Shown here: piece after piece, positions 1-64,000 of the stretch | Layout of the letters: the number at the start of each line of letters is the position of its first letter | Numbering within the stretch: position 1 is the first letter of the stretch | Assembly: GCA_014904985.1 (NCBI GenBank) | Contig: MU129027.1 | Location: forward strand, 129,533-193,532 | Length of the DNA: 64,000 nucleotides | Reading direction: 5' to 3' | Source of the DNA: Hydnum rufescens UP504 | Taxonomy: Eukaryota > Basidiomycota > Agaricomycetes > Cantharellales > Hydnaceae | The notes under the pieces: generated by a model | Databases searched by the model: none | Seen by the model: only the letters and a program-made list of their open reading frames with translations | What the model was told of the DNA's origin: nothing | Position numbers and translations under genes: made by a program

Positions 1-2309
1 ACCACCCCGCCCAAAGAGGAACCCGGCCTCACGGATCTCTTTCGCGAAATTCGGCATACTGCTGGACAGGAATCGGAGATTATCCAAGCGGTCTTTCCAA
101 ATCCACCTTTTGTCATGCAAGTTTTTCTTCAACGTGTTTTTGCTCAATCGGTGGGTCGCAATTTTACACGCGCGCCAATAATAAATACGATGTTGGCCGT
201 CTCAGATCCAGCAGTACCTCGAACTTCTTCTCACGAAGGCGCAGTCATCCACGTTGGCGTATCTCCGGATTCTACAACTCGCTCATGTCCAGGTCTCTAA
301 ACTAGTTGAGGACCTGAAAGCCTATGACATTTCCTCAGCATTGTCGCCTCGATCACCAAGCACTGCGGAACAACAAGCCCTTGGATCGGGAGTCGTCAAT
401 CCCGCTGCCCCTGGTGCAGGGGCAGGACTTGTGGTAGCGATCGGAACCATGCTTGAAAATGCAATGGAAGAACTCTTTGTGCCATATAATGAGGGCACTA
501 AGTACTTGGATAAGGAGACCAAGAGTCTTTCCGAGATCTATTCAACGTACCTCAATCGCTTTACCAAATATCACGTATGCTGCTCCTGGCTTCACGCGTT
601 TTTTGCTACTTACCATCAACGAGTAGGAAGCAGCTTTGAAAGCGAAGTCTACTAAACTCTTTGACCGGCTAGCACAATTAGCCAGCACCACCGCCACTTC
701 GACAACGGCGAGTGGTGCCGGAGCCGCTGCCCAGGCTGCCGCCACGGCTGCCTTCATGAATATCAGCGGACGCATTCGTGCTGGAGTCGGCACTAATGGG
801 CCAACTGCCCCTGTTCCAATCGTACCCGAGAAGCCAGAGGCTGGTCCTCCTCCTTTCACTGAGGATGACGGAAGGTTGAATGTAGACGTTGCGGAAAAAA
901 TTCTGAAGTGGCACGCAGAAGCCGTTGGGCGATGTGTGGAGCTTAGCCCACCATCCGATCTGTGGGTTTTCCCCTTGTCTCGAGTTTATCCTTTAAGTTG
1001 ACTATCCGTGCAGTGCGAGAAATGCATTTGCTTTGATGAAGGAATTGGCAGAAATTCTCGCGCGTTCATACGTTGAGACTGCCATTGAGAGGTGAGGACT
1101 CCGAACTTTAGGTATTCTTTACACTGTGGCGATCATACATCTTATAATCTAGTGCCGTTGCCCTTGTTGAGGCTCGAGATCCAAAACTAGAGCCGGACCT
1201 TCAACCTATTTATACTCTCAAACAAGTGGATATGATATGCCACCTGTGGCAGCAATACGTAAACGTTGCACTTCTTCCTCTCGCAAACAATTCCGTGACT
1301 GTGCGGCGCGAAATGACTGTATTCAATAATCAGACCATTAGCCGCATCGAGGGTGCTTCGAACGGGATGCTTCAACGTGTTGCTGATTGTGCGTTTCCTT
1401 CCTCAGTTCTATTCGTTTGGCTTTCGTGTGTTCTGAAAGATCTCCTGATGCCAATGGGTAGCCATCATTTCATGGCTTTCAGCACAGCTAGCCAAGCAAA
1501 AGAAAAACGATTTCAAACCCAGGAATGATGATATTTCATTCGCCCGAGTAAACACGGAGCCCTGCGAAGCCTGCTGTGACTGCCTCGAAAAGGTGCGCGA
1601 CGCAGCTAAAGAATGTATAAGCGGCAAAAACTTGGAAGCGTTCCTGATGGATATTGGTGTCTCGTTTCATACGTATGTTTATGTCCGCTTTCATTGTTAG
1701 TAGAGTTCTGAAGACGCTTTGCGCAGACTATTACTTGATCATTTGAAAAAGTTCCCTGTCAGCGCCACCGGGGGACTCATGCTCGCCAAGTATGTCTGCT
1801 CTGGAAATGTATGGGCTGTCTCTAGGATATTCATCTCTTTTATATCCAGGGATCTCAGATCTTATCAAGACACAATAGCAACCTTCGCATTGCCCTCACT
1901 TTCTGAACGGTTTGAATTTATTCGCCAACTCGGGAATGTCTTCCTAGTTCGCCCTGAGATTCTCAAATCTTACATCACGGAGAATTATCTGGGTCGTATC
2001 GAACCTGCCTTACTGCGACCTTATTTGATGCAACGAAGCGATTGGTCCCAGTTCGAACGTGCATTCGACTTCGTCGCCGATCCTAGCGATGCACTCGGTG
2101 GAACGCCGACGCCCGGGACTGGCGGGACCGAAGGCATATGGTCCGGCACGGGGCCAATCAGAAGCCTTGGTGGTGTCGGGAATCTCAAGGATCGCTTTGC
2201 CGTGACTTCGGTTAGCAATCGCCTCAGCACCATGATGCGGGACCTCGAGAACATCCGCATTGGCGGCATAATTCAACTGCTGACAGTGGGCCATCCTCCG
2301 CCAATGTAG
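1..2309 (+). CDS. SEC10: Exocyst complex subunit Sec10, 3' part (5' end outside window)
   Basis: Sec10 is a subunit of the octameric exocyst, which tethers secretory vesicles to the plasma membrane. The reading frame is open from base 1 and joins through short GT-AG introns; the first exon ends near 159 and the next begins near 231. Recognisable Sec10 blocks are FLQRVFAQS followed by QYLELLL, then ELFVPYNEGTKYLDKETKSL and YLNRFTKYH near 470-570, and the C-terminal stretch ending at the stop at 2309. At least eight exons are visible (about 231-570, 636-950, 1015-1090, 1155-1390, 1460-1670, 1719-1790, 1850-2309). Some fungi carry an F-box-containing Sec10-like paralogue (recyclin); the N-terminus that would tell them apart is not in the window. 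No lesion is seen. Family assignment is by motif recognition. Confidence 0.87.
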
Positions 2310-2536
2310 CGCATACAGCTAGTGAAGTAGGGAGACTAGGTGTCCATCCCATGGCACTGTCGTTTGCCTCATCGAATCGGTAGATTGCGTCGTGGATATA
2401 TCCGCAGATTTCCATAACGCATTTTCTAGTTATTTTTGCATGGACTTAATTGTACCCCCTATCTGTACCCTGTACGTTGTACATGCCACATAATCCACTA
2501 CACATCCTCAGTAGCCTCGATTATAACATACACCCT

Positions 2537-3551
2537 CTACTGCCCCACAAATATGGGTTTTCGTTTCTCCTTAAATGCTTCAAGCGCCTCGCCTCTATCC
2601 TTACTCCGGAGAAGTGGAGCATAACAAGCACGCTCAAAATCAAGACCTCTTTCAAGGGGGACTTGATCTGCGCGAGATATGGCCATTTTGGCGGCACGGA
2701 GCGCCAGAGGAGCTACAAACGTATTCGGGATGAGCGTTGTTAGGCAGCGATGAAAGATCGCATGAAGGGAGGAAGGAGACAGACGAGGGAAAAATCAGTG
2801 ATCGCACCTGCAGAAGATATCTCGTTTGCTAATTGCAGAGCTCTATCAAATGCGGACTCCGCGACGTATTCCACGAGACCTATTTAGGGCGGCATCCATG
2901 AGTTAACCGTACGCCCCCGCCCCCCCAAAAGCGGCAGAATCATCGCACCGCAAGTGAGAGCTTCAGATGCAGTGAGCATACGCCCGGTGAAGATGAGTTC
3001 CTTGGCCTTGGTGATACCAAGAAGCCTTGCAGCCCTCTGAGTTCCACCTGCACCAGGAATTATCCCCAATTTAGTCTCGGGAAGTCCAATCTTCGTCACG
3101 TCACTCCCTGCAATCCTAAAATCGCATGCAAGCGCGAGCTCGAGCCCGCCGCCAAGAGCTGGTCCGTCAATGGCTGCGATTGTGGGCATACGAAAGTCTT
3201 CAAGTGCGGAAAAAGCAAGGCGAAGGTCGGAGAGGAAGTCCGATACAGCGGTGGCAGACATAGTGCGGCGCTCAATAAGGTCGGCCCCTGAACAGAACGA
3301 TCCCCGTTCGGACGACCGAATAATTAGGACTCGAATGCTAAGGAGAACCCACAGCACAGACTTTAGTTTCTGAGGAGATAAGATAGTGAACCATTAGCAA
3401 TTCCGTACGATGGATCATTTGATGCGGCGTCTATAGAAGCACGGAGTTCACTCAATAGTTGCATGGAGATGGCATTCTTTGCCTGTGGACGGTTGAGAGA
3501 TATAGCCGCTATTCCCTCTGAAATAGGCTCTATATAGGCTTGAGTCGTCAT
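2537..3551 (-). CDS. Enoyl-CoA hydratase/isomerase family, AUH (methylglutaconyl-CoA hydratase)-like
   Basis: A crotonase-fold enzyme, most like mitochondrial methylglutaconyl-CoA hydratase of leucine breakdown. I chose the ATG at 3551 (MTTQAYIEP) because it leads directly into the crotonase start ([13 protein letters not shown]). Exon 1 ends at DPS near 3409. Splicing to a site near 3330 gives IRVLIIRS, followed by the oxyanion-hole block CSGADL, then [19 protein letters not shown] and [16 protein letters not shown] with the catalytic-loop Glu. The third exon (GLVEYVAES) starts near 2882. The last runs [16 protein letters not shown] to the stop at 2537-2539. A longer in-frame N-terminus reaches 3737 and might hold a mitochondrial presequence. 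It is convergent with SEC10, 228 bp from its stop. The exact substrate is inferred. Confidence 0.85.
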
Positions 3552-4949
3552 CGACGACAGGCAGTCTCGCCCTGTAGGGCAGCTGAAGGCTGCCTCCAAG
3601 CAACTTCGACGGTCGGAGCAGAAAGGACATATAATATCGGAAACTGCCGTTATCTCAATCTTATCGATTACTGGATCTGTGACTTCTGAATGCGTTCGGG
3701 TGTGTGTGTTTCCTATCCTGCAGAGGACAGCAACCACCCGTTAAGTGCAGAGTTTAGGGTAGTAATCTATCGTCCAATTATTTGTGCTAAATCGGTGGTT
3801 CCACAACTATCTCTCGTTGTCAAGATTGAGCTTCTGAGTTTAAAAGGTCGTGCATGGTGCACACGATGCTTCATGGTCCAAGATGTATGCATATTCATGA
3901 GCCTAGGCCTCACCCCTCCAGGAGGTTGACTGCAGATCTTACAGTAATCGGCCGTGAGCTTTCGATGAAACTGCGGGAGTAGCGACTTGCGATGCCTCGA
4001 TTCCGGCGTCCCGTCTCCGAGCCTGGGGTTCTGTACGCAGGAGGCGTTAGCCCCCCCGTCACCCCGAGGTCAGAGGCATCGAAGTAGCCTTGCTAGGCTA
4101 AGTGTCCCCCTCGCCCAACACTCAACGTGAGTCGCATAGTGCCGTAATATAATATTCCCAATAGATAGAATATCTATCAATTACCAGGAGGTGTGCCATA
4201 GCCTTGATCTTCGTAGCCATGCACTTGTCTCCTAACCCCCCTCATGCCTCATGCCACCAATACCATCACGTGGTGGAGCAATATCACCCCGTCATACCAA
4301 CTTCCAATCGGCGCGCGCCTATCTAGGATCTGATCGATTCCGCTGCATCAGCTCAGGTGTGGACTAGTGGCCGTCTCCTCACCCCAAGCACCGCAAGGCC
4401 ATATGCATATATCCACGAAATTCAATCCATCCCCTTACCCCGCCTCTGACGCGTCGACGCTATTCGTGGGGCGGATAGTAGGTGCGTGGGGTATACGACC
4501 CCCCCATTTAGGGGACATCTAGGGTTGAGCGTATGCGTCTCTCGGGGCGGCTAAAAATGACAGGAAGGGTTATAGGGTGAAAAAAGCGACTGGAAGCAGG
4601 TTCTAGTGCCGGAGGGACTTTCGCCTCGTTGATTGCCAGGACGGAGGGCAGAATTTGCTACCTGAGACAGAATAATAAATAATTTAAAAGGGTAGTTAAT
4701 CTGAGTTGCAAAATCTCGTGTGTAGATCGTGGTCGCCCAATTCAATAGATCATGCAATGAAATTTTAGCGGGGAGTCGTGTACCTGTCGTGGCTGGAAGG
4801 AACTACTTCCTAGGAAAGTGAAATTCAGGACAAAAAAACGCGGATGGAGCAGTGCTCGTGGCCACTCCTGACACGTACGTATGCTCTAGGCGACCAGGTT
4901 CCCCCCCCCTTCCCGAATCTATAAAACTTGAGGCAAGCGCACCTTAGCC
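3552..4949. other. Intergenic stretch, no supported gene
   Basis: No conserved protein or RNA is recognisable. The stretch has C-rich runs and frequent stops in all frames. A TATA-like TATAAAA lies near 4920 before the next candidate gene. Confidence 0.5.
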
Positions 4950-4950
4950 C

Positions 4951-5650
4951 TTGTCTCTCCCACCAACGTCCTCCATACCCTCACATCTTCTTCCCTTGAT
5001 CTATCTGTCCGGAGGGATGCGAGATATTTCCCTTGCGCCCAGCCGGGCGCCGGGGGACCTACCTCCAACTATGTCTCGCCTGGAGGATTTATCTATGAAT
5101 TTCAGAATACCCTTGGACATCACCTACATTCTCCCGAAGGGGATATGGCAGAGCAGGAGTACCTGTCGTGGGCGACTAACGACGTCTCCAAACACAACGA
5201 GGGAGATGAAAAACTCCCGGTGAGTCAGATCAATGTCTCTCATCGTGGTGGACTCACTGGTGAGAGAGATGGTGTAGCCCGAGCCACCTTCTGTAGCAGT
5301 AGATATCGGGACTGATCAGTTGGGGACGCAGACGAGACCTGTACGCACGACTCTCAAACTATTCTTTGGACGAGCATCGATCACTGAGATCTCATCATGC
5401 CCAGGTCATCCCCACTGTCGCTTCGGCGACAGACCTTACTGGTTTGGAGGCGGCTTCCAAAGGACAGCAGTTGAAAGTCCTGCGGAAGTCGCCCCACAGT
5501 GTTCAGGCACGTATCGCCGAACACAAGAAGTTAAGATACGGAAGCACGAGAGATCTCAAGACACGATCGCGAGGTCCGGAGGAGAGTCAAGGGGGGAGCG
5601 AGGAAATGATGGTTGCTCGAGAAGCAATTCTTCATCGGTTCAGGTGTGAC
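4951..5650 (+). CDS. Hypothetical protein fragment, two candidate exons
   Basis: I do not recognise this gene. A TATA-like element near 4920 precedes a pyrimidine-rich leader. One frame then reads open through GFIYEFQNTLGHHLHSPEGD and EQEYLSWATNDV to a good donor (GTGAGT) near 5221. After an acceptor near 5300 an open frame continues with DEHRSLRSHHAQVIPTV and a Lys/Arg-rich stretch to a donor near 5644. Codon choice looks protein-like, but no domain, start codon or stop is certain. The following 1.5 kb gives no convincing continuation, so it could be a partial or decaying gene. Confidence 0.25.
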
Positions 5651-7170
5651 ACACGTGACTTGGTGATTATTTCCTAATTCCTTGGGTCTTCGGTCTCTAG
5701 ACTGATCTCTAGCACTCTAGTCCGAAATTGGGCTTCGAAAGAGGGCGAGGGAAGAGAAGGCAGTGAGGACAAGCAGCGGTCATTGGGAAGCGCAAGAATT
5801 GGGTCCGCCCGAAAACTTCGTTACGGTAAATCGGTGTCGTCCAAGTTCCAAAAAGTATCAGCGACCGATCACAAGAAAACCAGCCTCGACGTCCTGGGGA
5901 TGGGATGACGCGTCGCTCAGTGATTTTTATTATTGTTTTACTTGAAGCAATGGTGGCTTGCTTGTCTAGTCTCCGTACGTGTATGTACTCATTCCTACCT
6001 CTCGCAATTCGCATGAGAACTCCTGAAATATCGAAGAATGCTTATTTGGCCGGTGGGCAGACGGATCACGTACGTGGAGCACCACAAAGAGAGCGCTCTG
6101 AATGATAGGAAAGTCATTAAAGGAGCGCGGGAGGAAATGTTCAGGCTGCACGAAACATATCTGGCACCAAATCGAAGTGCGTCGTGTCCCAAGTTTGGTG
6201 AGCCCGAATCCGTGAAGCTCCATTCTACACAGACGTCAGTAAGGCTCCTTTTGAAGCAATGGAGACGGGGAAAATCTATAGAGATTTTCCGCACCAAAGG
6301 TTGACTCATTTAACCATGTTGCCTGCCGTTCTGGATGGGGACAATTCAATATCTCAATCTGAGTACAGTAGCGTTTGTCTCAGAGTCAGTGGAGACAACG
6401 CCCAACTTTCAACACAAGCCAAAACCTCATCGACGGGTTGTCCCCGACGTCCTGCTTCCCCAAGCGCGGATATCCCGCTACAATCGCTTCTTTCGTACCT
6501 CAACCCCCGCTCGAACGAGTACGCGCCTGGCAATATGATGGAATTGTATTCGTGGATCCTCCAAAAGCCTTCCTTGACATCCTCATGGCATACCCACCAA
6601 CACCATTACCAAAAGTGAAGAAGCGCCACCGAATCGGGCTCGTATTGCTTCCCTGGCCCCACAGGGACCTAGATGGGCCCCCGAGTTTACTGCGCTCCTG
6701 GGGTGCGGCGAGGAGGCAAGATTGGGCGATCAAACGTAATAAACCAAAATTCACTAATTGCACCAACCGAACCGTGATTAAACCTAGTTGATCTAATATA
6801 ATGCGATTGGGGGAGCTAGTCCCGGGTCTACATTGACCCCTCTAATAACCACCAACCCGAGATTTTGTTGTTGAGGGTAGCGCCAACGAGTAGCAGCTCT
6901 CGCGGTATCCCAACACGTCCCGGGATGGCCGGATCGCGCAGATATCGTCAAACCTGATTACGCATTTGACTGGTTACATTTGCGCCTCGGTGTAGTCACC
7001 GACCCACATTCTAATTGCGGCATCAGTATCTCCACGAAGGCCAAACTCGAAAACTTGACACACAGGATACCAGGCATCCCGCTGTAAGTCGCGCGATACG
7101 ACCCGAATTTCAGACTGACGAGAGGGGAAGATCAACCGCCAAAATTATTCCTAAATCCGGGCTGTACGTA
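5651..7170. other. No supported gene; overlapping short open frames only
   Basis: Short open frames overlap in several phases (about 6040-6790, both strands), but none carries a recognisable domain or a coherent exon chain. Treated as intergenic or relic DNA. Confidence 0.4.
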
Positions 7171-8072
7171 CTAGGTTCCACCGGTACCAACGTTGCGGAC
7201 GCCCGATTGGTAGCTCAATATAGATGCACCAGTCGAGGCATCGCTGATCACGTAGTTGACACTTCCGCCAGGGCCGTAGGTCACATACAGAGTATGTTGC
7301 AATGGGCGACCAAGAGTCTGGGTAACTGGAACCGAAGCAAGCGTCTCGCCCGTTTGGTAGTCTGTGAACTCCAATGTATTCGTCAAGAGGTTTGAGAAAT
7401 AGGCTGGGGCACCGTCTCCAGCACTGAAACTAAGGATGGCATCAGATAGGTTCATTCCCCTCACGAAATTTCGAGAAGTTATCACATCTGCATAGTGTGG
7501 AAGAAAGAGGAACTTCCGGCTGTGGAAAAGATGTCATGAACGAGTTTATGCCAGACCGATGGCTACACGCACTATTGTTGGAGGCAACATACGACCTCCA
7601 CGTGAATTTCCACGACGTTCCGTCTAGAGCACAATCATCTGTGAACTGTATGGAATGCTTAGGTGTACAATAGCGTACCAGCCCCTCGATTGTTCAAAAA
7701 TTCAACGCGTTGACGCGGACTGGCACCATTGGGGATCAATTGCCCGTTGGGATCATTCGTCTCTGCAATCTCATAGCAAGTATTGATCAGCTGGACGCCA
7801 GAGGTGCAGCCGCCAGAGGCAAGATAGCTTGCGGGGAAGAGTGAGCCCCAACATTTCCTTCTGCTACACTAGAGGTGTTCCACACACCCGGAGGCCTGCC
7901 ATCGCAAACCGGGGATCCCAGAAGCCAAGTTTCCAGTGTGATAACTGGTCCCATCATTAATGACTGCTCTGGCTACTATGGGCATAAAACGATGATTAGA
8001 AGCACGCTTTGAGGCAGCGATAGATGAAGCAATCAGGGAGAGCAAGAAAATGGTGATAGGGATTCGAAGCAT
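7171..8072 (-). CDS. Secreted fungal protein of unknown function
   Basis: The ATG at 8072 is chosen because it starts an ideal signal peptide: MLRIPITIFLLSLIASSIAA, then a basic pro-like segment. An exon then reads to GIPGLRW near 7905. After an intron a second exon reads YLASGGCTSGVQLINTC and QLIPNGASPRQRVEFLNNRG (about 7830-7680). The last exon ends QHTLYVTYGPGGSVNYVI and ILSYQSGVRN before the stop at 7171. The C-terminal part is rich in Thr, Ser and Gly with beta-strand-like alternation, as in many extracellular fungal proteins. Cysteines are few. I do not recognise a catalytic family; it looks like a basidiomycete-type extracellular protein. Middle exon borders are approximate. Confidence 0.6.
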
Positions 8073-9300
8073 TTTGGGAGGTGGCAGAGAACGAGGGATG
8101 TGCCAGTCCTTCATTATATGTACACGGATTGATCAGAACATTCTCTGGAAACAGACTAGTGGAGTCGATCAAATTTCTAGATTCTGCGCTTGGTAGATAA
8201 TGAGGATGAGTCGGCATACGCCTTCATGATACAAGAGCATATCCATAGCTTCGGCACGAGCATTGGCCTGATAGATAGGGATAGCCTTGAGCAAGACCGC
8301 TCACTTCAATGATGCTGACTAAGCAATGAGTTGTACATAGGACCCCTGAAAACTCCCTGGACTAGCGAAATCCACCTGCTACGTCTCACATGTCTCTTTG
8401 ATAAGACCTCGGTACGATGCGAGTACACAGTGGTATGTACATCAAGTCTACTTATATAAGCCATAGACACGAGAGGCTGCGTCGAGCGCACGTACATACG
8501 CGATCGATAACGCCATTTCAATCCCTTCCTCCCAAAGCATAATTGTTCTTCATCTGTGAGCTTAATCAAAATGGAGCTAGAAATACAAACCAAACTGAGC
8601 TACGTTGTTGGAGGTAAAAGATCGGGAATCGTGCCTCCAGAATTTCCGTCTTGGGTCTCCGTGTATATGCCCCATCCCATACACATCTTCTTGCCTCACA
8701 CTTTACCCCGATCCATTACCTCCCTTTCCCGGGAAGCTCAGCTTTGAAGCCCAGGATTCCAATGTCCTTACGCATTCTTGTCTCGCCGAACAATGCCCAG
8801 TGTCACATGCTTCGCCGATTCTTCTTCTTTTAGATTATTTTCCGGGTTGTGGTTGGCTGCATCACCCTCCACAGATCCGGTCAACTTGAAAATCCGATTT
8901 TGCGAAGTACAGTAACGCAACGTCTCCGTGCGCTGGTGTCCTCAAATGGTGTCATGCCTTGTAATGCCTTGTAATATATAGATCGGTCGTCCAAACCTCG
9001 GGTTCCAAGGTCGTTCGGGTCTTCCTATGTCTAGATCCAGCCGATTTGGTATCTGGGGCCGTACTGCACTGTCGGTGTCGGCGTCAGCGCACATAGTGGT
9101 CGCTTGCTCTGGGATTCAGTGGATAGTGGATCGTGTGGCCCTCGCTCCGTCCTCAATGTTAGAACAGGCAGGTAAATTTCAATTGCTTCATTCTCTCCCA
9201 TTTCTATCTCAACCATACTACATCCATTTCAGGCTCTTATGATAATCGTGTTTTGTAGAGACCCCATGGATTTTGTGGTCTGTGCTCTTCACGAAGCTTG
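8073..9300. other. Intergenic, no supported gene
   Basis: Short open frames on both strands without recognisable domains. TATATAAG near 8452 and a pyrimidine-rich tract near 8640-8840 are the only notable compositional features. Confidence 0.4.
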
Positions 9301-9329
9301 AGCAATCATCCAACCTTTGAGGTCGAACG

Positions 9330-9651
9330 AGATGCTCGGCTTTCGGAGATTTACCGTCTTACGAGTTATTCCGTGAGCGTCAGATTGCAGATTGTCTTTA
9401 CTGTAATGGCCCATCTCCAAATATTGTGACTCGACTTCTCCAAAAGTTCACGGGACGCTCTATTCTTCCGCGGATGCATCGAGAAAGGGCCTTGGAGAAG
9501 GCGTATTGTACAATCGCACGAGGCGAACTGTCCAAACGTTCCACAATATTGCTATCCAATTATTTTTTTGCAGTCAGTAATCTGGCGAGCGACGTTGTGG
9601 ACCGTGTCCACCATGCCGCCACGCGTCCAACAGTGTCGCTCTTCAAGTGAC
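9330..9651 (+). CDS. Hypothetical C-terminal exon
   Basis: An open frame from about 9330 passes RERQIADCLYCNGPSP and LLQKFTGRSILPRMHRERAL and ends SLFK at 9650. The first part has a CxxC pair. It ends 35 bp before the convergent proteasome gene. I do not recognise the protein and see no upstream exon that clearly belongs to it. It may be a gene remnant. Confidence 0.22.
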
Positions 9652-9685
9652 GATGACAATAATGAATTTTATGCCTGAATACATC

Positions 9686-10737
9686 TTAGTCCTCCATATC
9701 CGCGTCCAACGCGTCTCTGCCCTTCTTATCCGCCTCCTCAAACAGGTCTTTGGGCACAGGTAGATGTAGCCCGTTCGTTTCTGCGCCGATCCAGGAGAGC
9801 TCCAGTTCGAACTCTTTGTCCTTGGAGTCATCGTGGACGAGATGCATGCTATAATGCAAAAAAAGGACCACTTAGAAGCCGTAAACGAGACTACACCATA
9901 ATACCCACATTCTAGCGGCTTCAAAGACGGCCTCACGCGTCGTGAGCTCTGATAGCTTGAGCTTTTCTAATTCAGTCTTGGCAAGCTGTCGACCCTTCCC
10001 AACCGCTGCCCCATTATATCCCTGCACAGTCAATCCGCATATAGTTAAGTGACATGAACATCACAATCGTGCATAAATGCGAGTGACCCACATAATATAT
10101 CCCACTGGGTTCCACAACGTAGAGTGCTGGACCATCTTTGTCTACTGCGCCTAGAATAGCGCTAATCCCGAAAGGGCGCACTGAAGAATAAAGGGTATAT
10201 GCCTGCACGTAGAGGCCGAGGCGTTCGGCGATGGCTGAGAGTGGTGGTTCTGATCTGTATGTTTCGCGATAGTTGAGGGATTCATCAAATGCCCGGGATG
10301 CGAGGTGACGACCATCAGCAAGTAATCCTGCGGTGGCCTGTGGGGGTATTCGGCATTAGACACGACAAACGACCGTACTGAAGAATAGAGAATTGTAACA
10401 ACACGTACAATTCCAATATGGCGGTCTACTGTTTGAATGCGTCGGTTTGTGCCCGGTACTAACAGCTTGGAATGTACCAATTTCTCGAGTGCTAATACCA
10501 CACCATCCTTAACACGAAGACCAATAGCAGTTCTGGGAATAGGGCAGCAGTCGGTAGAGTATCAATTCAGGCAGCCGTTCATTCTCACCCTGAGTTCTCA
10601 ACTGCTTTGTTGGCGTATTCAACCTAGAAGCCAATCAGGAATACAAAGCAGGCGTGCATTACGGAGGTTCAACTGACTTGGAATATACGTCCGTCTGGGG
10701 AGTAAGTGGACGAAGAAAGATCGTATCCGCTGTTCAT
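9686..10737 (-). CDS. PRE10: 20S proteasome subunit alpha type-3 (yeast alpha-7, Pre10)
   Basis: An alpha-ring subunit of the 20S proteasome core, acting in nucleus and cytosol. The ATG at 10737 opens [20 protein letters not shown], the standard alpha-subunit N-terminus that gates the pore. After an intron comes [11 protein letters not shown], then [16 protein letters not shown], a long exon with [16 protein letters not shown] and [14 protein letters not shown], then [17 protein letters not shown], and the last exon [15 protein letters not shown] with an acidic tail ending DADMED (stop 9686-9688). All six exons splice in frame with GT-AG introns, and length matches the family (about 250 aa). 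The KDKxFELELSW block and acidic tail separate alpha-3/Pre10 from other alpha subunits. It is divergent from RIX1. Confidence 0.93.
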
Positions 10738-10835
10738 AATTCTCGATTCTATGCCAAAAAGGACAAGACGTTGTTTAGAGCTCCATCATTCATCATATTC
10801 TCAATAGTGGAAGGGACCTTGAAAATTGTGATAGA
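10738..10835. promoter_or_regulatory. Short divergent promoter shared by PRE10 and RIX1
   Basis: Only 98 bp separate the two opposed start codons, so the two housekeeping genes must share promoter DNA or have 5' UTRs overlapping the neighbour. No TATA box is evident. Sharing is inferred from spacing alone. Confidence 0.5.
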
Positions 10836-13748
10836 ATGTTGTGCAGTCAGTGGGCAACGCGTATGCTCGCGAGACGGAATAGCGTGACACGGCAAGTTCC
10901 GCGCGCCGAGCACCAACTTTTCTCGATGCAATTGCTGGATGTCATTTTGCAACGGCAACTTGCTTCTGATGAGGCTGCAGTCGTTAACGTTTTGAATGTA
11001 TTGTCTCTGATTACGCCCTCTGTCTTGTCATCTTCTACTTCACAAAGGCTTTGGATTGCTCGTATAAATACACTCTTGGAACGTCCGAAACATTATGGTG
11101 CAAGATGGGCCGGTCTTTGTCTGGCGCATCGGACTGCCTTGTTAAATCGGGAGCTTCTTGTTGGATCTGCTCAAACATGGATATCATTTGCTTTGCCATT
11201 GCTCTCGGTTTGACAGTTACCTTACAATTCAATGCTCGCGCTCATATTTATTCAGAGGGACGAACCAATTCCCACCATGGTCTCCGCAATCCACCTCCTT
11301 GTCCTTCTCTATACATCTGTCAAAGATATGCCCGAATTTCACAGACAAGTTATTGCCCCCACCTTGCAAAAGTTCAGCATTGCACTTCTTCAATTAGTTG
11401 AAAAGCCGGAATCGACCCAGAGAGCTCAAGGCATGTGTTGGTTGAATATACTATGTGTAATTATTTGACCGTTTTATCGATAGATTCTTATCATGCAGTC
11501 CCTCTGTGTGTTAATACACGAGCATCCGACTCTGCACATTGCATTGCAAGGTCGACTTCATAGTGTCACTCTGGCGCATCTGTCCGGAACATTTCCGTCA
11601 ATATCGGACCCATCGCTCGTCCAAGCAGCTGCAGACGTCCACTCAGTCCTGCACTTAACTGGCGGGAAAGTGCGGGCAGCTGCCGTGTGGAGAAAAAGTG
11701 TGGACAGCGCAGTCACGAGTGCAGGAATCTGCTTGCACGAGCTCACCTCTGCCTCCAGGCCGACGTCTTGTGGGGCTCTTATTGTCATGTCCATGTTTTC
11801 GTCCTAATGACCTAGATCTTGGCTCAATATAGCTCGCAATCATGACGTTGGGTTTGACTTGCCTCCTCTACCGTGCGACGAATTTTCCATACCCTTGGCG
11901 ATGGATAGGTTAAAATGCTTGGTTACCCTGCTCATCGCTCTCTTGCGGTAGATAATACTTCTCCCCATTTCTGCAATCATCCTGATTGGTATATCACGTC
12001 AGATGTCCCGCTTCGCGGCCAATTACTGTGCCGGTCGGATCTCTTGTAAAATTCGCCATACAAATGATTAGCGTGAGTTCAAACGCCCCCGAAAATCCGG
12101 TATGTCTGTAAACTGTGGTCCGTTCTAGAGATTTAACGTCACCTTCGTCGATTTCCACCCTAGAATCATGAAAAGTTTGTAGACGAACAAAGATATATTC
12201 TTGAAGCATCAGTGATACCCGCGATTTTGGAGGCCGGGTGCGATCTTATCTATGCACTTTCTGAATGGTACTTTCATTGCGTCGCTTTCTATTGCTTCTA
12301 TTTAAGACAATCCACCTCTTCATAGCGCCCGCCACCTTCTCACTCCGCATGTTCCTCAAGTAATCTCAGTCATGGCATTTCATCTTGAACAGCCCATTCC
12401 CCGTAGGGTTTCTTGCGCATTTTGATGATACGCGCGTTTGAATCCTGACTATACACTCTATGATGCAGTCTCCACCGCCTTCCATTCCTTCGTGCACTTC
12501 GCGGACTCCTCTCTAATGTCCATCGGCATCCCCTGCATTCTGGTTCCACACTATCCCGCATTCTGAAGAGTCTTATCCCGTGCCTCAGTCACTTGCTTCC
12601 CAAACGCCACCATCGACGTCCGCCACAAAGAAAGACGCAAAAATGAATGGGGATGGCAAATCTAATAAAGGGAAGAAGAAATCTAGGGGATATGAGGGGA
12701 TGAGATCTTTAGATCTTCCCGGGGGTTGCTGTTGAGTGGGGAAGCCGAGGAGCGGGAACTCCTGGCCAGCCTTGAAGGTAAGCGTGTCATGTCCATTTTA
12801 TGGCCCACTTCTATCTTTACCGTTGTCATTCCCAAAGCCCTTCCAGCGCTTCTGTCGTCGCCTTACATCAACGGCTCTCTCCTATCCGTCACCTCCCGCC
12901 TCCTAATTTCCATACTTCTCACTCTTCGACAAATACCTGCGACAGCCGTGTCGCCTAATCCTGCCATCCATCCTCTTATCGTAGAAAAGATAACTTCCAT
13001 TTGCGAAGGCTCTATATTTTATGACCCGTGCAATCCCTGGCTTCGACGAGGTCTCGGTTTACTCGCCCACATTATGGAGCAGACCGCTGCTGGCGGCACT
13101 CACAGTGAACAGGTCCGTGAATATTTATGAGCATATCGAGCACCCAATTGACATCCCCTCCTGCTCCGCACTTCAGGCTTTGAAAACCCTCGATCTTTTG
13201 CTCCATCCACATCTTCCTTTAACACTTCGCGGTATCCCCCAATTGGACAATATTTCTCTTCTCCGTGCTGAAGATAAGGACGAACGGGAGTTACGGGAGG
13301 CTCTTGATCTCGTTTCTCCCGGGACTGCAGACCCTGGGCCTACTCCGCCTATCCCCCCGGTCAACCATAGGGTGGCGGAAGACAAGGATCCTGTCGTGAC
13401 CGCACCACCTCAGCCGGTGCTCCAGCGGCCCAGCTGTTTGCATCGACCACGATTCCCTCCATATTTACCCCTAACATGACGATGCATTCATCGGCATCTA
13501 CAGTGACGTCACCTGTAACAACGCCAATGGCTGCAGTGGCACCTTCGATCACGAATAGTGACGTTACGAAGGACTCGCTCCTCATGGAGCCTCCCGCACT
13601 TCCGGCCTTTCCAGCAAAAGGAAAGGATACCACGACAAGCCGGGCGGAGACCAAGCTCAAATCAACTAATCTTATCCCTCAAGTAGGGGATGAGGATTCC
13701 GATGATGATGAGATGCCCGAGATTGATATGCGCTCAGATTCTGACTAG
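10836..13748 (+). CDS. RIX1: Pre-rRNA-processing protein Rix1 (PELP1 family)
   Basis: A subunit of the Rix1-Ipi1-Ipi3 complex, which works with the Rea1/Mdn1 ATPase in nucleolar/nucleoplasmic maturation of pre-60S ribosomes. The N-terminal helical-repeat exon (10836-11210) contains LLQRQLASDEAA-like helices and the family block GARWAGLCLAHRTALLNREL. Later exons give HLLVLLYTSVKDMPEFHRQV (about 11265-11430), LIHEHPTLHIALQGRL to AVWRKSVDSAVTSAG (11480-11765), GFDLPPLPCDEFSIPLAMD (about 11850), VPVGSLVKFAIQMI (about 12030) and the long exon from 12726. The C-terminus is a Pro/Ser/Thr-rich region and an acidic tail, EDSDDDEMPEIDMRSDSD, ending 13748, typical of fungal Rix1. No lesion is seen. Exon borders between 12,060 and 12,720 are uncertain. 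Confidence 0.85.
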
Positions 13749-14158
13749 GCTGTAGTCAGTATTACCCAAGTTGCTTAGCGTAGAACCATACGAATGCAAT
13801 GGTGACCTGCGGTGATTGCAAGTAGGATCTCCTGCCTCGAAAAGTGTGATTTCTGATGCAAAACGAACAAATGTGAAGGGAAATCGAGACGGCTCTGTTA
13901 TGTACATGGTATAAAGAGGACGGCTGAGCTATCGTATGCAAAATTAGCGTCGATCGGCTGAAGAGAACGGTTCAGAGCACTGGTGGGAGCTGGATGAGAA
14001 CTGCGAATACTCTTTCAGATCAACAGACGGATGCATTAAGAATTGATAAATTTTCATGGAGGTCGCGAATAGCGTAGGAATGGCGACAATGGGCAAAACT
14101 TCAACGTTGGCATTGATGTCGAAAAGATGCATGCTTGGCGCCCGGATGCAAATTGCCT
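13749..14158. other. Intergenic between RIX1 and GatB
   Basis: About 400 bp with no convincing gene. It probably holds the RIX1 3' UTR and the GatB promoter. Confidence 0.5.
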
Positions 14159-16283
14159 ATGCTCCGCATTCCTGTTGGGCGAGCGACAGCTTCAAGATGT
14201 TGTCATAGAAGAGATCTGGCAACCTTCGCGTCCGATCCTCGTTGGCCGGGCTGGCAAGCTGTCATTGGCATCGAGGTACATGTCCAGATCAAGTCTCGAG
14301 CAAAACTCTTTTCTCGTCAGTATCTAGATGTCTTCACGGTGCTAAATGGTTATGGAACTGTATCTTCATAAAGAAACTCGCACGGCGTTTGATCAGCCCC
14401 CTAATACGCAGGTCTCGCTTTTCGATGCCGCATTTCCTGGAACGTTACCAGTAGGCGCTTCTCCTGGAGACATCACAGATATCACTTGCAGCTCATTTTT
14501 GGATTCAGAACTTAAATATTAAATGCGTCGAACTTGCCGTACGGACAGCCTTAGCTATGGGATCGGATGTTCAGAAACGATCTACGTTCGATCGCAAGCA
14601 TTACTTCTATCCCGACCTTCCGAGTGGATACCAGATTACTCAGAAATACGGTAAATTATTTGGGACCGACGTTAGTTTTCGGCCCTGACTCGTGGCTTAT
14701 ACTAGCACCACTAGCCATGGGGGGCCAAGTATTCATTGGACAAGGTCGGACAGTGAGCATCGAGCAAATCCAACTTGAGCAGGTGTGTTTCATTGTCGAT
14801 CTCGGCCCAACTCAAAACCTCAATTGATACGATGACACTAGGACACTGCGAAATCTACCAAAAGCATCTCTGGTACAGTCACTAGACTAGACCTCAATCG
14901 CGCGGGCGCAGCATTAATGGAGATCGTCTCTCGACCTGATATGCGGTTTGAATGTGCTCCATTCGGGAGGCACCCATCCATCTGAGTTATTAAATTCCCA
15001 GGACTCCTGAAGAGGCAGGCGCGTACGTACGGGCCCTGCAGGCTCTATTGCGAGCTGTGGGAGCAAGTGACGGGAATATGGAGCAGGTACGGTATTAACA
15101 CAACATGCAAAGCCCCCGTCGTCTCAGAAGTCCCCGAAGGGCTCGCTTCGATGCGACGTAAATGTTTCTGTTAATAGAAAAGACGAACCATTTGGTACTC
15201 GCTGCGAGGTCAAAAATCTTAACAGCGTTCGTTTCCTCATGTCCGCCATCTGTACGACCTGTAGTTCTCCCCCAGTTGTGGAAGTTCATTGACACCCATT
15301 GTCTGAAAGTATCAGAGGTGCGTCGGCATACGGCACTGTTAGATGCTGGATGCCCAGTGCCACAAGAAACCCGGGGATTCGACCAGGACCGCGCAGAGAC
15401 ATTCCTCCTTCGTACTAAAGAGGATGCACCCGATTACCGATATATGCCTGATTCTAACTTGCCGCCATTACTTTTAACCCAGGTAAGAGCATGGTGACAC
15501 TACCACTCATCTATCAAGTCAACAAATGCGGCTCTTAGGACTATATCTCTGCAATTGCGGCGACAATGCCCGAACTGCCTTCTGCCTTGTATGCTCGACT
15601 CCAATCGCAGTACGGTATCTCTGCCAGGGATACAGAAGTGTTGATGTCTATTGAATCTGGGTCAGACATGGGATATGATGGTGAGGCTGAGAAGGGGAGT
15701 GCGGTAAACTATTTCGAGCAAGTTGCTGACGGCGGAGATCCGAAAGTGGCGGCAAATTGGTAGGTCACATTGTTTGTTTCTCGCGATCACAAGCGGACTC
15801 ATGATTCAATTTTACACAGGATTATACATGAGCTACTGGGGCAGCTAGCGTTCCGGAACGAGTCATTCCATACCAACCCAGTATCTGTCGAGACGATGCG
15901 CGAACTTCTCGCATTACTCCATGACGGTACCCTAACAGGTGGGTTGGTATTCAACGTGGTGCAGAGTTTGTACATTCTGATCAGTTGTTTCAGGAACGTC
16001 TGCGAAAACACTACTGCGTCACATCCTACAAACACGGACACAGATTCCGCTCACGCAATTGATCGACGAAATGTCCCTTCGAACTGCATCCTCTACATCG
16101 CTGAAAAGCCTTTGTGAGGCTGCCGTCAGTGCTCTCCCTCGCGAGTCGGATGTTATCCGTAAAGGGAATGAGAAGGTTGTAATGAAGCTGGTGGGTCACG
16201 TCATGAAAGCCAGTCGGGGGACCGCGAATGCACGTGCTGCAGCGGACATGTTGCGCGAGATATTACTACCCCCAAAGTTGTAA
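14159..16283 (+). CDS. PET112: Mitochondrial Glu-tRNA(Gln) amidotransferase subunit B (GatB/PET112)
   Basis: GatB is part of the mitochondrial amidotransferase that converts misacylated Glu-tRNA(Gln) to Gln-tRNA(Gln), so it supports organelle translation. The ATG at 14159 ([19 protein letters not shown]) gives an Arg-rich presequence and runs into [19 protein letters not shown]. Spliced exons give [112 protein letters not shown] and [17 protein letters not shown]. The GatB/YqeY tail domain ends [13 protein letters not shown] (stop 16283). All kinase-like and DLNRAG signature blocks are intact, with roughly ten exons. Its 5' half is duplicated as a pseudogene at 20.1-21.1 kb, so this copy is the functional one. 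Confidence 0.92.
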
Positions 16284-16616
16284 TCCAGTCGTGGAGTGTT
16301 GGCAAATCGAGCTTCTCTTCGCTTTTCTCTTCCCTTTCATTTCGCTCTTCGGATACTGGACTACTAAGTCGACCTATCGTTCAGTCCGACGTCTGAGGGC
16401 CTGCGACTGAACTGGAAATGAGGCCTGTCCAGTGTCCATTGTCCAGGAGGGCTCGGGAGTCGGATTCCTTTGAAACTTGGAAAATATGATATTAGGTATT
16501 GTTATAGGATCCCGGTGCCTACAATCACGGAACATTAACACTAATGCGCATCCCCGGAGGGGAGGGACGGTCGGTTACCCCACAAACTGGGACACTTATA
16601 TTTCATATCATCATCC

Positions 16617-16735
16617 GGATATACAGCAAAGAGCAAGAGAGCAGCTAGCAAGACGGATCTGGTTATACAGCGAAGAACAAAGTTAAAGAGCAAGCAGTAA
16701 GGCAGATCTGGTTGTACAGCAAAGAGCAAAACGGT
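16617..16735. repeat. Tandem GCAAGA-rich repeat, copy A
   Basis: Two to three degenerate units of about 55 bp built from AGCAAAGAGCAAGAGAGCAG, GCAAGACGGATCTGG and TTATACAG. The same units occur immediately 3' of all three P450 copies, more expanded in copy B, so they travel with the P450 block. Confidence 0.7.
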
Positions 16736-19098
16736 TAATCCGCCACGAGGACCGCTGTGCTCATTATCATATCTTCGGCGTGCTTCGAGCGTGGTCTAAT
16801 GGTACATTTGAAAGCCTCGGCATGACTAGAATCGCGGATCAGGGGCTTGGAATGTTCCCACGGACATCCGTTGAAAAGAGGGCCCCACCTGGTCAAGCCT
16901 GGTGTGAATGCAACGTTTGGAGGAATTTCTTGGCCATCGGAGCCGATCTCCTTTCCAATCGTCAAGCTCGCCAATATAGTTGCAATGGCAATCCATAAGG
17001 TTGATTCTGCTAAGGTGGCGGCCGACGCATATTCTAAATGGAGATTGTGAGGTTAATTGACGTGCCGAATGCCAGGCCCAGTCCAAAGGGAGTGAACTCA
17101 CCTGCGGCCAAACCCAAAATGGCCAACGGGAAGTGGCTCACCGTTTCCACCCTCGGATATGGGGGCATAGCGATCGGGATTGAACAGCGAGGGATACTTA
17201 TAAATCGCCTCATCGTGGCACATACTCCTATGAAAGAATATAGTTCAGTGAGTGGGCGCTCTGGGGTTTCGTACAACAGACCAGGCATTCGCGAATACGA
17301 TTGATCCCTAGAACAAGAATGATAGTGAGAAAATGTTCATAACATCCGGATAGGATGTTGACTCACTTTGGGGATGAACATTCCTTGATAAATGTCGTCG
17401 TCTTGTGACTTGTGAGGTATACCTATGGAGTTTGGCAGTTGCAGGGAGGACTCACGTGAATGAATAAGAATCCTTACCCAGCGGGGTTACAGGGTGCCAT
17501 CTGAGAATGAAGGCGGCTTCAAGAAAAATTGAGAGAATAAAAATCCGGTGTGCGTACCTTAAGGTCTCCTGCATTACACGTTCGATGTAAGGGAGCGAGG
17601 GACGGTCTTCGAAGGTGGGTAATCTGTCAAAGCCGATGATAGAGTCCAACTCATTTTGCGCCTTGAGCTGGACCCTAGGATTAAGGATCATGTTCAACAG
17701 GAAGATGCTTAGGGTTGCTGAGGTCTACGGATTGGAACCGAACGGTTATCAACTATTTTCGCAATCAATGTAGGAGAGCACGTCAAAAAAGTGTGCTCAC
17801 CGTATCTTGGCCAGCTTCGTATCCAATAGACATGAATTGCTCCTCAGTCACCTACTCGAAATCATTGCGAAATTTATTTATATTGCTTACCAGTGTAAAC
17901 AGCACCAGCAGCACCCTTTAAGTCAGCGAGCCCCATATCCGGAACGATGCCTTTTTCAGCGGAGGTATTGATACGTTCCAAAAGGGGAACGATGAATGAT
18001 CGGGGTGCTGTTCCTTGACGCTATGACCCAGAGAATCGTGAATGGTGAACAGGACCATATCAAATATCTAGCACGCACGACCTGCTCCTGAACAGCGGCA
18101 AAGGGGATTTCATACAGTTGCTCAATCGCCCAAGACCATTTGCGAGCATACTTGAGAGACGAAGGACACGGAAGCCAATTGGGTAGGTACCTGACTGTGG
18201 GTATCAAGTCAGTAGGGATCAAGTCTTGCTTAGGGAAAGAGTATTTGAAAAAGTTGAAGGACTGACGTAGTGGGAAAAAATCAACGGGGGTCCCGCCAGG
18301 GGCACCAGCATGGCTGATCGCATAGGATGCATCAGCACCGATTTGATCGTAACGGTCGTAATCCGACGTCATTCGGTAACCGAACACAATCCCCATGATC
18401 AGGGCCGACGAAAACCTAATACAACAGTGGCTTTAGACTTTAAGGATTGCGCAAAGACAGGCACTCTAAACCTGCGGAGAAGGTTAGCATAGGCTTCGGG
18501 CTTTTCGATGAGATTCTTGACTAGGATTCGTGATTCTGAAACCTGTAATTCACGAAAGGCTTCGACATTGCGCTTCGTGAAAGAGCCTTGTAGGAGTCTG
18601 CGATGCCTTTGGAACTGGGGGCCCCATCGAAGAAATCCAAGACTATCTCTCATGCCCATACTAAGAGAAATGAACAAGGATTTGAGCATGCGGGCACCAA
18701 CAGAGCTTGGAACTTACATCTCGAATAAAGTGAAATTTGGCCTATCGCGATAGTTCGCACCTCTTTTGTCTAGCAGATCAACAGCAGCCTTGGCACTGTT
18801 CAATACTATGATCTCTCGATTTAGGACAGTAAAGTGGATAACGTCGCCTACGAGAGGGAAGCTCGCATTGCGAAGTAGACAAAGGTAGAAGGTAATGGTT
18901 CTCACTATTGAATTGGCGAGACCAGTTCTGATAAGCTCGTTCTGGATCACTGGCAGGAGCGGTGCGCAAATGACCGAGGAAGGGCTCTCCAGGTGGACCA
19001 GGCGGCAGAGGAGGGCGAGAAGTGCGGCGAAAGCGAGCATGCACAAGGAGAGCCGCAAGGGCAACAAAAACAGCTAACACCAATTGGTCAAATCCCAT
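16735..19098 (-). pseudogene. Microsomal cytochrome P450, copy A (frameshift after heme loop)
   Basis: A class II fungal P450 of the type often annotated O-methylsterigmatocystin oxidoreductase-like; the substrate is unknown. The start at 19098 encodes a membrane anchor (QLVLAVFVALAALLVHARF) and the hinge PPLPPGPPGEPFLGH. Exons then give FHFT/LNREIIVLNSAKAAVDL, FLRWGPQFQRHRRLLQGSF, ADASYAISHAGAPGG, an I-helix AGQDT, K-helix ERVMQETLR (ExxR), FNPDRY and heme signature GHFGFGRRICVGRH. Against copies B and C one extra base is present near 17,020 (CTAAGGTGG versus CTAAGTGA and CCAGGTGG). It shifts the frame just after the heme-Cys loop, so the usual LAES helix and C-terminus, still present in another frame to 16735, are lost. 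An assembly error is possible; otherwise a pseudogene. Confidence 0.78.
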
Positions 19099-20094
19099 CT
19101 CTGATAAGAGCTGGTGGAAGAGTAGTACTCAAAAATGAGCGGATGTTGTATATAAAGCATATGGTAAGTTATCATAACAGTGCGATATAAAGAAGCAGTG
19201 AGTTACCAGGGGCCAGAGAATGTGGTGTACATCGGTGGATCCCTGTGGCTAGCATAAACTTTGGCCCATATTTCATGCATATCTAAGGGTCTGCCAGTGT
19301 TGGGCGACTTGGGAGATTCTATCTGTTGACTCATGGATCAAAGTGTTGGAACCAATTGCTTTGCCAATCTCAGCGGCTGGGGGCGGCAGATGACTGTGCA
19401 CACGATAGGTGATTATCTGCCGGTCACCCGGCGAAGCCAGTAAACGAAGCGAAGGGTGGGTCGGGGGAGAAGACGCCTAGAGTCACCTTCCCAGGCAGCA
19501 AAACTTGAAATATCCCAGTCTGATTCCCCATCGTTCTATTCCCAGTTGAGCAGCATCCGGAAGCAAAAACCGGAAATTGGCGCCGCAACTCAACCCCGCC
19601 CAAGGTGAGGGGTGTCTAAGTCCGTAAATACGGTATTTAGGCCCATAAAATGTACAGAAGTAGATTACCAGCTAAATTTGAAAGTTACTTGGGAGGTCCC
19701 GGGCGAATTTGAAGATAATCGGAAATTCCAAAAAAAGGAATTTCTGACTTGGCGCCCACAAGGGCGGTTCGTATGGGGGATGGATGGGAGGTTGGGATAG
19801 CGTCTGATAGAAGCTAAAAGGAGATTTCCCCAACATCCTGCGTGCTTTAGGCCCAAGCATCGGGATGGGCGCTTAATTTGATCTCTCGACTTACACAGGT
19901 TTCAAAAGGCTTAAATCTGTACAATAATTGGATGATATTCGCTGCAAGCAAGGTAATGCAAGGTAATAATATGATGAGATGACGCGAATGATGCACGATT
20001 GAATTGTGAACTGTCTTTGGGGTCCCAGATGCAACATTTTCTCTCACGCTCCAAAGTTGTGAAGGGGGGTCGCACGAGGCCAGTATATTGCGAT
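19099..20094. other. Intergenic junction of the segmental duplication
   Basis: P450 copy A promoter sequence, matching upstream of copy B to about 19,510/24,420, then unrecognised DNA up to the start of the duplicated GatB segment at about 20,095. No gene supported. Confidence 0.45.
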
Positions 20095-21115
20095 GTTTGG
20101 CTCCCGGATGCAAACACCGCATTTCTCTTGGGCGAGGGACAGCTTCAAGATGTTGTCATGGAAGAGACCTGGCAACCCTCGCATCCGATCGTTGGCCGGG
20201 CTGGAAAGCTGTCATTGGCATCGAGGTACATGTCCAGATCAAGTCTCGAGCAAAACTCTTTTCTCGTCAGTATTTAAATGTCTTCACAAGGCTAAATGGT
20301 TATGGAACTGTGTCTTCATAAAGAAACTCGCACGGCGTTCGATTAATCCCCTAATACATAGGTCTTGCTTTTCGATGCCGCATTTCCTGGAACGCTACCA
20401 GTAGGCGCTTCTCCTGGGGACATCACAGATACCACTCGCAGCCCATTTTTGGATTCAGAACTTAAATATTAAATGCGTCGAACTTGCCGTGCGGACAGCC
20501 TTAGCTATGGGATCGGATGTTCAGAAACGGTGTACGTTCGATCGCAAGCATTACTTCTATCCCGACCTTCCGAGTGGATACCAAATCACTCAAAAATACG
20601 GTACTGTAAATTATTTGGGACCGACCTTACTTTTCCGCCCAGACTCGTGGCTCATTCTAGCACCGCTAGCCACGGGGGGCCAAGTATTAGTTGGACAAGG
20701 TCGGGCAGTGAGCATCGAGCAAATCCAACTTGAGCAGGTATGTTTCATTGTCGATCTTGGCCCAACTTAAAACCCCGATTGATACGATGATACCAGGACA
20801 TTGCGAAATCTACCAAAAGCATAACTGGTAGAGTAACTCACTCGTGCGCAGTAACAGAGATCGTCTCTCGGCCCGATATGCGGTTTGAATATGCTCCATT
20901 CGGAGGCACTCATGTACCTGAGTTGTTAAATTCTCGGGACTCCTAAGAGGGAGGTGCTAGGTACGGTCCCTGCAGGCTCTATTGCGAGCTGTGGGAGCAA
21001 GTGACCGGAATATGGAACAGGTACGATATCAACACTACATGCAAAGCCCCCGTCGTTTCAAAGTTCTTGGGAGGGCTCGCTTCGATGCGATGCAAACGGT
21101 TCTGTTAATAGAAAA
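20095..21115 (+). pseudogene. Truncated GatB pseudogene (duplicate of 14,130-15,185)
   Basis: Closely similar to the GatB gene from before its start to the exon GSLRCDV, including introns, so it arose by DNA duplication and not retroposition. Lesions are clear. Where the true gene encodes [16 protein letters not shown], this copy has lost about 20 nt and the frame. Where the true gene encodes [13 protein letters not shown], this copy reads TPKREVLG and stops. The C-terminal half (15,190-16,280 in the parent) is absent. Similarity ends near 21,115 in the sequence TTAATAGAAAAGA. The early exons remain intact ([17 protein letters not shown]), so the copy is fairly recent. A product would lack the tRNA-binding tail. 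Confidence 0.9.
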
Positions 21116-21290
21116 GATGGTGTATCTTTGGATTTGTTTGTCCTGTAAGTGGCAAAGAAATGTGATCATGCAAGCAAGCACAGCAGACGAAACATTATCC
21201 ACGGCACATCCTGAAAAATGATGTACGAGGAAAAAGTGAGACAGAAATCCATCGATATGTGCGGCTAAGTGGTCAGGCAGATGGTAACTA
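21116..21290. repeat. Dispersed repeat at duplication breakpoint
   Basis: This DNA replaces the missing 3' part of GatB. The part at about 21,160-21,235 matches 27,640-27,725 in inverse orientation (shared AGCACAGCAGA, GATGTACGAGGAAAAAGTG). It suggests a small dispersed element at the breakpoint. Confidence 0.6.
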
Positions 21291-21384
21291 ACAATCACGG
21301 GATGTTAATGCTAATGCGCACCCGCGGAGGGGGAGGGCGGGTTACCTCACATACTGTGGACACTTATTTTATAATCATCATCTG

Positions 21385-21660
21385 GATATACAGCAAAGAG
21401 CAAAGAGCAAGAGAGCAGTTAACAAGACGGATCCAGTTATACAGTGAAGAACAAAGAGCAAGCAGCAAGGCAGATCTGATTGTACAGCAAAGAGCAAAGA
21501 GCAAGAGAGAGCGACTAGCAAGACGGATCCGATTATAAGAGCAAGACAAGCAGAGAGCAACTAGCAAGACGGATCCGGTTATACAGTGAAGAACAAAGAC
21601 CAAAGAGCAAGAGAGAGCAACTAGCAAGACGGATCTGGTTATACAGCAAAGAGAAAAACG
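21385..21660. repeat. Expanded tandem GCAAGA-rich repeat, copy B
   Basis: About five units of 50-60 bp containing AGAGCAAGAGAGAGCAACTA, GCAAGACGGATCCGG and TTATACAG. Located right after the stop codon of P450 copy B, as in copies A and C but longer. Confidence 0.75.
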
Positions 21661-21661
21661 G

Positions 21662-24012
21662 TTAAACTGCCGTGACGACCGCTGTACTCATTATCATATC
21701 TTCGGCGTGCTTCGAGCGTGCTCGAATGGTACATTTGAAAGCCTCCGCATGACTAGAATTGAACATCAGGAATGTGGTTCCTATTGGGATCCATTGAAAA
21801 GAGCCCCCCACCTGGTCAAGCCCGGTGTGAAGCCAACGTTTGGAGGAATTTCTTGGCCATCGGGGCCAATCTCCCTTCCAATCGTCAAGCTCGCCAATAC
21901 AGTCGCCATCGCAATCCATAGGGTTGATTCTGCTAAGTGACGGCCGACGCATATTCTCAATGGAGATTGCGAGGTTAATTGACATGCCGAATACCCACGC
22001 CCAGTCCAAAGGGAGTGAACTCACCTACGGCCAAACCCAAAATGGCCAACGGGAGGTGGCTCACTGTTTCCACCCTCGGATATGGGAGCATAGCGGTCGG
22101 GATTGAACAACGAGGGATCCTTATAAACTGCCTCATCGCGGCCCATACTCCTATAAACGAGTATAGTTCAGTGGGCGGGCGCTCGGGGGTTTCATACAAC
22201 AGACCAGGCATTCGCGAATACGATTGATCCCTAGAACAAAGAATGATAGTGAAAATGTTCATAACATCCGGATAGGATGTTGACTCACTTTGGGGATGAA
22301 CATTCCTTGATAAATGTCGTTGTCTTCTGACTTGTGAGGTATACCTATGGAGTTTGCCTATTGGAGGGAGGACCGGTGGGGATGAATAAGAATCCTTACC
22401 CAGCGGCAATACAGGGTACCATCTGAGAATGAAGACTGCTTCAAGAAACATTGAGAGAATAAGAATCCGGTGTGCCAGTGCGTACCTCAAGGTCTCCTGC
22501 ATTACCCGTTCGATGTAAGGGAGCGAGGGACGGTCTTCGAGGGTGGGTAATCTGTCAAAGCCGATGATAGAGTCCAATTCATTCTGCGCCTTGAGCTGGA
22601 CCTCGGGACTGAGGACCATGTTCAACAGAAAGATGCCTAGGGTTGCCGAGGTCTACGAATGGGAACCAGTCGTTATCATCTATTTCCAATCAATGTAGAA
22701 GGGCATGTCGAAAAGTCTGCTCACCGTATCTTGACCAGCTTCGTATTCAATGGACATATATTGTTCCTCGATCGCCTAATCGCTGCTGAATTTATTTATA
22801 TTGCTTACCGATGTAAACGGTACCAGCAGCACCCTTTAAGTCAGCCGGCCCCATATCCGGAACGATGCCTTTTTCAGCGGGAGTATTGATACGTTCCAAA
22901 AGGGGAACGATGAATGATCGGGGTGCTATTCCTTGACGCTATTACCAGAGAATCATGAATGATCAACAGGACCATATCAAATATCTAGCACGCACCACCT
23001 GCTCCTGAACAGCGGCAAAGGGGATTTCATACAGTTGCTCAATCGCCCAAGACCATTTGCGAGCATACTTGAGAGACGAGGGAAATGGAAGCCAATCGGG
23101 TAAGTGTCTCACTGTACGCATCGGCCAGTAAGGATCAGGTCTTGCGTAGCGAAACAGTATTTGAAAAAGTTGAAGGCTGACGCAGTGGGAAAAAATCAAC
23201 TGAGCTCCCACCAGGAGCGCCAACATGGCTGATCGCATAGGATGCATCAGCACCGATTTGGTCGTAACGGTCGTAATCCGACGTCATTCGGTAACCGAAC
23301 ACAATCCCCATGATCAGGGCCGACGAAAACCTAATACGAGAGTGGCTTCAGACTTTAAGGATGGCGCAAAGACAGACACTCTAAACCTGCGAAGAAGGTT
23401 AGCATAGGCTTCAGGCTTTTCAATGAGATTCTTGACTAGGATTCGTGATTCTGAAACCTGTAATTCACGAAAGGCTTCGATGTTGCGCTTCGTGAAAGAG
23501 CCTTGTAGGAGTCTGCGATGCCTTTGGAACTGGGGGCCCCATCGAAGAAATCCAAGAGTATTTCTCATGCCCATACTAAGAGAAATGAACAAAGATTTGA
23601 GCATGCGGACACCAAGAGAGCTGAGACTTACATCTCGAATAGAGTGAAATTGGGCCTGTCGCGATAGTTTGCGCCTCTTTTGTCTAGCAGATCGACGGCG
23701 GCCTTGGCACTGTTCAATACTATGATCTCTCGATTTAGGACACTAAAGTGGATAACGTCGCCTACGAGAGGGAAGCTCGTATTGTGAAGTAGACAAAGAT
23801 AGAAGGCAATGGTTCTCACTATTGAATTCGCGAGACCAGTTCTGATAAGCTCGTTCTGGATTGCCGACAGGAGCGATGCGCAAATGACCGAGGAAAGGCT
23901 CTCCAGGTGGACCAGGCGGCAGAGGAGGGCGAGAAGTACGGCGAAAGCGAGCATGTACAAGGAGGGCCGCAATGGCAACGAAAACAGCTATCACCAACTG
24001 GACGAATCCCAT
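21662..24012 (-). CDS. Microsomal cytochrome P450, copy B (appears intact)
   Basis: Closely similar to copy A and with the same exon structure. The start at 24012 encodes the anchor LVIAVFVAIAALLVHARF and the Pro-rich hinge. Spliced exons give WGPQFQRHRRLLQGSF, ADASYAISHVGAPGG, VDFFPLLRHLPDWLPFP, I-helix EAGQDTTSATLGIFLLNM, ERVMQETLRWYPVLPLG, GIPHKSEDNDIYQGMFIPK, NAWSMGRDEAVYKDPSLFN and heme signature GHFGFGRRICVGRHLAES. The frame then stays open to SKHAEDMIMSTA and the stop at 21662. Splices inferred: TG|GTCTG...TATAG|G near 22,180 and a short intron inside the heme exon pair. No lesion found on reading. It acts on the ER membrane with a P450 reductase; the substrate is unknown. Confidence 0.85.
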
Positions 24013-25423
24013 CTCTGATAAGAGCTGGTGGAAGAGTAGTACTCAAAAATGAGCTGATGCTGTATATAAAATATATGCTAAGTGGGATACAAAGAAATAG
24101 TGAGTTCCCAGGGTCAGAAAATGGTATAGACTGGTAAATCGCTCGGCTAGCACAAAATTTGGCTTACATTTCGCGCATATCTAAGCGTCGGTTCAGCAGC
24201 TCAGAGACTCTATCTGTTGACTCATAGGTCAAATTCTTCCAAGCAATTGCTTTGCCAATCTCAGCATAAGGAGGCAGGCAGACTGTGCGCAGGGTGGGTG
24301 GGATCATCTGCCGGTCACCCGACGAACCAGTAAACGAAGCGAAGGGCAAGTGGGTTGGGAGGGAAGGCACCTAGAGTCGAGCCACCCAGACAGCAAAACT
24401 TGGAATGTCCCAGTCGGACTCCGACGCGAACGATGCCGGAAGCAAACCAGCTTCTGTACCGAGTCGACATTTTAAAGGGTTTGGTTTCAAGAAAGGTGGC
24501 TTTATACGCCCATACCTAAAATAGGAATGTACCTCTCAAGCCTAGAAAACGAGTGAAGCCATTTACGATACCCAGATGCCCCAGTTCTTGTGAGAGGCTA
24601 CGGATGAAAAATAGTATTTCCCCTGATGACTAAGCGGACGTGAGCAAATTCGATAGACCGGAGAGCCCTAGTTGCTCGAGTGAAATAGCAGGAAGGATAC
24701 TATTAAGTCCTTAGATTTGTTGCGAGCTGAAGCTCGCCCTTTTATACTACGTACAAGACATTAAAGAAAATACAGGTGGATAGTAGAATCTTCGGGTGCT
24801 AGTACTGGCACCAGCCAGAAAGACATACAAGATTCTCTTAGGTATATTACCATAAGACGGTGGTAGGGGAGTCGCGCGTGGTCCGCCGTTAAGCCTAAAT
24901 AGGGGGTATTACCCTTTTTGGGCTGATTACATAATCAACACAATTTTGTTATTACATCAAGTTCCTCTCCAGCAACTTAATGGAGTCATCCAGGGGACTC
25001 GCCTGCCCAGGGAAAGTCCTAGGGTACCTGGGAGATTCGAGTGAATGTCGCAATGGATCCAATTAGATCATCCAATGAACACCCCAGGCGTCACTCCCCA
25101 CAGCAGTGGGCCCGGGCCCATCGCCTCGGATGTAAAATCTTTAACAGTGCTCAGTACATATGGCGGACGCAGTGCTCAACCCCACGAGCAGCCTCTCATT
25201 CCGTCCCCGGGCTGAGGATGCTTCAGCCACTACTCCGTTTCCACCCTGACGTTCCTATCCGAGGTCAGTTGCGTCAGCCATGGCATCAGTACAGCAGTCT
25301 TTCGAACGTAAGCACAGGTGTGTCCCCCGGGCGGTCTATATCGAGATTTTGGGCCATTGGAATCTCTCGCTTGACTCGCGAGGACCTCTATCCACTAAAT
25401 TAACACCGCAGGCGTGTAAGGTC
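24013..25423. other. Intergenic, no supported gene
   Basis: About 400 bp of P450 copy B upstream sequence, then unrecognised DNA with frequent stops. Nothing with a domain is seen. Confidence 0.4.
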
Positions 25424-25831
25424 TCATGGATCAGCGGCAGTCTTCATGGTAACTTCAAAGTCAATCGATTCCAGGGACATTGTCCAATTGTCCTCATCCT
25501 TCTGTCCCAAATAGTGTTCCCCTGTCGTCTTCATTCTGCGGGCCTGGTTCAATGCTTCCTGCCACAAAGGTTTCTCTGCGAACAATGTCAATGCCACTAC
25601 TACCTTTGATCCATTCGACCGCTTGCCACCGCGCGTGGGGATCGGATGGCCTTTGCCCCTCCCCTCTCGATCTAGATCAACACATCTTCTCTCGGTCTCT
25701 GCACTCAAATACAGCTCGTGATTGTGCAGGCATGAAGCAAGGCAATGTGGCGCACACGTGTCTACCCTGATTGCACCAATACATTCAAGATAGTAGACGC
25801 CGAGCTCTACTTCATCCATTATGTTCGGCAC
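25424..25831 (-). CDS. Hypothetical protein, 135 aa
   Basis: A single open frame with ATG at 25831 and stop at 25424, divergent from the FKBP gene by about 190 bp. It contains DEVELGVYYLECIGA near the N-terminus, a Gly/Arg/Lys-rich centre, and a charged helical C-terminal part (EALNQARRMKTT, WTMSLESIDFEVTMK). I do not recognise the family. Other exons may exist. A pyrimidine-rich stretch on the plus strand near 25,950 is likely the FKBP promoter. Confidence 0.35.
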   Translation of the reverse strand: MPNIMDEVELGVYYLECIGAIRVDTCAPHCLASCLHNHELYLSAETERRCVDLDREGRGKGHPIPTRGGKRSNGSKVVVALTLFAEKPLWQEALNQARRMKTTGEHYLGQKDEDNWTMSLESIDFEVTMKTAADP

Positions 25832-26024
25832 TAGCTGAAGAATTCGATTTCAATTGGCGTTTCTGCACCCCACTTCCTAAAGCGCTTAGCGGCCACGCAC
25901 CTAAATGGAGCATTGTGATTGCTACAATATCTTCTTGTGGTATAAGTATTCCTGTTCCCGTCTCCCCCCTTTCCAGTCTCTATCCTGCTATTTATCGCCA
26001 CTTCTGCTATCTGGGACTCTGAAC

Positions 26025-26644
26025 ATGGCTTCATCTGTCAAGATTTCCACCGTCATATGCGGTGATGGTAAGGTCGGTTCCAACTCAACAAGTTCAATGG
26101 AGATGGCATAGTTAAAACCTCGCCCCACGTACAGACCTTTCCTTCCCCGGGCGGTAGGCACAGTTCGTTACAAGATATGTTTTCGGCTTGACCAATGAAC
26201 CCCTCAGACAAAATTACGGTCGCTACAAAGAATTTATAGATGCGGATCGCCTGAACCTTGTACGTCTTTCGTCTGCCTGTACGGATTGTTCCAAACGGTT
26301 TCTGTCCTCGCAGGTTCAAGAGAGCGCTGCCACCGGGTTCGTATTTGAGCTTGGGACTGGAAATATCCTAAAAGGCTGGGACGAAGGTCGGGATTTCATT
26401 TCTTCTGCAGTTCTTACCTGTTTAACCTCTGTCTTCTTTCAGCCCTCCCTCAGCTCTCTCTGGGAGAGAAGGCTGTCCTGGTGATACCGCCGGACCTTGT
26501 GAGTCACATTTCTTTGGTCATTAGATAACGTTGGGATAAACTTGCAATCCTGTCCCTCTTCAGGCCTACGGGCCAGGATTTCCGCCTGTCATCCCTCCCG
26601 ATTCTACCATTTATGTGGAAATCGAGCTTTGGGCGATTAATTAA
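26025..26644 (+). CDS. FKBP-type peptidyl-prolyl cis-trans isomerase, divergent or damaged
   Basis: Single FKBP domain of FKBP12 size, catalysing prolyl isomerisation and in related proteins binding FK506/rapamycin. The ATG at 26025 opens MASSVKISTVICGDG. Later exons give FVFELGTGNILKGWDEA, PQLSLGEKAVLVIPPDL, and AYGPGFPPVIPPDSTIYVEI ending WAIN (stop 26642-26644). Introns are 50-60 nt. The 26,140-26,260 part is odd: one frame gives the family-like TFPSPGDKITV and then a stop, while a second, phase-consistent frame is open but reads DLSFPGRQNYGRYKEF, losing the first strand. Either a one-base lesion or a wrong splice choice explains this. The residues lining the hydrophobic pocket in the second half (WDE, IPPDLAYG) are intact. 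Confidence 0.7.
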
Positions 26645-27217
26645 CAAAACCAGTTGTCCCTACGTATATCCGGACTTCAGTTTTCATAGAATGTCATGTT
26701 TGTTGTGGTGGCGAGCATGTGCTCGTTAAAATGCGTCCAGTCGCCAAGCGGTGCGTCGACGGTGACCCGATAAAGCCCACATTTAAGAACATAATTTCGG
26801 TACAGCAGCAACTGAGGTGACTGCATGACATGTCCTTGACGTGAATTCGTGTGGTGGGGTGGCAGTTAAGTGGCAACGGCGCGTGGCCGGCCACACACCA
26901 GGAACTGTGATAGGTCGAATTAGGTATAATTTAAAAAGCCGAGGATCTGGAGAGGTATATGCCCACGAGGCAGTTTTAAGTGGAGGCTAGAGTGACCCTT
27001 GGTCCTCGGCCTCCCATTCTAACAGTTCATGTGGAAATAATCTATTGTTTACGATATCGACAGAGGCATTACCAGCCAAAGAAATACCCACACTTACCCA
27101 CCGATCCGTTCTGTCGATTTGGGCCATTTATGATGTGATCATGATTGGGTGGTCTTTCAGTGCTACCGCAGGCCCACCTCCGAGAGTCATATCTGTGCTA
27201 TACACCGGCGGCGAACA
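26645..27217. other. Intergenic, no supported gene
   Basis: No domain or exon chain recognised. Confidence 0.4.
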
Positions 27218-27721
27218 TCAAAGTTTGAAAAGTACGCGGAAATGATGCCAGAGCGTTCTCCCAGATCCAGAACGCTGCGTGAGCACGGCTTCGTCTGGCA
27301 CCTTCGCTAGCGTAGACAGTCGCCCTCGTAGTCGTTGCGAGTTCGAACGCCAACACACCACCATATCTCGTTTAGGAATGGCAATATGGTGTTCTCCCGC
27401 GTTTTGAAACACCGTGAGTTCTTCAGTGACATCATAATAGAAATTATGCATGAGGAAGGGACAGTACTGAAGGGACGCGTTGTCGTCGTCACCGGTGAGG
27501 GTCGCCTTTGTCGAGGATCTGGCTCCGCATAGCAAAATATAAATTTTAGCCGCTGGCACTAAGCTTGTACCTTTTCTGTGTAATCTGGATCTGTCATTTT
27601 TCGTGATTCCTGATCTCAACCTCCTGCTCTTTCGCTCACGCATCCACTTTTTCCTCGTACATCGTTTTCTAGGACAGGCCATGGATAGTGTTTCTTCTGC
27701 TGTGCTCGGTTGTGTGATCAT
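27218..27721 (-). CDS. Hypothetical protein, 167 aa, overlapping a dispersed repeat
   Basis: The longest unexplained open frame in this part. The N-terminal 40 residues are very basic (RKRCTRKKWMRERKSRRLR) and lie in the repeat shared with 21,160-21,235. The remainder includes CPFLMHNFYYDVTEELTVFQ and AGEHHIAIPKRDMVVCW. I do not recognise a family. It may be the coding remnant of a small mobile element, or a chance frame. Confidence 0.3.
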   Translation of the reverse strand: MITQPSTAEETLSMACPRKRCTRKKWMRERKSRRLRSGITKNDRSRLHRKGTSLVPAAKIYILLCGARSSTKATLTGDDDNASLQYCPFLMHNFYYDVTEELTVFQNAGEHHIAIPKRDMVVCWRSNSQRLRGRLSTLAKVPDEAVLTQRSGSGRTLWHHFRVLFKL

Positions 27722-28315
27722 CGGTATTCCACCTCAGTCCACTCTATTGTTTGTAGCAATGAATACAATCACTGATGCTCGATTGGCCTCGTCACTTACA
27801 GAAGACCGAAAGATACTGGAGAGCACACCAGAAACACAGGATAGTAAATACAATCACCGTACTCGATAGGATTCGCTATCAAAAGATAAGGAGATGTTGG
27901 GACGTCGCTGTCTCAAGCAAATATGGATGTGAAAGAATGTCCCACGAAAGGACGTTGGTCGAAAAATTCCTGTGTAAGACACAGTGGTCCCAGAGTAATC
28001 TGAATCGAGTTCAAACATGTCGCCATCGCGAACAAGTTTGGCTGCGAAGTGCACCAAAGAGACGATCCGCGTTGAAATCCTCCCCTTTCGGTGAAGAGAT
28101 CAAGAGACCAAGGCATAGCGGAAATCGCTCAACCCCTGCGACGGTTCCAACCACCCGGACAAAAAAAAAGGCAACCATTCCCCCCTCCGCGCATATACAT
28201 AACAACATATGTGGGCATCTCCGGGGAGTGAACACTTGTGTGAACAGAGGTATGCTCCGAGTAGGGCGTTTTCTGGTACGTCGCTCGACGAAGTTATCGC
28301 CGGACCCAGCTAGAG
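27722..28315. other. Unresolved stretch
   Basis: Open frames on both strands (plus 27,775-28,332; minus 27,854-28,319) overlap and neither shows a family motif. The minus-strand run VHFAAKLVRDGDMFELDSDY looks protein-like but stands alone. Confidence 0.3.
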
Positions 28316-28740
28316 TCAATCAAGAGGGATAGGATTATACTCAGACTTTAGCCCGCTCGCGATATTGGATGTGCCCGGGGGCAGCTTCCTGTACGTAGCG
28401 AGCCTCGCAGCCTTGGGACCGCTGTGGCTTGGCGTGGTGAGGAAAGAAAATCTCCGGAAGATCCCGGGGTCATCTGCTCCCGCACCTTCAATTTTCTGCG
28501 TATAATACCCCGTCTGATCTTTTTCGGTCGTTCTTGGGATAGCCATCGGCTCAATGGATTCGAAATGAACTCTTATTCTCAACCTGACTGTAAAACTGCG
28601 AATTAGGATATGCATTGCCATAATTTAGTGGAGGCTGGTAAGAGCCTGCCTAATAATGGGGAGGAATTGCCACACCGCAAAGGGATACAGCGGCAAGGAT
28701 TTAAGGAAAGCCAAATATTAGCTGTGGCGGTCACGATTCG
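28316..28740 (-). CDS. Hypothetical protein, possible C-terminal exons
   Basis: On the minus strand an exon-like stretch reads GSYQPPLNYGNAYPNSQFYS (about 28,650-28,590) after an acceptor-like TTATTAG. A following frame reads EKDQTGYYTQKIEGAGADD and ends SEYNPIPLD at the stop at 28,316. Tyr/Pro/Asn richness suggests a low-complexity protein. I cannot name it or define its 5' end. Confidence 0.28.
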
Positions 28741-29186
28741 AGATCGGACTCCAGGATGTCTCTTCAAGTAATTCAAGATCATCTCTCACGCTTACGCACC
28801 CGGTGGGAAGAGGGAATCGAACATGTAGACAAGGTCCGTCGCGAAGGAGCTGGTCCTCTGCCCGTGTGGGCGTAGAGATTGAGACGCCCTTCCTCGTCCT
28901 TTTGTGCGATATATGTGTATGTCTCATTGTGCGGTAGTTGGGGCGATAATACACGCAAACACCTCGCCCTGATTCAAACACGGGCTCCATACTTGGAAAT
29001 ACCATCTCATCACCTGTTTTTTTTTTTGTTTATCTGCAGAACAGCGACGCAACGAAAGAACTCCCGAAAGGTGTTTGCGCCTTATCCCCTCGATTGACAT
29101 CGTACTGTTCTTCAACTTCTCAGAATAAAAAAGGGAGCAAGGGATGGTTTGCAACAGGCTTATGACGATTAACAGAAGTTGGCAGT
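28741..29186. other. Intergenic downstream of cofilin
   Basis: No gene recognised; a T10 tract lies near 29,020. Likely 3' UTR and spacer. Confidence 0.4.
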
Positions 29187-29811
29187 TCAACGTGTACGAG
29201 AAGCTTTTTCCAACACTACCAAGAAACAATGAGGACGGCATGAGATTTGCGGGTGGGCACTGAGCGTTGCGAAAGACCCACCGGTTTCATAGGAAATTTC
29301 ATCCGGATCTGTCCCCTGGATTTCAATCGCAACGCCTACGAGGGCCCGGCGGAGAGCGTCCTTGGACGTAGAGAACAGCATCTTGTTCTTAATCTTTGCG
29401 ATGTCGGGAGACCTGATCGTCACACGATCCAATCCGGCACCATCGTGATGAGTTGTAGAAGGAGAGAGAATGTTTCGGGAGAACACACCAAGTCAAGAAT
29501 ATGATCTTGTTCCTCACCCCATCTTTCGTATCGAATTGAAAATCATAGACCGCGTAGCGGCATTCGGTGCGTGGTAGGGTGGCAATAAATTCGGGGTACT
29601 TTTCCGTGCCACTCCTTTCGACAATGATCTCGGTGATGTCGTTGTTCAAGGTGTATACGATGAAATTATGTTTCTTCCGGAGTTTGAGTTCTTGAAAAGC
29701 TGTGAGGGACTCATCGTTAACGCGTACACCTGAAGTGGCCTGTACTCGAAGATAGACGGATATCGGACATCAGTTACAGCAAGAACATGACCGAAAGAGT
29801 CTACCAACCAT
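29187..29811 (-). CDS. COF1: Cofilin / actin-depolymerising factor
   Basis: A small ADF-homology protein that binds and severs actin filaments in the cytoplasm. The start codon at 29811 is followed at once by an intron (GTTGGT...TACAG), giving M then [18 protein letters not shown], a classic cofilin gene layout. The main exon contains [37 protein letters not shown] and NKIIFLTW. The next has [38 protein letters not shown], the long actin-binding helix. A last 45-nt intron leads to VLEKASRTR and the stop at 29,187. Total is about 138 aa, the usual length, with no lesion. The N-terminal Ser that is regulated by phosphorylation in animals corresponds to the TS pair here. Confidence 0.93.
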
Positions 29812-30384
29812 GAGGGATTCTTGCGAGATGACGAAGATCAAGGTATGTGGTGGTTATGAATCCAATCAACACTTCGATGGATAAGAGGACCCGGAGATTT
29901 GCGCACCAGCCGCATCCGTACCTGTGTTGCTGCGACGCTGCCGCAGCGAAGCGGTTTGATGCGCAGATCACCAGAAATGCTGCGAGCAGGTTGGTTGGCC
30001 AGACACCCTCAGCTCCGCAGAATATCTCATCAAGCCAAGATCCCTCTTATATCCTCTTATCACTTCACTTCTAAATCTCACTTTTTCTTGTTTTCATCCC
30101 TCTGCTGTCCCTTCTCAATCCCTGCAGGTAGCACACATGCCGACGACACCTCTACAAGTGCCCAACGTGCAGAGAGATTAAACAAATTACTCGTGCCTCG
30201 TATGCCCTTTTGAATCTCCCCACTACGCATCTGCACATGTCCACGGGTGATTGTGGCCATTCACCAGTGTCGTGGACAAACAGTGCAATTAGGATAGAGT
30301 AGAGTAGAGTGCAACTTGACCGCAATAAAGGATTACATTATCGTTATCTTCGGGCTGTGCCGACGGATGCAAAACCTTCATCAT
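29812..30384. other. Divergent intergenic region between cofilin and MRPL4
   Basis: Presumed promoters of both genes. An exon-like piece (ADDTSTSAQRAERLNKLL, 30,130-30,213, plus strand) follows a pyrimidine-rich tract and CAG. It might be the end of a tiny gene, but there is no supported start. Confidence 0.35.
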
Positions 30385-31299
30385 ATGAGATTAGCGCGCT
30401 TCGTATCGTCAAGCCTTCGCTCGCATGTTTTGCGGCCGCTTCGACGGACCATGGCGGTGGAGGCCATAGGTAGTATGTCTCGGATGGGGCTGATTACTCG
30501 TTCCGATGTTGCAGCCCAACCCACGCCCCCAAGCGCTGCGAAGTCACAAAACGAAGGAGTTGGGACAGATCCAAGGAATTGGACTCCGACCCCCGATGGC
30601 CCGCTCCGTCCCAAGCTCCCGGGCGTGCCTATACCTCTTTCACACCCGTTATATGCGTTCTTCCGATTCCAGGAAACCGCCGTTGAGCAGGAAGAGGATG
30701 CAGAGGGGAGGAAGAAGAAGAAAATACATCGCTATTACACGACTCTAGAAGCCCCCCACGAGGAGAATGATCAAAGTGGTGCGGGGTTCCCTTTTATCTT
30801 CTGTAATGGTGTAAGTGACTTAATTGGTAGGACGAGCGTGGCTTGCCAGTGAGCTCAGACATAAAAGTTTTCGAGATCTACACACTTTGTGGTATGTTCT
30901 CGCCCGCGAACGGAATCTGCTGGCGACGCAGATGTTAACTGCTCGTCGATTGGGGCTTGATCCGAAGCAGAGTATTAGTGGGCCAAAAAAGGATGTGATG
31001 GTATGCCAATCGATTTTCGATGTCCACTGCGAGATTTTACTTATCATTAAATCAAACAACAGTGCCGGAAATCTATGGCGCGGATCAAGCAAGTCCTGAA
31101 CGAACGTCGACTAGCCTATCTTGGAGCAGTGGAAGTGGCCTCCGACCACAAGTCACCCAATCCCCTGAAGACTACTGCAGAGTTACAGACCCAAAGGGTG
31201 AAGAACCGACGGCATCGACTTCGCAAAAAGGAGCGCATGCGAGAAGCTCGAAAGCCAGTGGAGAAATCTGAGGAGCCAGTGCTCGTGGAGGGGGCTTGA
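30385..31299 (+). CDS. MRPL4: Mitochondrial large-subunit ribosomal protein uL29m (MRPL4 / MRP-L47 family)
   Basis: A component of the mitochondrial 54S subunit near the exit tunnel. The ATG at 30385 gives [20 protein letters not shown], an ideal targeting presequence; an upstream in-frame ATG at 30367 is an alternative. Exon 1 ends DQSG near 30,779. A 51-nt intron leads to [20 protein letters not shown] and [13 protein letters not shown], the MRP-L47 signature. A second intron (GTATGC...AACAG) leads to [20 protein letters not shown] and a basic tail. The stop is at 31,299. Length of about 260 aa fits fungal members. No lesion is seen. It is divergent from cofilin. Confidence 0.9.
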
Positions 31300-31720
31300 T
31301 GTCTTTGTATGCACTTGCCATGTCTGGTTCAGGCAATAGAGACTAAGCCATTATCCCGCGCTTGGCCCTGCTTCGGTGGTATCGATACTCGGAAATTCCT
31401 TCCGATTACTTCGACGTGCTCATTCCAGTATATCGCACGAGAGGTGGCCGTCCCGAATAAACCGACTCCCATACATTTCCGCTTGTTTAATCGGAACCAC
31501 TGTCTTGTCCCTAGTAGCCAATTAGAGGGTATCCCGCCGCGAGGACACTATATATGAGTGCGAGAACTCACGACCGTATCTGTCCAGACCCTCCAGGACG
31601 AAACTGCTTGAAAAGTGCCTATGAATTTACATTAGCGTTGCACATGAACAACAAAGGTCGACTGTCACTGTAGGGGGAGGGGGTTGCATGACATATTGTG
31701 GACACTTATTTTATAATCAT
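31300..31720. other. Intergenic between MRPL4 and P450 copy C
   Basis: No gene recognised. From about 31,660 it matches the 3' flank of the other P450 copies (GGACACTTATTTTATAATCA). Confidence 0.45.
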
Positions 31721-31724
31721 CATC

Positions 31725-31800
31725 TGGTTATACAACAAAGAGTAAAGAACAAGCAGCAAGTACGGATCTCGTTATACAGCAAATAGCAAATAGCAAGATC
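31725..31800. repeat. Short GCAAG-rich tandem repeat, copy C
   Basis: One to two units of the same repeat that follows P450 copies A and B (AACAAAGAGTAAAGAACAAG, TTATACAGCAAATAGC). Confidence 0.6.
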
Positions 31801-31801
31801 G

Positions 31802-34141
31802 TTAACCCGTCGCAGCGGCCACTGTGCTCATTACCAGCTCCTCAGCGTGCTTCGAGCGCGGTCGAATGGTACACTTGAAGGGCTCAGGATGACTAGAATC
31901 AAAGTTTGGGTATTTGTCATGTTCCATTGACATCCATTGAAAAGGGCCCCCACCTGGACAAGCCTGCACTGAATGCAAGATTTGGAGAGATTTCTTTGCC
32001 ATCGGGGCCAATCTCCTTTCCTATCGTCAAGGTCGCCAATATAGTTGCGAAGGCAATCCATACGCTTGATTCTGCCAGGTGGCGGCCGACACATATTCTA
32101 AAAAGGGAGATTGCAAGGTTAATTGACGTGCGGAAGGGCCCGGGCCCAATCCAAAGGGGGTGGACGAACTCACCTACGGCCAAACCCAAAATGGCCAATA
32201 GGAAGTGGTTCCCCATTTCCACCCTCGGATATGGGAGCATAGCGATCGGGATTGTACAACGAGGGGTCCTTATAAATCGCCTCATCGTGGCACATACTCC
32301 TATGACAGAATATAGTTCAGTGAACGGGCGCTCGGGGTTTCGTACAACATACCAGGCATTCGCGAATACAATTGATCCCTAGAACGAGAATGATAATGAG
32401 AGTGTTGATCACATCGGGATAGGATGTTGACTCACTTTGGGGATGAACATTCCTTGATATATGTCGTTGTCTAGTGACTTGTGAGGTATACCTATGGAGT
32501 TTGGCCGTTAGAAGGAGGACCCACGCGAATGAATCACAGTCCTTACCCAGCGGCACTACAGGGTGCCATCTGGGAATGAAGGTGGCTTCAAGAAAAATTG
32601 GGAGAATAAGAATCTGGCGTGCGCACCTGAAGGTCTCCTGCATCACACGTTCGATGTAAGGGAGTGAGGGACGGTCTTCGACGGTGGGCAATCTATCAAA
32701 ACCGATGATAGAATCCAATTCATTCTGGGCCTTGAGCTGGACCTCAGGACTAAGGACCATGTTCAACAGAAACATGGCTAGGGTTGCTGAGGTCTATGGA
32801 TAGGAACGACATTATCAACTATTTCCGGTCACTGTAGAAGGGCACGCCGAAAAAAGTGTGCTCACCGAATCTTGGCCAGCTTCGTATTCAAACGCCAGTT
32901 ATTCACCGATTTGAAATCGCTTGTGGATTTACTTATATTGCGTACCAATGTATATGGTACCACCAGCACCCTTTATGTCAGCCGACTTTATATCCGGGAC
33001 GATACCTTTTTCGGCGCCAGCGTTGATACCTTCCAAAAGGGGAAGGATGAATGATGAAGGTGCCGTTCCTTGACGCTATGACCCGGGGAATTATGAATGA
33101 TGAATTCGGCCACGTCGAATATCTAGTACGCACCATCTGTTCCTGAACAGAGGCGAAGGGGACTCCATACAGTTGGTCAATGGCCCAACGCCATTTGCGA
33201 GCAACCTTGAGAGACGTGGGACGCGGAAGCCAATCTGGCAGGTGCCTGACTGTAGATATCGGCAAATCAGAATCAGATCTCGGTTGGCGAAAGAGCGTTT
33301 GAAAACTTTGGCGACTTAACGCAGTGGGAAAAAATCAATTGCGCTCCCACCGGGGGCACCAGCATGGCTGATCGCATAGGATGCATCAGCGCCAATTTGG
33401 ATGAAGCGGTCGGAATTCGATGTTATTCGGTGGCCGAACGCAATCCCCATGACGAGGGCAGACGCAAACCTAATACAAGAGTGGTTTGAACTTCAAGGAT
33501 TGAGCAAGGATAGAGAGACTAAACCTGAGGATATGATTGCGATAGGCTTCGGGCTGTTCGATGAGATTCTTGACTAGGATACGTGCTTCTGAAACCTGTA
33601 ATTCACGAAAGGCTTGGACATTGTGCTTCGTGAAGTAGCCTTGAAGGAGTTTGCGATGCTTTTGGAACTGGGGGCCCCATCCAAGAAATGGAAGAGTATA
33701 CGTCAAGCCCATACTAAGGAGGAGTTGAGCATGAGGTTATCGACAGGGATGGGAACTTACGTTTCGAATAGAGTGAAATTGGGCCTATCACGATAGTTCG
33801 CGCCTCTTTTGTCTAGCAGATCAACGGCAGCCTTGGCACTGTTCAATACTATGATCTCTTGATTTAGGACATTAAGGTGGATGACATCGCCTACGAGATG
33901 GAGACTCGTATTGTGGAATAGAAAATGGTGGAAGGTGATCGTTCTCACTGTTAAATTCGCGAGCCCAGTTCCGATAAGCTTGCTCTGGATTACTGGCAGG
34001 AATGATTCGCAAATGACCAAGGAAAGGCTCTCCAGGTGGACCAGGCGGTAGAGGAATGCGAGAAGCACGGCGAAAGCGAACATACGCAAGGACAGCCGCC
34101 AGGGCAATAAAAAAAGCTAACACCAACTGGACGAATCCCAT
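31802..34141 (-). CDS. Microsomal cytochrome P450, copy C (appears intact)
   Basis: Third, more diverged member of the local P450 family. The start at 34141 encodes the anchor QLVLAFFIALAAVLAYVRF and the hinge IPLPPGPPGEPFLGH. Exons give NREIIVLNSAKAAVDLL-type sequence (here NQEIIVLN), FLGWGPQFQKHRKLLQGYF, ADASYAISHAGAPGG, LLRHLPDWLPRPTSLK, ERVMQETFR with RWHPVVPLG, and heme signature GHFGFGRRICVGRHLAES (split by an intron ending TTTTTAG). The frame continues to SPNLAFSAGLS and PFKCTIRPRSKHAEELVM before the stop at 31,802. No lesion found. Divergence suggests it predates the A/B duplication. Substrate unknown. Confidence 0.84.
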
Positions 34142-35172
34142 CTCTGATACGAGCTTGTAGAAGAGTACTAGTACTCAAAAGTGAGCTGATGCTGTTATAT
34201 AGATACAAATCATATGGATAAAGTATATGCTAACTTACCGAGGGCCAGAAATGATATATCACTGCCATAGCTGAGGGTCCCGTCGGCAGGCGCGAAATTT
34301 GGGCGACCTTTGGTGTATCTTCGGCATCTAGGGTTATCGCGACTGGCTCAACTGAATTGAGTCGAGTCAAGCCCAGCCCAGTCCTTTTTTTTTTTCTCGC
34401 TAACGACAATTACACTGGGGATTTTTTTGCTGCAGGATGAAAGAAAATGCATTCAGATGATAGAAGTCGATAAGTTTGAGGCAAATAGTGACGTGGTGAC
34501 AACACCGTGAAGCTTAGTTTTTAAAAGCTCCGAAAAGGCCTCGAGTGTTCGGCAACACTAGCCGTCACTACAGTATCGGCATCCCGATTCTTCATCTTAT
34601 GTTTACATAAGAGAGGATCTGGAGGGAATTTCGTCGTCAGGTGACTTAGAGGAATCGATGAGAAATCGCGTATCTTTAGGCCGTATCTGTGCAGCCCGGA
34701 CAACGGCAATTACCTAAGACACCCCGGGAAGGAATCCGGGTCTCGAAAGTGTACAGTGGGGGGTGATGTCGGATCGGAAAGAAGAATAGATAAAACCGGT
34801 AGTGAGAAGAAGGTGGTCGACATATCGCAGTTGTATTCATGGCACTATTGTACAGGGAGAACTCAGGTGTGACGGGTGCATGAGTACATACTGTGTCTGG
34901 ACAAGTCAAGATGGAGGAAGATTCATGATAAGTACATAGATTCAAAATTGGGAACAGGAGTGGAGGAAAGATGCGCACCAGCTACAGTATTAACCATCTC
35001 TGAAAGAGCAATATAAACGGGATACCCTGAACCTGAAGCCTCACCAGGTCACTGCCTCGTGGTCGCAAATTGATCTCCCGTCTCCTCGCCATTCGTCCTA
35101 GTCCATCACACCACCGCCCAGCATCTTCAAACGCCCGGGAAATCCATCAGTTAGAGTGCTCTCTCGCACATC
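34142..35172. other. Intergenic, no supported gene
   Basis: P450 copy C promoter side, then AT-rich DNA including T10 near 34,388, then the NLR leader. No gene recognised. Confidence 0.45.
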
Positions 35173-38100
35173 ATGGCATCCAAAGACCCGCTGAACCCAG
35201 CGGACATGCGCCAAGTGTATATTTCAGGTATGCCATCTAGTACTTACAGAACAGCAATTTGCATCGAACCAACCTATTTGGCCCTCGCAACAGAGGCCAG
35301 ATGTAACAGCCGTCGTCTACGTTCATCGAAACAATATCGCCTTCACTTCACCATTCAGCCCCCCGCCACCATCATTGGACTTCGTTCGTCCAAGTCACAG
35401 TACGTCAAAGCAGCACATGAGACTGCGATGTGGAAGGATCCCTTCGGGGATGAGTTGTAGGTCTCCTTCACGCACGTATAATTGGTCGCCCTTCATTCAC
35501 ATTCTTTCGGATCGGCAGCACGGTGACTGCAACACCCATCGATTGCAGAGTGATTATAGATTTGCGCGAGCACCATTTAGGGCGTTCGAGCCGGATCGTC
35601 GCATCGTGTAGTTTGGATCTCTCCGCGACAGACAAGGGTGAGCTGCATATGTTTATGCGCAGTGAGGGCCATGCTCACGCGCCGTCTTTATTCCTGCAGA
35701 GATATGCCTCGATTTGAAGGGTGACGCGAACGACAAATTCGGAGAATTGACAATATCTGTGGCATCCTCTCTCGCGTCCTCCAGTGATGCTGTCCAGAAG
35801 GCCAACCGGGCTACCCAACAGCTGGGGTCAGGACTAAGCAAGGTCAACGACGCCAGCCAAACTATCACCACCCTTGCAACAGAAATCACACCCGCTTGGC
35901 AGTCCTTGTTGAATCGCCTTGAAGCCCTTGTGAAGATTGCCGATACGGTCGCCGAGGCACGTTTCATCCCGAATTACTTGTGCCCCACGACTGCTAAGAA
36001 GTATTTACAAACAGGTTCACCCCTGGATTAAGGTAGCATGGGGAGTTGTCTCAGCAGCGTATAACGTACGATTAGACTCAGATTGTGTATCTTTACGGTC
36101 TATGACTGATGTTCCATTAGATCGCTTCCGACCAAAGTGCCCGAGACGCCAAAGTGATGGGTTTAGTCCGGACTATGGCGGATAGCTGCTCCTTTGCCGA
36201 TGAAGCCGAGGAGTTGAAGAGGCGCTCGGAAAGAGATCGAGACATCATCAACCAAATACTGCGCCAAGTAATGGAATGTGCGTATTTCATTCGAGACTAT
36301 TGCAATAAGTCTTTCGGTATGTGGAATCTCGCATATTCTACTTAATCCAAGACTGATCAGCATAAGCCACAGTCAAACGTATCGTGGAGAACACAGTTTC
36401 TCCTATGGACCCAAGGATCGATGACTATAAGGGGACCCTGGAGACCCTCCGACAGAATCTAGTTGATCATGCCAACATACAATGCTCCATCATTACACAT
36501 CGCGTCTTAGAGCTTGGGACTGAAGTCCGTAAGTGCTTCTTGAAGGTCATCGGTCAAAAAGCTGCGTTCTAAGATGGTCCACAGGGGACTGGCAGGTACT
36601 CAGCGAAATGAAATATGCCCCAGAGGCCCATCACGCTCTAGATAAGGCGTGCTTACCAGGTACGCGTACGGAGATCATCAACACTATACTGTGCTGGGCT
36701 CTTGGGGGGAATCCACCGTCGTCCGATCCGAGCAACCCAATAGAGTTGGGTTCCAACGAATCATCTCGTGTCCTTTGGTTGTGCGGTACGGCGGGTGCGG
36801 GGAAATCGTCGATCCTTCGCTCATGCGCGAAACGCATTTCTGAACTTGAACGCAAGGGGGCATACTATGGCTTCAACAAAAATGAACCACGCGCAAACCT
36901 GACCAACCTATTCAGTACGATCGCCCGTGACCTCGTCGAACTCGATGACTCCCGGAAGCAGCGCCTTATCAATGCCATCAAGAAAGACATCGCGATACGA
37001 ACGACCGATAACTGCAAATTGCAGTTCGAGCACTTTATCATTGCATCATTCAAGGATGATCAGGCCTGGGGGGAGACCATTATTTTCATCGACGCATTTG
37101 ATGAATCTGGGGATGGCCTGGCTCGCGCCGACGCACTCGCCATTCTAACAAAGCGAGCGTCAGAATTCCCTCCGGGTCTTCGAATCGTCGTCACCTCGAG
37201 ATATGAGCCCGATATTCAAGATGCGCTGCGGTCTCCACTACCCTTGGTGTTGACATCATGCTTGTAGACGACGCCCCCAAGCATCAGACCTCACGCGATA
37301 TTGCGAAGTATGTGTACAGTGAATTTACAAATGAATTCCGAGAGAGGCACGAGACGGAACTCAGGGATCTCATTCGGAAGGCTGGAACATCCTTTCAGTG
37401 GGCTGCTACCGCCTGCCGCTTCATTCGCGATAGTAAAGCTGGCGTGCGTCTGGAGGAGCGGATTGCGAAGGTGCTGAGTAGTGATGACAGGCTGTATGGG
37501 CTGTATAGCACCGTTATGAAAGCGCACTGCGATCCATCGATGGAGATAGAAGTAAAACGAGTCAAGTCGATTCTAGGCCGAATCATATGCGCTCAGGAGC
37601 CACTATCATTCCAGGCCCTTGTGCACCTAGTTCCACCAAACTCTATCCTCACTCCAGGTGACCCAGAGGACAACGAGGTACAACGAGGGATTGTGAAGCA
37701 TCTTGGCTCGCTCCTTAGTGGTACACACAGTGACCATCAGCCGATTGTGCCTCTCCACTCGTCTTATCGCGACTTCTTGTGTGACCCAGAGCATAACCAA
37801 GATTTTTGCATAAACAAAGATGAAGCAAATCAGGACATGGCCCTGGCATGCTTCCATGTGATGGACCAGATGTTGACCTTCAATATCTGTCAATTTCCGA
37901 CATCGTTCCGTCGCAATGCCGACATCTCCAATATTAAGGATCTCCGGGAAAAACACATCCCTGATTATCTGTTTTATGCTTGTCGATTCTGGGGTGTCCA
38001 TGTGTCCGCAACACTGAGTGGCAAGTTTGCTCAGAAATGCATGGAGTCATTCTTTCAGAAGGATTTCCTACACTGGTTGGAAGTGATGAGTGTTATGGAT

Positions 38101-40503
38101 AGCTCTGCTCAAATTGCATTAGCCTCTCTTAGTGCCTCTCATGTAAGCATGGCTCCAATTTGAGTCCCTGCTGAAGCAGTGGACTGATTCTTAACATGCA
38201 TTCCCTAGATTCCTGGGGACCTTGTTGAACTGCAACAGGATGCCATGCAATTCATCTTGATGTTTGCAAGTGCCATTGCAACAAGCATGCCTCACATCTA
38301 CCTCTCTGGTTTGACATTTGCTCCCATTTCATCCCTGCTATATCAGAGATGGCAGGGTCAGTTTCCAGGAGTTGGAAGACTTGTTCAGGGACAACTTCAG
38401 CACTGGCCAAATATCATGCTGATTTTAGAAGGACACCAGTCTAGTGTATCATCAGTTGCTTTCTCCCCTGATGGGAAGCAGATTGCTTCTGGCTCCTGGG
38501 ACCAGACCATCCAACTCTGGAATGTGGAGACAGGTGTGAGCATTGGCCAGCCAATGGAAGGGCATCATGATTCCATCTTGTCTGTTGCTTTCTCCCCTGA
38601 TGGGAAGCAGATTGTTTCTGGCTCTGCAGACAAGACCATCTGACTCTGGAATGTGGAGACAGGTGTGAGCATTGGCCAGCCAATGGAAGGGCATCATGAT
38701 TGGATCAAGTCCATTGCTTTCTCCCCTGATGGGAAGCAGATTGCTTCTGGCTCTGATGACAAGACCATCCAACTCTGGAATGTGGAGACAGGTGTGAGCA
38801 TTGGCCAGCCAATGGAAGGGCATCATGGTTCCATCAGGTCCATTGCTTTCTCCCCTGATGGGAAGCAGATTGCTTCTGGCTCTGATGACAACACCATCCA
38901 ACTCTGGAATGTGGAGACAGGTGTGAGCATTGGCCAGCCAATGGAAGGGCATCATGATTCCATCTTGTCTGTTGCTTTCTCCCCTGATGGGAAGCAGATT
39001 GCTTCTGGCTCTGCAGACAAGACCATCCAACTCTGGAATGTGGAGACAGGTGTGAGCATTGGCCAGCCAATGGAAGGGCATCATGGTTCCATCATGTCCA
39101 TTGCTTTCTCCCCTGATGGGAAGCAGATTGCTTCTGGCTCTGATGACAAGACCATCCAACTCTGGAATGTGGAGACAGGTGTGAGCATTGGCCAGCCAAT
39201 GGAAGGGCATCATGATTGGGTCAGGTCCATTGCTTTCTCCCCTGATGGGAAGCAGATTGCTTCTGGCTCTGATGACAACACCATCCAACTCTGGAATGTG
39301 GAGATAGGTGTGAGGATTGGCCAGCCAATGGAAGGACATCATGATTGGATCAGGTCCATTGCTTTCTCCCCTGATGGGAAGCAGATTGCTTCTGGCTCTG
39401 ATGACAACACCATCCAACTCTGGAATGTGGAGAGAGGTGTGAGGATTGGGCAGCCAATGAAAGGGCATCATTATTCCATCACGTCCATTGCTTTCTCCCC
39501 TGATGGGAAGCAGATTGCTTCTGGCTCTGCAGACATGACCATTCAACTCTGGAATGTGGAGACAGGTGTGAGGATTGGCCAGCCAATGGAGGGCATCATT
39601 ATTCCATTATGTCCATTGCTTTCTCCCCTGATGGGAAGCAGATTGCTTCTGGCTCTGCAGACAGACCATCCGACTCTGGAATGTGGAGACAGGTGTGAGC
39701 ATTGGCCAGCCAATGGAAGGGCATCATAATTCCATCATGTCCATTGCTTTCTCCCTGATGGGAAGCAGATTGCTTCTGGCGCTGCAGACAGACCAATCCG
39801 ACTCTGGAATGTGGAGACAGGTATGAGCATTGGCCAGCAATGGAAGGACATCACGATTGGATCAGGTCCATTGCTTTCTCCCCCTGAGGGAAGCAGATTG
39901 CTTCTGGCTCTGATGACAAGACCATCTGACTCTGGAATGTGGAGACAGGTGTGAGCATTGGCCAGCCAATGGAAGGGCATCATGATTTCATCATGTCCAT
40001 TGCTTTCTCCCCTGATGGGAAGCAGATTGCTTCTGGTTCTACAGACAAGACCATTCAACTCTGGGATGTAGAAACAGGTATGAGCATTGGCCAGCCAATG
40101 GAAGCACATCGTGATTGGATCAGGTCCATTGCTTTCTCCCCTGATGGGAAGCAGATTGCTTCTGGCTCTGATGACAAGACCATCCGACTCTGGAATGTGG
40201 AGATAGGTGTGAGCATGGAAGGGCACCATAATTACATCTCACCCATTGCTTTCTCACCTGATGGCAACCAGCTCACTTCTAGCTCTAAGGACAACACTCT
40301 CAACAGTTTGCAATTGCCCATGACAGTTTCCAAACATGTCCTCCAATACCCAGTCCATCTATTCCCACTCCCACCATCCCACTTTCAGCTTGATGATGGA
40401 TGGATTTTGGGACCCAGTCATGAACTTATTCTCTGGGTCCCTGCAGCCTACCATGCATCTCTGTGGCATCCTCACTGCCACATCATTGGGAATCCACAGT
40501 GAC
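35173..40503 (+). pseudogene. NOD-like receptor: C2-like / helical / NACHT / WD40 (NWD type), lesioned
   Basis: A fungal STAND NTPase of the HET-E/NWD type, a class used in non-self recognition. The ATG at 35173 leads into a C2-like beta-rich domain (DCRVIIDLREHHLG, DLKGDANDKFGELTISVASS), then a helical segment (35,760-36,570). The NACHT domain has Walker A GTAGAGKSS at 36,785-36,811 and Walker B IIFIDAFDES at 37,079-37,108. A winged-helix/linker region reaches 38,160 and, after an intron, a WD40 C-terminus starts near 38,215. Lesions: a one-base loss near 37,247 joins SPLPL to VDIMLVDDA in different frames with no room for an intron; TGA at 38,641; single-base indels near 39,589, 39,661, 39,755 and 39,890; TGA at 39,927. 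The last unit and a tail end at 40,502. Either a pseudogene or partly assembly error in repeats. Confidence 0.83.
38440..40300 (+). repeat. WD40 repeat array, about 15 units of 129 bp
   Basis: The core TTTCTCCCCTGATGGGAAGC recurs at 38,460, 38,589, 38,718, 38,847, 38,976, 39,105, 39,234, 39,363 and 39,492 at exact 129-bp spacing. It is then shifted by indels at about 39,620, 39,748 and 39,874, and again at 40,007 and 40,135, with a diverged last unit at 40,253. Each unit encodes 43 aa with AFSPDGKQIASGS and TIQLWNVETGV. Residues vary mainly at three places: after GHH, before SxAFSPDG, and around SGSxDxT. The array is nearly free of CpG. Confidence 0.93.
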
Positions 40504-41744
40504 TGAGGTTGATTTTCAGCACCTGAAGTGTGGCATGGAGTGGGCACAATGTCATCATGGACTGGGTGGGAAGTAGATGATGCCAGTGGTTCTACATATT
40601 TGTAACACTTAACCAGTACAGTTCATCTTTCAGTTGACAATTTTGCTCGCAAATATCCCTACAGAATGTTTGACTAATATCTTGTTTGCTTCAACTGGTA
40701 CTGGGATATCCAGAATATCAAGAAATTCCCCTCCCATCTAGTAGTATGGATCATGAATGTTTTCTTCACCATGAATGGGGTAATTGTACATTGGTACCTA
40801 CCATAAAAGTTAACTAATGAGATAGTACCCCATGAGGCTGGACCTGATCTAATTAGTCCTAGATCCTTAGATTGGCAATCATGCACAACCTGCTTACTTG
40901 GTGATAGCTCCATGGGACCCTGAACTTGAAATGGCACTCAGCATCAGAGAAGCTCTAGAGTCTGGGTCACTGTAGACATCAAAAACCCCACTGCAGAAGA
41001 TAAAAGCATCCAGTATCAGAAAAAGTGAAATCTGACTGTTCCCAACCTATGGACTGATCACATGACCATTCATGAAATTAATTATGGCTATGTGCAGAAA
41101 CTGAATTCATTTGATTACTCTGTCAGTTTCAATCAGAAACATTCACCCTTATAATGCTCAGAAAGCTTTGATTCATACCTTTCAAATGGTGCCAAAAGCA
41201 AGTAAAAAAAAAAAACAAAAAATCACTCTCCAGATTGATTTTACTGTCAAAATCTGCATCCTCCAGTATTTTATGAATTTCTCCATCAATTTGCATCCAA
41301 TTCACTTGAGATAACCACTCCCAGAAAGCTGTTAAAAACATGCATTGAATGATACCAAGGGCACCTTGAACAGTGTTGGAGGGATAAATCCCAACTACAT
41401 ACAAACCCTGTCTGAGGATGATTTTTTGAATAAATGAATCATTTTCTATGTCAATCCATGCTTCAATTCCACACCATCATTCATTTGAGAACCAGCCTGA
41501 ATTCCATACATCTGAATTCCATGAATCCACACCATTCCTTTGCTTATACATGAATCAATTTATTGTCTATCTGCAGCACTTCAACAGGCCACAGCAGATT
41601 ACATTTGTTTAAGCCCTACTCAAGTCCAGTTAATTCTGGACATGGCAATTCAACTTGCCAACCTTCCTTGACCTTGGATTGTTCTTTCACATCTGTCATA
41701 CATCTCACCTTGGACAGCTGTATGTGGCCCCCTTGTTAGGTATC
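40504..41744. other. CpG-poor intergenic DNA, no supported gene
   Basis: No gene recognised. Contains A12 near 41,205 and a segment near 41,230-41,300 similar in inverse orientation to repeats at 47,270 and 47,445. Probably old transposon debris. Confidence 0.45.
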
Positions 41745-43040
41745 TATGCTGGGGCATGATTTGGTACCTAAGTAGGTACCAGACACTATTGGGGCCCCAG
41801 TCCACCACTTTGGTTGTGGCTTGGGTGCTGATTAGGGCCCCATTGGGGCCTTATTGGGCCAACTTCCAGTCAACAGCTGTGCTGGATCACATAATTATGT
41901 ATGATTATTTATTTATTTATTTATTACTATACACATATTATCCCCCACCACCACAGGGGGGGGTTACATGTCCCCACCTGGTGGAGCCACACAACATGGT
42001 GGCCACATCCCTCATTCTTGCAGGTGTTTGGTTGGTTGGGTCATGGGTTTTTGTGTTGTGTCTTTGTCGGCAGGGTTTTGCTTGGGGCTTGGTGCAGTGG
42101 TGGGCTGGATAAGGTCCTAGATTGATAAATAGTATGTTAGTAAAAGAAGAGAAAGGCCATGCAAAAGGAGCAGCCTGTGCTGCTCCTTTTGTGTGGCCAG
42201 GTGTTATAATTGCCTTAAAAATTGCCACACCTGCTGCAGCAGGTGTGGCTCTCCTTTTCCTCTGTGACTTCATTCATTTGTGTGGTTGTGCATACTCACA
42301 TGTGGGGGATCCTGGTGGATTGGCGGATTTGGGCTCATGGTGGTGTGGCTTCATGTGTTGGCTGGAATAGAAAATATGTTAGTCAAATTAAATCTCACAC
42401 AAAAAGAGCAGTGACTGCTGCTCTTTTTGTGCATTTGTAGCTATTAAGAAATACTTTTATAAGGCCACACACCCACCACAGCGGGTGTGTGGTGCCATGT
42501 TTTATCCATCATTGTGTCAGTTGTGGGTGTTTGGGGACTGGGCCCTTGGGTCAGGTCCTGGCTCTCAGACAGGGTTCTGGGTGGCTGCATATGTTGTCAT
42601 TTTGGCTTGGACTCATTTGTTGGGTGGTTTTGCACAGTGAGGGGAGACCTAGAATAAAGAATAATATGTTAGTATAAAATAAAATATAAAATAAAAACAC
42701 AAGACAGCACCAAAAGAGCAGCTTCTGCTGCTCTTTTGGCACCAGTGGGATTAGATGTACCTGATGTTATCACACCTGCCAAAGCAGGTGTGTGGTATGA
42801 GGTTTGGTTGATCATCATATTTGGGGGCCAGGCACTCAGGGCTTGGGCTGTGCATCAAATGTTGTGCTGGGGGTTGGTCATGTCCCCATTGGGTGGGCTT
42901 TTGCATGGGGAAGGGAAGGGACCTAGAACAAGAGAGGATAGTACATTAGTAAAAAGAAAAAGGAAAACAGAGTGGTGCCAAAAGAGCAGCACAAGCTGCT
43001 CTTTTGGCACTGGTGGGATTAGATGTTATAGAAGAAGGGT
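41745..43040 (-). mobile_element. Old, CpG-depleted fragment of the hairpin-intron element
   Basis: The left end resembles the termini of the two other copies: paired TAGGTACC boxes near 41,765-41,790, a GGCCAACTTCCAG / GCTGTGCTGGATCA block, (ATTT)n, and a CCCCC...GGGGGGG hairpin near 41,942. Four modules follow, reading on the minus strand. The intronic hairpins lie at about 42,158-42,188, 42,398-42,432, 42,706-42,742 and 42,974-43,010. On the minus strand each is followed by TACTAAC or a variant and a TAG acceptor (near 42,117, 42,370, 42,655 and 42,922). CCACAC hairpins lie at about 42,220-42,250, 42,461-42,494 and 42,770-42,795. CpG is almost absent, unlike the copy at 52.6-57.3 kb. The right part is missing. 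Confidence 0.8.
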
Positions 43041-44357
43041 TGGGAGCTCTGATGACTGTCAAATCAAAATCTGGTTCAGCCAGTGTGTAGATAGGAGACT
43101 ATGTTTCTGTTTATTCAAATGGGTTGGTTCGCTTCAATGGTTGATCACTCTCTGCAAGATATGTATGTGTTTATTGGAGAATGGAATGTGATATGGACTA
43201 GCAATAGTCAATGATATATCGTAGATGCTTATAGGAAGGCTTATACGTCTGGGATGCTTGTGGAAAGGCTTATATGTGTTTGTGTTGTGTTTGTTCATTT
43301 ACTGATATTTGTGTGTCCTTGTTTACATCCTCCTAGTCAAAATACGGATATCTGTGGGCTATAGAATGGTTAGTGCTTGGTTAGTTTGGTTAGTATGCTT
43401 CAATCTTCTTTCCTGACTCATATTTCATTATGCTTACTTTTTCCTTGGATGTCCAGCAACTCTAACCTTAGGTTCTGCAACTATCCTTGGCTTCAGTATT
43501 TCACGTAGATGACTTCCAGTAGCTTGGTCTCAACAACCTTGAAGATGACTTAGCTCCAGATGGCTTTAGATAGACAGTTCTTTAGATATTAAGCAGAATG
43601 GTAGACAGTAGTAGACAGTGGTTGATTTCCAGAGTGAGGAGATGGGGGGGAACAAGAAAATCTGCTAGCTTATATACCTATCTGAAGGTGGCTGTGCATG
43701 GAGCAAGAACAAAAGGGTAATAAAGCTATGAGATCATAGTGGAGTAGAACAAAAGAGCAATAAAGAAATGATGTCATAATGTGGTCATAGCTGAGTCATC
43801 CATAGAGTGTGATGTCATAGTGATGTCATTCATAAAGAGAACAAAAGGATTCATAAAGGGAATGATGTCACTAATTTGCTGAGCTTGTGGAGTAGTTGGA
43901 GCATGATGTCACTAGTCTTGTGATGTGTTTTGGAGCTTATGGGAAGCGAAATTAAGGGACATCTCCGGGTTCTGGAGATTAATCTGAGCATAGTCCAGTG
44001 GTTAAGGTGTTTTTGTTACTGGTCAATAAAAGGAACAAGTGCATGGTGTGGGATTCGATGCAGAGACAGCAGTTCGTATCTGTAATAGGTGTGCTTGGTA
44101 TCATTTATGAGCATATTCTTTGAAAAGAAATAATGGCTGGTTCTGAACTGTTACTGAGCTGTTCCAATATGAAAACCATGATGATTTGTAATTTTGATTT
44201 GGCAATTTCCTTCAGTTTCAATTTCAATCTCACTTCTGCTTTCCAAGAACTATTTGAGCAGCTTCATCAATGGATGAGTCCCATATTTTGTCAGAGGGGC
44301 CTGTAGCCTAGTCAGTCACCTCCGGTTACTTCTGGAAAATTTGGGGAGACTCCACTC
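43041..44357. other. Intergenic or relic DNA, no supported gene
   Basis: No domain recognised. It has imperfect repeats of ATGATGTCAT-type words (43,770-43,930). It probably holds the left part of the integrase-like transposon. Confidence 0.4.
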
Positions 44358-46263
44358 ATGGAACATAACCATCACCACTCAATTGCTGTGGCATTCCGCC
44401 ATCAATATTATCAACTCTTTCACTCTGTACAGACTGTACTTGACAGTCCCCATCGTGATCCCACTGTGATATCTCAAGTGGGTGATGATCTTGATAGATA
44501 TTCAGAGATGCTTGAACAAGTAGGTTCTTCTGGTCTTTGTACAATAATTGGAAATCATAGGTACCAATGGTCTCTGAAAAATTATAGAATGAATCCCTCA
44601 GTCACGAAGAGGCTGATGTTATCCACAATAACATTATCCTTCTGAGTGCTGAGATCTGGCAAGGCTACCTTGATGCAGTAGAGTCTTCACATCATGGACG
44701 GCCCCACCCTGTTACCTGGATTCGAACTGGTGGCCGTGGTTGTCCATGGGCAGTCATTGACCGTGAATGGCTATCATGGGCCATCCAGCACTGAACCATC
44801 AGTGGAATTGCTGAGTTTCTCAGTGTATCTTGCCCAATCGTCCATGGTGCCCTCCTGGAATATGGAATGAGAGAACTACAGGAGTATCCTTTCATCCGCA
44901 CTGTCACCAATGACACCAATACCCCTGGACATGTCATTTTTACTCAAGTGCGGGCATTCCAAACCATGGTGTCTCTCTGGACAGACAAAGAACTTGACAA
45001 TGCTGTCACTCGAGTACGCATTCATTTCCCCAATGCAGGGATATCAATGCTTCATGGTTCATTCCGCTCCATGGGTGAAAATGTGCCATGTGACCATATC
45101 CGAGCCTCATTACTTCATATTGATCCAATACAACGTCTATTTGAGCAAGTCATAATCGAGTGATGAGTGTACAGTGTCCCTGGCCCCAACTTTCTGTGGC
45201 ATCATGATGGGCAACATGGTCAGTGTTCTGCAAGTTTGTATGTCATACTGCTTACTCATGATTTTCTGTGTAGGCCTCATCAGATGGAACATTGTCATCC
45301 ATGGATTTATTGATGGCCATTCAAGACTAATTACTTCCTTACGTGCAAGTAACAACAATCAAGCCAATACAGTGTTGGGGGTCTTTCTTCAAGGGGTTTC
45401 CCAGTATGGACTCCCTTCACGTGTTCGTGGTGATCATGGAACAGAGAATCTCCAGGTAGCTGCTTATATGGAGCATTACCGTGGTCAGAACTGAGGGTCC
45501 TATATCTGGGGGAGGTGGTTATCATTTAATCCCATGCTTGTTGTAATTCCTTCTGATTGGAATATTCTAGGAGTGTCCACAATGTGCGAATTGAGTGTCT
45601 GTGGGTAGATGTGACCACCCAACTTGGAGCCAAGTGGGCTGAATTTTTCACATCCCTTGAGTTGCACCATGGTTTCAATGTCAACAACCGAAGCCATAAG
45701 TGGCTACTTCATTACCTTTTCCTTCCTGACATCAACGATGAACTGCTCTTTTTCACACGAACTTGGAACCACCATCAAATCCATATCCAGGGACAGCGCA
45801 GTCGTTCACCCATCAACTTCTTTTACTTTGACATGCTAGTGCATGGGATTCGAGGGGATTTCTTGGCCCCACATGATTTTGTTGTCAATGGTGATGACTT
45901 TGTTGTCAATGGCAATAACAATCCTGCCATGCTCCACGAGGTACAGGATGATGTCATATTACCACAGGACCTCGAATTGTTTGGGGTTGATTGGGCAGCT
46001 TTACGGGAACCGGCACTGGCAGATTCACAGCTTCAGAACAACACTATCACAGAGAACACATCTTCTTGGATTGGTCGAAGAGGTCCTCCAGATAATTTGA
46101 ATGAGGTCATGGTGGAGCCACCAGAAGGTGATTTAACAGTAGAGGATATTGGACAACTCCACACATTCATTTCTCCTTGGCTACCCATGTTGGACCATGA
46201 GTCTTTGACACAGCGATGGGCTCAAGCCCTAGCTTTTGTACTGGGCCTTAATCCCAATTTTTA
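44358..46263 (+). pseudogene. Integrase-like (DDE) transposase with HTH, inactivated by CGA-to-TGA stops
   Basis: Belongs to the integrase-core proteins common in basidiomycete transposons. Exon 1 starts at 44358. An intron at about 44,521-44,588 joins LEQ to NESLSHEEADV, then comes a helix-turn-helix region (TISGIAEFLSVS). The catalytic core is split by two more introns: DGQHG at the first Asp, [21 protein letters not shown] (second Asp) and VRIECLW (Glu), with 34 residues between second Asp and Glu. The C-terminal region is acidic and ends at 46,262. In-frame stops at 44,792, 45,161, 45,164 and 45,492 are all TGA at positions where the family has Arg. IECLW also replaces the usual IERLW. 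Introns remain clean, so the copy decayed by point mutation. Confidence 0.8.
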
Positions 46264-47845
46264 AAATCATAATAATAGATAGTTCTTCCAGTCCTCCACC
46301 TTCATCCTAGGGAACAATCACAATGATTTAGAGCAAGTTACCTCAGATACTGCTAGGATGTTCCAAATCCACTCCACTGCTGGTGGCTTAGTTGCCTGAA
46401 AGCTAGTAGTTTTTTCCTCTTCTCCCAGGCTAAATATTCTGGATATTTATACCATAAAGGCCCTTATTCCATATCCTTCCACCATTTTTCTATCCATATT
46501 CTACCTAAACCCCCAACTACTCTAGAAGCTTCCTTTGCCATCTGTTTGTAAGCAGGAAATTCCAAAGAAATCCAGCCAGTCTGTGATATAGAAACAAGGA
46601 CAAAAGGAGAAGGTCATGGGATCAATCTGAGGTTGAGGTCCTGGGTGAAGGAATGGTCTTTGAGATTGGTTATGGGACTACCTAGACACAGAGTATCTAG
46701 TATCTAGACAGTGAATAAAGGAAGTGAGATCACACCAAAGGTCCTTCTCTGAGAACCCCTCAAAATGTGTAATTAGTAGGAGTCTTGTAGTGGACTTTAA
46801 CCTAATTCCAGCAGCTGTTCTTCAAGCTTCAAAACTGGGGATGAGGGGAAAGACAATCAAAATTCACACTTTATGTGCTTAATATACATCCCAGAAAAAT
46901 GATGGAGTGATCAACAGAAAGGTGGGATTTAGGTAAAATTAATGAAGCAAAAATCAAGTCAAAAGCTTCAGAAGTGAAGGAGATATTCCTAATTCAAGTC
47001 AGAATAGTGAAATATGACTTAACCAAACTATTGCTCCATCCCTACAGAACAGAATCCCTTGGGGATAAGTGGAAATGGTCAACCTGAATGTCCCCTTTGT
47101 CAGATAAATGATGGACAAGGCATAATTGCCTTTAGTAATCAGAAAAAGTGGAGATATTGATAAGTGAGACATGGGGAGTTAAATCATAAAAGAGCAAGTT
47201 CTAATCCAATCACCTTGCCCTTGGTACCTGTTGGATGTACATTTTTGAACATTTTCAGGGTGTCTTTTCCACAATGAATTGGATCAAAACTAACTGAGAA
47301 ATTTGAGAAATACTGAAGAAGAGTGTGAAGTATGATGTAGAAATGATCTAGAAAGTGCAGTTTTGGTCTGTTAATTTTGTGCTTGGGACCAATCAATAGT
47401 GATGAATGGTGGCTTTCCAGGTGCTACTTTCATGAGGTGATACAATCAAAATTAATGGAGAAAATTGAAAAATACTCATGGTAATAAGGAAATACACAGT
47501 AAAAATGTTCTGGAAAGTGAAAATTGCATCCAATCAACTGGTGTTTGGTACCATTCAATAGGTGTAAGTCATAGCGTTCAGGGAATTGTCTTTCTGAGAT
47601 GATCTGATCAAAATTGAGGGAGAAAATACCATTTTTACTCCTTGAGAGCATTGTATAGCCCCTATTTATCATGTGACTAATCTGCAAGTTGGATCAAGAA
47701 AGAAAAAAAAAAAAGAGGGGAGGAAGAAAAAAAAATTTCCCCAAATTCTTTTTTTCCCTATTCAACGAGTGAGCACCCTGCATATCCCCCTGCACCTTAA
47801 GGGCAGCATATTGGTTTGGAATTATGTTTCGACATCTGGACGTTG
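46264..47845. other. AT-rich relic DNA with degenerate repeats
   Basis: No gene recognised. Degenerate direct repeats of about 170-180 bp lie at 47,250-47,640; each contains a variant of ATCAAAATTAATGGAGAAAA and GAAAGTG...TTGG...ACC. Probably remains of a transposon. Confidence 0.5.
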
Positions 47846-48244
47846 NNNNNNNNNNNNNNNNNNNNNNNNNNNNNNNNNNNNNNNNNNNNNNNNNNNNNNN
47901 NNNNNNNNNNNNNNNNNNNNNNNNNNNNNNNNNNNNNNNNNNNNNNNNNNNNNNNNNNNNNNNNNNNNNNNNNNNNNNNNNNNNNNNNNNNNNNNNNNNN
48001 NNNNNNNNNNNNNNNNNNNNNNNNNNNNNNNNNNNNNNNNNNNNNNNNNNNNNNNNNNNNNNNNNNNNNNNNNNNNNNNNNNNNNNNNNNNNNNNNNNNN
48101 NNNNNNNNNNNNNNNNNNNNNNNNNNNNNNNNNNNNNNNNNNNNNNNNNNNNNNNNNNNNNNNNNNNNNNNNNNNNNNNNNNNNNNNNNNNNNNNNNNNN
48201 NNNNNNNNNNNNNNNNNNNNNNNNNNNNNNNNNNNNNNNNNNNN
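47846..48244. other. Assembly gap (399 N)
   Basis: Unsequenced bases. Flanks on both sides are CpG-poor relic DNA. Confidence 1.
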
Positions 48245-49770
48245 CCCCTGGGGAATAAATGGAGCATTTATGAAAGTGGGAAAAAGTTAGTGTATGTGGC
48301 TCAAACTTGGGGTTAGTGAAGCCATTAATACCAGTTGCCTTTTGATTAGAATTACAGAATATCACTGGGCCTTGGCCACAGAGGGGAAAACCTTAATCAG
48401 ACATGCCATTTTAATACATTCTGAATCCTAAGACATCTGGGAAGTCACTACCTGATGGGAGCCAGCCACAACATCATGAAAATTTGGTGAGAGGGAAAGC
48501 AATTCCACAGCAGTTGAAAATTACTCACAATTTAATTCCATATGTTTTCCAGAAAGCACAGGCAGCATGATAAGTGCCTGCACAAGTGAAGGCATTAATA
48601 GAGAATCGTCTTCCCCCCTCAAAATCACACAGTGAGCCAGGACAGAACCAGAGAACCCAAACACCAGCTTTCTTCCAACAATATCTTTTTACCAACTTGG
48701 GGGAGATATAAGTAGCACTTGTTGAACTCTCCAAAGGAGATAATGAAGTTAAGAGTTTGCTTTGCATCAGACATATCAAGGTGAGAATGTCTGAGGCACC
48801 ATCAATCAGTGCAATGCAGCTGTTAGGGAGCTCCCAGTGAAGGTAGGGTATTCAGAATATTCTTTTTGATAATTGATGTCCAAGAAGAGCTGGATCCTGG
48901 AAATAAATCCAACATATCATTACTATTGATGGTGAGAAACAAGACAAACACTCACATCGTCATCCTCCACCACATTTTTGGATCCTCCAGGCCAAGGTAT
49001 TCATAATGTGAGGATTGATGTTTTCTTCCAACTCTTGGCAGATTCGAGTGAGGTATCGTATTGGTGTCAGCAGATTGATTTGTGTTTCTGTTGTAACCCA
49101 AGGATACCCCTTTTTTTTCCCTTTCCTTTTCCTGCTAGCCTTGGCCAGAATCCAATATGAGTGACAGGTTTGTATTGACCAGTTCATTTGTCATGTGCAT
49201 ATCTTGTGTAGAATTTGAAAATGGATTGGAATCATGATATCCTTGGAGTGCCATTCACATAGTGTCCACAGTACTTTGGGGCAGGGGTAAATGCCTCAAG
49301 ATGCCAAGAATGGTGGTGGTGTCAGGCATCCAGTTGGCAGCTTGACCTTTGACAAGTCACCACAGATGATGGCCAGTAACTTGTACAGTTTCCAGGCCAT
49401 TCTTCCAAGATGATTGGAAGGAATTGAAAACTTTCTCCTGACTGGCAGGGCCTGTTTGATCCCATTGGATGGGAGGTACACTGGGTGACTTGGGGGTACT
49501 GGAGGAAACTCCTCAACTGCCAGGGCAAAGGCATTAAAATTATATTTACCCTTCAATTCTAGGGGAAATAAAAACCATTTTCATTGGTTTTCTGCTGATT
49601 GAAATGAGCCATTCGATTAGCACAATGATCTTGCTGATAGGGACTCTGATGCTGTTTCTGCTGCTGCCTCTTCTTGTTTCGCCTTGTCTTGCTGTTTCCT
49701 TGAACTTCATTTGGGGCAGATCTGCTAAAATTATATCAGGACTATTACCCCTGATATAAATTAATAGGTC
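48245..49770. other. CpG-poor relic DNA, no intact gene
   Basis: Minus-strand fragments such as KKAGVWVLWFCPGSLCDFEG (48,530-48,780) look like decayed coding sequence with frameshifts but match nothing I recognise. A small hairpin (ATATCAGG...CCTGATAT) lies at about 49,732-49,759. Confidence 0.4.
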
Positions 49771-49985
49771 TTACATATTATCATGGTAAATATCCTTGCC
49801 CTTGTTGTTATTATCACCATCATTGCCATCATCCTTGCCTTTGTCATCCTTGTTGCCTTCCTCCTCATCATCTTCAGATGTTTCACCAGTAGAACCAACT
49901 GCCAAGGCCAAGGAGTCCTCCTCTCCTCCAGGTTGATGGTGGTGTTGTGGTGTTTCATCATGTTCTGGATTTCCTCTGACAGTTG
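49771..49985 (-). pseudogene. C-terminal fragment of an acidic low-complexity protein
   Basis: The minus strand reads PQHHHQPGGEEDSLALAVGS, then TSEDDEEEGNKDDKGKDDGN, and ends IYHDNM at the stop 49,771-49,773. The upstream part is lost where the retrotransposon LTR begins, so this looks like a gene or element cut by that insertion. Function unknown. Confidence 0.4.
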
Positions 49986-49991
49986 CTGAAT

Positions 49992-50600
49992 GTCAGAGTT
50001 TGTCTGTTTCCCGGTTAATTCCAGATTTGTTTCCGGTTTGTTTCCAGTTTTGGTTCCAGCCTGTTTCCAATTTGTCCCCGTCTCCGTTTCATTTCCCCTT
50101 CATTTCCGCGTTTCCTTTACTTCTGGTTCCCACACACTTACCCTGGCCCTGTCCCTGTCCCTCCACTTTCCCATCCCCTGCCCGCTCCCCCTCTTGTGCC
50201 TGCCCCCTGTAACCACCTCTCATTAAGCGATCAATCCCCCGTAGTATAGGAACTATGTATAAGTAGTCCAGGGCGAAATCCAGAGACTCAGCTTTGGTCT
50301 CTCAGGATTTCTGCTTCTACTCCAGACTACAGGTTAGCCTCACTGTACCTATTCCCTTAATGTTAACTCAGGATTTCTGCTTCTACTCCAGACTACAGTC
50401 CGAGTACCTTCCAGCTGACTCCGTGAGCTTAAGGGACCGCTGTGCTTGTTTCCGCCTAGTCCCTTCTGGGCTGCTGGACTGCCTCTCCATCCCATCCTCG
50501 TTATCTCATTCTTGCCCGGATTCTCCCGGACTTAGCCGGACGTACACCGGACTTAGTCGGAGTTATCTGTGTTTATATTTGTTTGGTGCTCTCATTGCAG
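49992..50600 (+). repeat. Probable 5' LTR of Ty3/gypsy chromovirus
   Basis: Borders TG (near 49,992) and CA (near 50,600) are tentative. The segment holds a TATA-like TATGTATAAGT near 50,254, about 380 bp before gag, and a 29-bp direct repeat starting CAGGATTTCTGCTTCTACTC at 50,303 and 50,369. Upstream are GTTTCC-rich degenerate repeats (50,010-50,110). No matching 3' LTR lies in the window, so this rests on position and composition. Confidence 0.45.
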
Positions 50601-50630
50601 CATGGCCCTGACAGAAGACAAAGCTCTTTC

Positions 50631-51963
50631 ATGAGCCCACCATCCAGATTGCTTAGTATCGCCAATTTCCCTCCTACCCCCCATTCTGAAATGTCCAACG
50701 GTGCTCCAGTAGCCATTACTGCCAACCACCTCCAACACCTCCTCACTCAACTCCAACAACAGAATGCCGCCCTTCGGAAAGAACTGGATGACATGCGAAA
50801 CCAAGGGACACACGTTGCAGGCTTTGTGTCCACCGCAGTTCAGCAGACCCTCCAGCAACAACCCCACCTACCCAATCCACTCGTGAGGCCAAGGGGGCAG
50901 ACCCCGAAACTGTTCTCGGGTGACCGGAAGAAGACAGAAGGGTTCCTGTGCTCCGTCCAGCTGAATATTGCCCTCCAGCCAGAGTCTACCCCATGGAGCT
51001 GCACAAAATTCCTATACACCCTCTCCTGGATGAAGGATGGAACCGCCAGAGCATGGGCGGAAAGCCTTTCCACCTCTTTCCTGGACCCCAAGACTCACAA
51101 CCCATACAAGACCTTCGAGGAGTTCCTGGTTGCCTTCGAGAGTGCCTTCGGGGAGCCAGATCGAGGAGTTCACCACCCAGTCCCAACTTCGGAACCTGAA
51201 GCAGGGAAAGATGTCCGCCGAGGAGTACACTGCACACTTCGATGCCTTGGCAGGTCGAACTGGCTTCAGGGAAGAGGCCCTTATCGATGCATACCAACGA
51301 GGACTCAATGAACAGTTGCTGGAGAAAATGCACCTCAGCAACCTACCAGGGACCCTCGGAGGATGGCAGGACACGGCACGCCAGCTGGACAACTTATACC
51401 TCTGGTTCCGACAGGCCATGGTGAGCACGAACCCCTATGCACCGAGGAACCCTCCAACACCCACGGAGAAGCCCCAGACAACACCCCCTGCCCCCAGGCC
51501 AACCCCAGTGCCTCCCGTGGAAACACATTCCTCATCAACTTCATTTGCCCCCATGGACATAGACTCCACATGGAAGCAAGAGGCACGACGTTGTTACAAC
51601 TGCCAGGAGCTGGGACACATCTCTCATGACTGCCCACACCATGAAAGCCACGACAGTTTGTCTGGGCAACAGAAGACATCGGAGCAATTGTCCATGAGGA
51701 ACTATGGAAGCTGTTCCCACCCGCAAAGGACACACTGGAACCCTCAGGATCTACTCTGCAGGGTTTCCCAATGGTCAGCAGTGAAGGATATGTCCTGCCT
51801 GACCAACAGATTCACCCCCCTCCAAAACTGTACATACAGAATCGGAAATGACATGTTTTTCTCCAATGATGAGAGTGATGATTCTGACAACGTATCCACC
51901 TATACCAACCCTGTTTATAGCCCTCCACCCTCAATCCACCTCCTCTCCGAAGACCCTAGATGA
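50631..51963 (+). pseudogene. Chromovirus Gag (frameshifted)
   Basis: Gag forms the virus-like particle of the retrotransposon. The ATG at 50,631 (or 50,691, MSNGAPVAIT) leads to a coiled-coil (LLTQLQQQNAALRKELDDM) and the capsid block KLFSGDRKKTEGFLCSVQLN, with WMKDGTARAWAESL. Near 51,158 a one-base shift moves the frame; it continues NLKQGKMSAEEYTAHFDAL and RGLNEQLLEKM. The nucleocapsid zinc knuckle CYNCQELGHISHDC lies at about 51,592-51,634. The stop is at 51,961. Downstream of the knuckle the product is degenerate. Confidence 0.82.
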
Positions 51964-51978
51964 GCCACAGAAGTCAAG

Positions 51979-52380
51979 GTGAAAATCCAATCACCCCGGA
52001 CTGGAGCCATCTGTGCCAGAACCACTCTACTGGACTCCAGAGCAACTGGGATGTTCATGGACCTGGCCTTTGCAAAGGAGAATGGACTAGACATATGGCT
52101 GCTCGCCCGCCCCATCCCAGTCTATAACGTTGATGGAATGCTCAATGAGATGGGATCTGTCCATGAAGAAGTAGAAGTCATCCTCTGGATTGATGACCAC
52201 TCCAAACAGGTGGTGTTCTCCATGATCAGACTGGGTAAAACCAAATTGATCATAGGGCACGCCTGGCTCCACCACCACAACCCAGAGATCGACTGGACAA
52301 CAGGGAAGCTGACACTGACCCGATGCCCGTCTGACTGCCAAGCAATGATCCGGAGAATACGGAATACGGAATGCCAATGA
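51979..52380 (+). pseudogene. Chromovirus aspartic protease, active-site Gly replaced
   Basis: A retropepsin-like domain. The motif reads LLDSRATGMFMDLAFA, where the family has DSGATG; the Gly next to the catalytic Asp is Arg here, which should abolish activity. The second half has LIIGHAWLHHHNPEIDW, matching the family's LGxPWLxxHNPxIDW. The stop at 52,378 cuts the link to reverse transcriptase. Confidence 0.75.
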
Positions 52381-52629
52381 GAGAGAGATGGTTGGAAAGC
52401 CATGGAGACACCCCGGAACAAGCCCACACCACTGGATGACGATGATGAGACCCTGACCTTGGAAAAAGGGGATGCTATTTCGCAGCCTACTTCCCTGACG
52501 ACAGCAAACACTCCGAAATCGTCTGAGCAATGTCCACCCCTTCTCAGAGGCTGGCAGAGGCTGCTAAGGTGAAAGCAAATGAACCTGCCAAAACCTTCGA
52601 AGAGCTCGTACCCGAGGAATTCCGTGACT

Positions 52630-52637
52630 TCCAGGAC
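52630..52637. repeat. Target-site duplication, left copy (TCCAGGAC)
   Basis: Identical to 57,347-57,354. Together with the flanking GACT and GTGTTCTCC it rebuilds the uninterrupted retrotransposon codons for DFQDVFS. Confidence 0.88.
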
Positions 52638-53147
52638 AGGCTGGTCAGTCACATAGGGGACCTAATTTAGGTACCACTTTCAGGGCAGAAAATGGTACCT
52701 AAGAGGTCCCCCAGACCTTTGGCCGAAATCAAGCCATTCCAATTCAGTTTTTTTGGCCATCTATCGGCCAATCCATGGCTGTGCTAGATTATTTGTTTAT
52801 TTACTATTGTTTGTTTACTATTTATTATTATTATTATTATTATTATTACTACTACTATTATTATATACATATTAGCTATACATATTATGCTATATACATA
52901 TTATCCCCCCCCCCCTGGGGTTTGCCACCACAGGGGGGGGCATAGTTCATGCAGGCCACACACCTGCATATACCACCACACCCACCGCAGCGGGTGGGGT
53001 CCATATGCCCTGGTTGGGGTCGGTTCCATTTGGGCACTCCCTCGAAGGGGTCGGTCTTCATTTGCAGGGCTTCATTTGCGGTAATTGTTTGCCACGTCTC
53101 GTTTGGCGGGTTCTGCTTGGGGGCTTGCAGGGGTTCTGGTTCAGAAT

Positions 53148-53310
53148 CTAGAGAAATAAATGATGAAATGTTAGTAGAACAGCAATGCAGTGCAAAAAGA
53201 GCAGCCTATGCTGCTCTTTTTGCACCACAAGAATAAGAAATAAAAAAAATAAAAGAGACATACCTTTGTAGTACCCCACACCCGCTGTGGGAGTGTGGGG
53301 TACTGGGACC
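53148..53310 (-). other. Hairpin-intron module L3
   Basis: Read on the minus strand: outer hairpin GTACCCCACAC...GTGTGGGGTAC (53,275-53,308), then AAAG|GTATGT at 53,263, intron hairpin GCAAAAAGAGCAGC/GCTGCTCTTTTTGC (53,193-53,224), TACTAACA near 53,180 and the acceptor TCTAG ending at 53,148. Intron-like length 116 nt. Confidence 0.8.
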
Positions 53311-53434
53311 GTGTACTCCAGGTCATCCGTATGACTGGTCGTATGGGTCTTCTCTGTGCCCCGTCATTCGGGCGTCGATAAGTGGGGTTGTGGGGGGTTT
53401 TGTGTCGGTATTCATTTGCAAAGAGACTCGAGAA

Positions 53435-53583
53435 CTAGATGATATGACTTTTAAATTAGTTAAAAATTAAAGAACACGCAAAAAGAGCAGCTTTCGCTGC
53501 TCTTTTTGCATGGCTGTAGGTAGTGGGGGGGAGGAACTCACCTGATATGGAACCACACACCTGCTGTGGCAGGTGTGTGATTC
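53435..53583 (-). other. Hairpin-intron module L2
   Basis: Minus strand: outer hairpin CACACACCTGC/GCAGGTGTGTGG (53,551-53,580), ATCAG|GTGAGT at 53,541, intron hairpin (53,477-53,510), AACTAAT near 53,455 and the acceptor ATCTAG ending at 53,435. Length 107 nt. Confidence 0.8.
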
Positions 53584-53639
53584 CTGGCGTGTCATTTGAC
53601 ACGGTCGCATCCTCGTTTGGCGCGGTGCCGTATATCGCA

Positions 53640-53890
53640 TCGTTGGGTTGCTGTGTTGCGTTCCCGTGCGTCATGCTGCCATGTCGTGTTGCCATGCATC
53701 GCGCTGCAGTCACGTTGCTGTACACTGTGCTGCCGTGTCATGTTGCCATGTGTCACGCTGCGGTCGCGTTGCCGTACGCTGTGCTGCTGTGTCGCGTTGC
53801 CGTATGTTGCGCTGCCGTGTCACGTTCCCATGTGTTGTGCTGCCGTGTCACATTCCTGTGTGTTGGGTTCCCGTTTGGGCTCTCGTTGTG
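53640..53890. repeat. Degenerate minisatellite of about 24 bp between modules L1 and L2
   Basis: Variants of GTGCTGCCGTGTCACGTTGC recur about nine times with CpG-rich content. It lies in the exon-like space between two modules. A similar but shorter run is at 61,990-62,050 in the second copy. Confidence 0.7.
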
Positions 53891-53900
53891 AGGCCTCAAT

Positions 53901-54042
53901 CTATAATAAATAAAGGCACGTTAGTAAAAAAATTCCAAAGCAGCGCAAAAAGAGCAGCTTTCGCTGCTCTTTTTGCACATTGTATCTACTAAAAAAAATA
54001 CTCACCTTGTGACCACACACCCGCAGAGGCAGGTGCGTGGTC
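53901..54042 (-). other. Hairpin-intron module L1
   Basis: Minus strand: outer hairpin overlapping the palindrome flank (54,010-54,040), ACAAG|GTGAGT at 54,005, intron hairpin (53,943-53,978), TACTAACG near 53,925 and the acceptor TATAG ending at 53,901. Length 105 nt. Confidence 0.8.
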
Positions 54043-54079
54043 ATGCGGTTGCCTTTTCGGGCAGTTGCTTGTTGTGGTT

Positions 54080-54775
54080 GCGGAGATAGGAAGCAAGATG
54101 CAGATTCAACACCGGCAATTGCCGATACTCAAGAAGCGCCCAAGTGCTGGTGCTGCAAGCACAGTACACAATAGTACCAAGCATGTAAATTATAAATAAA
54201 TACTATATAATAAAAAATTGTCCAGGAAAACCTGAAGAAGAGGATGGTAATGAGTCAGAGGTCAATAAGGCATGAGATGGCTAATTACAGAGTGGATTGG
54301 GCCACTTATACGCATCAGAATTGGCCCAAATTTGAATATAGTAGTGTTATATATACACTCTACATGGGCGATTGATTATCTCGGACAATAATCGCATTTT
54401 TCAATTTTTCATGCCTTCAATTCCCTAAATAGGGAATTGAAGGCGTGAAAAATTGAAAAATGCAATTATCGTCCGAGATAATCAATCACCCATGTAGGGT
54501 GTATATATACCATTACTATATTTAAATTTGGGCCAATTCTGATGTGTAGAAGTGGCCCAATCCACTCTGCAATTAGCCATCTCATGCCTTATTGACCTCT
54601 GACTCATTATCATTGGCTTCTTCAGGTTTTCCTGGGCAAATATTTATTATATAGTATTTATTTTAAATATACATGCTTGTTCCTATTGTGTACTGTGCTT
54701 GCAGTGCCAGCGCTTGGGCGCTTCTCGAGTGTTGGCAATTGCCGGCATTGAATTTCGCAACTACGCAGCCACACC
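54080..54775. repeat. Central palindrome, arms about 345 bp
   Basis: The arms mirror one another around TTCCCTAAATAGGGAA, centred at about 54,428. Arm similarity is high, with few mismatches: GGCAATTGCC near both ends, GAGATAATCAATC, TGACCTCTGACTCATTA and its complement. The centre AAATTGAAAAATGC words flank the dyad. The same palindrome occurs in the second copy near 63,329. It divides the element into two outward-facing arrays. Confidence 0.92.
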
Positions 54776-54804
54776 CAGCAACAGAAATGTGACTGCACGA
54801 CCAT

Positions 54805-54836
54805 GACACAACAGCAGTAGCAACAGCAGCAGCAAT

Positions 54837-54915
<79 letters not shown>

Positions 54916-54942
54916 GCAACGGCAGCAGCAGCAACGGCAACA
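54805..54942. repeat. CAG trinucleotide tract
   Basis: About 40 CAG/CAA-type triplets with TAG and CGG interruptions, ending 20 bp before the outer hairpin of module R1. The same tract, more broken, sits at 63,740-63,845 in the second copy. Confidence 0.92.
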
Positions 54943-54961
54943 GTGCATGACCACGACCACG

Positions 54962-55102
54962 CGACCACACACCCGCTGATGCGGGTGTGTGGTCATAAGG
55001 TAAGTTTTATCTCAATAGATACAATAGCGCAAAAAGAGTAGCACAAGCTACTCTTTTTGCACTGCTTTCAATTCTTCTACTAACATACTTTTATTATCAT
55101 AG
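54962..55102 (+). other. Hairpin-intron module R1
   Basis: Outer hairpin CCACACACCCGC/GCGGGTGTGTGG (54,965-54,992), ATAAG|GTAAGT at 55,000, intron hairpin GCAAAAAGAGTAGC/GCTACTCTTTTTGC (55,029-55,060; compensatory T/A change in the stem), perfect TACTAAC near 55,079 and CATAG ending at 55,102. Length 103 nt. Confidence 0.85.
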
Positions 55103-55322
55103 CTGATCCAGGTCATAGCCTGATCCCAGGTACCGAACGAAACCCCGCCAAACGAACCAAACTAACGACACCACGCTAAATGAACCCCACCGAACGAAAT
55201 CCTGCCAGAGCAAAACCACACCAAATGACAACGCAATACGACGAGGACGCCAGCGATGGGGACGGCCGATCAAGCAGCTCAACGACACCACGCCCAACGA
55301 CACTGCCGACATCACGCCCACA

Positions 55323-55453
55323 GAACCACACCCGCCTCAGCAGGTGTGGTTCTACATAAGGTAAGTAAGGTCTAACGGCACAAAAAGAGCAGCGAATGCT
55401 GCTCTTTTTGTGCTGCTTTTAATTTAAAACTAACACGTTATTTATTATTCTAG
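55323..55453 (+). other. Hairpin-intron module R2
   Basis: Outer hairpin GAACCACACC...GGTGTGGTTC (55,323-55,352), ATAAG|GTAAGT at 55,361, intron hairpin GCACAAAAAGAGCAGC/GCTGCTCTTTTTGTGC (55,378-55,413), AACTAACA near 55,430 and TTCTAG ending at 55,453. Length 93 nt. Confidence 0.85.
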
Positions 55454-55632
55454 GTTATCGCCTGAAGTACATACAGCAAGATGAAGACCCGCCGAACGAA
55501 CCCCCCCCCCCCCCGCAAATGACAACGCCCCCGCAAAATGAAAGCCACAAACGCACCCTGCCAAAAGAACAATCACCAAACAAAACCCAGGAATGAGGAT
55601 GCATGACACAGGACCATGGAACCCCCCAGACA

Positions 55633-55768
55633 AACCACACACCGCCGAAGCGGGTGTGTGGTAATCTTAAGATAAGTTTTTATTGCACCAAAGGAGCAGT
55701 GTACGCTGCTCCTTTCGTGTAGGTTTTTCTTTCTTTTTTACTAACATATTATTCATTTTTTATTATAG
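55633..55768 (+). other. Hairpin-intron module R3 (donor mutated)
   Basis: Outer hairpin CCACACACCGC/GCGGGTGTGTGG (55,635-55,661). The donor is TTAAG|ATAAGT, so GT is lost. The intron hairpin CAAAGGAGCAG/CTGCTCCTTTCG (55,686-55,718) has a compensated G/C pair. TACTAACA is near 55,739 and ATTATAG ends at 55,768. Confidence 0.8.
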
Positions 55769-55868
55769 TTTCTAGGTTAATGAGTCTGTGCCTGACAACC
55801 CCCAAACCCACCTGAGCCCCGTACGAAAACCCGATAGAGGAAGGCATGTGACTGCAGTATGAATGAGG

Positions 55869-56000
55869 ACCACACCGGCTTTGGCGGGTGTGGTACTACA
55901 AGGTAAGTAAAGCTACACCCCCAACGGCACAAAAAGAGCAGCAAATGCTGCTCTTTTTGCACCAGTTTTAATTTTCTAACTAATACATCTATCATTCTAG
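55869..56000 (+). other. Hairpin-intron module R4
   Basis: Outer hairpin ACCACACC...GGTGTGGT (55,869-55,894), ACAAG|GTAAGT at 55,903, intron hairpin (55,926-55,962), TCTAACTAA near 55,975 and TTCTAG ending at 56,000. Length 98 nt. Confidence 0.85.
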
Positions 56001-56110
56001 GCTCTCACTTTAAATGAAGACCCGTGAAAGGGAACTGCCCCCCCCCGAAACGATAACCCGCCAAAACCCACGATGATGACATGCCGAACAAAGACACGAA
56101 ACAACGCATG

Positions 56111-56253
56111 AACCACACATCCGCTACGGCGGGTGTGTGGTTCTATACAAGGTAAGTAACCTCGTGTACCCACAATGGCATAAAAAGAGCAGCAGATGCT
56201 GCTCTTTTTATGCTGGTTGTAATTTTTTACTAACACATTATTTATTATTCTAG
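56111..56253 (+). other. Hairpin-intron module R5
   Basis: Outer hairpin GAACCACACATCCGC/GCGGGTGTGTGGTTC (56,111-56,143), ACAAG|GTAAGT at 56,152, intron hairpin GCATAAAAAGAGCAGC/GCTGCTCTTTTTATGC (56,178-56,213; compensatory T-A for C-G pair), TACTAACA near 56,228 and TTCTAG ending at 56,253. Length 102 nt. Confidence 0.85.
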
Positions 56254-56554
56254 GTACTGCCTTACCACAAACACCAAAATGAAGACCCGCCAAAGGAACC
56301 CCCCCCAGGGAATGACAACGCCCCCGCCACACGGAAACCAACAATGTGACCCACCAAAACAAGTGCCAAATGAAACCTGCCGAACCCAAGGAGTGAAACC
56401 AGGCCAGACCACAACCCGCTACCGCAGGTGTGCCCACCCCAACAGACACTAGGGACCAGTCCAAACGACCAGCCCAACGGTGAACCACCAAGCCATGGCC
56501 CCCCTTCCCTTGAAATGGCCAGCGACGAGCCCGCCGAGTCCCGATGAAGAAGCG

Positions 56555-56945
56555 GAAGGCACCACACACCCATTAGGCCAGGTGTGTGGTGCTACTAGGT
56601 TGTTTTTTTTTTTTAAATTTCTACAGACAGTGCCACACCCGCTTGAGCGGTGTGGTGCGACTTAGTTTTTTTTAAAGTTTTCTACAGATGGTACCACACA
56701 CCCCACCCAAGTGGGTGTGTGCTACTAAGTAGTTTTTTTATTTTTTATTTTTATTTTATTTTTAAGGACAGTACCACACACCCACCCATGTGGTGTGTGG
56801 TGCTACTAAGTAGTTTTGTTATTTTTTATTTTTAAGGACAGTACCACACACCCACCCATGCAGGTGTGTGGTGCTACTAAGTAGTTTTTTTATTTTTATT
56901 TCTACGGATGGTACCACACCCACCCCCAAGCAGGTGTGGTAATTT
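56555..56945 (+). repeat. Tandem short hairpin units, about 70 bp each
   Basis: Five to six copies of a CCACACACCCACC...GGTGTGTGGTGCTACTAAG hairpin, each followed by a T-rich run and TCTACAG or AAGGACAG. They look like modules that lost the inner hairpin. The unit at 56,600 retains a T-rich tract plus CTACAG acceptor-like end. Confidence 0.8.
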
Positions 56946-57346
56946 TTTTACGAAATATTGAATTTTTAAATAAATAAATAAATAAATAGTCCCTAATTGG
57001 GCGAGTGGCTTCAACATGCATAATGGGTAACCAGAAAAGACCATAGGCAGGCCTCAAATATATGTATAATAATATAATAAAATAAATATTATAATGGAAC
57101 ACTATTATCACTGATAAGTCATATGGCCTGCTTGTCCTGCAAGTCTGAGATTCTCTAAGTCCCAGTTTCAGCCAATTTTCGGCCAACTTTTCCGGCCAAT
57201 TTTTTCGGCCATTTTGGCCATTCTGGCTAGAAGGTGGCAGGCATAAAATGCCATTTTCGGCCAGAATAGTGATGGGAACCTACTTAGGTACCATTATTGC
57301 CCAAAAGTGGTACCAACTAGGTAGGCTTAGATGACTGACCAAGGTG

Positions 57347-57354
57347 TCCAGGAC
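57347..57354. repeat. Target-site duplication, right copy (TCCAGGAC)
   Basis: Identical to 52,630-52,637 and followed directly by the continuing chromovirus frame. Confidence 0.88.
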
Positions 57355-58600
57355 GTGTTCTCCAAAGCTCCTTTGACCAACCTCCCCACCCAAGCCATGG
57401 GACCACCACATTGAGTTCCAAGAAGGAACTCAGCTACCTTCCTCCTGCCAAACTGTTCCCGCTGTCCCCCAGGTGAAACAGAAAGAACTTTGACCAACTT
57501 CCTGAAGGAGAATCTTCGCTTCAGTCGAATCCGTCCGTCAAAGTCTCAATGGCGCTCACAGTGTTCTTTGTGAAGAAAAAGGATGCAGGTTCCACCCTAG
57601 GTCAGGACTACCGAAACCTCAACGACATCACGGTTAAGAACGCATACCCCTTACCCCTGATGCCTCCTGATGTCATCAACCTCAACTCCCCGTGAGGGCC
57701 AAAGTGTTCAGGAAACTTGACCTCCCGGTGGGGGGATTCCAGAACATCCAGATGGCAGATAGGAGACGAATGGAAAGGAGGAGCATTCCGGATGAACCTG
57801 AGGACTGTTCAAAACCATTGGTAATTTCTTCCAGACTTTGCAACTCCCCCCGGAGCGTTCAAGAACATGATCAAACTGAAGCGTGCCTCAGGGAATGATT
57901 CGACAATGGAGTTAATGCAGTTGTGTACCTGTGACATCTTATGGCTTTGCCAAGACTTGAGAAGAGTATGTCTGAGGAGTCCCTGAGGCCAGCCCTACAG
58001 ACCTCCAGGAAAACAAACTCCTTCCTGAAACCAGGAGAAAAGTGTGAGTTCTTCTGAGATCGGATCCGAAATACCTGGGGATGATATTCACCGCCGGACC
58101 ATGTGGAGATGGACCCTGTCAAAGTCAGAGGCGTAATGGACTGGCTGGAGCCCCAAAAACCTGAAAGAAACAACGTCATTGCTTAGGGTTCATTAACTTC
58201 TACTGACGATTCAATTCAGGATTTCGCCAAAGTTCCAGACCTCTAAAAAATGACGCTCACCTGGGAAAGACACACCCTTCAGTGGACCAATGCAGAAACG
58301 TAACGCGTTCCTCAAACTGAAGCCCTCATCAACCCTCCGCCTGGATCCCTGGTGTTTCCCTCTGAGTACTGGATGCTTCTGAGTGGAAGCAGACGCCTGC
58401 CCGGGTATGCAATGGGACTGTACTCTCCCAACTCCCAAGATGACGGGAAGTGGCCACACTGTGGCCCTTCCTTGTAAAAAGCTATGCCGAGGCCGGAGAG
58501 AAACAACGACATCCTACAACAAGGGACTCTTAGCCATCATCCAGGCCCTTAGAAGCTTGGAGACAGCTACTCGAAGGTTCCCCCTCCAGCTTGGTTGAGA
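57355..58600 (+). pseudogene. Chromovirus reverse transcriptase / RNase H remnant
   Basis: Resumes after the insertion with DVFSKAPLTNLP. Later blocks in changing frames are [14 protein letters not shown] near 57,510, [12 protein letters not shown] and [17 protein letters not shown] (57,560-57,660), HVEMDPVKVRGVMDWLEPQ (58,100-58,150) and FINFY near 58,190. At least six frameshifts or stops separate them. The YxDD catalytic box is not readable, so this copy is dead. Confidence 0.75.
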
Positions 58601-59639
58601 TTCTTGATGGACCACCCAGAACCGTCCCAGTAAAGCTTCTGGTCTGCCCAGAAGTTGAACCAGAGGCAAGCCCAGTGGAGCATATTCCTCTCTCAGTTCA
58701 ACCTTCACCCTCCACAACACCGTTCCGGACACAACCGGGAAGCCTGACGCCTCCTCACGGCGGTCAGACCATCCCCCAGCATGGGGAACCTGACATTCCA
58801 ATGTGGGCTCCCTGAAACCGGCTGGCCTTCCCAGACACCGGGCCAGCCGACCTCCCCGGAGGTCGTCACAAGTCGAAGGGGCCAGCTGGAGCCTGATGGC
58901 ACGGATTAAAAGGCAACGGAGATTGATGATAAAGTGGTCCAGATCGTTAGGAGCTTGAATGGGATGGACTGAAGACACACCCTCAAGGATTGAGAACTCC
59001 ATGGCTCCCACGGTTCCTACTGAGGCTGGCCGTATATGGTCCTGTGGACCCCAAAAACTCCCGTCCATGACCTTGTGCAGCCGAGCACCATGATACTCCC
59101 AACCACGGGGTCACCCAACGGACAGTGGAAGAGTATGAGCTGGTGGTCCTGCCAACTAACTGGTGGCCGGGGATGTCTCGATACATTTGCCGACCTATGT
59201 CTGCTGCCTGTGACACTTGGCAACCGGGACGAAAACCTTCCCCTCCAAGCCGTCGCGGACACTCCACCCCCAAACCCTGTGCCGGAACCATTGATGGGCA
59301 GGTTCATATCCGTGGAATGATCATGGATCCCGGAATCACATGGGTTTTTGGATTTTTGGACCAGCATGATGATTTGTCCATTGATCAACTTTCCAAAACA
59401 AAATCCTGCAAATGCCCACGACCACCACCAGTTGATTCCGCGCGGGGTCGCCTGTCTGTTCGCGAGGCCAAACGTGTGAGACATCTACGGCTTGCCGGAA
59501 ACCATTATCAGCGACTGAGGCAGCCACCATCCACTTCCAAGTTCATGAAGGAGCTGAACTCCCCGTCCTTGGTGTTAAGGCGAATTTCTTGACAGGCATT
59601 CACGCCGCCAGACGGATGGACAGATGGAGCCGTGTCAAC

Positions 59640-60420
59640 CAAGGAAATTGAGCAATAACCTCGCGGATCTTGTTAACCACCCAGCAGAATGACTGCCAGA
59701 ATGGCTCCCTAATTTGGGATTCCGCATATAACAACAGCGGGTGCACTTCCTCTACACCGACCAGACCCTGTTCCGGCTGGACCTCAGACAGGAGCCCTCG
59801 GCCTTGGGCACTGAACCAGTCCCATGCAGGGACAATTGAAGCCACCTCCCGGACTTCATCACTTGGATGCGGAAGGAATATGGACGCAGGCCCGAGGCTG
59901 CCTTACCGGAGGGCTGCAGAAGACATGGCATGGCTTCTAATGATGCCACCTGCATGGACGCCTCCTGAGCAATAGCACAATTTGGTGACCCAAGTTTGGC
60001 TAGATGCACATGGACATCCCCACAACCCAACTGCCCACCAAAAACAAAAACTCTCCAACAAATGGCTTGGACCCTATAAGGTTGATAAAGTCAACTCCCG
60101 CTCTGCATCCCTGTCTAACTCCTGCCTCCCATTGCGTATCCACCAGTGTTTCCATGTGTCTAAACTCCGCCCCTTCCGACCCGGACGCCGATTGACAGAG
60201 TGGCACAGCTCACCCCCCACCAAACCCCAATCCTTAAAAGGAGGTGAAGAGGAGTATGAAGTCAAGCAAATTGAGAATTCCAGGTATTTCTGCCGGAAAC
60301 TCCCAGTAACCTAGTGAAAGTGGAAAAAGGGTACCTGGCTTCTGACAATGAGTGGGTCCCCAAAAGCAACCTGGAAAACGCCCGGAGGGCTGTTCAGGAT
60401 CCCACCCCCAGACTCATGCA
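59640..60420 (+). pseudogene. Chromovirus integrase C-terminal region and chromodomain remnant
   Basis: AYNNSGCTSSTPTRP near 59,727 corresponds to the integrase AYNNS block. VWLDAHGHP, KLSNKWLGPYKVDKV and RIHQCFHVSKLRPF (60,000-60,175) form the GPY/F region. After 60,250, EEYEVKQIENSRYF and, in another frame, VKVEKGYLASDNEWVPKSNL give a chromodomain, which in related elements steers integration to histone-marked chromatin. Confidence 0.78.
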
Positions 60421-63069
60421 GAGGCCCCGAGATGCATTAATGCCGTGGAGTTCGCAATCCCATACCATTCAGGACCAACCCAGTTCCTCACCGGAATCTC
60501 CCGATGGACCTCCCCGGACTGGTTTGAGGGCTTGACAACGATTCAAGGAACAACGTATTTAACAATGAGGAACAAAAAAAAAAGGAGGAAACAGGAAAAA
60601 GGAGGGTGGAGGACGAGAACAACAACTCGGAACCACTCTCGCCCTCGGCTCCTCATATCATGTGTCTTATCGTCCATGTCAATCGTCCTCATCAATCAAT
60701 CATCACCGTTCCCACCCCTCGCTGATCCGTTATGGTTGATGGGCCTCCTCCAAGTACATTGACCCTGATCCCCGCTCCGGACGACAGACCCCCACTGGAG
60801 GCCAGCTCGACCGTTCCGAGACCTGATCCCCCATCCACTCCCCGGACCTGGGACTGAGGACAAGAAACCACCTGGCAAGGAACCAGGTGCTGAGGCGTGG
60901 CTGGGAGAGAGTCTTGCCATCTCCCCGCACCGCGACAACGCATCTCCTCCGCCAGCCCAGGCCTGCTCTCCAACGCCTCCGGCCACCCGTTTGTGCGCAA
61001 GCCAGCACCTTTGCTCCCGGGCGGCTACCACCCAGTCGGAGCTGGAAGCGTCTGCTGCAGGAGCACCAGGCTGAATCATCGTCAATTGGGGACCTAATTA
61101 GGTACCATTTTCGGGCAGAAATGGTACCTAATAGGGTCCCCCAGCCGGGTAATGGCCGAAATTCGGCCCAAAATATGGCCATTCCGATTCATTTCAGCCA
61201 ATCATGGCTGTGCTGAGATATTTATTTATTTATTATTATTATTTGCTACTATAATTATAGTACATATTATGCCATATATACTATTATCCCCCCCCTGGGG
61301 TCTGCACCCACAGGGGGGCCCCATGGGTTTCCTGCTGGTCATGCACGCTGCATATCGCCACCCCGACACCGCTGCAGCGGGTGGGGTTCTTGCCCGCAGT
61401 TTGGGCCTGGTTCCCATTTGGCGGGCTCCTCAAGGGAGGCCAGGTTTTCGTTCGCAGGGCCTCCATTCCGCGTTTTCGTTCCCCAGCATGTCATTTGGTG
61501 GGGTTCAGAGGGGGGTTCGTGCCGGATTCGGTCAAGGATCTAATAGAAATAAGGAATTCAAAGTTAGTACAACCATTAATGCAACCAAAAAGAGCAGCTA
61601 TGCTGGCTCTTTTTGCGCCACCCAAGACTAAGAAATAAAAAAAACATAACTACCTTGTAGCCCGTGCATGCTGGCTCCGTCCCCATTTCTGGCTTGTATG
61701 CACGGGGCCGGTTCATACCCCGGGTCCCCCCATCATTTGGGGGTCAATAGGTGGGGTTAGGCGGGGGGTTCTTTATCGGTATTCGTTTGTGAGGCAGTTT
61801 GAAAACCTACAAAATATTAAATTTTTAAATTAGTTACGGGAAATAAGGGCCACCGCAAAAAGAGGCAGCTTTCCGCTGCTCTTTTTGCATGGCTTGTAGT
61901 AGTGAGGGGGGGCCGGGGACTTACCTTATATGAACCAAACAACCCGCCATGGCGGTGTGTGATTCGGGCCCTTATTTGGCGCGGCACATTGTCGCGTTGT
62001 TGGCGCGGTTGCCGTGTCATGTTGGCGTGTCGTGTTGCTGTGTACCGCCATGTTGTTCGTCAAGTTTCGCCAGGTTATTGTCCATGGCAATTGGGCGGCC
62101 AATCTAGAAAAAGCATGTCAGTAAAAAAAAATTCTAAAGCAGCCGCAAAAAGAGCAGCTTATCGCTGCTCTTTTTGCACCACAAGCCATAAAGAATAAAA
62201 AATAAAAAAACATGAACCTTACCTTGTAGTACCCCACACTGCTGCTGCAGGTGTTGGGGTACTGGGCCCCATAACTCCAGCTCATGGTGTGGCAGTTCGT
62301 ACAGGGCCCGTTGTTCAGGGTCGATGGTGGGGTTACAGGGGTTCTCCGCATGGGTATGTCGTTCGTCAGAAATATGATAGAATATATAAGATTGTCTTTA
62401 GATTAAGAGTTAAAGAGCCATGCAAAAAGAGAGCTTTTGCTGCTCTTTTTGGTGCTGTAGTTTACTGGGACTCCATTATAGTAGTACCACAGCACCCACT
62501 GTGGCGGGTGTGTGGTTCCGGGGGCCTCATTTGGCGGGCGGTCGCGTCCCTTGTTTGGCGTGTTGGCGCATAGGTAACGTTGCCATGTGTTGCATTACTG
62601 TATTCGCGTCTTCGTTTGGCGCATTGCCATTTGGCACGTTGCCATAGTCAACACTTGTCATGTTTGCATTCTGTATCATGTTGCCGATGTCGTGTTGCTG
62701 TGTGCTTTCCAATATGTCGGCCATGGATGTTTGGGCTCTCGTCATGCCCGTTGGACGAGGCCTCAATCTAAATAAAAAAGAGCATTATTAAAATGTTCCA
62801 AAAGCAACCGCAAAAAGAGCAAGCTTTCCGCTGCTCTTTTTGTGCTGGTGTATCTACTAGAAACAAACCACTCACTTGTGAACCCACCACCCACCAGCAG
62901 TGGGTGCGTGGTTGGCGGTGCCTTTTTGGGGCCGGTTGCTTTGTTGTGGTTGCGGAGATAGGAAGCAAGATGCAAGATTCAACACCAGCAATTGCCAAAT
63001 ACTCAAGAAGCGCCCAAGCGCCCTGCCCTGGGAGCACAGTACCACCAAAGGGCACCAAAGCATGTATAT

Positions 63070-63600
63070 TAAATAATACTATAAATACAAATTTGTACAT
63101 GAAAAACCCTGGAAGAAGAACGAATGGTAATGAGTCAGAGCTCAATAAGGCATGAGATAAGCAAATACAGATGGGTTGGGCCCCACTTCCTAAACGCATC
63201 AGAATTGCCCCAAATTTAAATATAGTAGTGTTATATATACACTCTATATGGGCCCCAAGTGAATTATCTCAGACGATCCTCCACCCTTCGATTTTCAATT
63301 TTCACGAAACCTTCCAACGCTTCCCCTATTTAGGGAGGATTGTAGGCGTGAAAAATTGAAAAATGTGAGGACTTGTCCGAATAATCAATCCACCATGTAG
63401 AGTGTATTATATAACAACAAAACACTACTGATATTTTAAATTTGGGCCAATTCTGATGCATGAGAAGTGCCAATCCACTCCCTGCAATTTGCCGTCTCAG
63501 TGCCCTTATTGGGCTCTGGCTCAATTATCATATGCCTTCTTCAGGTTTTCCTGGTTACAAATATTTATATATTAGTAATTTATTTTAAATATACAGCTTG
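63070..63600. repeat. Central palindrome of second element copy
   Basis: The dyad is centred near CCCTATTTAGGGA at about 63,329. The arms match those at 54,080-54,775 but carry more mismatches between left and right than in the first copy. Confidence 0.85.
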
Positions 63601-63739
63601 GTACTATTTGTGGCATGTGCTTGGCATGCCAGCACTTGGCCGCTTCCTTGAGTATCAGCATTGGCCGGCATTGAATTCACCAACTTACACAGGCCACGAC
63701 CCAGCAACCGAAATGCTATCACACGACCACGACACAACC

Positions 63740-63845
63740 AGCAACAGCAACAGGCAGCAGCAGCACAGCAAAACAGCGACAGCAACAGCAGCAGCAAACA
63801 GCAGCAAGCAACAGCAGCACAGCACCAGCCAGCAGCACCAACAGC
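63740..63845. repeat. CAG-rich tract of second element copy
   Basis: Interrupted CAG/CAA triplets at the same relative place as 54,805-54,942, ahead of the first plus-strand outer hairpin (63,930-63,958) and a GTAATC donor-like site. Confidence 0.85.
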
Positions 63846-64000
63846 GCATGACCATGACTGCAAATGACTCTGACATGCCATCGACCACAACCGCATGACG
63901 CACAACCGCATGACCAGCGACCACCAGACCCACACACCCCGCTGATGCGGGGTGTGTCATAAGGTAATCCTTTTGTCTCCAGTAAATTACAATAGCGCAA

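Follow-up and report, generated by a model that had tools for sequence, protein, structure and literature searches.

In the fungus Hydnum rufescens UP504 we find a repeated element that is best read as a non-autonomous hAT-like transposon whose cargo would be two divergent spliced non-coding transcription units made of tandem-duplicated modules, a reading to which we give a probability of roughly 0.6. The element lies in a window of 64,000 nt, the whole stretch of DNA analysed here (assembly GCA_014904985.1, contig MU129027.1, positions 129,533-193,532 of the forward strand). Counted within the window, its limits are 52637-57346; it is bounded by terminal inverted repeats (TIRs) and flanked by the 7-bp target site duplication (TSD) TCCAGGA. 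A central 650-bp palindrome separates two divergent arms, one bearing three minus-strand modules and the other five plus-strand modules (Table 1). Spliced non-coding transcripts within a TIR transposon had been suggested by the original prediction. At the level of sequence, that suggestion gains support from strand-coherent signals of fixed geometry, constraint and covariation, and further from outward poly(A)-type words and a missing reading frame.

Table 1. Features of the focal element and related copies in the window; introns are candidates called from their splice signals.
Feature	Position	Strand	Details
Decayed left-arm fragment	41760..43010	-	Four hairpins (42163, 42401, 42711, 42979); limits by eye
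TSD, left copy	52630..52636		TCCAGGA
Left TIR	52637..52651	+	CAGGCTGGTCAGTCA; 229 exact left ends of its type genome-wide
AATAAA words near left end	52796..52826	-	Outward
Intron L3	53148..53263	-	116 nt; GTATGT; inner hairpin 53194-53221; TACTAAC; TAG
Outer hairpin of L3	53272..53302	-	
Intron L2	53435..53541	-	107 nt; GTGAGT; inner hairpin 53480-53507; AACTAAT; TAG
Outer hairpin of L2	53552..53581	-	
Intron L1	53901..54005	-	105 nt; GTGAGT; inner hairpin 53947-53974; TACTAAC; TAG
Outer (exonic) hairpin of L1	54012..54041	-	
Central palindrome	54104..54753		Two 324-nt arms, 90% complementary; 2-nt spacer
Outer hairpin of R1	54964..54993	+	
Intron R1	55000..55102	+	103 nt; GTAAGT; inner hairpin 55031-55058 (compensated T-A pair); TACTAAC; TAG
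Outer hairpin of R2	55323..55352	+	
Intron R2	55361..55453	+	93 nt; GTAAGT; inner hairpin 55382-55409; AACTAAC; TAG
Outer hairpin of R3	55634..55662	+	
Module R3	55672..55768	+	Disabled donor ATAAGT; inner hairpin 55689-55716 kept
Outer hairpin of R4	55867..55894	+	
Intron R4	55903..56000	+	98 nt; GTAAGT; inner hairpin 55931-55958; CTAAC/CTAAT; TAG
Outer hairpin of R5	56112..56141	+	
Intron R5	56152..56253	+	102 nt; GTAAGT; inner hairpin 56182-56209; TACTAAC; TAG
Right-arm tail	56405..56945	+	More outer-type hairpins, mostly followed by T runs; partly by eye
AATAAA words near right end	56969..57086	+	Outward
Right TIR	57332..57346	-	CACCTTGGTCAGTCA, outside-in
TSD, right copy	57347..57353		TCCAGGA
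Second copy	61067..64000		Indel-rich; ends at contig end

Each module runs in the order exonic GC-rich hairpin, AAG/GTRAGT, intronic hairpin, TACTAAC-type branch site and TAG. All eight modules that had been predicted were recovered in this order, the seven intact introns measuring 93, 98, 102, 103, 105, 107 and 116 nt, within the range of 93-116 nt given beforehand. The donor tally was likewise reproduced (GTAAGT four times, GTGAGT twice, GTATGT once and one mutated, ATAAGT). The inner stem GAGCAGC/GCTGCTC, claimed for the whole array, is present in six modules; R1 has GAGTAGC/GCTACTC, a compensated change, and R3 has GAGCAGT/GCTGCTC. The ATAAGT of R3 is not private to the focal copy: it is found in 10 of 11 subfamily-A copies, the eleventh having an indel there, while a GT donor (GTAAGT, GTGAGT, GTAAAT and others) is the rule among R3-related modules outside subfamily A. 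Subfamily A was amplified despite this dead donor and kept the R3 hairpin; thus the introns are not all required, and a hairpin can be separated from splicing. The hairpins of the right-arm tail lack both an inner hairpin and a good donor. In the second copy, left-arm hairpins were called at 61587, 61858, 62147 and 62812, with another near 62425 by eye. To the eye, the exons look low in complexity.

Transposons of the hAT type have short TIRs beginning CA and 8-bp target duplications. Here, CANNNTGGTCAGTCA or a related sequence stands at both ends, as in a hAT-like transposon. Nine end pairs were compared: the TSD is 8 bp in five (four perfect, one with one mismatch), 7 bp in the focal copy and in L018, and absent in two, whose ends may not be partners. 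Given these TIRs and TSDs (7 bp in the focal copy, 8 bp in relatives), the element looks like a non-autonomous hAT-type DNA transposon; it differs from others of that kind in its length (4.7-5.4 kb among copies), its two divergent intron arrays and the fact that no transposase partner was identified. The genome holds 90 matches to PF05699 (hAT transposase). A TIR-like word occurs in five of 30 hAT loci, and both ends in none, in pieces of ~3.2 kb that may be too short. Module hairpins adjoin four of the 30 (L046, L053, L054 and L056) and look like neighbours or rearrangements in the three of these loci that were read. Foldback-type transposons likewise have a large inverted structure with a central palindrome, but the two arms of our element share a module type and an orientation rule and are not mutual inverted copies throughout.

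Across 63 Mb of genome, exact matches numbered 295 for the left end (two types), 697 for the outer hairpin and 2,201 for the inner hairpin, the last against 0 for its reversed control. Within the window, a search for the 24 fixed bases of the inner hairpin that tolerated 3 mismatches at most gave 12 sites, versus 0 in 100 shuffles. A viral collection searched for the outer hairpin and the left end gave 0 matches.

Module detection yielded 294 hairpins in 31 sources, of which 171 belonged to complete and unambiguously oriented modules (167 distinct). Donor, branch and acceptor fell in fixed windows at 175 of the 294, compared with 2 of 2,940 control positions, all of them over 130 bases away from the nearest hairpin start. 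The incomplete modules comprised 59 with branch and acceptor that lacked a GTRWGT donor, 28 with donor only, 11 with donor and branch, 6 with branch only and 15 with none of these. Among the 167 distinct complete modules the median intron is 104 nt, the donor lies 83 nt from the branch A (IQR 81-86; 47 when the hairpin is subtracted) and the branch A lies 20 nt from the 3' end (IQR 19-21). The same 167, with incomplete modules left out, served for counts of constraint and mismatches. Non-CpG substitutions between copies of three subfamilies numbered 2/981 in splice signals, 1/1360 in the inner stem, 29/2719 in intron linkers and 350/27055 outside called introns, so that stem and splice signals together are substituted about 8 times less than linkers (3/2341 versus 29/2719; p about 9e-6). 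Splice motifs no better conserved than their neighbours, the result that would have spoken against the original prediction, were looked for across copies and did not appear. Among prokaryote and viral contigs the inner-hairpin pattern gave 111 exact hairpins, 0 of them with all three splice signals, which we take for putative bacterial terminators.

Module orientation follows the arms. Complete modules occur on both strands in 23 sources, and in every one of these minus-strand modules precede plus-strand modules; seven of the 23 have an additional plus-to-minus switch, which we read as a neighbouring copy. Of 40 element ends, 38 carry an outward AATAAA (130 such words, versus 17 pointing inward) and 11 have an inward one as well; because these words are A-rich simple sequence, the strand bias may be partly compositional.

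The stems covary. In the inner hairpin 9 of 16 pairs change on both sides, and in the outer hairpin 5 of 13; both covariation scores exceed all 500 shuffles, and the number of both-sided pairs in the outer hairpin was reached by 49 of 500. These counts come from family representatives (31 for the inner hairpin, 29 of them distinct, and 28 for the outer) among 163 hairpins in 29 sources, collected by a best-match search that passes over divergent ones, R1 and R3 included. Three modules folded individually gave z values of -8.5 to -10.3, with a hairpin of about 16-18 bp and a 4-nt loop internal to the intron. In mirtrons and pre-miRNA introns, by contrast, the whole short intron forms the hairpin. 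No described RNA family in Rfam matches the modules, the gathering score being reached only by RNase P elsewhere in the window.

It may be asked if such palindromes act as DNA, as subterminal binding or cruciform sites for transposase or host proteins, with the splice-like words incidental. The inner hairpin is indeed a near-perfect DNA palindrome that persists even in dead-donor module R3, and one solitary hairpin lacks a donor. G.U and A.C mismatches were counted as a test of RNA-level against DNA-level pairing: G.U is not significantly favoured (6 versus 3 events at non-CpG pairs of the 167 modules; 8 versus 3 inner and 15 versus 12 outer in a smaller set), and at GCGC pairs C.A and U.G are about equally common, raw counts of mismatch type being swamped by CpG decay. 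Against DNA sites, however, donor, branch and acceptor occur in a single strand sense with fixed spacing and under constraint, modules point outward along their arm together with outward AATAAA, and loops are strongly strand-biased, GNRA accounting for 61 of 167 and its antisense class for 0. We consider this explanation improbable, if the strongest of the alternatives.

The original prediction also allowed for mobile splice-competent units. On such an account each intron would have inserted repeatedly and piled up in one element, much as fungal introner-like elements, for which PMC8469720 describes inverted repeats or a predicted stable secondary structure, are many related, hairpin-forming spliceosomal introns within one genome. 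The copies here do carry U2-type splice signals, as introners do. Our data did not bear mobility out. From 50 listed of the 2,201 exact inner-hairpin sites, 48 lay in sampled DNA and were inspected; for 47 of them the sequenced piece contains two or more further hairpins, and the sole exception, L028, has no donor and so is no intron. As this sample holds no lone intron copy, the modules do not qualify as introners. Array length was compared in two cases (L010 and L011) and differs there by duplicated blocks of one or two modules, in which exon, hairpin and intron are copied together, and TSDs belong to the whole element. Known introners are dispersed in unrelated genes in the account of PMC4457414, whereas these modules are arrayed in a non-coding transposon; among fungi, passages of PMC9860276 name only Pezizomycotina and ascomycetes. 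The internally symmetrical sister stwintrons of Hypoxylaceae, as described in PMC8469720, are likewise proliferated U2 introns with RNA predicted to fold into a hairpin, but they owe their symmetry to terminal repeats of the intron, and in a stwintron an internal intron splits one of the splice elements. Our modules have a short internal hairpin with the signals outside it, a simple donor, contiguous donor, branch and acceptor, and a DNA transposon as carrier. Judged from the sites sampled, independently mobile introns are very unlikely.

Equally unlikely is that the arms are remains of an intron-rich protein-coding gene with decayed coding sequence, although multiple introns and poly(A)-type words are gene-like. 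The 20 spliced arms tested, from 11 elements, yielded no reading frame: against dinucleotide shuffles the longest open run was at or under the 0.05 level in 1 of 20 and the longest ATG frame in 2 of 20, where about 1 in 20 is expected by chance. An earlier test with base-composition shuffles gave 2 of 14 arms (8 elements), at 0.01 and 0.03. Seven ORFs had no Pfam match over the cut-off, and stops interrupt every frame of exon 55103-55360, as foreseen for the R1-R2 segment; on these grounds coding potential of the arms was rejected. The introns, moreover, are constrained while the remainder varies. A search for a spliced retrocopy with one junction pattern and one mismatch allowed gave 0 matches, with 1 for the reversed control, an uninformative result. 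Spliced lncRNA genes share with the arms exons, introns and poly(A)-type words outside any reading frame, but the introns here are variants of one structured module in hundreds of transposon-borne copies. Least probable of all is a passive satellite-like repeat spreading with the transposon and devoid of RNA function, which would fit array length varying by tandem duplication and the low-complexity look of the exons (by eye) but not the finding that constraint and covariation centre on the hairpins and the splice signals.

Under the preferred reading of a transposon with spliced non-coding cargo, we infer from these features that the arms are transcribed, spliced and polyadenylated. Two non-coding transcription units would diverge from the central palindrome, which we propose as a divergent promoter region on the weak evidence of TATA-like words in both directions. 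In each unit, tandem duplication would have built up a series of exon-intron modules. The 16-bp intronic hairpin with its 4-nt loop would occupy ~36 nt, bringing the branch site to a distance of ~47 nt from the 5' splice site. The exon would be closed by another hairpin, usually 6-10 nt upstream of the donor, and the ordinary spliceosome would splice the outward pre-RNA at each intact module before the RNA terminates at AATAAA words ahead of the TIR. Least certain is what this might achieve: many efficiently spliced introns may raise or protect the RNA and chromatin of the element, by intron-dependent expression and by evading nuclear decay or RNAi coupled to the spliceosome, and so keep it accessible to transposase. 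The host genome has Argonaute and RdRP genes; a link of introns to silencing or expression is proposed here from other fungi. More tentatively still, and with rather less than even odds, the arrays may be a self-duplicating RNA-level device of a selfish transposon, in which efficient splicing of structurally optimised introns in two divergent non-coding transcripts both marks the element as host-like and protects it against nuclear decay or spliceosome-coupled RNAi, and in which selection on the transposon acts to raise the number of introns as such.

Introns are an unexpected cargo for a gene-less transposon, and tandem blocks inside mobile DNA would be a way for introns to multiply other than by single insertion into genes. 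If the arrays are spliced, this fungus holds hundreds of natural replicas of one structured intron. It would then be testable whether introns by themselves can shield a transposon against silencing in the nucleus, and in what way fungi with short introns tolerate or use RNA folds that lie between 5' splice site and branch site.

The array modules read, 5' to 3', as an outer hairpin, the donor AAG/GTRAGT, a linker, an inner hairpin, a second linker, a TACTAAC-type site, about 20 nt and TAG. The outer hairpin (13 bp, approximately ACCACACACCCGC-NNNN-GCGGGTGTGTGGT) stands 6-10 nt from the donor in 104 of the 128 modules of the first module set, and the inner hairpin (16 bp) is GCGCAAAAAGAGCAGC-NNNN-GCTGCTCTTTTTGCGC. 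Hairpins were detected in 31 sources, taking the better orientation, and were called complete if GTRWGT lay at most 60 nt upstream and WACTRAY and YAG lay in fixed windows. Complete splice signals accompanied 175 of the 294 hairpins, compared with 2 of 2,940 random positions of the same DNA; the incomplete ones had branch site and acceptor only (59), donor only (28), donor and branch site (11), branch site only (6) or no signal (15). The 167 distinct complete modules have a median intron length of 104 nt, with 83 nt (IQR 81-86) from the donor to the branch A and 20 nt (IQR 19-21) from there to the intron 3' end. All seven intact introns in the focal element were found at the positions originally predicted for them. 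From sequence evidence of this kind, we consider it probable (roughly 0.75) that the modules have this anatomy and would be spliced as described.

Features of the window and of the focal element (window-relative positions)
Feature	Position	Strand	Details
Nuclear RNase P RNA gene	27984-28422	minus	Rfam RF00009, 67.1 bits
NTPase, then a long run of near-identical WD40-like repeats	36533-40502		Split into several frames; NTPase relatives bear PF24883; 7 of 29 have a named organism, in each case Clavulina sp. PMI_390, which makes Cantharellales a plausible guess for a host that reads as fungal from its genes
Decayed left-arm fragment	41760-43010		Looks CpG-poor by eye, matching expectation from methylation-linked C to T decay
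N run	47.8-48.3 kb		
Transposon (focal element)	52637-57346		TSD TCCAGGA
Central palindrome			Two 324-nt arms, 90% complementary, 2-nt gap
CAG/CAA repeat tract	54809-54943		Right arm's first exon
Exon between modules R1 and R2	55103-55360		Stops in all frames
Second copy of the element	61067-64000		Many single-base indels relative to other copies, perhaps because the consensus is poor this close to the end of the contig

Without its 36-nt hairpin, the donor-branch distance is 47 nt. In the host Argonaute and RdRP genes, 10 of 12 exon-match gaps are 31-59 nt and the remaining two 83 and 113 nt, a rough yardstick taken from the coordinates between neighbouring exon matches consecutive in the profile. 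The inner hairpin may thus restore the spacing usual in the host.

The original prediction had set the conservation of splice motifs against that of neighbouring bases across copies, and equal conservation, which it had named as a refuting outcome, was not observed. Over three subfamilies, with CG, TG and CA sites excluded and the reference row uncounted, substitutions numbered 2/981 in splice signals, 1/1360 in the inner stem and 0/159 in loops, versus 29/2719 in intron linkers and 350/27055 outside called introns. Relative to the linker, p was 0.007 for signals, 0.0001 for the stem and 9e-6 for both, values which treat as independent trials substitution counts that are not, because the copies are related. 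Restricting the count to the focal subfamily gave 2 non-CpG singletons over 1,991 site-copies in signals plus stem, versus 14 over 2,021 in linker. Exon differences shared between copies are mostly CpG-context transitions.

Both sides change at 9 of the 16 pairs of the inner hairpin (31 module families, 29 distinct rows) and at 5 of the 13 pairs of the outer hairpin (28 families). The covariation score of each was above 500 of 500 shuffles and falls on sliding, while the both-sided pair count of the outer hairpin by itself was matched by 49 of 500 shuffles. Loops are A-rich, with GNRA in 61 of 167 and the antisense class in 0 of 167, a strand bias that favours RNA rather than DNA as the structured molecule. 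The mismatch test gave 6 G.U versus 3 A.C events, which is not significant, and the raw G.U excess stems largely from the closing pair, a position at which G.U can arise by CpG decay.

A protein-coding role for the spliced arms finds little in its favour. In 20 spliced arms from 11 elements, compared with 200 dinucleotide shuffles, the longest open run reached the <=0.05 level in 1/20 and the longest ATG frame in 2/20, counts that roughly match chance; none of seven ORFs (five from L172, a complete relative, and two from the window) gave a Pfam match over the cut-off. The predicted stops between the first two right-arm modules were also borne out. The CAG/CAA tract is present too in L172 and in the second copy, and its reverse complement in L172 yields a poly-leucine ORF. 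Right-arm module R3 has the donor ATAAGT in 10 of 11 copies of the focal subfamily, with an indel in the eleventh, and keeps its hairpin intact despite the dead donor; R3-related modules in other subfamilies have mostly GT donors. The dead intron has not prevented amplification. No spliced retrocopy was found when one junction was sought in the genome.

Three modules lie left of the centre on the minus strand and five to its right on the plus strand, so that both arrays point outward. Complete modules occurred on both strands in 23 of the 31 sources, invariably with minus-strand before plus-strand modules (23/23); an additional plus-to-minus switch in 7 of these 23 is read as a neighbouring copy. 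Matches to the central palindrome are contained in other subfamilies. By eye, right-end modules degrade into hairpins, mostly with T runs behind. Outward AATAAA words occur at 38 of 40 element ends (within 450 bases), and near element ends 130 point outward versus 17 inward, a bias that is suggestive only, since these words are A-rich simple repeats.

The focal element is inserted in a Ty3-like gag-pol, judged by eye, with a zinc knuckle (CYNCQELGHISHDC) within an ORF, and its terminal sequences are CAGGCTGGTCAGTCA and CACCTTGGTCAGTCA. Nine end pairs in fetched loci comprised four with a perfect 8-bp TSD, one with an 8-bp TSD containing a single mismatch, two with a 7-bp TSD (the focal copy and locus L018) and two with none, a pattern that we take to be a hAT-type signature. 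Inspection of 30 of the 90 PF05699 matches, on pieces of about 3.2 kb, identified no transposase partner. At another locus (L054:1501-2100), a fragment of a hAT transposase directly adjoins the central palindrome, here truncated, of an array element, through either rearrangement or insertion.

Across the 63 Mb of the genome (539 contigs), exact matches numbered 2,201 for the inner hairpin and 697 for the outer, while the focal type of left end occurs 229 times and a second type 66 times; all controls, reversed in the case of the inner hairpin, gave 0. The inner-hairpin pattern also turned up in viral (4) and prokaryote (106) stretches, where none of 111 hairpins had all three splice signals together. 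L172 spans 5419 bp between its ends, with TSD TAGAACAC, and by eye carries more modules than the focal element. A two-module block is repeated at L011 (1250-1714 versus 1827-2278, 75% identity), and adjacent units at L010 are 78-84% alike. Among 50 listed of the 2,201 exact inner hairpins, 48 were in fetched DNA, and 47 of these had at least two further hairpins on the same piece. The one site that stands alone (L028:1314-1341) is an inner-type hairpin immediately beyond the end of an element; it lacks a donor and could be either a free-standing palindrome or a relic. In this sample, a small part of the total (48/2,201), units increase as tandem blocks carried by the transposon.

No comparable element was found among the titles and abstract starts listed from the open PMC literature on introners with inverted repeats, hairpins and DNA transposons, on Basidiomycota introners or on introner-like elements with structure, or among the matches listed for non-coding intron arrays in transposons, stalled spliceosomes and Cantharellales repeats. 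The element may be catalogued as an unnamed repeat in subscription journals or repeat databases, beyond the open literature covered here.

One study reports that in Cryptococcus introns increase mRNA accumulation, their number and position having cumulative effects (PMC3744415), and another describes poorly spliced transposon RNAs as siRNA templates via the SCANR complex (PMC5851062, citing Dumesic et al. 2013). Argonaute and RdRP genes are present in the host genome. Taken together, these points lead us to suggest, as a tentative and rather doubtful reading, that the arrays might hold the RNA and chromatin of the element in an expressed, unsilenced state.
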